Source: Runella sp. (lineage in GTDB: Bacteria; Bacteroidota; Bacteroidia; Cytophagales; Spirosomataceae). Taken from it: a DNA stretch of 48,464 nt. Below the pieces are notes generated by a model that was given only the letters and a program-made list of their open reading frames with translations, searched no databases and had not been told where the DNA came from. This document shows, one piece after another, positions 1 to 48,464 of the stretch. The stretch is from assembly GCA_023254175.1 (NCBI GenBank), contig JALQYJ010000137.1:1-48464 (forward strand), in the 5' to 3' direction. Made by a program: the position numbers and the translations under genes. Positions within the stretch are counted from its first letter, which is position 1, and each line of letters opens with the position of its first letter.

Positions 1-219
1 TTGGAACACCACGGCGTGGACGTGGAAGGATGGGAAGATATCGTAACGGGCAATAAACCTTTGGTAGTCAATGGCTTTGCGCCTGTTCCTAACAAGCCAG
101 GTTTGGGCGTAGAACTCAACGAGGAAGTAGCAAAAAAATTCTTAATGAAAGACCAAAAATGGTTTGCTCCTACCGATGAATGGAATACCAAAGATTCGTG
201 GGACAGAGATTGGAGCTAG
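1..219 (+). CDS. Enolase-superfamily protein (mandelate racemase/muconate lactonizing type), C-terminal fragment
   Basis: Only the last ~72 codons are in the window; the 5' part lies to the left, so the TTG at position 1 is not a real start. The end resembles the C-terminal capping stretch of Bacteroidota mandelate racemase/muconate lactonizing enzymes (galactonate/gluconate dehydratase-like). It has a PNKPGLGVELNEE segment, in which the ordered 'PGLG' loop follows the last barrel strand, and ends in a Trp/Asp-rich tail (TDEWNTKDSWDRDWS). Family members abstract the alpha proton of a sugar acid and dehydrate or racemise it with Mg2+. The catalytic residues are outside the window, so the substrate cannot be named. 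A strong hairpin follows at 297-326. Confidence 0.7.
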   Translation: MEHHGVDVEGWEDIVTGNKPLVVNGFAPVPNKPGLGVELNEEVAKKFLMKDQKWFAPTDEWNTKDSWDRDWS

Positions 220-296
220 TTTTGGAGTGTCGATTGGTTAAGGGCAGCATATCGAATTCGTGTCGAAGGTTGCTCACAACCTGAATCAACCTAATT

Positions 297-326
297 AAAC
301 GTCAGTCGATAAAACGACTGACGTTT
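297..326 (+). terminator. Hairpin downstream of the enolase-superfamily gene
   Basis: A perfect 12-bp stem (AAACGTCAGTCG, 297-308, with its complement at 315-326) closes a 6-nt loop. It lies 78 bp after the stop and has only a short T run inside the stem, so it is a plausible but not textbook intrinsic terminator. A separate short palindrome (AGGTTG-CTCA-CAACCT, 267-282) sits just before it. Confidence 0.55.
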
Positions 327-333
327 ACAGCCA

Positions 334-546
334 TTGGTAGGCAAATGGAAACTCAATGCCATTGAGCCAGCGAGAGATGTAAAGAAATGGGGATCTACAG
401 CTTCTAAACAGCAGCTTTATCAACTTCTTGGGTCTGAAAGATAGTTTGAGCGTTGGCGGGTCTACGTTTACCGCACCAAGGAAGATGATGGCTATTTTTT
501 TTATAAGTTTAATGACTGTTTAACGAAAAAACTAATACACCAGTAA
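334..546 (+). pseudogene. Possible decayed coding remnant, family unknown
   Basis: The 435-bp gap between the first two genes contains one frame that reads like protein on both sides of a single TAG (442-444). Before the stop it reads LVGKWKLNAIEPARDVKKWG; after it, FERWRVYVYRTKEDDGYFF, running to TAA at 544-546. The 'L-GKWKL' opening recalls lipocalin-like Bacteroidota proteins, but this is only a resemblance. There is no convincing start codon, and TGA at 319-321 cuts the frame upstream. It could be a relic of a small gene or a chance open stretch. Confidence 0.25.
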
Positions 547-654
547 TAAAGGGACAACTTTTTCTTGATGAAAGGTATTTGGGGTTATAAGTAGTTTATA
601 CTTTTATTGTGATGATTTTTTACGGCCAAGACGTCCGTACCACAAACATTACCC

Positions 655-1929
655 ATGAAAATCGGATTTGTCGTTTCTTTTTTTGATTTCCGCAACGATG
701 TGCGGCGAGTTATTACGGAAGTTGCCCAGCAGCACGAGGTTACCATCTTTGGTCGCCCTGAAAATAAAGAGGAAATCTTACGCCATCTGCCTTCGGGCGT
801 GGAGTTTCGGCTCATCAACGAAAAAAAGGGCGGCTGGTGGAATAGCCTTTGGATAAAACTCTACATTCTTTTTCGACAAATTCCCGAAAGCCGTCACAAT
901 TTCTTTTTGATGGAGCTCTTTAAAGCATCGCTTGCTACGGACGCAGCTGTGCTGAAAAAAAACTACCAAATTTTGACGTGGGTGCGTCGATTGCCCAAAA
1001 TTATTTCCTACGATTTTTACCTGAACCGACTTCAGTACCGAGCCCAAACCGACCTCACGGGAATCGACCAATTTGTGTGTTTTACGGCCATTGCCGATGA
1101 TTTTTTGATGGCGCGCTTGGTTCGCGAAAAGCATCCTGTAAAGGTCTATGTCTACAGCTGGGACCACGCCTGTAAACACACTTGTTTTTCGTCGCGTGCG
1201 ACCTATGTGTGCTGGAATGAGCGCATTCGCAAAGATTTGATTTATTTACAACACGTATCGCCCTCACAGGCGAGCGTGGTGGGTGCTAGTCAGTTTGCCT
1301 ACATCAACGAATACCGTAAAGTAGCGGCTCAGTTGCCCCGTACGTACGATTTCCCTTACGTCTATGTCGGTTGTGCCATTGGCGTTGTTGACCTTGTACG
1401 CGACGAAGTGAGTGTGATTAAACAGGTTGCAGGAGTCTTACAACAAGCTCGCCCTGATTTGAAGTTAGTGGTTCGGCCATATCCTGTGCAGGGCAATTGG
1501 GAATTGTACACACCGCTGCGCGGTTTGCCTAATGTGGTGATGGATGATGGTTTCCAAACGCTGGATTTGTCAGTCAAAGACAGCCATATTTTGGAGAAAT
1601 TTGAGAAAATCGCCAACGCCGACGCCTTTTTTCACATGGGAACGACTATGGGCTTGGAGGCTTGTTTTACCGATATACCTTCATTTATGCTCGACTTTGG
1701 CTATACTTCTACCAACGACTTGAGTTTGTACGGTTTTATCCACCAATACCAAAACGACCGACATTTGATTGAACTCGCTCCTCAAAACGCTGTACGTTCC
1801 ACAGAGCAATTGGCGAACATCTTCAAAAACCTGTCCTCACCTACTTATCGGATTCTGAATGGCTTGGTTCAAAGTCAATATCAGATTAAGTCGTTTCAGG
1901 AGTTTGCAAATGACTTAATAGCAGTATAA
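655..1929 (+). CDS. Glycosyltransferase-like protein (GT-B fold suspected), 424 aa
   Basis: I do not recognise a named orthologue. The start MKIGFVVSFFDFRNDVRR resembles the first beta strand of a GT-B transferase ('MKIGFV..'). The C-terminal half carries features typical of capsule/teichoic-acid-like or surface-glycan transferases: a VVRPYP segment around residue 280, a 'HMGTTMGLEACFTDIPSFMLD' type stretch around residues 328-348 (the donor-binding 'G(T/S)T..LEA...P' loop), and a final helical tail. No signal peptide or membrane helix is obvious, so it is probably cytosolic or membrane-associated. The gene stands alone: a 435-bp gap precedes it and the next gene starts 31 bp downstream. The donor and acceptor cannot be inferred. 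Confidence 0.6.
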   Translation: MKIGFVVSFFDFRNDVRRVITEVAQQHEVTIFGRPENKEEILRHLPSGVEFRLINEKKGGWWNSLWIKLYILFRQIPESRHNFFLMELFKASLATDAAVLKKNYQILTWVRRLPKIISYDFYLNRLQYRAQTDLTGIDQFVCFTAIADDFLMARLVREKHPVKVYVYSWDHACKHTCFSSRATYVCWNERIRKDLIYLQHVSPSQASVVGASQFAYINEYRKVAAQLPRTYDFPYVYVGCAIGVVDLVRDEVSVIKQVAGVLQQARPDLKLVVRPYPVQGNWELYTPLRGLPNVVMDDGFQTLDLSVKDSHILEKFEKIANADAFFHMGTTMGLEACFTDIPSFMLDFGYTSTNDLSLYGFIHQYQNDRHLIELAPQNAVRSTEQLANIFKNLSSPTYRILNGLVQSQYQIKSFQEFANDLIAV

Positions 1930-1960
1930 CTTTACTGACTATCAAACCTTAACCAATCAC

Positions 1961-3280
1961 ATGACTGTTCTGACTTTTTTTCGAACGTCAGCGTTTGTAG
2001 CGTTGACGACCGCAGCGGTATTTGCCCAAACAGGGACTCAACAAAAGCCTCCTTTACTGACTGCCGCTACCCCCGAAACCGTTGGGATGTACAGCGAGCG
2101 CCTCAGTCGCCTCGATGGCGTTTTGCAATCGTACATCGACAAAGGTGCGTTTCCTGGCGTGGCAGCCATCGTTGTTAGAGATGGAAAAATCGTTTACCAC
2201 AAAGCCTTTGGAAAAGCCGATCTCGATGCCAACAAGCCCTTGAGCAAAGATGCCATGTATCGCATTGCGTCCATGACCAAGGCCATCACATCGCTAGCAG
2301 TAATGATGCTCCACGAGGAAGGCAAAATCATGCTCGACGACCCCATCAGCAAGTACATTCCTGAGTTTGCCAAGCCCGTCGTCATTGATCAATTTAACCC
2401 CAAAGACAGCACCTACACAGCCGTTCCTGCCAAACGCGAAATTTCGATTCGGCATTTGTTGTCGCACATGTCGGGAATCAATTATAACGCCATCGGGAGC
2501 GACGACCGCATCAAAGCCGTGTATTCAAAAGCAGGAATTGTGGATGCTTTTACGACCAAAAAAATGACCATTGGCGAAAACATCAAAAAATTAGCTAAGC
2601 TTCCGCTCACCCATCAGCCAGGCGAAAAATGGACCTACGGACTTAGCTCCGACGTGTTGGGGTACTTGGTAGAAGTAGTTTCGGGAGAAACGCTAGAGCA
2701 GTATTTTCAGAAACACATTTTTGAGCCGTTGGGTATGAAAGACACCCATTTTTATTTGCCCGACGCCAAGAAAGACCGCTTAGTTCCGATTTATTCCGAA
2801 ACCAAAGAAAAAACCCTTGTCAAAGGCTCGCTCGATAACCTTAGTTCCGACCCCGACTATCCCATCAAAGGGGCTAAATCGTATTTTTCGGGCGGTGGTG
2901 GGCTTATCAGCACAGCTTACGACTACGCGGTATTCTTGCAAATGTTGCTTAACGGAGGTACTTATAACGGCAAGCGCTTGTTGAGTCGCCGAGGAGTGGA
3001 GTTATTTACCAATACTAATCAAAGTGGAACGCTTTTCCCTGACCCTCGTAATTATTTCAGTTTGGGCTTTAGTGTAATTAACGAAGCAGGACGCGCCAAC
3101 GATATTTACAGCAGCGTGGGTACTTTTAGCTGGGGCGGGGCCTTTAGCACGCACTATTTTGCCGACCCCAGAGAAAAGATTTGTGCCGTACTGATGAAAC
3201 AAATGTGGCCTACCACCATGGGCGGCGAGCTCGACCGAAAGTTTGATTTAATGATTTATCAAGCACTAGACGATAAGTAG
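1961..3280 (+). CDS. Secreted serine hydrolase, beta-lactamase class C family (PF00144)
   Basis: 439 aa with a signal peptide (hydrophobic residues ~4-22, cleavage near AVFAQ). The beta-lactamase/transpeptidase-like fold is shown by the S-x-x-K motif S104-M-T-K107 (RIASMTKAI), which holds the catalytic serine and general-base lysine. The second motif appears as Y226-G-L-S-S rather than Y-x-N, and a GTFSWGGAFSTHYF stretch stands near the C-terminus in the position of the third (K/H-x-G) box. Family members include esterases, D-aminopeptidases and penicillin-binding-like enzymes; genuine beta-lactamase activity is not implied. It starts 31 bp after the preceding gene and ends against a bidirectional hairpin at 3289-3341. 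Confidence 0.88.
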   Translation: MTVLTFFRTSAFVALTTAAVFAQTGTQQKPPLLTAATPETVGMYSERLSRLDGVLQSYIDKGAFPGVAAIVVRDGKIVYHKAFGKADLDANKPLSKDAMYRIASMTKAITSLAVMMLHEEGKIMLDDPISKYIPEFAKPVVIDQFNPKDSTYTAVPAKREISIRHLLSHMSGINYNAIGSDDRIKAVYSKAGIVDAFTTKKMTIGENIKKLAKLPLTHQPGEKWTYGLSSDVLGYLVEVVSGETLEQYFQKHIFEPLGMKDTHFYLPDAKKDRLVPIYSETKEKTLVKGSLDNLSSDPDYPIKGAKSYFSGGGGLISTAYDYAVFLQMLLNGGTYNGKRLLSRRGVELFTNTNQSGTLFPDPRNYFSLGFSVINEAGRANDIYSSVGTFSWGGAFSTHYFADPREKICAVLMKQMWPTTMGGELDRKFDLMIYQALDDK

Positions 3281-3288
3281 GTACGTCG

Positions 3289-3341
3289 AGTGGCCAGTTC
3301 TCCTAGTCTCTATTGTTACTTTTTGAGGAGTACTGGCCACT
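3289..3341. terminator. Bidirectional hairpin between convergent genes
   Basis: AGTGGCCAGT plus CTCCT (3289-3304) pairs with AGGAG plus ACTGGCCACT (3326-3341), giving a 15-bp stem with one T-T mismatch and a 21-nt loop. It sits between the serine hydrolase (+) and the glutaminase-type gene (-), whose stops face each other. Confidence 0.75.
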
Positions 3342-3349
3342 GATAGTTT

Positions 3350-5848
3350 TTAGTTATTTCCTTTCTCCAAACGCTCCGCCAGCATTTTGATAAAATACCC
3401 TCCTACTACGGAGCGGGCTTGAAAGCCTACCTGCTTGGCATTGATGGTTTCGTGCCAATCAGAGAGTGGGACGCGGGTGGGGGTTTCGTTGGCATACTTC
3501 CATACGGGGTCAATCAACGCTTTGAAATCGGCGTCCGAATCGGCCATGGTTGCCGTCCATACAATCCAATCCGACTTGGTATAAGTCTTACGGCTGTCGA
3601 GCGGAAGACCATAGGCTTGTTGTTTTTTGAGGTAAAACGCAATTTCCTTTTGGGCAACTTCTTTCGGGAACACGTTCAATCCAAGCAATTTATCCCAAAC
3701 GATGTTGTATTTCTGACTCCAACTTCCTGCGGTTTTGTCGAACGTAAGCGCGTAGTGTTCGCCGTCGGCGCTCATCTCCATCCAACGACGGGCCAAGGTG
3801 CGCGCCAACGTAAAATGCTCATCGGCCAGTTTTTGTTCGCCCAATTGAGCCGCCATTTGGGCATAACACGCAATTCCGACAATGGCCTTGGCCGACAAGT
3901 TGACATTCCGCGCCAAGTGCCCCGCGAAGTCGTCGGTACAAAGTTGGTTGGCGGGGTCAAATCCGTCGCGCTTTAGGAATTCCACCCATTTCGTCAGCAT
4001 CGGCCAGTGTTCGCGCGCAAAGCTTGGATTACCATCCATTTTCACCGAGGCCGCTGTCAAAATCATCATGTTTCCCGCTTCTTCCACGGGCATATCTTCA
4101 CCGTAAGTTTGGCCGTTGGCAAGCGGGTAAGTACCAATATCGTGCGCGGGAAAGTCTTTTTTCCAACGTCCCGATTCGCTATAGTCAAAGATAAAACGTA
4201 GCAATCCTTTTGCCAACTCGTTGTTGTACAACAAAAACATCGGTGCCGACGGATACGTTACGTCCACTGTTCCAATCGAACCGTTAGAGAAATTTTCTTT
4301 CGACAAAAAGAATACTTCTCCCTTCGGCCCTGCTACAATTTTGTGGGCTGAGATGGCCTGACGGTAGGCCAATTGGCACAAATCAGCGTACGATTTTCCA
4401 CCCACTTTGGTCGCATCATCGTACATTTTTTTATCGAACACCGTGCTTTTGGTCAACAAACGTGGATAATCTGCTTCGGCAGTTTGTAACGTTTTCAGCA
4501 TGGTCGTAGTAGGGTCACGGCGCCACCATCCACGGAGGTTTTGACCAAAATACTGTACCGAATACACATCGTCGTAGCCCAAAAGCAAATGCTTTGAGGA
4601 AGTTTTTTCCGAAACATTGCCAAAGTTTACGACCGTCGCCATTGTCAACTCGCCCGCCGTTCCTGAGACTGTCGAAGAAGTAGCCATCAATTGGCCTTTT
4701 GCTCTAAAGTCGTTTTTCAATTGGTCAGGATTCCCCGTTACCACGCTGCTTGCTGCATCAGGTACCGCCAAATAGGCATAGCCCCAGTCGATGCGGACAT
4801 TATCGCCTTTTTTGCCCAATACAGGCTGCTCTTTGGTTCCAACTGACGTATACACTAGCTTTCCGTCTTTCTTGGTTTCTGCCACTACTTCTTGCGAAGG
4901 CACGTTAGTAGCGACCAAGGCCGATTCGCCAAAATACACTTGCACCGAGTGAGGTTTGTTGTCTAACGAACGCGTGGAGAACGTCACATAACTTACGGGA
5001 CGAGCCACTACTTCCAACTCATCCAACAACAAAGGCGACAGGAAGTTAACATCCAATTCAACAGGACCTGCATTAAATACATAACTGGTCTGGGTCGCCG
5101 TAACGGTAGCTTTCTTTTGCGTAGCCGTCGCCGCCTGCGCCATAGGAACGACACTTACTAGCCCTACGTCTACAAACGACTCACCGATGGGGCTAATGCA
5201 ATGCACCGCCAAGACGTTACGCCCCTTACGAAGTGCCTTTTGGCCTTCGGCCGAAAGGGGCGAACGGATGTATTCACCTGCACAACAAGGCTTTGTGAAG
5301 ATACGCGTACCGTTCAAATACACCGTCACATCGTCGTCGTTGATGAGGGTCAACAACAGCTTAGAGGCCTCCACTTGCCCGTCGTAGTTAAACTCACGAC
5401 GGATAAAAATTCCGTCTTTGTCAATTTTTCCATTGTGAAACGGCGTGCGCGATGCGGGCGAATCGCCAAAAGGCCCCGAACCCGTTTTCCAACCTTGGGG
5501 AATAAAATCGGGTTGCTCCCACCCTGTCGAAGGTTTGGTGGTGGTATACAACGCGTCGTACGCTTTGTTTTCGCCCGTTGGCAACAAGGCCTGGTATAAA
5601 GTTGGAGGAGCTCCTAGAAACTGATACGACTTGCCATCAACCCGTACAATGCCTTCGAGCGAATGCGGGCGACCTGTCCAGTGGCGAGTGGGGCTGTCAG
5701 TGAGTTGGTCGGTATTGCTCCAAATGCTAAAATACGGGTCGTGGGTAATGAGGGGATAAGCGGGTGGACGAAGCATCTGCGCCCTTGAAGACGTTAGCGC
5801 GAGGCACCCACTCAGAGCAAGCAACAAAATTCTTGAAAAGTGGGACAT
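3350..5848 (-). CDS. Secreted glutaminase-family protein (DUF4964/DUF5127/DUF4965/DUF1793 architecture)
   Basis: 832 aa with a signal peptide (residues 1-23, ending SSRAQ). The mature N-terminus (PPAYPLITHDPYFSIWS) is the DUF4964 opening. DUF5127-like sequence follows (~255-470), then DUF4965 (~480-650; ADLCQLAYRQAISAHK, then DVTYPSAPMFLLYN), then the (alpha/alpha)-rich DUF1793 segment ending YFIKMLAERL. This family includes the fungal glutaminase GtaA but is abundant and poorly characterised in Bacteroidota. Residues ~105-235 look like an inserted jelly-roll/galactose-binding-like module (LLLTLINDDDVTVYLNGTRI). The upstream GH5-like gene ends one base before this ATG, so the two are surely co-transcribed, pointing to joint use of an extracellular glycan or glycoprotein. 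Confidence 0.85.
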   Translation of the reverse strand: MSHFSRILLLALSGCLALTSSRAQMLRPPAYPLITHDPYFSIWSNTDQLTDSPTRHWTGRPHSLEGIVRVDGKSYQFLGAPPTLYQALLPTGENKAYDALYTTTKPSTGWEQPDFIPQGWKTGSGPFGDSPASRTPFHNGKIDKDGIFIRREFNYDGQVEASKLLLTLINDDDVTVYLNGTRIFTKPCCAGEYIRSPLSAEGQKALRKGRNVLAVHCISPIGESFVDVGLVSVVPMAQAATATQKKATVTATQTSYVFNAGPVELDVNFLSPLLLDELEVVARPVSYVTFSTRSLDNKPHSVQVYFGESALVATNVPSQEVVAETKKDGKLVYTSVGTKEQPVLGKKGDNVRIDWGYAYLAVPDAASSVVTGNPDQLKNDFRAKGQLMATSSTVSGTAGELTMATVVNFGNVSEKTSSKHLLLGYDDVYSVQYFGQNLRGWWRRDPTTTMLKTLQTAEADYPRLLTKSTVFDKKMYDDATKVGGKSYADLCQLAYRQAISAHKIVAGPKGEVFFLSKENFSNGSIGTVDVTYPSAPMFLLYNNELAKGLLRFIFDYSESGRWKKDFPAHDIGTYPLANGQTYGEDMPVEEAGNMMILTAASVKMDGNPSFAREHWPMLTKWVEFLKRDGFDPANQLCTDDFAGHLARNVNLSAKAIVGIACYAQMAAQLGEQKLADEHFTLARTLARRWMEMSADGEHYALTFDKTAGSWSQKYNIVWDKLLGLNVFPKEVAQKEIAFYLKKQQAYGLPLDSRKTYTKSDWIVWTATMADSDADFKALIDPVWKYANETPTRVPLSDWHETINAKQVGFQARSVVGGYFIKMLAERLEKGNN

Positions 5849-5849
5849 A

Positions 5850-6908
5850 TTATTTTTTACCAGTTAATGCTTTGATTGTTTTGATTTCATCTTGGCTGAA
5901 TGCCGTTCCGTCGGTGCGATAAATGTCATGGAACCACAATTCAGGTTCTTTCCCATCAGGCATAGGTGTTCCCCAAGCGTAAATGGTATTTGTTTTTCCC
6001 GAAACAAATCCCCAATTGATAGCCCCTACGTTTTCTTGCTTCAACATGGGCATGATGGTCTGGAATAAGCTACCGTTGCGACGTGCCATGTATTCCGTGC
6101 AAATCAGCGGCCGGCCATACTGACGAAGTTTATCAATCAATTCTTTGTGTTTATCTACATAGCCGTAGTGGTGGTACGTAATCACGTCGGAGTTTTCTTC
6201 TTGGAATTTGTTCAGTTCCTTATACTTCTCTCCCCAGCTCCACAAGCCTACGCTGATTGGCTGCGAAGGATTCACTTCTTTCCCCCACGCAAAAACGGCT
6301 TTTAACAACGGCATACTTTTATTAAAATAACCGCTATTTCCTGGTTCGTTGTACAAGTCCCACAACAAAATACGGTTATCGTTTTTAAAAGTCGTCATTA
6401 CATCTTTCACGTATTTTTCCAACATTCCTAAGCTATCTGGGTGATTGTGAATCATCGTCCCTGGATCGCGTACCCAGCCGCTGTTGTGAACACCCGTTTT
6501 AGGGGCTGGCTGCTTGCCTGGGCGATAGTCATCGTTCCAGCAGTCGTCAAAAAACACAAAAATGGTTTTGATTCCGTGTTTGCTCGAAATCGCGAGGTAT
6601 TCGTCGAGGCGTTTTTTAAAGCCAGACGCATCGGTTGTCCACGCTATGTGATGCAAATACACACGCATGGCGTTGAAACCCAGTTGTTCGGCCCATCCCA
6701 ATTCTTTGTCAATAGTTTGGCGGTCAAATGAATCGGCCTGAAACATCTCTAATTGGTTAATGGCTGTACTTGGCTGAAAGTTACAGCCTCTAATCCAGCC
6801 CTGTTTTTTATACCAATCGTTGGCTTGTTGAGCCGTCCAGCGAGGTTGTGCTTTGAGGGTAGCTACCATTAAAAGCAACGCAATCACAAAAAGTGTTATT
6901 TGTTTCAT
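5850..6908 (-). CDS. Secreted glycoside hydrolase, GH5-like (clan GH-A, cellulase/mannanase fold)
   Basis: 352 aa with a signal peptide (MKQITLFVIALLLMVATLKA). The (beta/alpha)8 clan GH-A pattern is visible: the proton donor Glu188 in LLWDLYNEPG and the likely nucleophile Glu272 in RPLICTEYMARR. Earlier strands carry GFNAMRVYLHH and TIFVFFDDCW. Bacteroidota relatives are usually annotated as cellulase, 1,4-beta-xylanase or mannan-active; I cannot pick the substrate. It is the first gene of a leftward pair with the glutaminase-type gene, separated by 1 bp. It is divergent from pgk across a 311-bp gap in which I see no clear leftward promoter. Confidence 0.82.
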   Translation of the reverse strand: MKQITLFVIALLLMVATLKAQPRWTAQQANDWYKKQGWIRGCNFQPSTAINQLEMFQADSFDRQTIDKELGWAEQLGFNAMRVYLHHIAWTTDASGFKKRLDEYLAISSKHGIKTIFVFFDDCWNDDYRPGKQPAPKTGVHNSGWVRDPGTMIHNHPDSLGMLEKYVKDVMTTFKNDNRILLWDLYNEPGNSGYFNKSMPLLKAVFAWGKEVNPSQPISVGLWSWGEKYKELNKFQEENSDVITYHHYGYVDKHKELIDKLRQYGRPLICTEYMARRNGSLFQTIMPMLKQENVGAINWGFVSGKTNTIYAWGTPMPDGKEPELWFHDIYRTDGTAFSQDEIKTIKALTGKK

Positions 6909-7219
6909 AAAATGATGAATTGTTAGATAGTGAAGTTGACAATCATTTGTTTAAGGCAATTTTAGTCAAAAACTAATACCTACCCCCCTTACTTCATCAT
7001 TGATTACCACACCAACAACTAGATAAACCCCTATTAACCAACCTTTTCACTATAGGGGCTACTACTTACTTTTTCCGTTACAAAAATCGACAAGAGAACA
7101 GACCTGAACGTAGCATTACAATCAATGAATATTTCGACTTAATGGTTTTTTGCTAGGGTTAATAGAGCGAAAAAACTATTTTTGCCCTGAAAAACAATCT
7201 TTCAACCCACTTGAATCCT
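6909..7219. other. 311-bp divergent intergenic region
   Basis: This region separates the leftward GH5-like gene and rightward pgk and holds no coding sequence that I can support. A weak inverted repeat CCCCTA/TAGGGG (7028-7033/7053-7058, 19-nt loop) and the pgk -7 candidate at 7177-7184 are the only structures noted. Confidence 0.5.
7150..7184 (+). promoter_or_regulatory. Candidate Bacteroidota promoter for pgk
   Basis: The -7 box TATTTTTG (7177-7184, fits TAnnTTTG) lies 35 bp before the ATG. A TTG at 7150-7152 sits 24 bp upstream, slightly longer than usual for the -33 element. Confidence 0.45.
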
Positions 7220-8407
7220 ATGAAAACCGTAGATTCGTACAATTTTGCGGGCAAACGTGCCCTCATTCGCGTTGACTTCAACGTTCCTCTCAACGAAAAA
7301 TTCGAAATCACAGACGACACTCGTATTCAAGCTACTCTCCCTACCATTCGTAAAATTTTGGCAGACGGCGGTTCTTGCATTTTGATGTCGCACTTAGGTC
7401 GACCGAAAGATGGCCCGACCGAAAAATATTCGCTCAAACACCTTATCAATCCACTTTCGGTCATTTTGGGTGTCTCTGTAAAATTTGCTGATGATTGCAT
7501 CGGTACTTCGGCAGCAGACCTCGCCGCTGCTCTTCAGCCAGGCGAAGTATTGTTGTTGGAAAACCTTCGTTTTTACAAACAAGAAGAAAAAGGCGACGTT
7601 GAGTTTGCCGAAAAGCTATCAAAATTGGGCGATGTATGGGTAAACGACGCTTTCGGAACTGCACACCGCGCCCACGCTTCTACGGCCGTTATCGGTCAGT
7701 TTTTTGAAGATCGCATATGTGGCTACGTCATGCAAGCCGAAATCGACAATGCTCAGCGGGTATTAGAACAAGCCGAACGTCCATTTACGGCGATTATGGG
7801 AGGAGCTAAAATTTCGGACAAAATCCTCATCATTGAGCGCCTTTTGGACAAAGTGGATAACCTTATCATCGGCGGTGGTATGACTTATACATTTACCAAA
7901 GCCTTGGGAGGTAAAATTGGCAAATCTCTTTTGGAGGCTGATAAGCAAGAGTTAGCGCTTGAAATTTTGACAAAAGCCAAAGAAAAAGGCGTGAATTTGT
8001 TGATGCCTTTGGACAACGTCTGCGCGGATGCTTTCTCCAATGATGCTAACCGCCAAATCGTGAAAACGGGCGAAATCGAAGATGGATGGGAAGGTTTGGA
8101 TATTGGTCCAGAAACCATCAAATTGTTTGAAGAAACCGTTCGCAACTCTAAAACGATTCTTTGGAACGGCCCAATGGGCGTATTTGAATTCCCGAATTTT
8201 GCCACAGGTACCAACGCCATCGCCGAAGCGGTAGTACAAGCTACTGAGCAAAACGATGCCTTTTCGCTCATCGGTGGAGGGGATTCTGCTTCTGCTATCA
8301 ATAACGCTGGCTATGGCGACCGCGTAAGCTACGTTTCGACGGGTGGTGGCGCACTTCTTGAATACATGGAGGGAAAAATTCTTCCAGGAGTAGCCGCATT
8401 GGCTTAA
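7220..8407 (+). CDS. pgk: Phosphoglycerate kinase
   Basis: 395 aa, the usual length for this two-domain glycolytic enzyme, which transfers phosphate from 1,3-bisphosphoglycerate to ADP in the cytosol. Visible signatures are RVDFNVPLN near the N-terminus, MSHLGRPK (3-PG-binding basic patch), [24 protein letters not shown] (nucleotide site) and the C-terminal [15 protein letters not shown] nine bases upstream (7211) is in frame, but ATG 7220 gives the family N-terminus [17 protein letters not shown] and fits the promoter candidate. The gene is monocistronic: an opposite-strand gene lies upstream and a hairpin with a decayed gene lies downstream. Confidence 0.97.
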
Positions 8408-8424
8408 AAATATAAATCAACTAC

Positions 8425-8465
8425 AAGTGTGGTCAGAGGTCATTTGTTTGGTCCCTGGCCACTTT
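8425..8465 (+). terminator. Probable terminator after pgk
   Basis: AAGTG...GGTCAGAGG pairs imperfectly (with G-U pairs and a bulge) with CCCTGGCCACTT, and TTGTTT follows. It begins 17 bp after the pgk stop. Confidence 0.5.
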
Positions 8466-8492
8466 GTTTAGAAGAGTATTTTTATTCTTTCA

Positions 8493-8855
8493 GAAAGGTT
8501 TTGTTTCAGAATAGCGAGTGAAATCTCTTTGGCAACCGTACTCGATGGCACTACACCCGATATCGTCTTGTATGGTGAACGTGATTTGAATTTTGAAACA
8601 GAAACTACCAAACAAAACCGAGCCACCTTTACTTACCATTGAGATTCAATCGCCTTCGCAAAGCCCCGAAGAAATGATTGACAAAGTAAAACAATACTTT
8701 CAGTTTGGGGTTAAATCATCTTGGGTTGTGTTTCCTGCTTTAAAAGGCGTTTCCGTGTATGATTCCCCAAAAGGTATCGCTTTTTTCAAAGTGACCAAAT
8801 TCTTAATGATTTCGTTCTTAACATTCAACTTGATTTAAAAAAAGTCTTTAAATAA
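8493..8855 (+). pseudogene. Uma2-family (DUF820) restriction-like nuclease, decayed
   Basis: Three consecutive frames together spell a Uma2-type C-terminal half. One frame gives RIASEISLATVLDGTTPDIV and LYGERDLNFETETTKQ (from ~8493). The next gives TEPPLLTIEIQSPSQSPEE and QFGVKSSWVVFPALKGVSVY (to ~8793). The third gives DQILNDFVLNIQLDLKKVFK, ending at TAA 8853-8855. So at least two frameshifts (near 8615 and near 8795) break it, and the usual N-terminal ~60 residues are missing. The PD-(D/E)xK-like core (PDIVLY...LTIEIQSPS) is recognisable. The middle frame alone would give an 81-residue ORF from TTG 8593, which I do not regard as a real gene. Confidence 0.75.
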
Positions 8856-8861
8856 CAATCG

Positions 8862-9506
8862 TTATTGACCTTCATACTTCTCAAGCACGCGCAAAAAATC
8901 TTCTTCTTTCGAAAATTTAATTTTCTGTTCCTTGATAAAAGCCTCCAAATCGGCTTGTTTGTCGCTAAGGGCTTCTAACAACGCCTTCTTGTCTTTCTTG
9001 AGGCGGGTAATTGCTCCGTCTTTGAACAAATACAAAAACTCATCTTTGACAAAACGCTTGGTCGTAGTAGCCGAGCTGTACAACTTTTCCGTTTGTATTT
9101 TCGTCACGGTGCGCTTGAGAAGTTTTACTTTCCCATCATAAAGTACTTGGTAGAAATTACGCCCCGAAAGTGATTCGTAGGCAGGAAAATTGTTACGAAA
9201 TACTCCACTTGTAGTGGTAAATTCAGTAATTTCACTGCTAAACCGATACGACTTTTGATTTTCTTCGTACTCTAGTTCATCTTTGTACGTGTCGTAGCGC
9301 ATTTTGGCCAATTCGTAGGTTTTACCGTTGTGTTTGGCTTTTACATTTCCTCTGGACCACTCATCTTTCAGGTAGGGCGAGCCTTCGATTTCGGTATAGC
9401 CGTTTTCAAAAATAGGACGTCCGTTGATGTCCTGAATAAACATCCCTTGGGCATGGGCAGCGATGGTCGCTAAAATCAATCCGAGGCAGAGTAATGACTT
9501 TTTCAT
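8862..9506 (-). CDS. Secreted protein of unknown function, 214 aa
   Basis: The ATG at 9506 is chosen because it opens a clean signal peptide (MKKSLLCLGLILATIAAHAQG); longer in-frame starts would bury it. The mature part begins GMFIQDINGRPIFENGYTEI and continues as a beta-rich stretch with many Lys/Glu/Tyr residues (KMRYDTYKDELEYEE). It ends with a charged, probably helical tail (residues ~170-214). No catalytic motif is recognised. Proteins of this style are common periplasmic or surface-associated hypotheticals in Cytophagales. It is divergent from nuoN, with only 39 bp between the proposed starts. Confidence 0.7.
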   Translation of the reverse strand: MKKSLLCLGLILATIAAHAQGMFIQDINGRPIFENGYTEIEGSPYLKDEWSRGNVKAKHNGKTYELAKMRYDTYKDELEYEENQKSYRFSSEITEFTTTSGVFRNNFPAYESLSGRNFYQVLYDGKVKLLKRTVTKIQTEKLYSSATTTKRFVKDEFLYLFKDGAITRLKKDKKALLEALSDKQADLEAFIKEQKIKFSKEEDFLRVLEKYEGQ

Positions 9507-9515
9507 GTTGAATTG

Positions 9516-9523
9516 TACTTTTG
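9516..9523 (+). promoter_or_regulatory. -7 promoter box for nuoN
   Basis: TACTTTTG is an exact TAnnTTTG match. Transcription would begin around 9530, after the TTG at 9513, so that codon cannot be the translation start. No clear -33 TTG is seen. Confidence 0.5.
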
Positions 9524-9545
9524 CTGGCAAATTAATCGAACAACC

Positions 9546-10997
9546 TTGCAACTCAAAGAGCATTTACTCCATATCATCGAAAGCCTTTCACGGGTAGTGC
9601 CCGAAACATGGCTGGCTTTTGCCTTTCTGCTGTTGGTTACAGCCGAGCTAGTTCTTAAAATAACTCGTTGGTCGCAGCAGACCTCCACCGTTTTGTGGTT
9701 TTCAGCGTTTGGCTTGAGTTTGGTTGGGTTGGTTTTGGTTATTCTCCAATGGAACGCCCCCGAAGGCTATTTATTTCACCATTTGCTTTATCTTGATACG
9801 AAAGCCGTTTTTTTCAAAGGGCTCATTCTCGTTGCTACCCTCGTAGTACTTCTTCATATCCGCGTGACACATTCCCAATTACCCACCGAATTTTATTCCA
9901 TATTGCTAGCGGTTGTACTTGGGCTTTGCTTTATGACCATGTCGGTCAACGGCCTTAGCGTGTACTTGTCGATTGAACTGGTTTCGATTGGCTCCTATTT
10001 ATTAGCAAGTATTGGCAAAGGAAAATTGGCCGCAGAAGGTGGTATCAAATACTTACTTTTCGGAGCACTTAGCTCAGGTATTATGCTGTACGGTCTTTCA
10101 TTTTTGTACGGCATAACAGGCTCACTCGACCTTACAAGCGACGTTTTTGCCAATCACCTTGCCCAAAATCACCCCGTTCTGGTCCTTATTATCGGTTTTC
10201 TGACCCTCGGTGGTGTGCTTTTCAAGCTCTCATTGGTTCCTTTTCACGTATGGGCTCCCGACGTGTACGAAGGCGCTCCCATTCCCATTGTTTCGTTTTT
10301 ATCTACCGCCCCCAAAGCCGCTGCTTTATTGCTACTTATGCGGCTTTTAAGTTCTTTTACTGCCGATTTTCAATCGTTAATGGCACTACTGGCACTGAGT
10401 AGCATTTTAGTAGGAAACTTATCGGCCCTGTGGCAAAACGACCTCAAACGCCTTTTGGCTTATTCGGGAATTGCGCAAGCGGGCTTTGCCCTGGTGGGAG
10501 TGGTAGCCTTCAATCAAGCAGGTTTTGAAAGTGCTACGTTTTACATTGTCATTTATGTATTGACCAACCTTACCGCCTTCTTATTGGTCGATTTGGTAAG
10601 TTCGGGCCGCCCCACGTTACTTTCTCTGTCTGGCAAAGGAGCACAATTACCAGTTCTTGCGGTGTGTTTTGTCGTGGTCATGATTGCTTTGGTGGGGCTT
10701 CCCCCCACGGCAGGTTTCACCTCCAAGCTCTTGGTTTTCTCGGCCTTGTGGGAAGCCAACGCTTCCGCCCCATCTTCGTTGCTTATTGCGTTGCTCGTTG
10801 TGGGATTGTTGAATGCAGTCGTTTCATTATTTTATTACTTCAAAATTCCTTTCTATCTGTTTTTTAAAACCCATAATGATACGGGTTCTGAGGCCAGTAA
10901 AACCACTGGAATGGCACTGGTACTTGTTTTGACGGTAGCCATCGTGGTTTTATTTCTAAAAACAGACTGGTTAATGGCATGGGTAAAACAGCTTTAA
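9546..10997 (+). CDS. nuoN: NADH-quinone oxidoreductase subunit N
   Basis: About 483 aa and strongly hydrophobic, with roughly 13-14 membrane helices. It is the antiporter-like subunit of respiratory complex I in the cytoplasmic membrane. Signatures are LFKLSLVPFHVWAPDVYEGA (the conserved Lys/His helix of Mrp-like subunits), LKRLLAYSGIAQAGF and VGLPPTAGFTSKLLVF. The reading frame has no ATG at its 5' end. TTG 9546 is proposed because the promoter box at 9516-9523 would put the mRNA start after the earlier TTG (9513). No other nuo gene is adjacent: the upstream neighbour is on the other strand and kup lies downstream, so this nuoN is separated from the rest of complex I. Confidence 0.92.
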   Translation: MQLKEHLLHIIESLSRVVPETWLAFAFLLLVTAELVLKITRWSQQTSTVLWFSAFGLSLVGLVLVILQWNAPEGYLFHHLLYLDTKAVFFKGLILVATLVVLLHIRVTHSQLPTEFYSILLAVVLGLCFMTMSVNGLSVYLSIELVSIGSYLLASIGKGKLAAEGGIKYLLFGALSSGIMLYGLSFLYGITGSLDLTSDVFANHLAQNHPVLVLIIGFLTLGGVLFKLSLVPFHVWAPDVYEGAPIPIVSFLSTAPKAAALLLLMRLLSSFTADFQSLMALLALSSILVGNLSALWQNDLKRLLAYSGIAQAGFALVGVVAFNQAGFESATFYIVIYVLTNLTAFLLVDLVSSGRPTLLSLSGKGAQLPVLAVCFVVVMIALVGLPPTAGFTSKLLVFSALWEANASAPSSLLIALLVVGLLNAVVSLFYYFKIPFYLFFKTHNDTGSEASKTTGMALVLVLTVAIVVLFLKTDWLMAWVKQL

Positions 10998-11095
10998 GGG
11001 GCGATTTTATGACTTTTAGCATAAATTTTGAGCCACTTTTAATCGGTCTGATGAATAATTTTGGTCTTCCGAGAACAACGGATGTTACAGACCTT

Positions 11096-11103
11096 TATAT
11101 TTG
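11096..11103 (+). promoter_or_regulatory. -7 promoter box for kup
   Basis: TATATTTG matches TAnnTTTG and predicts a leader of ~100 nt before ATG 11211. It excludes the upstream in-frame start at 11061. Confidence 0.45.
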
Positions 11104-11210
11104 TCCGACTTTTTAAAAACCCACTGATAAACTACGTTTTAGGACATCCCCATGTATTTGCTCTTCTTTCATATCTCAAACAGTCCTCTTTTTTTATAAA
11201 TACTTTTTTT

Positions 11211-13166
11211 ATGGAATCTAGCAATGGTCACGCTCACAACCATTTGGATAAAGTAACAGCTGCTGGCTTAATGGTTGCCATGGGCATCGTTTATGGCGAC
11301 ATTGGGACCTCGCCGCTATACGTAATGCAGGCCATTATTGGCAAATCCGTTATCAACGAGGAGGTAGTTTTAGGGGCTTTATCTTGCGTTTTTTGGACAC
11401 TTACACTCCAAACAACGGTCAAGTACGTAGTGCTTATCCTTCGGGCTGATAACCGTGGGGAAGGAGGTACACTCTCCCTGTTTGCCCAAGTAAGACGACA
11501 CGCCAAGTGGCTTACGATTCCAACCATGATTGGTGGCGCCGCACTCTTGGCCGACGGTATTATATGTCCTCCTATTTCGGTATCTTCTGCCATCGAGGGA
11601 TTAGAAATTTTATATCCCAATATTCAGACAGTCCCCATCGTCCTTACCATCCTAGGATTTCTTTTTGTTATTCAAGTCTTTGGGACAAAAGTGGTCGGCG
11701 GTGCATTTGGGCCAATTATGTTGATATGGTTCCTGACGCTTGGTATCTTGGGTGGAACTTACGTTGTAAAAAATCTTTACGTTGTCAAAGCATTAAACCC
11801 TTATTATGCCTACAAGTTATTATTTCAACACCCTGAAGGTTTCTGGCTTTTGGGTGCGGTGTTTTTGTGTACGACGGGAGCCGAAGCACTCTATTCCGAC
11901 TTAGGCCACTGCGGTCGGGGAAACATTAGAATAAGCTGGATATTTGTTAAAACCTGTTTATTACTCAATTATTTTGGGCAAGCCGCGTGGCTTATGTCAC
12001 ACGATGGGGAAACTCTCCGAGGACGTAAACCTTTCTTTGAGCTCATGCCCGACTGGTTTTTATTGCCAGGTATTGCAATTGCGACGATGGCGGCCATTAT
12101 CGCCAGCCAAGCGTTGATTACGGGTTCTTTCACCTTGGTAAGCGAAGCTATTCGTTTAAATTTTTGGCCAAAAATCAAGCTCAAATACCCCTCAGACCAC
12201 AAAGGTCAGTTGTACGTTCCAAGTGTCAACTTGCTTTTATTTTTGGGGTGCATCGCAGTCGTTCTTTACTTCAAACGTTCTACCAACATGGAAGCTGCCT
12301 ATGGTTTGGCCATCACCCTTACCATGCTCGTCGATACGCTTCTAATGTCTTACTACTTATATACCCACCGCTCAAATATGTGGTTAGTGGTTATCTTCCT
12401 GGTTACTTATTTCTCGATCGAGGGCGCGTTTATGGGTGCGAACCTCATCAAGTTTAGCCACGGCGGTTGGGTATCCGTTTTGATTTGTGTAGTTATAGCT
12501 CTCGTGATGTTTATTTGGCTTCAGTCAGCCCAAATTAAAAGTCGCCTGACCGAATATGTGAAACTCAATAAGTACGTTGATAACATCAAAGAACTGAGCC
12601 GAGATATTACTATCCCAAAATACGCAACGCATTTGGTGTTTATGTCAAATGCTTCTCGTACCAGTGAAGTTGAGTCAAAAATTATTTATTCCATCTTTGA
12701 AAAACGACCGAAACGAGCCGACATTTACTGGTTTGTTCACGTAGATACAACCGACGAACCGTACACTATGCAGTACAAAGTGGATGTTATAGAACCAGAC
12801 GACCTCATCAAAGTCACTTTCCGATTAGGGTTCAGGGTTGAGCAACGCATCAATCTCTACCTACGTAGGGTGATTGAAGACATGGTTAAAAACAAAGAAG
12901 TGGACATCACAAGCCGCTACGAATCGCTTAATAGACACAATGTCATTGGTGACTTCCGTTTTGTAGTACTTGAGAAATTTTTATCGTACGACAACGAGCT
13001 TCCCTTCTTTGAGCAAATCATTATGAAGGCCTACTTCTTTATCAAAGGCTTTACCACCAGCGAAGACAAATGGTTTGGCCTTGACAGCAGCGCGGTAAAA
13101 ATCGAAAAAGTACCGCTCATTATTCGTCCAGCCGAAAACATCAAATTGAAACGTATTTACAGTTAA
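11211..13166 (+). CDS. kup: KUP-family potassium uptake protein
   Basis: 651 aa, typical for Kup/TrkD proton-coupled K+ transporters of the inner membrane. The N-terminal signature GIVYGDIGTSPLYVMQAI is clear, followed by ~12 membrane helices (to about residue 450) and a cytosolic C-terminal domain (LKNIKELSRD-like region onward). ATG 11211 (MESSNGHAHNHLDKV) was chosen because the further upstream extension is not family-like and overlaps the promoter box. The next gene, a sugar-nucleotide epimerase, starts one base after this stop, so kup leads a three-gene unit with that gene and kduI. The pairing is functionally unexpected. Confidence 0.95.
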   Translation: MESSNGHAHNHLDKVTAAGLMVAMGIVYGDIGTSPLYVMQAIIGKSVINEEVVLGALSCVFWTLTLQTTVKYVVLILRADNRGEGGTLSLFAQVRRHAKWLTIPTMIGGAALLADGIICPPISVSSAIEGLEILYPNIQTVPIVLTILGFLFVIQVFGTKVVGGAFGPIMLIWFLTLGILGGTYVVKNLYVVKALNPYYAYKLLFQHPEGFWLLGAVFLCTTGAEALYSDLGHCGRGNIRISWIFVKTCLLLNYFGQAAWLMSHDGETLRGRKPFFELMPDWFLLPGIAIATMAAIIASQALITGSFTLVSEAIRLNFWPKIKLKYPSDHKGQLYVPSVNLLLFLGCIAVVLYFKRSTNMEAAYGLAITLTMLVDTLLMSYYLYTHRSNMWLVVIFLVTYFSIEGAFMGANLIKFSHGGWVSVLICVVIALVMFIWLQSAQIKSRLTEYVKLNKYVDNIKELSRDITIPKYATHLVFMSNASRTSEVESKIIYSIFEKRPKRADIYWFVHVDTTDEPYTMQYKVDVIEPDDLIKVTFRLGFRVEQRINLYLRRVIEDMVKNKEVDITSRYESLNRHNVIGDFRFVVLEKFLSYDNELPFFEQIIMKAYFFIKGFTTSEDKWFGLDSSAVKIEKVPLIIRPAENIKLKRIYS

Positions 13167-13167
13167 A

Positions 13168-14229
13168 ATGAAAATATTAATCACTGGCGGGGCTGGTTTT
13201 GTAGGCTCTTCGTTGGCCATTGCGCTAAAAACCAATTACCCATCGTACGAAATCTTTTGCTTAGATAACTTAAAAAGAAAAGGTTCAGAACTCAACGTTT
13301 CGCGTCTGTCACAAGCGGGTATTACGTATGTCCACGGCGACATTCGTAACAAAGAAGATTTTGACTCGCTGCCTGCCGTCGATGCGGTCATCGAAGCATC
13401 GGCTGAGCCTTCGGTATTGGCAGGTCTTGACGGAACTCCCGACTACCTCATCAATACCAATTTATTCGGGACGGTTAATTGCCTCAACTACGCTCTCAAG
13501 CACAAAGCTGATTTTATATTTCTTTCAACGAGCCGCGTCTACCCCATCAAAACGATTGAAACGTTAAATTTTGTGGAACAAGAAACGCGCTTTTCGCTCA
13601 CCGACGACCAGCCCGTAAAAGGCGTGTCGTCCAAAGGAATTGCTGAAGATTTCCCACTCGACGGCGCACGTTCATTGTACGGTACTACCAAACTCGCCTC
13701 TGAGTTATTGATTCAAGAATATAATGAGTTTTATGGTCTGCGTACAGTGATTAATCGCTGCGGAGTTATTACAGGACCATGGCAAATGGGCAAAGTGGAT
13801 CAAGGTGTAATGGTACTTTGGATTGCTAAACATTACTGGGAACAGCAACTCGGGTATTTTGGCTACGGTGGTACGGGCAAACAAACCCGCGATATGCTCC
13901 ACGTGGCAGATTTATACCGCCTTATTGATTGGCAATTGCACAACCTCGACAAAGTAAATGGCGAAGTTTTGAACGCAGGTGGAGGAGTAGAGAGTAGTAC
14001 ATCGCTTCAAGAATTGACCAAAATTTGCCAAGAAGTTACGGGCAAAACTATTCCGATTAAGCAGGTACCCGAAACGCGTACAGCAGATATTCGGATGTAT
14101 ATTACAGACAACACCAAAGTAACTCGCCTGACGGGTTGGAAGCCAGAAATTGGGGTTCGTCAAATTGTCGAAGAAATCACCGAATGGCTCGACCAAAACA
14201 ACAAAGCCTTAGAACCAATTTTAAAATAA
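13168..14229 (+). CDS. NAD-dependent epimerase/dehydratase, CDP-paratose 2-epimerase-like
   Basis: 353 aa extended SDR enzyme. The Rossmann motif G7-G-A-G-F-V-G13 lies at the N-terminus, with LSTSRVY (120-124) and catalytic Y171-x-x-x-K175 (SLYGTTKLASELL). It resembles the CDP-paratose/tyvelose 2-epimerase branch more than UDP-glucose 4-epimerase: SRVYPI, a long insertion before the YxxxK motif, and INRCGVITGPWQMGKVDQG. The substrate is probably a nucleotide-linked sugar, but the true nucleotide is not deducible. The start is one base after kup, and kduI begins 9 bp after its stop, indicating one transcript. Confidence 0.85.
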   Translation: MKILITGGAGFVGSSLAIALKTNYPSYEIFCLDNLKRKGSELNVSRLSQAGITYVHGDIRNKEDFDSLPAVDAVIEASAEPSVLAGLDGTPDYLINTNLFGTVNCLNYALKHKADFIFLSTSRVYPIKTIETLNFVEQETRFSLTDDQPVKGVSSKGIAEDFPLDGARSLYGTTKLASELLIQEYNEFYGLRTVINRCGVITGPWQMGKVDQGVMVLWIAKHYWEQQLGYFGYGGTGKQTRDMLHVADLYRLIDWQLHNLDKVNGEVLNAGGGVESSTSLQELTKICQEVTGKTIPIKQVPETRTADIRMYITDNTKVTRLTGWKPEIGVRQIVEEITEWLDQNNKALEPILK

Positions 14230-14238
14230 ACCTTGCTC

Positions 14239-15075
14239 ATGCACATTCAGGTACGCCATACGACCAATCCCGTCGATTTTAAAAATTATACGACTCAACG
14301 TATTCGGGAGGAGTTTTTAATGGAAAAAATGTTTGTCCCAGACCAATTCCATTTCGTATACTCTCACTACGACCGCATGATTGTAGGAGGCATCAAACCC
14401 GTGGGACAATTGCACAAACTACCCACTTACGACGAACTTCGCTCTGATTATTTCTTGGAACGTCGTGAGTTAGGAATTCTTAATATTGGTGGCGATGGCT
14501 TTGTGATGGTGGAAGACGAATTGTTTACCCTCCAAAAACGCGATTGTTTGTATGTTGGAAAAGGTAACAAAACGGTGACCTTCAAAAGCCTTGACCCAGA
14601 ATTTCCTGCCAAGTTTATTTTAGTATCTACCCCTGCACATCGTACCGTCCCTACGGCCATGATGAAAGCGGCAGATGCGACTCCCACCGACATGGGCTCG
14701 CCCGAAACGGCCAATACCCGTACTATTTATAAATACATTCATGCCGACGGCCTCGAAAGTTGTCAACTTGTAATGGGAATGACCTCGATGAAGTACAGTA
14801 GCGTGTGGAACACCATGCCACCGCACGTACACGATCGCCGTACCGAAATCTACGTTTACTTTGACTTGGACGACACCCATCGTGTTTTCCATTTTATGGG
14901 CGAACCTACCGAAACTCGCCATATTGTTGTTGCCAACGAGCAGGCCGTCGTTTCCCCCCCGTGGTCTATTCACGCAGGGGCAGGCACGACTAGCTACTCG
15001 TTTTTGTGGGCAATGGCAGGCGAGAATTATGTATATACCGATATGGATACGCTGGCACTGAGCGAGTTAAAATAA
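14239..15075 (+). CDS. kduI: 5-keto-4-deoxyuronate isomerase (4-deoxy-L-threo-5-hexosulose-uronate ketol-isomerase)
   Basis: 278 aa, matching the E. coli enzyme length. It interconverts 4-deoxy-L-threo-5-hexosulose uronate and 3-deoxy-D-glycero-2,5-hexodiulosonate during pectin/oligouronide breakdown. The zinc-binding set falls at the family positions: H196 and H198 (PPHVHDRR), E203 (TEIYVYFDL) and H245 (PPWSIHAGAG). ATG 14239 (MHIQVRHTTNP) is preferred over the TTG two codons upstream. The usual partner kduD and pectate lyases are absent nearby; instead it closes the kup-epimerase unit. A very strong terminator follows at 15166-15200. Confidence 0.96.
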   Translation: MHIQVRHTTNPVDFKNYTTQRIREEFLMEKMFVPDQFHFVYSHYDRMIVGGIKPVGQLHKLPTYDELRSDYFLERRELGILNIGGDGFVMVEDELFTLQKRDCLYVGKGNKTVTFKSLDPEFPAKFILVSTPAHRTVPTAMMKAADATPTDMGSPETANTRTIYKYIHADGLESCQLVMGMTSMKYSSVWNTMPPHVHDRRTEIYVYFDLDDTHRVFHFMGEPTETRHIVVANEQAVVSPPWSIHAGAGTTSYSFLWAMAGENYVYTDMDTLALSELK

Positions 15076-15165
15076 AGCTGCAAAAAAAGTAGCTGTAGTC
15101 CTTGATTTTCTCAAAATAAATACACAGTTTAGACCTACAATCGTGAAAGGTGGACCAAAATCCTG

Positions 15166-15204
15166 AAAATAGCGGTCTGCTACTGACAGACCGCTATTTT
15201 TCCC
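15166..15204 (+). terminator. Intrinsic terminator after kduI
   Basis: A perfect 14-bp stem (AAAATAGCGGTCTG 15166-15179; CAGACCGCTATTTT 15187-15200) has a 7-nt loop and runs into a T-rich tail. Confidence 0.9.
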
Positions 15205-15265
15205 CCTTTTCAAATCCACGAGTGCGGTTGCAAATGATTGTTAAACTAAAACTGTGCGTAAAATT

Positions 15266-15640
15266 ATGAGACTGCAAATGCACGCTATCCATTTCGACGC
15301 AGACCCAAAACTGCTAGAATTCATTCAGAAAAAACTTGAAAAACTTGAAACGTTTTATGACCGAATAACAGGTGGAGAAGTATACCTCCGATTAGATAAA
15401 AGTGAAAGCAGTAAAATCAAAGATAAAATCCTAGAAGTAAAAATTAAAGTGCCCAATGGCGAGCTCTTTGTTAAAGAAAAAGGTAAATCATTTGAAGAAG
15501 CTACCGACCTTGCGTTAGAAGCCCTCAAAAGCCAAATTAAGAAGTTTAAATCGAGACGACAAGACGTAGAAAACAAAACCATCAATGATGCTCAAAGCGG
15601 TACAGAAATGGAAGAAGAAGTAGAAATCGACGAGGTATAA
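15266..15640 (+). CDS. raiA: Ribosome hibernation promoting factor / RaiA-like (short HPF)
   Basis: 124 aa. The S30AE domain fills residues 1-95: MRLQMHAIHFDADPKLLEFI, then EVYLRLDKSESSKIKDKILE and the basic helix ALKSQIKKFKSRR. An acidic tail follows (EMEEEVEIDEV). Such proteins bind the 30S decoding region, blocking mRNA/tRNA access and promoting inactive ribosomes in stationary phase. The 55S-dimerising long-form C-terminal domain is absent. ATG 15266 is chosen over GTG 15254 because Bacteroidota homologues start 'M(K/R)LQ(V/M)H.IHFDAD'. It is a single-gene unit bounded by terminators at 15166-15204 and 15655-15691. Confidence 0.93.
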   Translation: MRLQMHAIHFDADPKLLEFIQKKLEKLETFYDRITGGEVYLRLDKSESSKIKDKILEVKIKVPNGELFVKEKGKSFEEATDLALEALKSQIKKFKSRRQDVENKTINDAQSGTEMEEEVEIDEV

Positions 15641-15654
15641 ATCGCATTTCTGGA

Positions 15655-15691
15655 AAAAAAGAGCGAGGAAGGCTTCCTCGCTCTTTTTTTT
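15655..15691 (+). terminator. Intrinsic terminator after raiA
   Basis: GAGCGAGGAA (15661-15670) and TTCCTCGCTC (15674-15683) form a perfect 10-bp stem with a 3-nt loop. An A-run flanks it on the left and eight Ts on the right. Confidence 0.93.
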
Positions 15692-15759
15692 GTACATCAT
15701 CTTCTACTTTCCTCTACAAATTCGAGTAGCGTTTATTCGCTATTCGCCCTTCAATTCTG

Positions 15760-15767
15760 TACATTTG
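15760..15767 (+). promoter_or_regulatory. -7 promoter box for the secreted amidohydrolase
   Basis: TACATTTG (TAnnTTTG) lies 31 bp before ATG 15799. No clear -33 TTG is seen. Confidence 0.45.
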
Positions 15768-15798
15768 AATTTTACTCATCAACCTTTTTTTACGCTAC

Positions 15799-17409
15799 AT
15801 GAAAAGCAAACTTTTCCTAACCTCCCTTCTTTGCTTTCAACTAGTTGGGCTCTTTGCTCAAGTCCAAAAAGCACCTAACCGCGCCGAAGGCGATGGGCCT
15901 CACAAGCGCCTTATTATTCGGGGTGTCACTATCATCAATAGTACTGGCTCGCCTCCAATTGGCCCCATGGATATTTTGGTTGAAAACAACCGTATTACCC
16001 AAATTCGCCAAGCAGGTTACCCGGGAATGCCTTCCCAAGACGGCATCAAGGCAAATCCTACCGATAAGGAACTCAACTGCCGTGGTATGTACCTCATGCC
16101 TGGATTTGTAGACATGCACGGACACATCGGTGGCGTACAACAGGGAGCCAACGCAGAATACGTATTTAAACTTTGGATGGCTCACGGGGTCACGACCGTC
16201 CGTGACCCTTCGTGCGGCAATGGGCTCGACTGGGTACTTGACCAAAAAGAAAAAAGCAATAAAAACTTGATTACGGCCCCGCGCATCAAGGCTTACACGG
16301 TGTTTGGACAAGGAGCGAAAGATTTCATTACGACCCCCGAACAAGCCCGCGAGTGGGTACGCCAAAACGCCCAAAAGGGTGCCGATGGTATCAAGTTTTT
16401 TGGGGCAGAACCTGATGTGTTTAAGGCCGCATTGGAAGAAAACAAAAAACTCGGCCTCGGCTCAGCTTGCCACCACGCCCAAACCGAAGTAGCGCGCATG
16501 AACGTACTGGCAACCGCCAAGGCAGGTCTGACCAGTATGGAGCACTGGTACGGCCTACCCGAAGCCCTTTTTGACGATAAAACCGTCCAAAATTACCCTG
16601 CTGACTATAACTACAACAATGAGCAAAATCGCTTTGAGGAAGCTGGAAAACTGTGGAAGCAAGCCGCTAAACCTGGCTCAGAACGTTGGAATTATGTGAT
16701 GGAGGAATTATTGAAACTAGATTTTACCCTCGACCCTACCTTCAACATCTACGAAGCCAACCGCGAACTGATGCTCGCCCGCCGCGCCGAATGGCACGAC
16801 GAATACACCTTGCCATCGCTTTGGCGGTTTTATGGCCCGAGCCGAATTTCTCACGGCTCGTATTGGCACAACTGGGGAACAGAACAAGAAGTGGCGTGGA
16901 AAGAAAATTATCGCTTATGGATGGCGTTTATCAACGAATACAAAAACCGAGGTGGGCGTGTTACGACAGGCTCCGATTCGGGCTTCATTTACCAATTGTA
17001 CGGTTTTGCCTACATCCGCGAATTAGAACTACTCCGCGAAGCAGGTTTTCACCCAATGGAAGTAATTCGGGCAGCCACTATCAAAGGAGCGGAAGCACTA
17101 GGAATGGACAAGGAGATTGGCTCAGTTGAAATTGGAAAACTAGCCGACTTTGTCATTACTGAAGAAAACCCACTTGCCAACTTGAAAGTCCTTTACGGCA
17201 CAGGCGCAATTCGTCTGAACGACAAAAATGAAGTGGTCCGTGCAGGTGGCGTAAAATATACCGTCAAAGATGGCATTGTCTATGATGCCAAAAAGCTTTT
17301 GGCCGACGTTCGTAAGATTGTGGTTGACGCAAAAAAAGAGGAGAATTTCGAAATCACTCAACCTGGTATTCCTCAAAAAGCAGGCAAAGTATCAGGTAGC
17401 AATAAATAG
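15799..17409 (+). CDS. Secreted amidohydrolase-superfamily enzyme (imidazolonepropionase-like)
   Basis: 536 aa with a signal peptide (residues 1-20, ...LVGLFAQ), so it acts in the periplasm or at the surface. Metal-site signatures of the amidohydrolase superfamily are present: H107-x-H109 (GFVDMHGHIGG), the mid-chain ACHHAQ, then SMEHWYG, and the late Asp in TTGSDSGF. The C-terminal beta-sandwich returns with LGMDKEIGSVEIGKLADFVI, which is diagnostic. Substrates in this group range from dipeptides to cyclic amides; none can be assigned. It is flanked by its own promoter candidate and by pheS, whose promoter box lies 44 bp after this stop. Confidence 0.9.
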   Translation: MKSKLFLTSLLCFQLVGLFAQVQKAPNRAEGDGPHKRLIIRGVTIINSTGSPPIGPMDILVENNRITQIRQAGYPGMPSQDGIKANPTDKELNCRGMYLMPGFVDMHGHIGGVQQGANAEYVFKLWMAHGVTTVRDPSCGNGLDWVLDQKEKSNKNLITAPRIKAYTVFGQGAKDFITTPEQAREWVRQNAQKGADGIKFFGAEPDVFKAALEENKKLGLGSACHHAQTEVARMNVLATAKAGLTSMEHWYGLPEALFDDKTVQNYPADYNYNNEQNRFEEAGKLWKQAAKPGSERWNYVMEELLKLDFTLDPTFNIYEANRELMLARRAEWHDEYTLPSLWRFYGPSRISHGSYWHNWGTEQEVAWKENYRLWMAFINEYKNRGGRVTTGSDSGFIYQLYGFAYIRELELLREAGFHPMEVIRAATIKGAEALGMDKEIGSVEIGKLADFVITEENPLANLKVLYGTGAIRLNDKNEVVRAGGVKYTVKDGIVYDAKKLLADVRKIVVDAKKEENFEITQPGIPQKAGKVSGSNK

Positions 17410-17426
17410 CGACTGTAAACAGGTGG

Positions 17427-17460
17427 TTGGTGGTTAGTTAGGGAAGAATGTTTAACTTTG
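17427..17460 (+). promoter_or_regulatory. Promoter for pheS
   Basis: TTG (17427-17429), a 23-bp spacer and TAACTTTG (17453-17460, TAnnTTTG). The predicted leader is ~20 nt; no phenylalanine-rich leader ORF was seen. Confidence 0.55.
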
Positions 17461-17487
17461 CACCTATTAAAGTCACCAATCACCCCC

Positions 17488-18528
17488 ATGCTAACAGAAC
17501 GCGTCAAAGAGATATACCAAGAAATTGAGCAGTTTGAAGTTGCTACCAAAGAGCAGTTAGAACAATACCGCCAACGATTTGTAGGACGAAAAGGAGCCGT
17601 AGAAGCCCTGTTTGAAGGGCTCAAAGACATTCCCAAAGAAGCCCGTCGTGCGGTAGGACAAGAACTGAACGCCCTCAAAAACTTTGCTACTGACCGTTTT
17701 ACTGCCATTCAAGCGGAGTTCGAGTCTAACGATGGTGGCAATGCTGGCCCAGCCATTGATTTAACCCTACCCGTTGCGGCAAACCAACTAGGCAGCATTC
17801 ACCCGCTTACGTTGGCGCGCGCCAAAATCATCGAAATTTTTGAGCGTATGGGCTTTAGCGTAGCCGACGGCCCCGAAATTGAGTCAGATTGGTACAACTT
17901 CACTGCGTTAAATTTTCCCGAAAACCACCCTGCCCGCGAAATGCAGGACACGTTTTTTGTGGCCAAAAACGCCGAAGACCCTACACAAGATATGCTGCTG
18001 CGTACGCACACCTCTAACGTCCAAATTCGGATGATGGAGCGCCAAAAGCCGCCTATTCGTGCGATTATGCCTGGGCGCGTGTATCGCAACGAAGCCATTT
18101 CAGCCCGTGCTCACTGCTTCTTTCACCAAGTAGAAGGGCTTTATATTGATAAGAACGTAAGTTTCAAAGACTTAAAAGATACCCTCTACCATTTCTCCAA
18201 AGAGATGTTCGACAAAGACGTTAAGATTCGTCTACGTCCTTCGTTTTTCCCTTTTACCGAACCTAGCGCCGAAATCGACATTTGGTTAGGAACCGACACC
18301 GAAGAGACCTACCGTCTCTCAAAAGGAACGGGTTGGGTAGAAATTGCGGGAAGTGGTATGGTTGACCCGAACGTATTGGTCAACTGCGGTATTGATCCCG
18401 AAGAATACACAGGCTTTGCGTTTGGAATGGGCGTTGAACGCATTGCCCAGCTCCGTTACGGCGTTCGCGACCTTCGTCTTTATTCTGAAAACGATGTTCG
18501 CTTCTTACGTCAGTTTGAAGGGGTTTAG
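17488..18528 (+). CDS. pheS: Phenylalanine--tRNA ligase alpha subunit
   Basis: 346 aa, the catalytic subunit of the alpha2-beta2 enzyme that charges tRNA-Phe. A coiled-coil N-terminal arm (residues 1-~90) precedes the class II core: HPLTLARAKIIEIFERMGF, motif 2 in GRVYRNEAISARAHCFFHQ, and motif 3 in GFAFGMGVERIAQLRYG. ATG 17488 (MLTERVKEIYQ) is chosen over the TTG at 17458, which overlaps the promoter box. pheT is not adjacent, as is common in Bacteroidota. Two related hairpins (18553-18570, 18583-18610) follow. Confidence 0.97.
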   Translation: MLTERVKEIYQEIEQFEVATKEQLEQYRQRFVGRKGAVEALFEGLKDIPKEARRAVGQELNALKNFATDRFTAIQAEFESNDGGNAGPAIDLTLPVAANQLGSIHPLTLARAKIIEIFERMGFSVADGPEIESDWYNFTALNFPENHPAREMQDTFFVAKNAEDPTQDMLLRTHTSNVQIRMMERQKPPIRAIMPGRVYRNEAISARAHCFFHQVEGLYIDKNVSFKDLKDTLYHFSKEMFDKDVKIRLRPSFFPFTEPSAEIDIWLGTDTEETYRLSKGTGWVEIAGSGMVDPNVLVNCGIDPEEYTGFAFGMGVERIAQLRYGVRDLRLYSENDVRFLRQFEGV

Positions 18529-18552
18529 AGAAAAAAACAGTGTTAGTTCAAT

Positions 18553-18610
18553 CGGGCTGTGAGCAACCCTTAGCACAAAGCGTGGGTCGGGTTGTGAGCA
18601 ACCCGACCCA
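18553..18610. repeat. Pair of GTGAGCAACCC hairpin repeats after pheS
   Basis: An imperfect copy (CGGGCTG-TGAG-CAACCC, 18553-18569) is followed by a perfect 12-bp stem (TGGGTCGGGTTG-TGAG-CAACCCGACCCA, 18583-18610). Both share the core G(T/C)TGTGAGCAACC, which recurs at 267-282 and in variant form at 26028-26051. The second may also terminate pheS and the leftward gene ending at 18630, though it has no T-tract. Confidence 0.65.
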
Positions 18611-18629
18611 TGGTAAGGCCCTAACTTTA

Positions 18630-19601
18630 TTATTCTACACTCAGCATAATCTTCCCAATATGCTCGCTGCTTTCCATCAAACGATGCGCCTCAGCGGCTT
18701 CTTCTAACGGAAACGTTTTATACAAAATAGGCACAAACACACCCGTTTCTATCAACGGCCATACGTGTTTTTCCACCTCGGCCGCCAACTGCGCCTTAAA
18801 CGCATCATCGCGCGGGGCAAGCATACTTCCCGTAATGGTAATACGCTTACTCATTACTTCCAAGATATTGAACTGAGACTCCGCACCACCTAAACTTGCA
18901 ATAAAACCCAAACGCCCATCGGGCCGTAGTAGTCGAATGTTTTTTGCAGTATAATCTCCCCCAACGTAGTCCAAAATCACATCCATTCCGTAGGGTTTTA
19001 GTTCCTCCAGAAAGTCCTGCGTTTTATAATTGATACAACGAACTGCCCCAAGCTCTTCGCAGAAACGGCATTTTTCATCGCTGCCTGCCGTAGCAAACGC
19101 TTGTACGCCAAACGCCTTTGCCAACTGAATCGCCGTGACACCAATGCCACTCGTGCCTCCATGAACCAGAAAATTTTCGCCAGTTTTCAGCTGCATTCGT
19201 TGAAATACATTACTCCAAACCGTCATGATAGTTTCGGGTAAACAGGCTGCCATCTCAAACGACATCCCAGTAGGAATAGGCAAACAGTGGGCGGCCTCGG
19301 CCAAAGCATACTCCGCATAACCTCCGTTTTTGATAAGCGCACACACTTTATCTCCCACTTTCCACTGCGAAACATTTTCTCCAATTTCGGCGATTACCCC
19401 CGCAATTTCTAGCCCTAATGGCGCTACAGGTGCTTGCGACGAAATCCCATAACGCCCTTGCCGCATCAAAATATCAGCACGATTTATGCCCGCAGCATAC
19501 ACGCGTACAAGCACCTTTGTATCAGTAGAATTAGGGACAGGGCGGTCTTCTAAAGACAACACCTCGGGGCCCCCAGTTTGAGTCACTATTATGGTTTTCA
19601 T
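18630..19601 (-). CDS. NAD(P)H-quinone oxidoreductase, PIG3-like zinc-independent MDR
   Basis: 323 aa. ATG 19601 (MKTIIVTQTGGPEVL) is the family-like start; an upstream in-frame ATG adds an unrelated 22-residue stretch. It is a medium-chain dehydrogenase/reductase of the quinone oxidoreductase class. The GroES-like N-terminus has AAGINRADILMRQGRY and GLEIAGVI; the Rossmann fold has the nucleotide motif HGGTSGIGVTAIQLA (GGTSGIG 148-154). Catalytic zinc ligands of alcohol dehydrogenases are absent, as expected for PIG3/TP53I3-like reductases. The gene stands alone and is divergent from the rhamnose block. Confidence 0.92.
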   Translation of the reverse strand: MKTIIVTQTGGPEVLSLEDRPVPNSTDTKVLVRVYAAGINRADILMRQGRYGISSQAPVAPLGLEIAGVIAEIGENVSQWKVGDKVCALIKNGGYAEYALAEAAHCLPIPTGMSFEMAACLPETIMTVWSNVFQRMQLKTGENFLVHGGTSGIGVTAIQLAKAFGVQAFATAGSDEKCRFCEELGAVRCINYKTQDFLEELKPYGMDVILDYVGGDYTAKNIRLLRPDGRLGFIASLGGAESQFNILEVMSKRITITGSMLAPRDDAFKAQLAAEVEKHVWPLIETGVFVPILYKTFPLEEAAEAHRLMESSEHIGKIMLSVE

Positions 19602-19677
19602 GGACGTAAAAATAAAAGATAAAAAAATATAAAAATAGTCCATGAAGGTACATGATACTCTCCCCAAAAACGTCTTC

Positions 19678-19685
19678 TACATTTG
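19678..19685 (+). promoter_or_regulatory. -7 promoter box for the rhamnose aldolase/dehydrogenase gene
   Basis: TACATTTG (TAnnTTTG) lies 51 bp before ATG 19737. It overlaps the spurious TTG start at 19683. Confidence 0.5.
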
Positions 19686-19736
19686 TACTATCAATCTCAG
19701 AACAGGTACTATATTTTTATAATCGCACAAAACACC

Positions 19737-21869
19737 ATGTCAGCGACTACCACGCAATTCAAACATGTGAGCTATCTTTGGGACGATGCCAAAGCCGCCG
19801 AACTTGCGGGCGACGAAGTAGCTCTTTTTATTTATCGTTCCAATATTTTGGGTGCCGACCTTCGCCTAACCAACTACGGGGGCGGTAACACGTCCGTTAA
19901 AATCACTGATAAAGACCCACTTACTGGCAAAGACGTAGAAGTAATGTGGATCAAAGGCTCAGGAGGGGACATTGGTACGCTCAAAAAATCAGGATGCGCG
20001 GCACTGTACGTGGAGCGTTTGAGAAATCTTGAAAATGTATACCGTGGAATAGAATTTGAAGATGAAATGGTCGATTTATTCAACCACTGCATCTTTGATT
20101 TAGCATCTAAAGCGCCATCTATTGACACCCCTCTTCACGGCTTTTTACCTTTTGCTCACATCGACCACCTTCACCCAGATGCTGCCATTGCCATTGCAGC
20201 AGCCAAAGACGGCAAAAAAATCACTGAAGAGTTGTTTGGTGGCGAAGTAGGCTGGGTAGGCTGGCAACGTCCAGGTTTTGAGCTTGGCCTTCAGCTTCGT
20301 GCTTGTTTAGAGGAAGCCGCGTCACGTGGGGTCAAACTACGTGGTATCATGCTTGGCTCACACGGCTTGTTTACGTGGGGAGATACCGCCTACGAAAGCT
20401 ACATCAATACCCTCGAAGTCATCGAAAAATGCGCCGAATACTTAGAAGCTAACTACGGCAAAACTCGTCCTGTGTTTGGTGGACAAAAAATCGAGAGCCT
20501 TTCTCTTGAAGCACGCACAAAACAGGCATCGAAATTAGCCCCAATATTACGTGGCTTCTGCTCATCCTATCGCACGATGGTCGGACATTTTACCGACGAT
20601 GCGCGCGTACTGGAGTTTATTAACTCAAATGATTTGGACAAATTGGCTCCCCTCGGAACTTCTTGCCCAGACCACTTCCTCCGCACAAAAATTTCTCCGT
20701 TGGTATTGGAACTTGTTCCTGACGAAGACCTATCGGACGTAGCGGCCATCAAAACTAAATTGACGCCTGCGTTTGAAGCCTACCGTGCGATGTACTCCGA
20801 CTATTACGAGGCGTGCAAACACCCTAATAGCCCTGCCATGCGCGACCCTAACCCCGTCGTGATTTTGTACCCAGGCGTGGGGATGTTTACCTTCTCAAAA
20901 AATAAAACAACGGCTCGTTTGGCCTCTGAGTACTACATCAATGCCGTCAACGTAATGAAAGGCGCGGAGGCAGTTTCAGAATATACGGCTTTGCCTCGCC
21001 AAGAGGCTTTTAATATTGAATATTGGTTATTAGAAGAAGCCAAGCTTCAACGAATGCCTAAGCCCAAGGCTTTGTCGGGACGCGTAGCGTTGGTGACAGG
21101 AAGTGCGGGCGGCATTGGTAAAGCTATCGCCAAAAAATTTGCGGAAGAAGGTGCCGTTGTCGTCCTTAACGACATCAACGAAGAACGCCTTGCTGGTGCG
21201 AAAGAAGAATTTGTAAAGAAGTTTGGCAAAGATGCCGTATCCACCACGCTTCTCAACGTGACCGATGCTGCCAGTATCGTAGATGCCATGGATGCCGCAG
21301 CGCTTGCGTTCGGAGGGGTTGACATCATCGTCAACAACGCAGGTATCAGTATTTCAAAACCTATCCAAGACCACACCCTTCAAGACTGGGATCGTTTGTA
21401 CGACATCCTTGTTAAGGGTCAATTCTTAGTGACACAAGCGGGGGTCGAAGTGATGCGTAAGCAAGGTTTTGGGGGCGATGTGATCAACATTGTAAGTAAA
21501 AACGCCCTTGTTTCTGGACCAAACAACGCAGGATACGGCTCAGCAAAGGCAGCCCAATTGCACTTGAGCCGCTTGAATGCCGCCGAACTAGGCGGAGATA
21601 AAATTCGTGTTAACACCGTTAACCCCGACGCTGTTATCGCTGATTCCAACATTTGGGCAGGTGGCTGGGCTGAAGGACGCGCCAAAGCCTACGGCATTAC
21701 TATCGAAGAACTTCCTGCCTATTACGCCAAACGTACGCTTCTCAACGAAGCTATCCTTCCCGACGATATCGCAAATGCGTGTTTCGCCTTCGTGGGAGGC
21801 TTACTCAGCAAGTCAACTGGAAACGTTTTAAACGTAGATGGCGGGGTAGCCATGGCATTTGTTCGCTAA
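19737..21869 (+). CDS. rhaEW: Bifunctional rhamnulose-1-phosphate aldolase / short-chain dehydrogenase
   Basis: 710 aa fusion. Residues 1-~440 form a class II aldolase domain with the zinc cluster HIDHLHPD (141-148) and GSHGLFTWG (207-215). It should split L-rhamnulose-1-phosphate into DHAP and L-lactaldehyde. Residues ~447-710 are a classical SDR with TGSAGGIG (454-461), NNAG (533-536) and Y600-x-x-x-K604, expected to oxidise or reduce the lactaldehyde. The arrangement matches Bacillus RhaEW and many Cytophagales homologues. ATG 19737 is used because the longer TTG start overlaps the promoter box. The isomerase and kinase genes follow on the same strand, each separated by a hairpin. Confidence 0.93.
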   Translation: MSATTTQFKHVSYLWDDAKAAELAGDEVALFIYRSNILGADLRLTNYGGGNTSVKITDKDPLTGKDVEVMWIKGSGGDIGTLKKSGCAALYVERLRNLENVYRGIEFEDEMVDLFNHCIFDLASKAPSIDTPLHGFLPFAHIDHLHPDAAIAIAAAKDGKKITEELFGGEVGWVGWQRPGFELGLQLRACLEEAASRGVKLRGIMLGSHGLFTWGDTAYESYINTLEVIEKCAEYLEANYGKTRPVFGGQKIESLSLEARTKQASKLAPILRGFCSSYRTMVGHFTDDARVLEFINSNDLDKLAPLGTSCPDHFLRTKISPLVLELVPDEDLSDVAAIKTKLTPAFEAYRAMYSDYYEACKHPNSPAMRDPNPVVILYPGVGMFTFSKNKTTARLASEYYINAVNVMKGAEAVSEYTALPRQEAFNIEYWLLEEAKLQRMPKPKALSGRVALVTGSAGGIGKAIAKKFAEEGAVVVLNDINEERLAGAKEEFVKKFGKDAVSTTLLNVTDAASIVDAMDAAALAFGGVDIIVNNAGISISKPIQDHTLQDWDRLYDILVKGQFLVTQAGVEVMRKQGFGGDVINIVSKNALVSGPNNAGYGSAKAAQLHLSRLNAAELGGDKIRVNTVNPDAVIADSNIWAGGWAEGRAKAYGITIEELPAYYAKRTLLNEAILPDDIANACFAFVGGLLSKSTGNVLNVDGGVAMAFVR

Positions 21870-21909
21870 AAAAAAATTGTTTTTTCATCATAGGTTAGTT
21901 TAATACTCG

Positions 21910-21943
21910 AATCTAACGCCTGAATTCAGGCGTTAGATTTTAT
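21910..21943 (+). terminator. Hairpin between rhaEW and rhaI
   Basis: A 30-bp perfect palindrome (AATCTAACGCCTGAA and its complement, 21910-21939) is followed by TTTT. It could fold as a tight terminator or 3'-end stabiliser between the two rhamnose genes. Confidence 0.8.
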
Positions 21944-21986
21944 CAGTATAACCTGTTTTTTTGACTTCTTCATACCAATTCTTACC

Positions 21987-23261
21987 ATGCAACTCGAAAA
22001 GTATAAAATACAACAGCATAACGATGACCTACTTACGAGACATCAACGCCGATTGAACTTCGCTGTTTCGGAAATTGAAAACGCCGAGGCCATCATCCAA
22101 AAACTAGTTGATTTTCAAATTGCCATTCCTTCTTGGGCATTAGGCACGGGAGGAACACGCTTTGGCCGTTTTGCGGGCGGTGGCGAACCTCGCAGCCTCG
22201 AAGAAAAAATCGAGGACGTGGGCTTATTACACGCTCTCAACCAAGCATCAGGCGCTATTTCTCTTCACATCCCTTGGGATATTCCAAAAGATGCCAAAGC
22301 GATTAAAACATTGGCAGCCCAACATGGCTTGAAGTTTGACGCCGTCAACTCTAATACCTTCCAAGATCAACCCGACCAAGCATTAAGCTATAAATTTGGT
22401 TCGTTACAAAACGTTGACAAAGGGGTTCGTAAACAAGCCATTGAGCACAACATCGAAGTAATTAAACACGGCATTGAGCTTGGTTCGGAATCGTTGACTG
22501 TTTGGCTTTCGGATGGCTCGTGTTTTCCTGGACAACTCAACTTCCGTAGAGCGTACCAAAATACCCTCGAAAGTCTGCACGAGATTTATGCGGCCATGCC
22601 CGACAACTGGAAGATGTTCTTGGAATACAAAGCCTACGAACCTAATTTCTATTCGACGACCGTGGGCGACTGGGGACAATCGTATTCGTACGTACAAAAA
22701 CTCGGTGACCGCGCTTATACACTCGTTGACTTGGGACACCACTTGCCCAACGCCAACATTGAGCAAATCGTTGCGCTTTTGTTGATGGAAGGCAAACTCG
22801 GCGGTTTCCACTTCAATGATTCTAAATACGGCGACGATGACCTCACAGCAGGGGCAATGAAACCGTACCAATTGTTTCTTATTTTCAACGAATTAGTGGA
22901 TGGCATGGATGCCCGTGGCATGAACCACGCTACGGATTTAGGCTGGATGATTGATGCCTCGCACAACGTCAAAGACCCGCTTGAAGATTTGCTTCAGTCG
23001 GTCGAAGGCATTATGATGGCCTATGCGCAGGCGCTTTCGGTCGATAGAAAGGCGCTTGAAGAAGCGCAATCCATTAGCGACGTGGTTCGTTGCCAAGAAA
23101 TCCTTCAAAATGCGTTCCGTACCGACGTTCGTTCAATCGTAGCCGAAGCTCGCCTTCGAGCAGGCGGGGCATTGAACCCGCTGGGGCTTTTCCGTCAATT
23201 AAAAGTGCGCGAAAACCTCATTGCCGAACGTGGTCTTAAAACTGTAGCGACTGGCTTATAA
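21987..23261 (+). CDS. rhaI: L-rhamnose isomerase (RhaI type)
   Basis: 424 aa TIM-barrel sugar isomerase converting L-rhamnose to L-rhamnulose with Mn2+. It resembles the Pseudomonas stutzeri/Bacteroidota RhaI rather than E. coli RhaA. Recognisable segments are IAIPSWALGTGGTRFGRF, SLHIPWD, the metal-site strand KMFLEYKAYEPNFYSTT, VDLGHHLPNANIEQI, GGFHFNDSKYGDDD and the late NHATDLGWMIDASHN. It starts 117 bp after the aldolase fusion; a hairpin fills the gap and another follows the gene. Confidence 0.94.
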   Translation: MQLEKYKIQQHNDDLLTRHQRRLNFAVSEIENAEAIIQKLVDFQIAIPSWALGTGGTRFGRFAGGGEPRSLEEKIEDVGLLHALNQASGAISLHIPWDIPKDAKAIKTLAAQHGLKFDAVNSNTFQDQPDQALSYKFGSLQNVDKGVRKQAIEHNIEVIKHGIELGSESLTVWLSDGSCFPGQLNFRRAYQNTLESLHEIYAAMPDNWKMFLEYKAYEPNFYSTTVGDWGQSYSYVQKLGDRAYTLVDLGHHLPNANIEQIVALLLMEGKLGGFHFNDSKYGDDDLTAGAMKPYQLFLIFNELVDGMDARGMNHATDLGWMIDASHNVKDPLEDLLQSVEGIMMAYAQALSVDRKALEEAQSISDVVRCQEILQNAFRTDVRSIVAEARLRAGGALNPLGLFRQLKVRENLIAERGLKTVATGL

Positions 23262-23271
23262 AAAATAAAAG

Positions 23272-23309
23272 AGACAATAGTTGCCCTCAGTGAAGTACAA
23301 CCATTGTCT
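23272..23309 (+). terminator. Hairpin between rhaI and the sugar kinase
   Basis: AGACAATAGTTG (23272-23283) pairs with CAACCATTGTCT (23298-23309), 11 of 12 positions, over a 14-nt loop. It begins 11 bp after the rhaI stop. Confidence 0.6.
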
Positions 23310-23448
23310 TAACCTGATAGCGTGAGTCAAAAACAGGGCAGTACTGGCGAAATTTATCCTTTATCCCTTATTTTAAAAGACAAAAACCTCACAAAGCAGC
23401 TATTATTGTTGCATTTATAGACATTATTGCTGGTTATAATCAAGACAA

Positions 23449-24855
23449 ATGAAAACTCCTGTTTGTGCCGTATTGGACATTGGTAAAACCAACAAAAAAG
23501 TATTTCTCTTTGACGAAAACTATCGTATCGTTTTGGAAAAATCGGGGCAATTTCCCGAAACGACCGACGAAGACGGCGACCCTTGCGAAAATGTTGACCT
23601 CTTGACCGATTGGGTAATTCAATCGCTCCAAGAAGTGTTATTGCTCGAAGAATACGACGTCAAAGCTATTAATTTTTCAACCTACGGGGCAAGTTTTGTT
23701 CACGTAGGCGAAGACGGCAAGCCCGTTGCCCCTTTGTACAACTACCTAAAACCGTACCCCGAGGCACTCAAGAAACAATTTTATGATACCTACGGCGGCG
23801 AACAGGAATTTTCTCGCAAAACGGCCTCTCCTATTTTAGGAAGCCTCAATTCGGGCATGATTATTTATCGCCTAAAGCATGAAAACCCTGCGTTGTTTGA
23901 AAAAATAAAGTACTCACTGCATTTACCCCAATACATCAGTTCATTGATTTCGGGGCAATTTGCTTCCGATATTACGAGCATTGGTTGCCATACCAACCTT
24001 TGGGATTTTGATACAAATGATTATCACGCTTGGGTGTCCAATGAGCAAATCGGGGATAAACTTGCGCCCATTCAATCCGCAGACGTGATTTCGACTCACG
24101 TGCTCAATGAGCAAGAGCGTATTGTGGGCGTCGGTTTACATGATAGCTCTTCAGCTTTGATTCCGTACTTGGTTAGCTTTTTAGAGCCCTTTGTATTGAT
24201 TTCAACGGGAACGTGGTGCATTAGCCTCAATCCTTACAATCATACGCCACTGACAGCCGAGGAGCTTCAATACGACTGTTTGTGCTACATGCAGTACAAC
24301 GGCAAGCCTGTGAAGGCATCGCGCTTGTTTGCGGGCTACGAGCACGAACAGCAAACCAAACGATTGGCGGCTCATTTCAACAAAGACCTTGATTTTTACA
24401 AAAAAGTGGCGTTTAATGCGGCCATCATTCACCAACTCAAAACGGAGAAAAAAAACGAAGGCATCGATTTTGAACGCCTCTCCAAACCTCCGATGACGGA
24501 AGGGTTGTTTGGAAAAAGAGATTTGTCCGCTTTTGAATCGTACGAACAGGCATATCATCAATTGATTTTGGACATTGTCAATCAGCAAATTATTTCGACG
24601 GAGTTGGTTTTAAGAGGCTCAACCGTCAAACGGATTTTTGTGGACGGTGGTTTTTCCAAAAACCCCATTTACATGAACCTGTTGGCGGGGGCTTTCCCTG
24701 ACCTAGAGGTATTTGCAGCGTCGGTCGCCCAAGCTACTTCATTGGGGGCGGCGTTGAGCATCCATCGCCATTGGAATACCAAAACCCTCCCTCCCGATTT
24801 GATTGATTTACGATTTTACAATGGGCACCTTTCCCTCGACGGATTGGCATTGTAA
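23449..24855 (+). CDS. FGGY-family carbohydrate kinase, probable L-rhamnulokinase
   Basis: 468 aa ASKHA-fold sugar kinase. It shows VLDIGKTNKKVFLFD (phosphate 1 loop), FSTYGASFVHV, the glycine-rich LISTGTWCISLNPYN (adenosine/phosphate 2 region) and IFVDGGFSKNPIYMNLL with SVAQATSLGAAL near the end. FGGY kinases phosphorylate ribulose, xylulose, rhamnulose and others. Position directly after the rhamnose aldolase and isomerase makes rhamnulokinase the best inference: it would supply rhamnulose-1-phosphate to the fused aldolase. A 187-bp gap with a hairpin separates it from rhaI, so it may have its own promoter. Confidence 0.88.
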   Translation: MKTPVCAVLDIGKTNKKVFLFDENYRIVLEKSGQFPETTDEDGDPCENVDLLTDWVIQSLQEVLLLEEYDVKAINFSTYGASFVHVGEDGKPVAPLYNYLKPYPEALKKQFYDTYGGEQEFSRKTASPILGSLNSGMIIYRLKHENPALFEKIKYSLHLPQYISSLISGQFASDITSIGCHTNLWDFDTNDYHAWVSNEQIGDKLAPIQSADVISTHVLNEQERIVGVGLHDSSSALIPYLVSFLEPFVLISTGTWCISLNPYNHTPLTAEELQYDCLCYMQYNGKPVKASRLFAGYEHEQQTKRLAAHFNKDLDFYKKVAFNAAIIHQLKTEKKNEGIDFERLSKPPMTEGLFGKRDLSAFESYEQAYHQLILDIVNQQIISTELVLRGSTVKRIFVDGGFSKNPIYMNLLAGAFPDLEVFAASVAQATSLGAALSIHRHWNTKTLPPDLIDLRFYNGHLSLDGLAL

Positions 24856-24874
24856 CCTTTCTCTATAAACCCCT

Positions 24875-24912
24875 AGCCGCCAGTTGGGGTCAAACCCGAT
24901 GGCGGCTTTTTT
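24875..24912 (+). terminator. Intrinsic terminator after the sugar kinase
   Basis: AGCCGCCA (24875-24882) pairs with TGGCGGCT (24900-24907). The loop contains an inner GGGT/ACCC helix, and a T-run follows. Confidence 0.85.
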
Positions 24913-24964
24913 ATAAAACGGATATTTCTACCCCCTACCCCCATCTCAACTGCCCGCTTCTTCG

Positions 24965-24972
24965 TACATTTG
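24965..24972 (+). promoter_or_regulatory. -7 promoter box immediately before hemE
   Basis: TACATTTG (TAnnTTTG) ends 4 bp before ATG 24977. With the usual spacing, transcription would start at or within the first codon, so the mRNA could be leaderless. Confidence 0.45.
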
Positions 24973-24976
24973 CAGC

Positions 24977-26008
24977 ATGGAATTACTACAAAATGACTTG
25001 TTTCTGCGTGCCGCACGCGGAGAAAAAACCGAACGTGTACCTGTTTGGATGATGCGTCAAGCGGGTCGAATTTTAGCCGAGTACCGTGCTGTGCGCGAAA
25101 AAGCGGGAAATTTCATCAAACTTGCTACCACACCCGAGCTTGCTGCCGAAGTGACAATCCAGCCCGTTGATTTGTTGGGCGTAGATGCGGCTATCATTTT
25201 TTCTGACATTTTGGTCGTTCCCGAGGCCATGGGATTGCCGTATGAAATGGAAGAAAAACGCGGCCCTGTATTCCCAAATGTGATTAAAACCACTGCCGAT
25301 ATCGACGCCCTGCGCATTGCCAACCCCGAAGCGGATTTAGGCTATGTGCTGGACGCCATCAAAATTGTGAAGCGCGACCTCAATGGCCGTGTTCCGCTCA
25401 TTGGCTTTGCAGGTGCCCCTTTTACTATTTTTTGCTACATGGTGGAAGGCCGTGGGTCAAAGACGTTTTCGGTTGCGAAAAAAGCCCTTTATGCCGACCC
25501 TGAGTTTTCACATAAGTTGCTTCAAAAAATCACCGATAGCACCATTGCGTATTTAAAAGCTCAAATTGCTGTAGGAGCTAACTTGGTGCAGATTTTTGAT
25601 TCATGGGCGGGAATTCTTTCTCCCGAGCAATACCGCGAGTATTCGTTGCCCTACATCAAACAAATCTGCGATGCCATTACCGAAGCCCCTGTGACGGTCT
25701 TTGCCAAAGGCGCGTTTTTTGCCCGCCAAGAAATTGGACAATTGAACTGTTCGGTTGTAGGATTGGATTGGAATATGGACGCTGCCGAGTCGCGCGTGCT
25801 GATTCCCAATAAAACCCTTCAAGGCAACCTCGACCCTTGCGTGTTGTACGCGCCTTATGACCAAATTCGTAAAGAGGTACGCAAGATGATAGATACTTTT
25901 GGAAAACAACACTACATCGCCAACTTAGGACACGGCGTTTATCCTGACACCGACCCCGACAAAGTGCGTTGTTTTATCGACACCGTAAAAGAATATTCTA
26001 GTTTGTAA
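24977..26008 (+). CDS. hemE: Uroporphyrinogen decarboxylase
   Basis: 343 aa, the family length. It removes four acetate carboxyls from uroporphyrinogen III to give coproporphyrinogen III in haem synthesis. The signature [16 protein letters not shown] (22-37) contributes the substrate-binding arginines. [15 protein letters not shown] carries the catalytic Asp, [16 protein letters not shown] is the second family signature, and GNLDP and [10 protein letters not shown] complete the site. No other haem genes are adjacent. It follows a terminator and carries its own promoter box very close to the ATG. Confidence 0.97.
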
Positions 26009-26027
26009 GCACTTTGCCCGCACAACT

Positions 26028-26051
26028 CAAGGGGTTGGGAGCAACCCCTTG
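26028..26051. repeat. GGTTGGGAGCAACC-type hairpin after hemE
   Basis: CAAGGGGTTG-GGAG-CAACCCCTTG is a perfect 10-bp stem beginning 19 bp after the hemE stop. It shares its core and the trailing '(C)TT(A/G)GCAC' with the repeat after pheS. There is no T-tract, so its role as a terminator is uncertain. Confidence 0.6.
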
Positions 26052-26159
26052 CACTAACCTATAAAAATTAACTCTTTTTAACGATTTTGGCACATACTTA
26101 TCATAGTTTGGAATCGTTTTTATATTAGAGCAGTTATTATCCCCAAACCCGCTAAAGCT

Positions 26160-26960
26160 ATGAAAGAGTGTGTGGTAGTGATTCCGACGTACAACGAGAT
26201 TGAGAACATTGAAGCGATTATTCGCCGTGTGATGGGTCTTTCGCAGCCTTTTGATATCCTGATTGTGGATGATGGCTCACCCGACGGCACTGCGCTCAAA
26301 GTAAAAGAGCTCCAAAACGAATTTACTGGTCGCTTGCATATTTTGGAACGAAAGGGTAAACAAGGCTTAGGCACGGCTTACATCCACGGTTTCAAATGGG
26401 CGATTAGGGAAGGATATCGCTATTTTTTTGAAATGGATGCTGATTTCTCGCACAACCCTGCCGATTTGGAACGCCTTTACCAAGCCTGTTCCGAAGGAGG
26501 TAGCGACATGGCGATTGGTTCGCGTTACATTAAAGGTGTCAACGTGGTCAACTGGCCAATGGGGCGGGTTCTGATGTCCTACTTTGCGGGCGTATATGTG
26601 CGTTTTGTGACGGGGATGCAAATCATGGACCCTACGGCGGGTTTTATTTGCTACAAACGCGAAGTGCTACAAGGCATTGGTCTCGACGACATCCAATTTG
26701 TAGGTTATGCTTTCCAGATTGAAATGAAATTCAATACGTGGAAATACGGCTACCAGCTTACGGAAGTACCGATTATTTTTACTGACCGTACTAAGGGGGT
26801 CTCTAAAATGTCCACTAAGATTTTTAAAGAAGCTGTACTAGGTGTACTTTATCTAAAAATTCGCAGCTTCTTTAAAACGTACATTCGACACAACGAGCCA
26901 AAAGAGATTAAATACAAAAACAGTAACTGTTTAGGTAGCCCATTGGAAAGTACCTTGTAG
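26160..26960 (+). CDS. Polyprenol-phosphate mannosyltransferase-like GT2 glycosyltransferase (Dpm1-like)
   Basis: 266 aa family-2 glycosyltransferase. It shows VVIPTYNEIENIE (donor-binding N-terminus), LIVDDGSPDGT, the metal-binding D-x-D in FFEMDADFSHNP (D93, D95), MAIGSRYIKG and YAFQIEMKFNTWKYGY. The order matches bacterial dolichol-phosphate-mannose synthase-like proteins, which load a sugar onto polyprenyl phosphate. No C-terminal membrane segment is present. The last ~12 residues (from S255: SNCLGSPLESTL) are encoded by the left end of the inserted mini-IS66 element, so the native C-terminus has been replaced. The catalytic domain is complete and the protein may still work. Confidence 0.88.
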   Translation: MKECVVVIPTYNEIENIEAIIRRVMGLSQPFDILIVDDGSPDGTALKVKELQNEFTGRLHILERKGKQGLGTAYIHGFKWAIREGYRYFFEMDADFSHNPADLERLYQACSEGGSDMAIGSRYIKGVNVVNWPMGRVLMSYFAGVYVRFVTGMQIMDPTAGFICYKREVLQGIGLDDIQFVGYAFQIEMKFNTWKYGYQLTEVPIIFTDRTKGVSKMSTKIFKEAVLGVLYLKIRSFFKTYIRHNEPKEIKYKNSNCLGSPLESTL

Positions 26961-27309
26961 AACAGATTCAATGTTTTGAATAATATTCCACTTCATTTTT
27001 CGGATTGTAGAAATAAAGCCAGCGATACGGGCATAGGCAGTCGCCCCACCGATGCTTCGGAAGCAATTACTAATTTTCTGTCGCATCGACACTCCGATTG
27101 ACCTTAGCGGCTCTCAAGTCACGTTCTGCTTAATTATTAGTAAAGGGAACACCTGACGGCGGGCATCCAACCACTTGTCCCTGACCTTGTAAGGAAAGGC
27201 CACAAATGTCACAATGAGTAGCACTGTAAGTAAGAATCTCATCAGGATGCGCTACGAATTGAAGGATTTTGCCTGTATGACCATGCTGACCCCGCACCTA
27301 AACAGTTAC
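26923..27309 (-). mobile_element. 387-bp internally deleted IS66-family derivative (MITE-like)
   Basis: Fourteen-base inverted ends match perfectly: GTAACTGTTTAGGT at 26923-26936 and its complement at 27296-27309. The GTAA tip fits IS66 ends. Between them, read leftward, lie only scraps of an IS66 transposase, with the accessory orfs and catalytic core missing. Flanking octamers (CAAAAACA left, AAAATATC right) do not match, so no 8-bp target duplication remains. The left end lies inside the 3' end of the GT2 gene. Confidence 0.8.
26931..27291 (-). pseudogene. IS66-type transposase remnant (TnpC) with internal deletion, nonsense codon and frameshift
   Basis: Reading leftward from 27291, GQHGHTGKILQFVAHPDEIL and the zinc-binding HCDICGLSLQGQ are typical of the region before the catalytic core. 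The reading then jumps (after QVVGCPP) straight to VPFTNN, a stop at 27130-27132 where homologues have Gln, and AERDLRAAKVNRS, the block containing the last catalytic Glu of the DDE triad. A frameshift near 27070 then leads into NCFRSIGGATAYARIAGF and the C-terminal ISTIRKMKWNIIQNIESVL, ending at TAA 26931-26933. The two Asp-bearing parts of the core are gone, so it cannot be active. Confidence 0.8.
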
Positions 27310-27375
27310 AAAATATCTATATTGATAAAAGCACTTTTCTCTCTAATAAGAGAAAATATTTTTTCGTAAAATGTA

Positions 27376-27406
27376 TTGACATTATATGTATATACATATA
27401 TATTTG
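27376..27406 (+). promoter_or_regulatory. yceI promoter with palindromic operator candidate
   Basis: TTG (27376-27378), a 20-bp spacer and TATATTTG (27399-27406, TAnnTTTG) make a good Bacteroidota promoter. The spacer is filled by an 18-bp perfect palindrome (TATATGTAT/ATACATATA, 27383-27400) whose right edge touches the -7 box. A dimeric repressor bound there would block RNA polymerase. Confidence 0.65.
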
Positions 27407-27447
27407 CATCATCAATTTTGATATAACTCAATCAAGACAATACAGCA

Positions 27448-27981
27448 ATGGCAACTACATCTTGGGTAATCGACCCTACACACTCAGAAGTACAGTTTAA
27501 AGTAAAGCACCTTGTTATCTCAACCGTAACAGGTAGCTTCAAATCATTCGAAGGTTCACTCCAAACGGAAGGCAATAGCTTCGACGGTGCGAGCATCCAA
27601 TTTACTGCCGACGTAAACAGCATTGATACCAACATGGAGCAGCGCGACGGTCACTTGAAGAGCGCTGATTTCTTTGATGCAGAAAACTTCCCTACACTTT
27701 CGTTTGTTTCAACATCGTTTGTGCAAAAAGGAAACGAAGACTTTACGCTTACGGGCGATTTAACGCTTAGAGGTGTAACAAAATCAGTCACTCTTGCGGT
27801 TAGCTACGGTGGTCAAATGGTAGATTTCTACGGAAATACCAAAGCAGGTTTTGAGCTTAATGGAAAAATCAACCGTAAGGATTTTGGATTGAACTGGGGA
27901 GCCGTAACCGAAGCAGGTGGTGTGGTGGTAAGTGACGAAGTAAAACTTCACTTCAATATCCAAGTAGCAAAACAAGCATAA
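27448..27981 (+). CDS. YceI-family protein (lipocalin-like, polyisoprenoid-binding fold)
   Basis: 177 aa filling the YceI domain: TTSWVIDPTHSEVQFKVKHL at the start, then FTADVNSIDTNMEQRDGHLK, FFDAENFPTLSF, GDLTLRGVTKSVTL and FGLNWG near the end. Relatives bind long isoprenoids such as quinones in a beta-barrel. No signal peptide is visible, so a cytosolic location is likely here, unlike E. coli YceI. It is monocistronic: its own promoter with an operator-like palindrome lies upstream and a strong hairpin (28031-28066) follows. Confidence 0.92.
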   Translation: MATTSWVIDPTHSEVQFKVKHLVISTVTGSFKSFEGSLQTEGNSFDGASIQFTADVNSIDTNMEQRDGHLKSADFFDAENFPTLSFVSTSFVQKGNEDFTLTGDLTLRGVTKSVTLAVSYGGQMVDFYGNTKAGFELNGKINRKDFGLNWGAVTEAGGVVVSDEVKLHFNIQVAKQA

Positions 27982-28030
27982 TGAGACGAATAAGAAGATA
28001 GAGCCTTCGTTCATCAACCTACTACAAATC

Positions 28031-28066
28031 AAAAACGGCGATTTTCAGATGAAAATCGCCGTTTTT
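28031..28066. terminator. Bidirectional terminator between yceI and the lytic transglycosylase gene
   Basis: A perfect 16-bp stem (AAAAACGGCGATTTTC 28031-28046; complement 28051-28066) has a 4-nt loop, with A/T tracts on each side to serve both convergent genes. Confidence 0.92.
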
Positions 28067-28085
28067 GTTGATACCATTTCAAACC

Positions 28086-29108
28086 TTACGCCGCCACTGG
28101 TTGAACAGTGCGTAAATCAAGGCTACGCGCCTCAGCCAACAGAGCTTTGAGGTCGTTGCGACGGCGGTAATTAAGCCTGATAGCACGCCACCAAATGTAG
28201 CGTAAACGCTTGTCCGAATTTTGAGCTAACTCAAGGTCAGCATTATCTTCCTTGTAAGGAAAGTGAAATGCTCCTGTACGTTTGAAGGAAAGAGGAATCA
28301 GTTCTTCAAAACCGTTCACTACTCCTTCATTAAGCGAAGTAACAACTTCCGCAACTTGCAATTCATTCGACGCATTGGGTTTTACCTTGATTTTTGGGGG
28401 AGCGATTAAGCCCAACGCCAGCCCAAATTGTTTCATAAATTTAGAGAGAGAAATCTCCTCCAAAATCACTGGAGCGTACACCTCTGGGCGCGTAAAGAGC
28501 TCCTTGGCTGCCAAAACACGGTAAAGGTACTTGCGGTTTTCGGCACTGATACGGAGTTTGTAGTACCCCGTTTTTCCATGCTTTACTAAGTACCTTCTCA
28601 CTTTGGTAGGGCCGGCATTGTAGGCAGCCGCTACCATCGACCACGAACCAAGTTCATGGTATAGGTTGACGAAATACTGACATGCTGCGTGTGTAGATTT
28701 GACTAAATCTTCACGCTCATCGACTTTTTCGTTGATGACCAAGCCCATCGCACGAGCAGTTTGCGGCATAAACTGCCAATAGCCGTACGCACCTCGGTGC
28801 GAAACAGCCTTTGCTTCAAGTGCACTTTCGACTACGCATAAGTATTTGAAGTCGGTAGGAACTTGATACTGCTTGAGAATAGGCTCTATCACCTTGAAGA
28901 ATTTCTGCGCTCTAGGCTTTATTTCATGAAGTGGCATACTTGCCGTATGAAGCAACGCAGACTGAAAATAATTGAGTACCTGCTTTTCGTAAACGGGCAA
29001 TGGTTCGTCACAAAAACGGATACATGAGGATTCGTTAAAGCCCTCGGCTTTGGCTCCTACAGTGTACAACAGAAGTGTTGAGAGAATAAGACATTGACTA
29101 CTTTTCAA
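28086..29108 (-). CDS. Lytic transglycosylase, SLT domain (MltD-like, without LysM)
   Basis: 340 aa with a signal peptide (residues 1-21, ...VGAKAEG). The SLT/lysozyme-like domain spans ~75-230: catalytic Glu94 in CVVESALEAKAVSHRGA, then YGYWQFMPQTARAMGL and VAAAYNAGPTKV, the standard transglycosylase motifs. It cleaves peptidoglycan glycan strands to 1,6-anhydro ends in the periplasm. The C-terminal ~110 residues are Lys/Arg-rich without recognisable LysM repeats. It is convergent with yceI across a shared terminator; a candidate promoter lies at 29198-29229. Confidence 0.9.
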   Translation of the reverse strand: MKSSQCLILSTLLLYTVGAKAEGFNESSCIRFCDEPLPVYEKQVLNYFQSALLHTASMPLHEIKPRAQKFFKVIEPILKQYQVPTDFKYLCVVESALEAKAVSHRGAYGYWQFMPQTARAMGLVINEKVDEREDLVKSTHAACQYFVNLYHELGSWSMVAAAYNAGPTKVRRYLVKHGKTGYYKLRISAENRKYLYRVLAAKELFTRPEVYAPVILEEISLSKFMKQFGLALGLIAPPKIKVKPNASNELQVAEVVTSLNEGVVNGFEELIPLSFKRTGAFHFPYKEDNADLELAQNSDKRLRYIWWRAIRLNYRRRNDLKALLAEARSLDLRTVQPVAA

Positions 29109-29418
29109 AATAAATTTTGGTTAGTTAAACATTGCGACGCGCAGGACAAAAAATCATACGACGCCACTTTTCCATAGCTGACTTTGCTTTGTTAACGTAA
29201 AAATAGTAAAAAATTGTACAATTGCCCAAAAATTTATCATTAGATTATCAGATAGTTACATAAAAACACTCTACGTTTTATCACAAAGACACCAAAAACC
29301 GTGTCTAATTTTGGGAGGCAGCAGCAGGGCTAAAAAAGGCGGTTTAGAGCTACGAAAATCATAAAAGAAGACCGTCGGTGTCCGACGGTCTTCTCAAAAA
29401 GCTGGCATACGTTTTTCG
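29109..29418. other. 310-bp intergenic region between two leftward genes
   Basis: It holds no gene. It contains a 12-bp palindrome AATTGTACAATT (29212-29223) between a possible leftward -33 (CAA, 29227-29229) and an imperfect -7 box (TAAAAATA, 29198-29205, i.e. TATTTTTA on the minus strand). There is also a possible pseudoknot-like arrangement at 29287-29314 and the GH3-gene terminator at 29367-29393. Confidence 0.5.
29367..29393 (-). terminator. Terminator of the GH3-family gene
   Basis: GAAGACCGTCGG-TGT-CCGACGGTCTTC is a perfect 12-bp stem ending 26 bp downstream of the stop. The run after it on the minus strand is T-rich (TTTTATGATTTT). Confidence 0.85.
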
Positions 29419-30906
29419 TTATTTGGCAATAATATCGGCTATTTTTCGGTCGTTTGCCAAACGAGGAACTTTGTTCTGTCCCCCTAATTTTCCTTGTGAA
29501 CGCATGTAATCAATGAAGGCATTTCTAGGCAGCGAGGTAATCTTGAGGGGGCGTAAAATGCTTCCAGAAATCAAATCGTCGTAATAAACATTGAGCTTCA
29601 CTAAGCGCTCGTCAATGTCTTTTGCAAACTGCTCCAAATTGTGCGGAGGAGTGGCAAATTCAATGAGCCACTCATGGTAAGGCAAGCCTTCTGAAGGAGC
29701 CACCATCGGAGCCACGGTAAACTCTACCACCTCCGTTTCGGGATAGCGCTGCATGGCGTATTGAAGTGCCTTCTCCACCTCTTCGCCAATGACATGCTCG
29801 CCAAAGGCCGAAATAAAGTGTTTAATGCGTCCCGTTACCAGCAAGCGGTACGGGTCTTTAGATACAAATTTTACGGTATCGCCGATTGAGTATCCCCAAA
29901 GTCCCGCATTGTTATTGATAATCAAAGCGTAATTTTTCCCCAATTCCACCTGTTCGAGGGTCAAGCGAGTAGGGTTTTCGTTGAAAAATTCTTCGGCAGG
30001 AATAAATTCATAAAAAATACCTGTATCAGCCAACAACAACAGTCCTTGCGAGTCTTGTAAATCTTGGTAAGCGATAAAGCCCTCGGAAGCAGGATACAAT
30101 TCAATCGAATCTATTTTTTTGCCAATCGAGTCAAACAATTTGGCTCGGTAAGGTTCAAAGTTCACGCCCCCATAAACAAACAACTGAAAGTCAGGAAAAA
30201 CATCTTTAATGGGTTTACCCATACGCGCAATGATACGGTCAAAATACATCTGCACCCAAGGCGGAATACCCGAAATCAGGGACATCCGTTGATTGATGGT
30301 TTCGTCGATAATTCGTTCTAACTTTTCCTCCCACTCTTCGATGCAATTGGTTTCGTAGGAGGGCATTTGGTTGGTGCGAAGGTATGCAGGTACGTGGTGA
30401 TTCGAAATACCTGACAAGCGCCCTGTTGGTACACTTCCTTTGGTATCTAACACAGGGCTTCCCGACAAGAAGATGAGTTTTTGGTCAAGAAATTCTGCCT
30501 TACCTGTTTCGTGAATGTAGTTCAAGAGGGCATCACGGGCCGAACCAATGTGATTAGAGATAGAGTCCTTACTAATTGGTATGTATTTTGTTCCCGATGT
30601 CGTCCCCGATGTTTTGGCAAAATAAATGGGTTTTGCTGGCCACAATACATCGTCTTTGCCGTCTATCACTTGTTGGATATACCCTTTCAAATCTTCGTAA
30701 TCACGGACAGGAACAGCTTGTTTGAAGTCTTCGTACGAGTTAATATCCTTAAAAAAGTGCTCTTGACCGAACACCGTATGTTTGGCTTGGCTAATGAGGC
30801 GCTGACGCCATTTGTCTTGAGCGGCGGGTGCATTATAAATCCACCCCTGTTGCTGACTCGCAATATACCGAGCCAGCGGCTTACTAAGCGAAGAGCGAAA
30901 GCCCAT
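29419..30906 (-). CDS. GH3 auxin-responsive-promoter family protein (acyl-adenylating amidosynthetase-like)
   Basis: 495 aa. ATG 30906 (MGFRSSLSKPLARYIAS) is chosen; a longer in-frame start lacks family similarity. The ANL-type nucleotide loop TSGTTSGTKYIPI (99-111) is clear. Later come the GH3-like stretches LISGIPPWVQMYFDRI, ELYPASEGFIAYQD (adenylate-binding Glu) and LWGYSIGDTVKF, with GRIKHFISAFGEHVIGEEVE at the C-terminal hinge. Plant GH3 enzymes join amino acids to jasmonate/auxin; the bacterial function and substrate are unknown. No biosynthetic partners are adjacent. Confidence 0.9.
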   Translation of the reverse strand: MGFRSSLSKPLARYIASQQQGWIYNAPAAQDKWRQRLISQAKHTVFGQEHFFKDINSYEDFKQAVPVRDYEDLKGYIQQVIDGKDDVLWPAKPIYFAKTSGTTSGTKYIPISKDSISNHIGSARDALLNYIHETGKAEFLDQKLIFLSGSPVLDTKGSVPTGRLSGISNHHVPAYLRTNQMPSYETNCIEEWEEKLERIIDETINQRMSLISGIPPWVQMYFDRIIARMGKPIKDVFPDFQLFVYGGVNFEPYRAKLFDSIGKKIDSIELYPASEGFIAYQDLQDSQGLLLLADTGIFYEFIPAEEFFNENPTRLTLEQVELGKNYALIINNNAGLWGYSIGDTVKFVSKDPYRLLVTGRIKHFISAFGEHVIGEEVEKALQYAMQRYPETEVVEFTVAPMVAPSEGLPYHEWLIEFATPPHNLEQFAKDIDERLVKLNVYYDDLISGSILRPLKITSLPRNAFIDYMRSQGKLGGQNKVPRLANDRKIADIIAK

Positions 30907-30991
30907 TGTTTCGTAGTTATGATGGTTAACGGCAAGGTAATACACCTACCGATGCACCAAAAATAGACGTTTTATAGCTTTTGCTCAATAA

Positions 30992-31028
30992 AAAAGCGAA
31001 ACAGGTTGGAAAATCCTGTTTCGCTTTT
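30992..31028 (-). terminator. Terminator of the PorE-like gene
   Basis: AAAAGCGAAACAGG (30992-31005) pairs perfectly with CCTGTTTCGCTTTT (31015-31028) around a 9-nt loop. Read leftward it ends in a U-run. Confidence 0.9.
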
Positions 31029-31056
31029 AAAAATAGCGCCATTAAACCGACGTTGA

Positions 31057-33519
31057 TTATCTAATTTCCAGTACTTTAAACTCTGTTCTACGGTTACGTT
31101 GGTATTCGGCTTCTGTACAAATTACGCCGTCTACACAGCCATTTACAGGCATACTTTCTCCCATTCCTGTAGCTTTGAGTCGCTTACGGGTAATTCCTTT
31201 TGATACCATATAATCAACTACCGCTTGTGCTCTCTTTTGGGATAGTGTTTTGTTATAATTGTTGTCTCCGCGGCTATCAGTATGTGAGAGAACCTCAGCT
31301 TGTAACGATGGGTAACGCTTCATTGTAGCCACCAATTTATCAAGTTCTCGGGCCGCATCTTGACGAATAGCGAGCTTCCCTTGATCGTGATAAATGTTAG
31401 CCAGTTGTACAATATCGCCCTTTTTTAGCAATCCCACGTCATTTGAAAGTACTTTGGGAGCCGTTTTCTTGGGCACTCTAGCGATTTTAACAGTGTTAGT
31501 ACCATACGTATCCTTTGAGTAAATTAGAGTGTAGTCACACCCTTCAAGTATTTCAAAATCATATTTCCCATCGGGACCTGTAATCGTTTCGTATATTTTT
31601 TTATCACACTCGTTTCGTAATCGCACCAATACACCTTCAATCGGTTGTCGATCGGTTTCTGTCCGTACAATCCCTCTAACGCGAGAATGTTTAAGATGCT
31701 GAAGCGAATCACTCAAAGATGTTTTTTTTTTTTGCAGTTCTTCATTTGGAGTCACCAAAGTTTGAACCACACTAGGTCGTGCCAAACTAAATTCCAACCT
31801 TGTAGGTTTATCATCTGTTAGATGATGCGTAGACAAACCAATGGTGTTATCAATAAATCCGTCTTTAGCTACTGTGAAAATGAAGTCATTATCAGACGCT
31901 AAACAAAGATGCGCCCATCCGTCGGCATCAGTTTGTAGTATTTTTTCCGTAGAATCTCCGCCCGTTTTTGACCGAATGGCTATTGTCGCACTATCTACTC
32001 GCTGCATTGTTTCTGAGTCAAAAACACGCAATAACAACTCACGACATTCATACAATGAGCTTTCACGAGTAAACCTATAAACATCGTCGTCACCCGCTCG
32101 GCGGTTACTACTAAAATATCCTGTGGTGCGAGTCCCATCGGTCACAATTCCAAAATCATCGGCTTTAGAATTAATAGGAGTATCTAAATGAATCACTTCG
32201 ATTACCTTCGTTCCATCTTTGCTCAAAACTGCGTAATATACATCAAGACCACCTAGTCCTCCTTTTCGTCCTGAGGTAGAAAAATAAAGGTTTCCTACTT
32301 CATCCACAAACGGAAAAACTTCGTCTTGGCGAGTATTAAGTTCTTTGCCCATATTGATGGGCTTTGACCATTGTCCATTTTCCCAGCGTGACACATAAAT
32401 GTCTTTACCTCCTATTCCTTTTGGCATATCCGACACAAAATATAGCAAATTTCCATCCTTGCTCAAAGCAGGGTGAGCCGTCGAATAATCATCGCTATTA
32501 AACGGAAGTTCTTGTACATTAGTCCAGTCGCCATTACCCCACTGAGCCGAGTAAAGCTTAAGTTTAATATTATTATCCTCACTTACCCCTTTTTGTCCTT
32601 CGTTAAAGTTATTTCGAGTAAAAATAACGCTAGAACCATCAGCACTGAACGTCACAGGGCCTTCGTGGAAACGGGTGTTTAGCTCCTTACTGAAAGGAAT
32701 GGGCTTTCCTGCCTTTACCTCCCCAGAAGAAGTAACCGCTTCGTCGTTAAGGCCATAATTACCATAACTACCCAAAGTACGTGAATCATTAGAGGTTGGG
32801 CGCGTGTACGAGTCACTTCCTAGTCGACCTTTTTGGGTCGAGGAACTGCTCGAACTTGCACTTTCTTTGATAATCGTCTCCGTTCCATCCGAGTGTAACG
32901 TCGTTATTCCTTTGATTTCGTTTCTATTTGGAATGTAAAACAAATCAAGGTAGCCTTTTTGAGTGGATTGGGAAGATACTGACGTTTTTCCCGACACATA
33001 CACCAAGCCTTCCTTGTAATACATAGGACTAAATTCAGCCTCGGAGGTATTGATACCTAGATAATCCAAACGGTACGTAATGCGTTTTTTGGTATAATTC
33101 TGCGCACTCTGCATTTGCTGGCCTTCTTGCTGTCTTTGGGCTTGATAACGGTCAAAATAGCCTTGTGAATCCTTCATTTGTCCCAAATTCGCAAGTACCT
33201 TTGCATAATATAAATAGTGCTTTTTAAGCGTGCCGAACAACTCTTTTTCTGCCATCGCTTGCTGATAAAAACTTGCAGCTTTTTCATTATCTCCTAATTG
33301 GAGGTACGCATAACCCATGTTGAGAAATATAATTTGGCGTTGGCCTTCTGGCAACACACCTTCGTCAATTACTTCTTGATACAACGAAATCGCCTTTGCA
33401 TACGATTGGATATCAAACTGACGATTGGCCTGTTGGAGTAACGTTTCACGAACTGGCGTTTGGGCCATTGCAGAAATCGAAACCAATGCAGCTAAACAAA
33501 GATACTTGAGTTTATTCAT
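31057..33519 (-). CDS. TPR / PD40 propeller / CRD / OmpA envelope protein, PorE-like
   Basis: 820 aa. ATG 33519 opens a signal peptide (MNKLKYLCLAALVSISAMAQ). Domains in order: TPR repeats (~25-140, e.g. YQEVIDEGVLPEGQRQIIF); a PD40/WD40-like propeller (~165-460, with repeats such as HPALSKDGNLLYFVSDMPKG and VGNLYFSTSGRKGGLGG); one or two carboxypeptidase-regulatory-like folds (~480-690, RGIVRTETDRQPIEGVLVRL); and an OmpA peptidoglycan-binding domain (~700-820, SHTDSRGDNNYN, LSQKRAQAVVDY, NRRTEF). This order matches PorE of the type IX secretion system, but many Cytophagales carry several paralogues, so a direct T9SS role is inferred, not shown. A decayed adhesin lies just upstream on the same strand. 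Confidence 0.88.
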   Translation of the reverse strand: MNKLKYLCLAALVSISAMAQTPVRETLLQQANRQFDIQSYAKAISLYQEVIDEGVLPEGQRQIIFLNMGYAYLQLGDNEKAASFYQQAMAEKELFGTLKKHYLYYAKVLANLGQMKDSQGYFDRYQAQRQQEGQQMQSAQNYTKKRITYRLDYLGINTSEAEFSPMYYKEGLVYVSGKTSVSSQSTQKGYLDLFYIPNRNEIKGITTLHSDGTETIIKESASSSSSSTQKGRLGSDSYTRPTSNDSRTLGSYGNYGLNDEAVTSSGEVKAGKPIPFSKELNTRFHEGPVTFSADGSSVIFTRNNFNEGQKGVSEDNNIKLKLYSAQWGNGDWTNVQELPFNSDDYSTAHPALSKDGNLLYFVSDMPKGIGGKDIYVSRWENGQWSKPINMGKELNTRQDEVFPFVDEVGNLYFSTSGRKGGLGGLDVYYAVLSKDGTKVIEVIHLDTPINSKADDFGIVTDGTRTTGYFSSNRRAGDDDVYRFTRESSLYECRELLLRVFDSETMQRVDSATIAIRSKTGGDSTEKILQTDADGWAHLCLASDNDFIFTVAKDGFIDNTIGLSTHHLTDDKPTRLEFSLARPSVVQTLVTPNEELQKKKTSLSDSLQHLKHSRVRGIVRTETDRQPIEGVLVRLRNECDKKIYETITGPDGKYDFEILEGCDYTLIYSKDTYGTNTVKIARVPKKTAPKVLSNDVGLLKKGDIVQLANIYHDQGKLAIRQDAARELDKLVATMKRYPSLQAEVLSHTDSRGDNNYNKTLSQKRAQAVVDYMVSKGITRKRLKATGMGESMPVNGCVDGVICTEAEYQRNRRTEFKVLEIR

Positions 33520-33578
33520 GGGTGATTGCATTTTTACCCAGTTGGGTCCTCCTAAGTAATTTTTTTAACAAACGATGG

Positions 33579-33863
33579 CTAACGGCTTATTGTCAAAAAT
33601 TTTGAATATTCACCTCCATCGCTGAGTTTTATAACATAGAAATAAGTTCCTGTCGTAAGCGCACCTTGTGCACGTTTTTGTGGTTGACCACACCACCATT
33701 CCAGTACATCCTGTTGCATTCAAAATAATCGGCTGTCTTGCACAGCTGACTTGCTTTTCACTACTGATTATAGGAGCCAACAAGCCATTCCAGTTCTGTG
33801 CATTGCTTTGCCCGCTCAAAAGGTTGCTAAGAAAAACAAACCGATGAGTAATGCTATTTTCAT
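33579..33863 (-). pseudogene. Decayed secreted adhesin-type gene (signal peptide, Cys-Thr-Gly repeat, C-terminal sorting-like tail)
   Basis: Three frames read leftward together resemble a shrunken surface protein. ATG 33863 gives a signal-like MKIALLIGLFFLATF, then a stop. A second frame has NAQNWNGLLAPIISSEKQVS and ARQPIILNATGCTGMVVWST, the repeat style ('LTATGCTGGTVVWSTG') of large Bacteroidota adhesins. A third ends GTYFYVIKLSDGGEYSKFLT with stop at 33579-33581, the style of a C-terminal secretion/sorting beta-domain. Most of the original protein is missing. It lies upstream of and parallel to the PorE-like gene, consistent with a degraded adhesin/OmpA module. Confidence 0.6.
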
Positions 33864-33940
33864 AAATAACTGTACGAACCCTAAAAATTTCCAATTAGTA
33901 GGGTTATCACAAATCGTGCCAAAGCTGGCGAAACAAAAAA

Positions 33941-33968
33941 ATGGGGAACGCTTGAAGGCGTTCCCCAT
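33941..33968 (-). terminator. Terminator of the cold-shock gene
   Basis: ATGGGGAACGC-TTGAAG-GCGTTCCCCAT is a perfect 11-bp stem. On the minus strand it is followed by TTTTTTTG. Confidence 0.92.
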
Positions 33969-33988
33969 CCCGTTTTGACAACGAAAGA

Positions 33989-34192
33989 TTATATTTTCTT
34001 TACCTTCGCCGCATTCATGCCTTTTTTCCCTTCCACGACTTCAAACTCCACACGGTCTTTTTCACGGATTACCAGGCCCCCCAAAGCTGTTACGTGTACA
34101 AAAATTTCTTGTTGTTTGTCGCTCGGCCCGTCAAGTATAATGAAACCATACCCTTTTGCTTCATTGAAAAACTTTACTGTTCCTGTTTGCAT
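33989..34192 (-). CDS. Cold-shock domain protein (CspA family)
   Basis: 67 aa single OB-fold. ATG 34192 begins MQTGTVKFFNEAKGYGFI, containing RNP1 (KGYGFI), with RNP2 as IFVHVTAL. It binds single-stranded RNA/DNA as an RNA chaperone. The loop between the two motifs (ILDGPSDKQQE) is slightly longer than in E. coli CspA. Longer in-frame starts lie in what is probably the untranslated leader, usual for csp genes. A tight terminator follows at 33941-33968. Confidence 0.95.
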   Translation of the reverse strand: MQTGTVKFFNEAKGYGFIILDGPSDKQQEIFVHVTALGGLVIREKDRVEFEVVEGKKGMNAAKVKKI

Positions 34193-34437
34193 TGTACTAC
34201 TAAAATTAAGAAAATGAGAAAATAATTTAAGGGATTGATTGCCAATCACCTCATTTACAAGAACATTACAAAGGACTGACAAGCATTAAACAATGAGAAA
34301 AAGGCTTGAATACTCACCGCTAGAAAACTGCCTTCGCGAACTTTGCATTGCTTTCACAACGAAGTTTTGATGCAACCTGAAACAAAATTATAAAATAAAT
34401 GTTAGATGTCAAGTTGTAAGCCTTCTTATTGAGGGGC

Positions 34438-34468
34438 TTGACTTTCCCATTTATATTCTGTATTTTCG
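34438..34468 (+). promoter_or_regulatory. Promoter for the PspC-domain gene
   Basis: TTG (34438-34440), a 20-bp spacer and TATTTTCG (34461-34468, one mismatch to TAnnTTTG), 24 bp before ATG 34492. Confidence 0.55.
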
Positions 34469-34491
34469 CTCCTAAACCTCTCAAAAACGCT

Positions 34492-34713
34492 ATGCATCGT
34501 TTCCGATATTTTATTGAAAACCAAATCTTTGGCGTTTGTTCAAGCTTGGGCGAAATTCTCAACATATCTGCCAGCAGCATCCGCCTTTATTTCATCTATG
34601 CCTCATTCCTAACGTTTGGCTCCCCTATCATTATTTATTTAGCAATGGCCTTTTGGATGGAAATAGGAAAACATCTACGTCGTCACAAAAACCCTACCAT
34701 CTGGGAATGGTAA
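34492..34713 (+). CDS. Small PspC-domain membrane protein, 73 aa
   Basis: ATG 34492 (MHRFRYFIENQIFGV) is chosen because the upstream TTG (34429) precedes the promoter. The PspC pattern is visible: FGVCSSLGEILNISASSIRL corresponds to 'GVcaGLaeyfgid.tlvRl', then two hydrophobic stretches (LYFIYASFLTFGSP and IIIYLAMAFWM). Family members act in envelope stress sensing with PspA-type systems, but no psp genes are near. The stop lies only 8 bp from the stop of the opposing udk gene, with no hairpin between them. Confidence 0.8.
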   Translation: MHRFRYFIENQIFGVCSSLGEILNISASSIRLYFIYASFLTFGSPIIIYLAMAFWMEIGKHLRRHKNPTIWEW

Positions 34714-34721
34714 TTTGTTCT

Positions 34722-35339
34722 TTAGGATATTTTCGTTTTCAAAAACGATTTTACTACTTCTAAGCCGCGATGGAAATGGCGGTTGTTGGGAATAATCAAA
34801 TCAGCCTCTGCTTTTGAAGGCTTAATAAACTGCTCATACGTCGGAAAAACGTGGTTTTCCCAGCGGTAAAGCACATCAGTCAAATCGTATCCGCGTTCTA
34901 CTTGGTCGCGAATGATACGGCGTTTGAGTTTGATATGCTCTTTGGCATCAATAAAAATCTTGAGGTCAAGTAACTCAGAAATTTCTTTGAAGTAAAACAC
35001 AAATATACCTTCGACTACAATAATGGGAGTAGGCCGAAAAGTCAACATTTTTGGAATAATATTCGGATTATTAAAGGTATACTCTAGCTTTTCAACTGGT
35101 TTTCCTTCACGGAGTTGAATGATATGTTCGGCGTACGCACGGTGATTAATGGCCACAGGCAAATCAAAATTATGAACACCATTATCATCCACTGGAACTT
35201 CGTGCCGAGGACGATAATAATGGTCTTGTGAAATAAGGCAAATTTCATCTTCTGAAAAAGCTCCCATCAAACTATTCAAAAAATACGTTTTTCCCGATGC
35301 ACTCCCGCCCGTGATACCAACGATAAAAGGTTTTTTCAT
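34722..35339 (-). CDS. udk: Uridine kinase
   Basis: 205 aa P-loop kinase that phosphorylates uridine and cytidine in pyrimidine salvage. The Walker A motif G11-G-S-A-S-G-K-T18 is followed by SQDHYYRPR (substrate-binding Asp/Tyr), the INHRAYAEHIIQLREGKPVE region, VVEGIFVFY (Walker-B-like) and RRIIRDQVERGYDLTDVL (lid arginines). The ATG at 35339 is unambiguous. It is divergent from the cysS leader region, with 76 bp between the udk ATG and the cysS -7 box. Confidence 0.94.
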   Translation of the reverse strand: MKKPFIVGITGGSASGKTYFLNSLMGAFSEDEICLISQDHYYRPRHEVPVDDNGVHNFDLPVAINHRAYAEHIIQLREGKPVEKLEYTFNNPNIIPKMLTFRPTPIIVVEGIFVFYFKEISELLDLKIFIDAKEHIKLKRRIIRDQVERGYDLTDVLYRWENHVFPTYEQFIKPSKAEADLIIPNNRHFHRGLEVVKSFLKTKIS

Positions 35340-35389
35340 CCGGTAAAGTTACAGTTCCAGCCGCAAATACTGAACTTACAGCACGGATT

Positions 35390-35423
35390 TTGTACACGAA
35401 GCCACAACAAATTATTAGTTTTG
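35390..35423 (+). promoter_or_regulatory. Promoter of the cysS leader
   Basis: TTG (35390-35392, within TTTTG), a 23-bp spacer and TAGTTTTG (35416-35423, TAnnTTTG). The predicted start near 35430 puts the poly-Cys leader ORF about 18 nt into the mRNA and cysS about 118 nt in. Confidence 0.65.
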
Positions 35424-35447
35424 CATTTATTAATTCTGTTTTTAACT

Positions 35448-35495
35448 ATGCCCATCACAAAATTTACTTTCGCTTACTTTCGATGTTGCTGCTAA
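35448..35495 (+). CDS. Poly-cysteine leader peptide ORF upstream of cysS, 15 aa
   Basis: Fifteen codons read MPITKFTFAYFRCCC, then TAA at 35493-35495. The last three sense codons are TGT-TGC-TGC. It lies between a good promoter (35390-35423) and cysS (ATG 35548, 52 bp after this stop) in the same direction, exactly where a ribosome-sensing leader would sit. Slow translation of the Cys run when charged tRNA-Cys is scarce would be the signal. No strong intrinsic terminator follows; the only hairpin is a 5-bp GTTTT/AAAAC, so control would have to be by translational coupling, Rho or nascent-chain stalling (FTFAYFR is aromatic-rich). Functional assignment is inference from position and codon content. 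Confidence 0.65.
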   Translation: MPITKFTFAYFRCCC

Positions 35496-35547
35496 CCTGT
35501 TTTGAAATTTAGTCTAAAACCTGAATAGTAGCCACTTAATATATCTT

Positions 35548-37083
35548 ATGAAACAACCACTCAAAATTTATAACTCTCTCACTCGACAGAAAGAACTTTT
35601 TGAACCCATCAACGCTCCGTACGTAGGAATGTACGTTTGTGGACCGACGGTTTATAACTACGTACACCTTGGTAACGTACGTACCTTTTTGACATTCGAT
35701 ACGCTATTTCGTTACCTTTCGCACATTGGTTATAAGGTGCGCTACGTTCGTAACATTACCGACGTAGGCCACCTTGTAGGCGACGGCGACGAAGGGGAAG
35801 ATAAAATCGGGCGCATGGCAAAACTGGAACAGTTAGAACCTATGGAAATCGTCCAGCGCTATACCAACGATTTTCACCAAGTGTTGGAACAACTCAACTT
35901 TCGTCCGCCAAGCATTGAGCCAACCGCCACGGGTCACTTAATTGAGCAGATTGAGGCCGTTAAAGACCTAATTGCAAAAGGATTGGCGTACGAGTCAAAC
36001 GGCTCGGTTTACTTCGACATCAATAAATACAACGGCGAAGGCCATAATTACGGAAAGCTTTCGGGTAGGGTATTAGACGAACTTTTGACCGAAACCCGCG
36101 AACTCGAAGGAACCAGTGAAAAACGCAATCCGCTCGACTTTGCCATTTGGAAAAAAGCCGCTCCTGAGCACATCATGCAGTGGGAGTCGCCTTGGGGCAA
36201 AGGATTTCCAGGCTGGCACCTAGAGTGTACTTGCATGAGTACCAAATACTTAGGAAAGCAATTTGACATTCATGGAGGTGGGATGGACCTTAAATTCCCT
36301 CACCACGAATGCGAAATTGCGCAAGGAACGGGTATCAACGGTACCGACCCCGTGCGCTATTGGATGCATTCCAACATGCTCACTGTCAACGGGCAGAAAA
36401 TGTCAAAATCACTCGGCAACTCGTTTTTACCACGTGAGCTGTTTGCAGGAAACCACCCACTTCTCGACCAAGCATACAGCCCAATGACGAGCCGTTTTTT
36501 CATGCTACAGTCGCAATACCGAAGTACACTTGACTTCTCTAACGACGCGTTGAAAGGCGCGCACAAAGCCTACAAGCGCTTGATGAATGGGTTAAGAGCC
36601 ATCAAAGAAATGACGTACATCCCTGCTGAGGTAAACACCAGCAACGATGAGGTAGGATTGAAGATATCAACGCCTTGTGTTCAGGTGGATGAGAAAAAAG
36701 TGGCTGACATCAAAAAATCAGTGCAGGCATTTTACGATGCAATGAACGATGATTTGAACACAGCGGTGGCAGTAGCACAGTTGTTTAACATGTTGAAATA
36801 CATCAACATGCTTTATTTGAATCAGCTCGTTCCTGCCGCCTTGGGTGAAGATGGATTTTCAGCACTCAAAAACAACTTTATCACCTTTACAGAAGAAATT
36901 CTTGGTTTGATTGAGGAGCGTAGCGAAAACGATGCCGTCTTAAACGGTATGCTTGACTTATATCGTGAATACAAAGCCGCTCAACAATACGAAAAAGTAG
37001 ACCAAATTCGTTCGTACTTCAAAGCTCAAAACCTGGTCATCCGTGACATGAAACATCGCATTGATTGGGCATATGAGGAGTAG
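35548..37083 (+). CDS. cysS: Cysteine--tRNA ligase
   Basis: 511 aa class I synthetase. [15 protein letters not shown] holds the zinc-ligand Cys31 and the HIGH-type motif HLGN (40-43). [12 protein letters not shown] carries the second zinc cysteine, with H and E ligands in [22 protein letters not shown] lies at 284-288 ([13 protein letters not shown]). Residues ~345-385 carry a short extra segment ([20 protein letters not shown]) between the helical subdomains, probably lineage-specific. The mRNA has a 118-nt leader encoding a poly-Cys peptide. A DUF192 gene follows 23 bp downstream and may be co-transcribed. Confidence 0.97.
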
Positions 37084-37106
37084 TTAGTGATAAACCTAAC
37101 ACATTG

Positions 37107-37670
37107 ATGCAAAAAAAAAGCGCTTACTTTAGTTATATTTTATTAGCCGTTTTTGTACTAGCAGGGGTTTTGTACATCGCAAGACCCCTGCTAGTAGCAG
37201 GCCCTGATGAGGCTGCACTAGAAGCCGAAGCTCCTACGCCATCGGTGGCTCGCGAAAACTCAGCCCCTGCTACAGCTCCCGTTGCTGCGAGCAGTGGCAT
37301 TACAAAAGAAGGGGAAGTGGCTTTTTTCCGAGACGGACAGTCACTTCGTAAAATCGACGTTGAAATTGCCGAAAACGACGCCGAACGTGCCAAAGGACTC
37401 ATGTTTCGACCTTATCTTTCAGATTCAGTAGGAATGTTGTTTGTGTTTAATCAAGCCGAACCACAATCGTTTTGGATGAAAAACACCATGATTTCCCTGG
37501 ACATCATTTACGTAGACTCCAACAAGAAAATCATTTCTATCCAGAAAAAAGCAAAGCCCTACTCTGAAGAAAGCTTACCGTCGTACGGAGAAGCACAATA
37601 CGTAGTGGAAGTAAACGGTGGCTACTGCGACAAATACGGTGTAAAAGTTGGCGATACAATTGCTTTCTAA
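37107..37670 (+). CDS. DUF192-domain protein with N-terminal membrane anchor
   Basis: 187 aa. ATG 37107 (MQKKSAYFSYILLAVFVLAG) gives one N-terminal hydrophobic segment (signal anchor). An Ala/Pro-rich linker (~30-65) and a DUF192 domain (~70-187) follow: IAENDAERAKGLMFRPYLSD, GMLFVFNQAEPQSFWMKNTM (the conserved core), SLDIIYVD and the final YVVEVNGGYCDKYGVKVGD. DUF192 proteins are small beta-rich envelope proteins of unknown function, here presumably periplasmic. It lies 23 bp after cysS, probably on the same transcript. Confidence 0.9.
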   Translation: MQKKSAYFSYILLAVFVLAGVLYIARPLLVAGPDEAALEAEAPTPSVARENSAPATAPVAASSGITKEGEVAFFRDGQSLRKIDVEIAENDAERAKGLMFRPYLSDSVGMLFVFNQAEPQSFWMKNTMISLDIIYVDSNKKIISIQKKAKPYSEESLPSYGEAQYVVEVNGGYCDKYGVKVGDTIAF

Positions 37671-37712
37671 AATTGGCGTAAACTTTGCCCAGCAAAATAA
37701 ATTCTTTTAGCG

Positions 37713-40091
37713 ATGAGAAGTTGGTTAACAGCGTTGTTTTGGGGGATGTACAGTATAAGCGTATGGGCCAATCACATCATTGGTGGTGACATTGCTGTTG
37801 CCCGACGTAGTCCTTCTTCTAACGATTTCACCATCACCCTCACACTGATTTACGACGAAAACCTCCGTAGTACCGAAAACAATGCTTTTGTGTCGATTTT
37901 TCGTAAAAGTGACAATAGTCGTATCGAAGATTTGACGCTCTCACGCGTTGCAAAACAAGAACTTACTTATACCAACACTCGTTGCGTTGGCAGCCCATCT
38001 ACTTCCAAAATCACCCTCATTCGTTACGCAGTTAATGCTACTTTTTCGGCGACCGCCTACAATGCATCAGGAGGCTTCTATTTGGCATGGGAAGAATGTT
38101 GCCGAAATAGCAACCTGCTCAATATTCAAACACCAAGTCGTGTTGGGCTTGTTTTTTATGCCGAACTGCCCCCGCTTTCTTCCGTCAACAGTTCTCCTAT
38201 TTTTAAGGTACCTGAAATAAAGTACGTCTGTGTAGGAAAAGACGTAGAAGTCGATTTTAGTGCTACCGACACCGATAAAGACGAACTTACGTACAGCATC
38301 GTCACGCCTCTTATTGGTTCCACCGACGGCGGCGGAACTTTCCCAACCAAGGCGCAATCAGGCCCGTACAAACGGGCTACTTGGGTCAGTGGTTTTGACA
38401 GCACAAAAGCAATTTCTGGAAAAACCCCTTTGAACATCGACCCTAAAACGGGTAAAATTACAGTAAATGCTTCGCAGTTAGGTTCGTTTGCTTTTACTGT
38501 TCGTTGTGAAGAACACCGAGGAGGAACGAAAATCGGTGAAGTGCGGCGGGAGTTTGTTTTCCAAGTCGTTGACTGCATTTCTACCCCTCCTTCGTCTGTT
38601 TCTATCAACATCAAATCAGCAACTTCTGGCGTTTTCCCTTCAACCCAACCCAACGGACACGTATCAGCACTCACCATGTGTGGTAGCGACAGCGCGGTGC
38701 TCAAAGCCAACGACGAAGACCCACAATGGGCTTATGAATGGCAGCTTGACGGCAAAACCATAGAGGGAGTCCCTTCAGTGGCACAAACCGTAAAACAGGC
38801 AGGTGTTTATACCCTTGTGAAACGCTTTGCACAAAGTTGCAGCATCGAAGAAGCCTCTACCAATACCACCGTGGTAAGCCTCAAAAGTACCCCTTCGGTG
38901 AAGATTACCTCAAGCCGTCCTCTTCCTATTTGTGATAGTGATAGCACCAACCTGAGCATCGAAACAGCAACGGGCTATACCGTAGAATGGAAGCACAATG
39001 GGCAAACCTTAGGAGGCAGTACTCCTATTTTATACTATGTCAAACAGTCAGGGACATACCACGTAACCGCTACCGATGCCGCCTCGAAATGTCAAGCCAA
39101 AGACAGCGTTATTGTCAAATTAATCGCTGGTCCGCCTGCACCCATTTCTATTTCGGGTCCACCTATTTTTTGCGCCAACGATTCGGTCAAACTCACCACG
39201 CCCAACGTCAAAAACTATGAATACGTTTGGTACCAAGACAGGGTTCCCATTCCTTTGGTCATTACCAACGAATTATACCCGCAAAAATCAGGGAAATATA
39301 GCGTAGCAGTGGGTGATACAGTTACGCGTTGTGCCACGCACTCGCTCACGTTAGAAATTGTCGTCAAACCCTCCCCTAAAGTTACATTAGACTCGATTCC
39401 CCCTGTTTGTAGTACTGCCCTCCAAGCCATTACACTCAACGGAACCCCTGCGGGTGGCGTATTTAGCGGCAATGGAGTAACAGGCAATCGCTTTGTGTCC
39501 CAAAATGTAACGGCGGGTACGTACCCTATTACCTACAATTATACCAATCCCGAAGGCTGTTCGGGCAAAGCCACTCGTTTAGCCAGGTTATCACCCCCGC
39601 CCCGTATCGATGGTACGGATAGATGGATTGTAGTAAAAGGCGACAGCGTAGAGTTACGAATACTTGCCCCACTCAACTCCACCGTTTCGTGGTTTCCGAG
39701 CATCGGTTTGAGCGACCCTACTATCTCACACCCCTACGCCAGCCCCGACCGAACCACTACTTACACCCTCACCGTAAGTACGTCTGAAGGCTGTGTTTCG
39801 GAGAAAAAAATCACCGTGTTCGTCATTGACTTAAACATTCCGAACGGCTTTACACCCAACGATGATGGCAGTAACGATACCTGGGAAATTGGGGGAATTA
39901 GCGATTATCCCAACTGCACCATCGAAGTCTTAAATCATTGGGGAAACGTGGTTTTCAGCAGCAAAGGTTATTCCACCCCATGGGATGGCCGCTGGAACGG
40001 CGAATTAGTGCCCGTCGGAATGTACTACTATCAAATTTATCTTCGGGAAGTAGAGCACAAATTCACGGGGAGTTTGAGCGTGATTCGGTAA
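37713..40091 (+). CDS. T9SS type-B sorted surface protein with gliding-motility-type C-terminal domain (CHU_C)
   Basis: 792 aa. A signal peptide (MRSWLTALFWGMYSISVWA) leads into NHIIGGDIAVARRS, an opening common in such proteins. Ig/PKD-like beta repeats with paired cysteines occupy ~300-690: AVLKANDEDPQWAYEWQLDG, YTVEWKHNGQTLGGSTPILY and VKLTTPNVKNYEYVWYQD are successive copies. The end is a textbook CHU_C/type-B sorting domain: IPNGFTPNDDGSNDTWEI, then EVLNHWGNVVF, WDGRWNGELVPVGMYYYQI and FTGSLSVIR. It should cross the outer membrane by type IX secretion and stay at the surface. The specific function is unknown; an adhesin or matrix role is inferred. Confidence 0.9.
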   Translation: MRSWLTALFWGMYSISVWANHIIGGDIAVARRSPSSNDFTITLTLIYDENLRSTENNAFVSIFRKSDNSRIEDLTLSRVAKQELTYTNTRCVGSPSTSKITLIRYAVNATFSATAYNASGGFYLAWEECCRNSNLLNIQTPSRVGLVFYAELPPLSSVNSSPIFKVPEIKYVCVGKDVEVDFSATDTDKDELTYSIVTPLIGSTDGGGTFPTKAQSGPYKRATWVSGFDSTKAISGKTPLNIDPKTGKITVNASQLGSFAFTVRCEEHRGGTKIGEVRREFVFQVVDCISTPPSSVSINIKSATSGVFPSTQPNGHVSALTMCGSDSAVLKANDEDPQWAYEWQLDGKTIEGVPSVAQTVKQAGVYTLVKRFAQSCSIEEASTNTTVVSLKSTPSVKITSSRPLPICDSDSTNLSIETATGYTVEWKHNGQTLGGSTPILYYVKQSGTYHVTATDAASKCQAKDSVIVKLIAGPPAPISISGPPIFCANDSVKLTTPNVKNYEYVWYQDRVPIPLVITNELYPQKSGKYSVAVGDTVTRCATHSLTLEIVVKPSPKVTLDSIPPVCSTALQAITLNGTPAGGVFSGNGVTGNRFVSQNVTAGTYPITYNYTNPEGCSGKATRLARLSPPPRIDGTDRWIVVKGDSVELRILAPLNSTVSWFPSIGLSDPTISHPYASPDRTTTYTLTVSTSEGCVSEKKITVFVIDLNIPNGFTPNDDGSNDTWEIGGISDYPNCTIEVLNHWGNVVFSSKGYSTPWDGRWNGELVPVGMYYYQIYLREVEHKFTGSLSVIR

Positions 40092-40128
40092 TTTTATCGT
40101 AAAATCGCGTCAAATTTACTCGTTATTC

Positions 40129-42402
40129 ATGCAAACATTTCTCCGTACCACCCTCCTTCTCCTATTAGGGGCTACATTTTCGTATGCCCAAATCGACTAC
40201 ACTCAATGGGTTAACCCGCTTATGGGTACCGACTCCCGCCATGAGCTTTCGACTGGCAATACCTACCCTGCCGTGGCATTGCCGTGGGGGATGAATTTTT
40301 GGTGCCCCCAAACGGGCAAAAACGGCGACGGCTGGATGTACATGTACACCGCCAATAAAATTCGGGGGTTTAAACAAACCCACCAACCCAGTCCTTGGAT
40401 TAATGATTACGGAATGTTTTCTATCATGCCCGTGACTGGAAAGCTCAGGTTTACCGAAGAAGCCCGCCAAAGCTGGTTTTCGCATAAAGCGGAAGTGGTT
40501 AAACCACACTATTACAGCGTTTATCTTGCTGACCACGACACGCAGGTAGAAATCACGCCTACGGAGCGCGCGTCGCAGTTCCGTTTAACGTTCCCCCAAA
40601 CCGACAGCGCTTTTGTCGTTATTGATGCTTTTGCAAAGGGTTCGTATATCAAGATTATTCCTGAACAACAAAAAATCATTGGGTATAGCACCCAAAACAG
40701 CGGCGGTGTCCCTCCCAACTTTAAGAATTACTTTGAATTGCGTTTCGACAAACCGTTTACTTACTCAGCCACTTGGTCTGACAAAACCTTATCAAAAAAC
40801 ACCCTCGAAATGAAAGCCGACCACGCAGGTGGAGTCATCGGGTTTAAAACAAAAAAAGGCGAAGTAGTGACTATCAAAGTTTCGTCGTCGTTTATCAGTG
40901 CCGAACAAGCCGCGCTCAACCTCACTCGCGAATTGGGCAACGATACCTTCGACGTTACCCTGCAAAAAGGACAGAAAATCTGGAACCAAGAACTTGGTCG
41001 CTTGGCCGTAGAAGGCGGTACCGACGCCCAGATTCGCACCTTTTACTCGTGCCTCTACCGTGCATTGCTTTTCCCGCGTAAATTTTATGAGCTAAACGCC
41101 CAAAACCAGGTCGTCCACTACAGCCCTTACAACGGCCAAGTTTTGCCTGGCTATATGTTTACCGACAATGGCTTTTGGGATACTTTCCGTTCGGCCATTC
41201 CGTTTTTCACACTGATGTACCCGACGCTCAACGCCCAAATTATGGAAGGGTTGGTCAATGCGTACAAAGAAAGCGGCTTCTTGCCCGAATGGGCCAGTCC
41301 AGGCCACCGCGACTGTATGATTGGCTCCAACTCAGCCTCGTTGATTGCCGATTCGTACATCAAAGGGATTCGTGGGTACGACATCAACACGCTTTACGAA
41401 GCCGTTCTTAAAAACACTGACCACGCAGGCGCGGTGAGCTCCGTCGGGCGCTTTGGTCACGAATACTACAACGAGCTTGGGTACGTGCCTTACGACGTTA
41501 AAATCAACGAAAATGCCGCCCGTACACTCGAATACGCCTACGCCGATTTTTGTATTTTACAGTTAGCCAAATCGCTCAAGCGCCCCGAAAGCGAAATCGC
41601 CCTTTTTACCAAACGTAATCAGAACTTCCGCAATTTGTTTGACCCCCAAACCAAACTGATGCGCGGCAAAAACAAAGCAGGTGATTTCCAAAAACCGTTC
41701 AATCCCTTCAAATGGGGCGATGCCTTTACCGAAGGAAACAGCTGGCATTATACGTGGTCGGTTTTCCACGATGTGGACGGCTTGGCCTCGTTGATGGGAG
41801 GGCGCGAAGCTTTTGCCCAAAAATTGGATAGTGTATTTATCTTACCGCCCGTTTTTGACGAGTCGTACTATGGATTTGTGATTCACGAAATCCGCGAAAT
41901 GCAAATCATGAACATGGGTCAATACGCCCACGGCAACCAACCGATTCAGCACATGCCGTATTTATACAACTACGCAGGACAACCGTGGAAGTCGCAGTAC
42001 TGGATTCGCCAAATCATGGATAAGCTTTACCAACCTACCCCCGACGGCTACTGTGGCGATGAAGACAACGGACAGACATCAGCTTGGTACGTATTCAGTG
42101 CGTTAGGCTTTTATCCTGTATGCCCAGGCACCACGCAGTACGTAGTGGGAAGTCCGCTGTTCAAACGCGCAACGATGATGTTTGAAAACGGCAAAAAACT
42201 CACCATTAATGCCCCTGAAAACAGCCACAAAAACGTTTATGTGAAGCAGTTGGTCTTTAATGGTAAACCCCATACGCAGAACTTCGTGGAGCACCACGCC
42301 TTACAACAAGGCGGAAGTTTGAACTTTACGATGTCGCCCACGCCTAACCAAAGCCGTGGTACAGAAGTGAGCAATTTTCCGTATTCGTTTTCTAGGAAGT
42401 AG
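40129..42402 (+). CDS. Secreted GH92 alpha-mannosidase (exo-acting, Ca2+-dependent family)
   Basis: 757 aa with a signal peptide (1-20, ...GATFSYAQ). GH92 signatures run from the N-terminal domain (VNPLMGTDSRHELSTGNTYP, then PWGMNFWCPQTG) to the (alpha/alpha)6 catalytic domain (FSCLYRALLFPR-type stretch, TDNGFWDTFR, EGNSWHYTWSVFHD). The diagnostic C-terminal string GDEDNGQTSAWYVFSALGFY and YVVGSPLF follow. The general acid Glu is in VIHEIREMQ. GH92 enzymes trim alpha-1,2/1,3-mannose from N-glycans or yeast mannan; linkage cannot be read here. It follows the CHU_C gene by 37 bp and ends at a large hairpin. Confidence 0.95.
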   Translation: MQTFLRTTLLLLLGATFSYAQIDYTQWVNPLMGTDSRHELSTGNTYPAVALPWGMNFWCPQTGKNGDGWMYMYTANKIRGFKQTHQPSPWINDYGMFSIMPVTGKLRFTEEARQSWFSHKAEVVKPHYYSVYLADHDTQVEITPTERASQFRLTFPQTDSAFVVIDAFAKGSYIKIIPEQQKIIGYSTQNSGGVPPNFKNYFELRFDKPFTYSATWSDKTLSKNTLEMKADHAGGVIGFKTKKGEVVTIKVSSSFISAEQAALNLTRELGNDTFDVTLQKGQKIWNQELGRLAVEGGTDAQIRTFYSCLYRALLFPRKFYELNAQNQVVHYSPYNGQVLPGYMFTDNGFWDTFRSAIPFFTLMYPTLNAQIMEGLVNAYKESGFLPEWASPGHRDCMIGSNSASLIADSYIKGIRGYDINTLYEAVLKNTDHAGAVSSVGRFGHEYYNELGYVPYDVKINENAARTLEYAYADFCILQLAKSLKRPESEIALFTKRNQNFRNLFDPQTKLMRGKNKAGDFQKPFNPFKWGDAFTEGNSWHYTWSVFHDVDGLASLMGGREAFAQKLDSVFILPPVFDESYYGFVIHEIREMQIMNMGQYAHGNQPIQHMPYLYNYAGQPWKSQYWIRQIMDKLYQPTPDGYCGDEDNGQTSAWYVFSALGFYPVCPGTTQYVVGSPLFKRATMMFENGKKLTINAPENSHKNVYVKQLVFNGKPHTQNFVEHHALQQGGSLNFTMSPTPNQSRGTEVSNFPYSFSRK

Positions 42403-42416
42403 CTAACTCATTTATA

Positions 42417-42470
42417 GATAACACAAAAGCGTTATGTAAGCTCAGTCTTACACAACGCTTTTGTGTTATC
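42417..42470. terminator. Large bidirectional hairpin between GH92 and the BASS transporter gene
   Basis: GATAACACAAAAGCGTT (42417-42433) pairs perfectly with 42454-42470. An inner TGTAAG/CTTACA helix continues across one mismatch with a 6-nt apical loop. The right foot overlaps the last codons of the leftward gene. Confidence 0.88.
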
Positions 42471-43443
42471 TCCCATCCCCCATCCGTTGCGCTATCATAC
42501 TCCCCACCATCAGCTGCAAGGCGTGGTACATCATCAGGGGCAAAAGCACTACTCCCAACAGCTCGGGGTTCGGAAACAAGACTTTGCCCATCACCGCCCC
42601 CTGTACCAACGACTTTTTGGAACCACAAAACAAAACCGTGATGCGATCGGGTCGGTTAAACTTTAGGCCGTAACTGATAGCGTTCATGAGTCCAAACATC
42701 GCGAGAAAAAATACCAACATGCTCACCCCCAACTGGAAAAGATCCGAAGAAGAGTGGTTGCTAAACATATTTCCCGTAAACGACTCGCAAAACGAAGTGT
42801 AAACAATCAACAAAATAATACTTTGGTCAAAAAGACGCAGAGCATTATTGTAGCGTTCGGTCCATTTTCCTAGCTTTTTGTGGAGCAAATAACCCACAAC
42901 CACGGGCAATAATACCTCCAAACACAGCCGCAAAATCACGTGCGTTACGTCGAAATTGGCGTCTTGTTGCTTCAAGACCCTACTCATCCAGAGGGGGGTA
43001 ATAAAAATACCAATGATGCTAGAAATACTGGCGTTGAAAATCGCCGCTGGAAGGTTACCGCCCGCAATCGCCACCATCACCACCGACGAAGAAACCGTGG
43101 ATGGCAACGCCGCCAAGTAAAATACCCCCGTCCAAAGCAGTGACGTGGTATCAATCGGCAACACCTTGCCCAATCCGATAACAACCAACGGAAAAAACAC
43201 AAACGTCGTCAACTGTATCAGCAAGTGAAGCTTCCAGTTACTCAGTCCTTGTTTTAGCTTTTCGGGGCTTAGTTTCAGGCCGTAAAAAAAGAAAATCACC
43301 GATACTCCGTATTCGGCGATTTGTGGCAAATGCAAGGGGCTTTGTTCAAGCCCCAAACTAGGAAAAACGTAGGCCAGTCCAATCATTGCCAGCAGGCAGA
43401 AGAAAAAACCGTTGATACCTACTTTAGCGAGTAACTGTATCAT
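42466..43443 (-). CDS. Bile acid:sodium symporter family transporter (BASS, SBF-like)
   Basis: 325 aa, ~10 hydrophobic segments, in the inner membrane. Family features are GVSVIFFFYGLKLSPEKLKQ near the N-terminus, AALPSTVSSSVVMVAIAGGN (the crossover helix region with polar Ser/Thr) and FCGSKKSLVQGAVMGKVLF near the end, typical of the YfeH-like branch. The transported organic anion is unknown. It starts 3 bp after pyrF and is the last gene of the leftward phosphatase-pyrF-transporter operon. Confidence 0.9.
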   Translation of the reverse strand: MIQLLAKVGINGFFFCLLAMIGLAYVFPSLGLEQSPLHLPQIAEYGVSVIFFFYGLKLSPEKLKQGLSNWKLHLLIQLTTFVFFPLVVIGLGKVLPIDTTSLLWTGVFYLAALPSTVSSSVVMVAIAGGNLPAAIFNASISSIIGIFITPLWMSRVLKQQDANFDVTHVILRLCLEVLLPVVVGYLLHKKLGKWTERYNNALRLFDQSIILLIVYTSFCESFTGNMFSNHSSSDLFQLGVSMLVFFLAMFGLMNAISYGLKFNRPDRITVLFCGSKKSLVQGAVMGKVLFPNPELLGVVLLPLMMYHALQLMVGSMIAQRMGDGR

Positions 43444-43446
43444 AGA

Positions 43447-44346
43447 TTAAATAATCCCAAACGCCTTCAGTTGCGCTTCCATTTCTTGCTGCATTCGCTT
43501 TGCTTCTTCAGCCGCTTTTTCTTCAAAATCAGTGCCAGAAGATGCATAAATAATGCTTCGTGCCGCATTGACGAGCAATCCGCAATCTTTGTTCATGCCG
43601 TATTTACACACCTCTTCCATGCTTCCTCCTTGCACACCTACACCAGGAATCAACAAAAAGTGGTCGGGCACAATTTTCCGCACTTGTTTGAGCATCGGGG
43701 CTTTGGTAGCACCGACTACGTACATGAGGCGGTCGATCCCTCCCCACTCCTGCGACACGCGCAGTACACGCTCAAACACGTACTCATTCTGATTTTCTAT
43801 AACAATTTGGCTATTGGCCAACCCTAGTTCATCGTCATCGTTGCGCGTCAATTGGGGATTGAGCAAGTGAGTTTGAAAATCGGCACTTCCTTCGTTGGAG
43901 GTTAAAGCCAGCAAAATCACCCATTTGTCTTTAAATTCCAAGAAAGGCATCACCGAATCGCGACCCATGTAAGGCGCTACCGTGATGCTATCAAAGGACA
44001 TTCCCGACGAGTTTTTATCAAAAAAAGCCTGAGCGTACAACGACGACGTATTCCCGATATCGCCGCGTTTAGCATCGGCAATCGTGAAGCAGTTTTTGGG
44101 AATGTAAGCCAACGTGCGCTGCAAACTATTCCATCCGTGCGGGCCGAGGGCTTCGTAAAACGCAATGTTGGGTTTATACGCCACGGCATAAGGTGCGGTC
44201 GCGTCGATAAGACGTTTGTTAAACTCAAAAATAGCATCTGATTCTTCTAACAAATGCTTTGGTAGCTTTTTGAGGTCGGGGTCGAGTCCTACGCACAAAA
44301 AAGACTTTTTCCGCTTTATCTGTTCAATCAGTTGGTCTCTAGTCAT
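43447..44346 (-). CDS. pyrF: Orotidine 5'-phosphate decarboxylase (type 2)
   Basis: 299 aa, longer than the E. coli enzyme but normal for the type-2 branch. It makes UMP from OMP. The catalytic tetrad motif D91-A-K93-R-G-D96 ([15 protein letters not shown]) is intact, with [14 protein letters not shown] at the start and [14 protein letters not shown] (phosphate-binding loop) near the end. A C-terminal Glu/Lys-rich helix ([19 protein letters not shown]) is a small extension. It lies 7 bp after the phosphatase gene and 3 bp before the BASS gene. Confidence 0.96.
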
Positions 44347-44353
44347 CGCTTGG

Positions 44354-44998
44354 TTAGGCTAATAAATGCGAAGGAACTTGCTCTAAATGAGCTACATCGT
44401 TATATTTTTGAATTGAAAATGACCCTGTATGATAATCATAATGTAAGAGGTACAAACACAAATTAGTATGCAAGTACTCATCCATTTCGTGCAGGGGACG
44501 CTTAGAAATGGTGGCCAGCAACACCCGCATGGCACGACCGTGCATGGCAACAAGTACCGTTTTTTCGTCGGGGCGAGATAGAATCAAATCAATCACGGGC
44601 AATTGGCGGCTTTGCACATCCACAGGGCTTTCTCCTCCTTCGGCTTGCAGCTCTATTTCGCCTTTTTGCCAACTTTCAATCAGCCAACGGTAGTAGTCGT
44701 TGTCCATGCTGTTGGGCGTACGCCCTTCGCGAATGCCCCAGCTAATCTCGTTGAGCCCTTCGTGGGCTTCGTGAGGGAGTCCCTTTTCCAAAAAACCTTT
44801 GACACTTTGCTTGGTTCGGATGAGGTTAGAGGTATAAATTTTATCAAAAGCAACGTCTTGATAAGTTTGGTAAAAAGCGTGGGCTTGGGCGTGGCCAAGT
44901 TCGTTGAGCTCGGCATCTATTCCACTTCCCTGCACAACTCCTCGTCGGTTGTAGTCGGTTTCACCGTGGCGGATGAGGTAAATAACTTTAGAAGACAT
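44354..44998 (-). CDS. Histidine phosphatase (phosphoglycerate-mutase-like) family protein
   Basis: 214 aa. The phospho-histidine motif [13 protein letters not shown] (R9-H10-G11) is at the N-terminus; [13 protein letters not shown] and the second catalytic His in [14 protein letters not shown] complete the active site. Such enzymes dephosphorylate sugar phosphates, nucleotides or cofactor intermediates (CobC/GpmB-like); the substrate is not evident. It is the first gene of the operon with pyrF and the BASS transporter, which might hint at a nucleotide-related substrate, but that is weak. A promoter candidate lies at 45059-45089 on the minus strand. Confidence 0.9.
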
Positions 44999-45041
44999 GT
45001 AAAATCTACGTAAAATCCGTTTAAAATCGAATGAAATCGCC

Positions 45042-45049
45042 TAGTTTTG
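45042..45049 (+). promoter_or_regulatory. -7 promoter box for the thioesterase gene
   Basis: TAGTTTTG (TAnnTTTG) lies 29 bp before ATG 45079 and downstream of the alternative ATG at 45031, supporting the shorter protein. Confidence 0.5.
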
Positions 45050-45058
45050 ACGACACGA

Positions 45059-45089
45059 CAAAAATACCCCTTTTAGCTATGTTCAACAA
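45059..45089 (-). promoter_or_regulatory. Promoter for the phosphatase-pyrF-BASS operon
   Basis: On the minus strand, TTG (complement of CAA 45087-45089), a 20-bp spacer and TATTTTTG (complement of 45059-45066). It overlaps the start of the divergent thioesterase gene; the two predicted transcription starts are within a few bases. Confidence 0.5.
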
Positions 45090-45501
45090 AAATAATGCGC
45101 TCGAACGCATCAAACAGTTAGATAATAATACAATTGCAGGTCATTTAGGCATCGAATACGTAGAAGTTGGCGACGATTACGTCATTGCCCGAATGCCCGT
45201 AGATCACCGTACGCACCAGCCTTTCGGACTTCTTCATGGCGGGGCGTCTGTGGTATTGGCCGAAACCGTTGGCAGCATCGCCTCGTACCTTATCTTGCCC
45301 GAATCAGCGCATCAATACGCCGTGGGGCTCGACATCAACGCTAACCACATTCGCGGCGTCAAAAGCGGCTGGGTGTATGGCAAGGCTACGCCTATTCACA
45401 TTGGACGCACCACGCACGTTTGGGAAATCCGCATCACGACCGAAGACGGGAAACTCGTTTGCATCAGTCGCCTAACGATGGCCATTCTTTCAACTCCATA
45501 A
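45079..45501 (+). CDS. Hotdog-fold thioesterase (PaaI/YdiI-like acyl-CoA hydrolase)
   Basis: 140 aa from ATG 45079 (MFNKNNALERIKQLDNNTI), the usual length for this group; the longer ATG 45031 lies before the promoter box. The signature HQPFGLLHGGASVVLAETVG contains the catalytic Glu, and NANHIRGVKSGWVYGKATPI follows. Close relatives include 1,4-dihydroxy-2-naphthoyl-CoA thioesterase (MenI/YdiI), which would suit a menaquinone-using organism, but no men genes are near, so the CoA substrate is open. A perfect terminator follows. Confidence 0.9.
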   Translation: MFNKNNALERIKQLDNNTIAGHLGIEYVEVGDDYVIARMPVDHRTHQPFGLLHGGASVVLAETVGSIASYLILPESAHQYAVGLDINANHIRGVKSGWVYGKATPIHIGRTTHVWEIRITTEDGKLVCISRLTMAILSTP

Positions 45502-45506
45502 ACGAC

Positions 45507-45539
45507 AAACCCCTCCAAACAGGCCGTTTGGAGGGGTTT
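45507..45539. terminator. Bidirectional terminator between the thioesterase and CBM48-protein genes
   Basis: AAACCCCTCCAAAC (45507-45520) and GTTTGGAGGGGTTT (45526-45539) form a perfect 14-bp stem with a 5-nt loop. Confidence 0.92.
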
Positions 45540-45559
45540 ATTCAAAATTAGAATACCGA

Positions 45560-45871
45560 TTAAAGAACCACTACTGAGTTCTCATCGTAAGATACGCCCG
45601 TTGGAACGAACTTATCGGCAGTTTCATCGTTGGTCCATGTAGTACCATCAAGCAAGTAACGGAACGCATATTCTTTTCCAGTTTCTAACTCAACAACAGC
45701 TTTATATGAACCATCTTTTTGTTTCTTCAATTTTGTAGCAGCTTCGGTAGCCCAACCATTAAACTCTCCCAATAGGGTAACATCTTTTGCACCAGCGACC
45801 TCATCAGCCGAAAGAGAGAACGTTACTTTACAAACAGGTTTGCTCTTCAATACTTGTTTTGCAATTGCCAT
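45560..45871 (-). CDS. Small CBM48/AMPK-type glycogen-binding-domain protein
   Basis: 103 aa that is almost entirely an early-set/CBM48 fold: VTLLGEFNGWATEAATKLKK, then KDGSYKAVVELETGKEYAFR and YLLDGTTWTNDETADKFVP. The Trp/Lys positions resemble the AMPK-beta glycogen-binding module. There is no signal peptide or catalytic domain. Stand-alone copies are common in Bacteroidota and may bind glycogen or modulate partner enzymes, but no role is established. It is isolated, with terminator 45507-45539 downstream. Confidence 0.88.
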   Translation of the reverse strand: MAIAKQVLKSKPVCKVTFSLSADEVAGAKDVTLLGEFNGWATEAATKLKKQKDGSYKAVVELETGKEYAFRYLLDGTTWTNDETADKFVPTGVSYDENSVVVL

Positions 45872-46053
45872 AGCGTTATTTGGTTATTTAGTTCGCAGGG
45901 GCAAAGATATAAAATAAATCCAAATCAAGTCAATGATATACAGTTAGTTACATTAATATATTATCAATATAATACAATAAAATAATTCATCATTACAAAA
46001 AACGACAAAAATAATTAGCAGAACTTCATAAATCTAGTTGGTATATCGGAAAC

Positions 46054-46086
46054 TATCTTTATGAAAAGATGCTCCTAACAGGGAGC
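46054..46086 (-). terminator. Possible weak terminator of the truncated haemoglobin gene
   Basis: GCTCC/GGAGC (46071-46075/46082-46086), then, read leftward, a second small ATCTTT/AAAGAT helix (46055-46060/46065-46070). It starts six bases past the stop. Confidence 0.4.
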
Positions 46087-46091
46087 CGTAG

Positions 46092-46493
46092 TTATAAATT
46101 TTCAACGCGTAATTGGTCATTGACCTGCTGTACCCGGTTGTTCATAATAGAGGCTATGCTGTAAGCACGGTACTTGACATCATCGGCTTTTTCTCCTTCA
46201 AAAAGTTCATCGACATTTTGAAAAAACAGCGCCAGCCAACGGTCAAAATGCTCGGGAGTGAGCGTGTATTTGGTCGTCAAGCGGAAGTGCGGTGGCATAG
46301 GGCGGCCGTTGTAATTGAGTGTTCCGAAGAGAATCCCTTCCCAAAAATCATACATTTTAGGTAAGTGTACTTCCCATGACACCTGAGCGACTTCATCGAA
46401 GATAGAGCCAAGCTCGGCATCTTCCCGTATTTTTTGGTAGAAACTATTCACCAAAAGCTCTACATCAGCGCGGTTTTCGAGTTGTTTTCGCAT
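46092..46493 (-). CDS. Group III truncated haemoglobin
   Basis: 133 aa from ATG 46493 (MRKQLENRADVELLVNSFY); a longer in-frame ATG would add 41 unrelated residues. Group III traits: LVNSFYQKIREDAELGSIFD (helices A-B), the Trp/His segment WEVHLPKMYDFWEGILFG and the proximal-His helix around LTPEHFDRWLALFFQNVDEL. TrHb3 proteins bind haem and gases (O2, NO) and are linked to microaerobic or nitrosative stress. No FNR-like regulator or nitrate/nitrite genes are adjacent, so regulation is not deducible. Confidence 0.9.
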   Translation of the reverse strand: MRKQLENRADVELLVNSFYQKIREDAELGSIFDEVAQVSWEVHLPKMYDFWEGILFGTLNYNGRPMPPHFRLTTKYTLTPEHFDRWLALFFQNVDELFEGEKADDVKYRAYSIASIMNNRVQQVNDQLRVENL

Positions 46494-46735
46494 ACGTTTT
46501 TTAACAAAAGTGTCACAAAATAGGTGCCTATGTCGCGAAACAGCTATGACAAAAATCAGGATTCTGTGTAAGTTTAGGAAGATAACTAACTCACTATCAT
46601 CTGTTTTAAAAAGCAAAATATTTCGTTATCAAATAACTTTTCGTCTCATTTATTTGGTAACAACCCGATAACCACGTATTTTTCAACCGTATTTGAATCA
46701 TAAACCAAACCTAATTTTCTAAAAACCAAATTTAT

Positions 46736-48181
46736 ATGAGTAACTCTATTTGGCGTAAAAAGCCCCTATCAGCCTTTGAAGCTGATGTTAAAAACAACCA
46801 ATTAAAACGTGTACTGGGGAGGTGGGAACTTACCTCACTTGGCATAGGGGCGGTTATTGGTGGGGGTATCTTTGTACTTACAGGTATTGCCGCTAACCAG
46901 TTTGCTGGACCTGCTTTAGCTCTTTCTTTCGTGATTGCGGGCATTGGCTGTACGTTTGCGGCTCTTTGTTATGCCGAATTTGCCTCTATTTTGCCCGTTG
47001 AAGGCTCCGCTTATGCGTATTCCTATGGTACAGTAGGCGAATTTTTTGCGTGGTTTATTGGCTGGAACTTAATTCTGGAATACATGATGGGAGCCACTAC
47101 CGTAGCCGTAAGTTGGTCGGGCTATCTAGAAAAATTCCTTCATCTTTTTAATGTTCATTTGCCCGTTTGGCTTGTCAATGATCCCATCACGGCTGCTTCT
47201 AAAGGCTATGAGGGCGGATTCTCTTGTAACTTACCCGCTTTTTTGATTGCTTGGGTGGTAACTTCCGTCTTAGTAAAAGGTATTAAAGAAGCTTCAGGAG
47301 CCAACAACATCATTGTAGCTGTCAAAACCACTGCCGTTATCTTTGTAATTGTAGTAGGGGCTTTTTACGTAGATCCTACCAACTGGACTCCCTTCATCCC
47401 TGAGCGTGTAATCGACGACGCTGGACAAGGTCATTATGGTTTACAAGGTGTGGTAACCGCTGCTAGTATTATTTTCTTTGCTTACATTGGTTTTGATGCC
47501 GTTTCCACTTCAGCTGGTGAGGCTAAAAACCCCACCAAAGACGTCCCATTTGCGATTATTGCTTCATTGGTTATTTGTACCGTTCTTTATATCTTGGTTT
47601 CTTTGGTACTTACAGGAATGGTTAAATTTGACCAACTTGACTTGAAAGCACCTGTGGCACAAGCTTTTGCTGATAATGGTATTACATGGGCCGTATATAT
47701 CATTACAATAGCAGCTTTAGCGGGTTTAACTTCGGTAATGCTCGTGATGATGTATTCTCAAACCCGTATCTTCTTAGGTATGGCTAAAGACGGTTTATTA
47801 CCGAAAAGCTTCTTTGCGGCTATACACCCTACTTTCAAAACCCCTTGGAAAAGCACTATCTTAGTAGGATTTGTCGTCTCTTGTGTAGCAGCATTTACTC
47901 CCATTGACAAAGTATCAGAGTTGACCAGTTCAGGTACTCTTTTGGCATTTGCGATGATTTGTGGAGCGGTTTGGTTGTTGCGCGTACGTGAACCAAACAT
48001 CGAACGTCCGTATAAAGCCCCTGCTTTACCAGTCATTGCCACACTTGGTATTTTGACAAACCTATACTTGATGTATAACTTACGTTCTGATACCATCATC
48101 GCTTTCCTTATTTGGGGAGCCTTGGGGGTAGTGATTTACTTTTTATATAGTCGTAAAACCAGTAATTTGAATCAAGAATAA
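46736..48181 (+). CDS. APC-superfamily amino acid permease (cationic amino acid transporter-like)
   Basis: 481 aa with ~12 membrane helices. The APC signature LGIGAVIGGGIFVLTGIAA is in TM1. AALCYAEFASILPVEGSAYAY follows, then FFAYIGFDAVSTSAGEAKNP (TM6) and MMYSQTRIFLGMAKDGLLP. The short C-terminus and lack of a large soluble domain suit the YfnA/CAT-like branch of amino acid/H+ transporters. The substrate is not readable. The upstream 242 bp is divergent with the haemoglobin gene; a terminator follows. Confidence 0.94.
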   Translation: MSNSIWRKKPLSAFEADVKNNQLKRVLGRWELTSLGIGAVIGGGIFVLTGIAANQFAGPALALSFVIAGIGCTFAALCYAEFASILPVEGSAYAYSYGTVGEFFAWFIGWNLILEYMMGATTVAVSWSGYLEKFLHLFNVHLPVWLVNDPITAASKGYEGGFSCNLPAFLIAWVVTSVLVKGIKEASGANNIIVAVKTTAVIFVIVVGAFYVDPTNWTPFIPERVIDDAGQGHYGLQGVVTAASIIFFAYIGFDAVSTSAGEAKNPTKDVPFAIIASLVICTVLYILVSLVLTGMVKFDQLDLKAPVAQAFADNGITWAVYIITIAALAGLTSVMLVMMYSQTRIFLGMAKDGLLPKSFFAAIHPTFKTPWKSTILVGFVVSCVAAFTPIDKVSELTSSGTLLAFAMICGAVWLLRVREPNIERPYKAPALPVIATLGILTNLYLMYNLRSDTIIAFLIWGALGVVIYFLYSRKTSNLNQE

Positions 48182-48203
48182 CTGCGGATAAGCACACAAA
48201 AAT

Positions 48204-48235
48204 GTGGATAAGGTTTGACCCTATCCACTTTTTTT
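48204..48235 (+). terminator. Terminator after the permease gene
   Basis: GTGGATA (48204-48210) pairs with TATCCAC (48222-48228), extended by GG/CC around a small loop with one bulged A. Seven Ts follow. Confidence 0.85.
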
Positions 48236-48255
48236 ATGCCTAATAAAATCGTTTT

Positions 48256-48464
48256 TTATCTCCCCAATGGAATCGAAAACCCTGCTAAGACCGTAAAACT
48301 TTGGTTATGCACAGGTACTTGCACTACGGGAGTATCGTATATACGCGTAAAACCACGTTGGTAACGGCTTTCCACGAAAAGCTTGGCTCCACCCAAATCG
48401 AAACTGAGCCCTACGCCCCCTGCTCCACCTAGTTCGAAACGGTTGAAACCACCCAAACCGATGC
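48256..48464 (-). CDS. Outer-membrane beta-barrel protein, C-terminal fragment
   Basis: The coding frame runs off the right edge, so only about the last 69 residues are visible. Alternating polar/hydrophobic strands (GAGGVGLSFDLGGAKLFVES, RYQRGFTRIYD) and the closing strand FTVLAGFSIPLGR are typical of 8-stranded porin-family/opacity-like barrels ('outer membrane beta-barrel protein') in Bacteroidota. The internal ATG at 48456 is not a start. The function is unknown. Confidence 0.75.
   Translation of the reverse strand, partial: IGLGGFNRFELGGAGGVGLSFDLGGAKLFVESRYQRGFTRIYDTPVVQVPVHNQSFTVLAGFSIPLGR

Follow-up and report, generated by a model that had tools for sequence, protein, structure and literature searches.

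The stretch of DNA analysed here (the window) comprises 48,464 nucleotides from a Runella sp. contig, and the features around its cysS gene are collected in the table below. A leader ORF of 15 codons (ATG CCC ATC ACA AAA TTT ACT TTC GCT TAC TTT CGA TGT TGC TGC TAA) is followed, after a spacer of 52 bp between its stop and the cysS ATG (35548), by a 511-aa ORF which matches the TIGR00435 cysS profile at 428.4 bits (cut-off 340). The sequence and this profile match confirm what an earlier sequence-only reading had described, namely an ORF ending in TGT-TGC-TGC-TAA 52 bp ahead of cysS. Its statement that no intrinsic terminator separates the two also held, with no terminator-like site detected by the terminator scan in 35400-35560, which takes in the leader ORF and the spacer up to cysS. 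The box of TAnnTTTG form is what we take to be the Bacteroidota-type -7 motif, and a transcription start approximately 18 nt upstream of the leader ORF is plausibly predicted from it. Rfam covariance models gave no match up to E = 1 in 35300-35700, and hence no T-box.

Table 1. Features of the cysS leader locus within the window.
Feature	Position	Strand	Basis
Divergent gene, phosphoribulokinase/uridine kinase family	34722-35339	-	family assignment
Putative -7 box TAGTTTTG (TAnnTTTG) of the cysS leader promoter	35416..35423	+	sequence read
Leader ORF MPITKFTFAYFRCCC	35448..35495	+	sequence read; ATG at 35448, TAA at 35493-35495
Phe11-Arg12 codons TTT CGA ahead of the Cys run	35478..35483	+	sequence read
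Three Cys codons TGT TGC TGC (positions 13-15)	35484..35492	+	sequence read
Predicted helix, 5' arm GCTGCTA (Cys codons and part of stop)	35488..35494	+	duplex folding
Predicted helix, 3' arm TAGTAGC, 16-22 nt upstream of the cysS ATG	35526..35532	+	duplex folding
cysS, cysteine--tRNA ligase, 511 aa	35548..37083	+	TIGR00435 match

Three adjacent Cys codons had been held to be rare by chance, a claim which counts in the window's own genome contradict. The pattern TGYTGYTGYTRA (three Cys codons and a stop) is found 22 times, against 30 for the reversed pattern, and 18 of the 22 matches sit within open frames of at least 150 aa. Four lie outside long frames (one in L020, two in L025 and the window ORF), and only the window ORF is leader-like. 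As TGYTGYTGYTRA is not rare in the genome, the Cys run carries no weight by itself, and the evidence lies in where it stands and in its conservation. Outside long frames, contig C93 of this genome also carries repeats of TGCTGCTGCTGCTGATAC (L025 1501-1550). No wider regulon was found in the family of the window, CCC-TAA occurring 132 times in nine genomes vs 127 for the reversed pattern. A further 67 stretches containing 73 such matches were read; 66 matches fell inside frames of at least 110 aa, and none of the remaining seven lay ahead of a sulfur gene recognisable by eye. The pattern TTYCGATGTTGY was rejected as a regulon marker: it occurs 130 times vs 74 reversed in 13 Runella genomes, yet only 12 matches are cysS leaders. 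Fifty TTYCGATGTTGY stretches were read, covering every own-genome match and part of those from the other Runella genomes. Eight lay outside long frames, and the leader-like ones among them were the cysS ones only.

In each of the 13 Runella genomes examined, cysS is preceded by a short ORF that has RCC or RCCC at its end or close to it, with no loss of the ORF seen among these close relatives. In two of the 13 the ORF has five more residues after RCC (RCCQYSMV, RCCQYSIV), and the remainder of the peptide varies (MFLKNFRVDLFRCC, MLLIRLHTSWFRCC, MSKHTFNKMIFHFFRCC; here and below these peptides run to the stop codon). Loci were scored as uORF+ where a short ORF contained CCC, FRCC or TIICC with the Cys run no more than six residues from its end. 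This criterion selects 52 of 252 cysS loci and misses six (L007, L104, L248, L250, L267, L293) which have Cys leaders by eye. Within the window's own family 25 of 80 named cysS loci are uORF+: nine Runella-type, seven Emticicia-type (MSYTSAFRCCCCC), five Spirosoma (MQPKGNFFLSAHCCC), three Flectobacillus-type (..AYFRCCL) and one Pseudarcicella (MTYFRCCL). The short ORF of Siphonobacter L104, MNHVALLSFSFPVFRC, has a single Cys when read by eye. No CC-bearing short ORF of the leader kind was found in the cysS loci examined from Dyadobacter, Larkinella, Telluribacter, Persicitalea and Arcicella. L072 and L086, recorded as Flavobacterium sp. SUN052 and Cellulophaga sp. BC115SP, each have a cysS with 75% identity to the window's, and these labels may be wrong.

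Beyond this family, upstream regions of cysS were compared across Bacteroidota, 23 of the 252 being dropped as near-identical or short to leave 229. A short ATG ORF with CCC is present in 24 of these, whereas 100 dinucleotide shuffles gave 0.25 on average and never more than 2. The figure of 24/229 is not a prevalence, because two families (f5, presumably Chitinophagaceae, and f6, presumably Weeksellaceae) were enlarged after the first leaders had turned up. In the same 229 regions Leu runs numbered 12 vs 7.0 in shuffles, and Thr runs 5 vs 1.2. Thirty hisS upstreams (24 f5, 4 f6, 2 Runella) served as a control: CCC and His runs were absent from them, and CC occurred once. A phylum-wide draw yielded three leaders (L175, L188, L190) among 29 loci, and a class-wide draw none in 24, both draws being the best-scoring matches and not an even sample; a further nine chosen loci (L325-L333) also contained none. 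The expectation that the ORF and its Cys run would be conserved in relatives survived in three families, with the 30 hisS upstreams free of CCC.

The leaders of the two additional families are of different character. In f6, 13 of the 57 loci read carry a leader of the form M(I/T)(K/R)FKK..IF..TIICC.., one (L286) being more divergent. Its stop lies 42-68 nt ahead of cysS at 13 loci and 277 nt ahead at a fourteenth, L293. Across 13 related rows N/S is 0.47 vs 4.1 for neutral change under even mutation (ratio 0.12). Codon changes are thus mostly silent, the pattern of a translated peptide under selection, and the f6 leader peptide looks to be under purifying selection. In f5, a CCC-bearing short ORF precedes cysS at 13 of the 56 loci read, and these leaders have little in common beyond the Cys run (MRFYHLYCCCC, MILSSKYCCCCCC, MKHLHLYCCYCCC). 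Over all 52 uORF+ loci the distance from leader stop to cysS start is 36-167 nt, with 43 at 36-82 nt and larger gaps in the Emticicia-type loci, L038 and L111. Of the 52, 30 have a TAnnTTTG box, whose median distance to the cysS ATG is 131 nt (5 within 75 nt). Among the 200 other loci, which still include a few with Cys leaders outside the criterion, 83 have one, and the median distance is 45 nt (58 within 75 nt). The more distant promoter box in uORF+ loci fits ORFs lying within lengthened 5' UTRs.

A second target gene is cysH, a sulfate-assimilation reductase gene, which was sought in 76 genomes after the CCCC-stop scan described below. Of these, 65 had a match, and 63 upstream regions were analysed once two weak matches (G411, G363) were left out. 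A CCC-bearing short ORF precedes cysH in 15 of 32 f5 genomes, all of them among the 20 closer relatives of the query (0/12 in the other f5 genomes), and in one of nine f6 genomes (L430). None was found in 12 Runella genomes or in 10 other named relatives. Among non-redundant cysH upstreams 16 of 58 have such an ORF vs 0.11 in shuffles, and at 15 cysH loci the leader stop lies 42-134 nt from the start codon. In L390, a second gene with a PAPS-reductase domain follows cysH and is read as cysD. The presence of poly-Cys ORFs ahead of cysH as well strengthens the tie of the leader to cysteine.

Rfam models run on 18 + 16 sources matched five, in each case a SAM riboswitch. The riboswitch is on the cysH strand in L401 and L409 (RF00162 in both), which come from two genomes of one f5 genus (G045, G360), and on the opposite strand near cysH in L402, L406 and L415. 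The order in L401 (2211-2652, minus strand) and L409 (2211-2638, minus strand) is SAM riboswitch, a hairpin with a T run (by eye), poly-Cys leader ORF and cysH; the L401 hairpin is absent from the list of the simple terminator scan. It is possible that riboswitch and leader together form a two-signal gate at these two loci. A GTAGAC-type motif was also seen by eye to recur in the cysH promoter region of L393, L400, L405 and other f5 upstreams, and is perhaps a regulator site.

Longer Cys runs were scanned in an unbiased way in 13 genomes (11 f5, 2 f6), where CCCC-stop gave 62 matches vs 11 reversed. Three of these are the known cysS leaders of L317, L304 and L255. Since 49 of the other 59 stretches, all of which were read, fall within frames of at least 120 aa, the excess is mostly not leaders. 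The ten outside long frames comprise three before cysS, two before cysH and five before neither (L336, L346, L349, L368, L374). L336, L349 and L374 come from one genome (G408), and the CCCC-ending frame of L336 lies 218 nt upstream of the start of a gene that appears SusC-like by eye.

Comparison of genomes shows the ORF, where it lies, that it is conserved and that it goes with cysteine genes, and the proposal of a Cys or Cys-tRNA sensor in Bacteroidota gains support from conservation in three families and from the cysH leaders. As a Cys-rich short ORF directly before a cysteine gene (cysS), the leader has the layout of a ribosome-mediated (amino-acid codon) attenuator in the broad sense. From these comparisons it is very probably a cis-acting sensor of Cys-tRNA; that it is translated, that ribosomes stall in it, and in which direction and at what RNA step it acts are what we infer. 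Charged tRNA-Cys would be sensed in cis by translation of the leader ORF. When Cys-tRNA is scarce, a ribosome would slow or stall on the Cys codons close to the ORF end, and the stalled ribosome would raise expression of the adjacent downstream gene, which is cysS in the window and also cysH in f5. In Runella the step would most likely lie in translation. When no ribosome stalls, the Cys codons and leader sequence close by would pair with the stretch before the cysS start, and a stalled ribosome would leave that stretch unpaired. Taken as a whole, a leader that senses charged tRNA-Cys and raises the downstream gene, with unmasking in Runella, is the best explanation and a probable one. Against it count the many relatives (Dyadobacter, Larkinella, Telluribacter and others) whose cysS lacks the ORF, and the 12 Runella genomes with no CCC leader ahead of cysH.

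The Runella step was examined by folding. In the window the duplex between the Cys codons with the stop and the region before the cysS start has a z of -3.87 (0/300 shuffles as good), and the same duplex reaches -6.0 in L036 and -5.0 in L037. Of the 52 cysS leaders tested, only the window's own and those of L036, L037 and L002, which are near relatives, reach z < -3; mean z for Cys-run pairing is only -0.60 over the 52 and -0.46 over 15 cysH leaders. Taken in full, the window leader shows no folding advantage over shuffles (z -0.08), and the subregion 35484-35570 has a z of -1.30. An unmasking test, asking whether a ribosome on the Cys codons would open the start region, gave Fisher p values of 1.4e-4 to 6.3e-4 under four settings for five Runella lineages, themselves related, that were retained after L036 and L007 (2/7 rows) were omitted as near relatives. 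The p values under the four settings were 0.19, 0.025, 0.19 and 0.058 for the window alone and 0.38, 0.05, 0.37 and 0.074 for L036 alone. Across 52 leaders of all families (37 cysS, 15 cysH) the mean change was 0.055 vs 0.046 in shuffles. Pairing of the Cys run with the start region was rejected as a mechanism common to all families on this result and the weak mean z. Because folding support is found in Runella only, translational unmasking is proposed for Runella, and the mechanism of the other families is possibly different. On these models unmasking of the cysS start is a tentative suggestion, with somewhat less than an even chance of being right.

A stalled ribosome could also act on transcription, by blocking premature termination that is Rho-dependent or, in some species, occurs at a weak intrinsic terminator. 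Attenuation is proposed for a cysS leader of Rhodobacterales in the accessible part of one report (PMC8632094), and the accessible part of another suggests Rho, as a weak prediction, for terminator-less cys leaders of Mycobacterium (PMC1262725). Terminator-like hairpins were found in 4 of the 52 leaders of the all-family test (37 cysS, 15 cysH) vs 0.6 expected in shuffles. One of the four is in L316, where a small hairpin is built from the last Cys codon together with the stop and is trailed by a T-rich stretch; as folded, it would be a direct transcription attenuator. However, the window leader and 48 of the 52 have no terminator-like site, and a 52-nt spacer would be short for a Rho loading site. 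We regard control through termination as unlikely.

Arrest might instead arise from peptide or codon context, i.e. from FRCC with its CGA-TGT pair, or from FKK..IF..TIICC in f6, acting through the nascent chain or the codon pair and not through plain starvation. In FRC-type rows the Arg codon is CGA in 23/23 and the first Cys codon TGT in 23/23, vs backgrounds of 0.149 (CGA as a fraction of all Arg codons, counted over the long frames of 13 loci of this type) and 0.537. As the rows are related, many of them closely, this constancy is a lead and not a measured constraint. Selection on the f6 peptide also extends well upstream of the Cys codons. However, the f5 leaders share little except the Cys run, and the Spirosoma leaders lack FR. 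The aromatic FTFAYFR stretch, suggested previously as an aid to stalling, is not conserved as a whole: ahead of the Cys run only F-R is conserved, in part of one family, and L007 has L-R. Arrest of this kind is distinctly unlikely as the principal cause.

That the ORF encodes a small functional peptide (e.g. one binding metal) which shares the cysS transcript by coincidence would accord with the conservation of the f6 peptide, but outside the Cys run the peptides differ across families, the number of Cys varies and the constant feature is position ahead of cysS or cysH, which makes this very improbable. A chance ORF, functionless in the window's genome, is scarcely credible given its occurrence in all 13 Runella genomes and its recurrence elsewhere far above shuffles, even though TGYTGYTGYTRA is not enriched genome-wide.

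A fuller version of the sensing leader would be a cysteine regulon of Bacteroidota's own. Its poly-Cys leaders would mostly lack intrinsic terminators, the CGA-TGT pair or a conserved nascent peptide would sharpen stalling, cysS would be linked in f5 to cysH-cysD, and one genus would, in two of its genomes, have a SAM riboswitch stacked in front as a two-signal gate. This is speculative and, on balance, doubtful. If the Cys-tRNA sensor itself is real, it would be a cysteine sensor open to direct testing, from a phylum for which few reports of amino-acid leaders were found, with the same simple device, a codon run, ahead of the same gene in distant families. Bacteroidota make little use of Shine-Dalgarno sites. 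Combined with leaders that lack terminators, this raises the question of how a stalled ribosome alters expression. The window leader is compact (15 codons, 52-nt spacer), and codon-by-codon testing is feasible.

Poly-Cys leaderless ORFs were reportedly described in mycobacteria by Canestrari in 2020. The mycobacterial ORFs are reportedly leaderless and precede biosynthesis operons, whereas a 5' UTR of approximately 18 nt is predicted for the window and the target is a tRNA ligase. Leader peptides with Cys runs are described, in the part of the report available, for the cys operons of Mycobacterium and P. acnes and for cbs of B. longum (PMC1262725). These actinobacterial leaders resemble the window leader in that consecutive Cys codons lie close to the end of a short ORF ahead of cysteine genes, and in having no conserved terminator. 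For M. smegmatis, translation attenuation is stated in the available excerpt (PMC13236596).

Within Bacteroidota, the accessible text on Flavobacterium psychrophilum, of the same phylum as the window, offers hints of leader-peptide attenuation ahead of amino-acid operons, describes mRNAs of aminoacyl-tRNA synthetases with structured 5' UTRs, and names no Cys leader or cysS (PMC9723704). Short ORFs in long 5' UTRs are noted in the available part of a study of Bacteroides thetaiotaomicron (PMC7366714). No report of Cys leaders in Bacteroidota was recognised in the literature covered, in which subscription journals are thinly represented and supplements excluded.

A close counterpart is the uORFC-8-2 motif of Rhodobacterales cysS, described in the accessible part of its report as an AUG ORF in which two Cys codons stand in tandem, as a rule at positions 14 and 15, together with two prominent stems and a 3' U run (intrinsic terminator), for which ribosome-mediated attenuation was proposed (PMC8632094). 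As in that motif so described, tandem Cys codons occur in the window within a short AUG ORF directly before cysS. The window leader differs in having no terminator-like site and in belonging to a different phylum, and its f5 counterparts also occur before cysH. Leaders built on Cys codons are thus already known, from Actinobacteria and, with a terminator, from Rhodobacterales cysS, and we rate the Bacteroidota leader as a variant of them and not a new kind.
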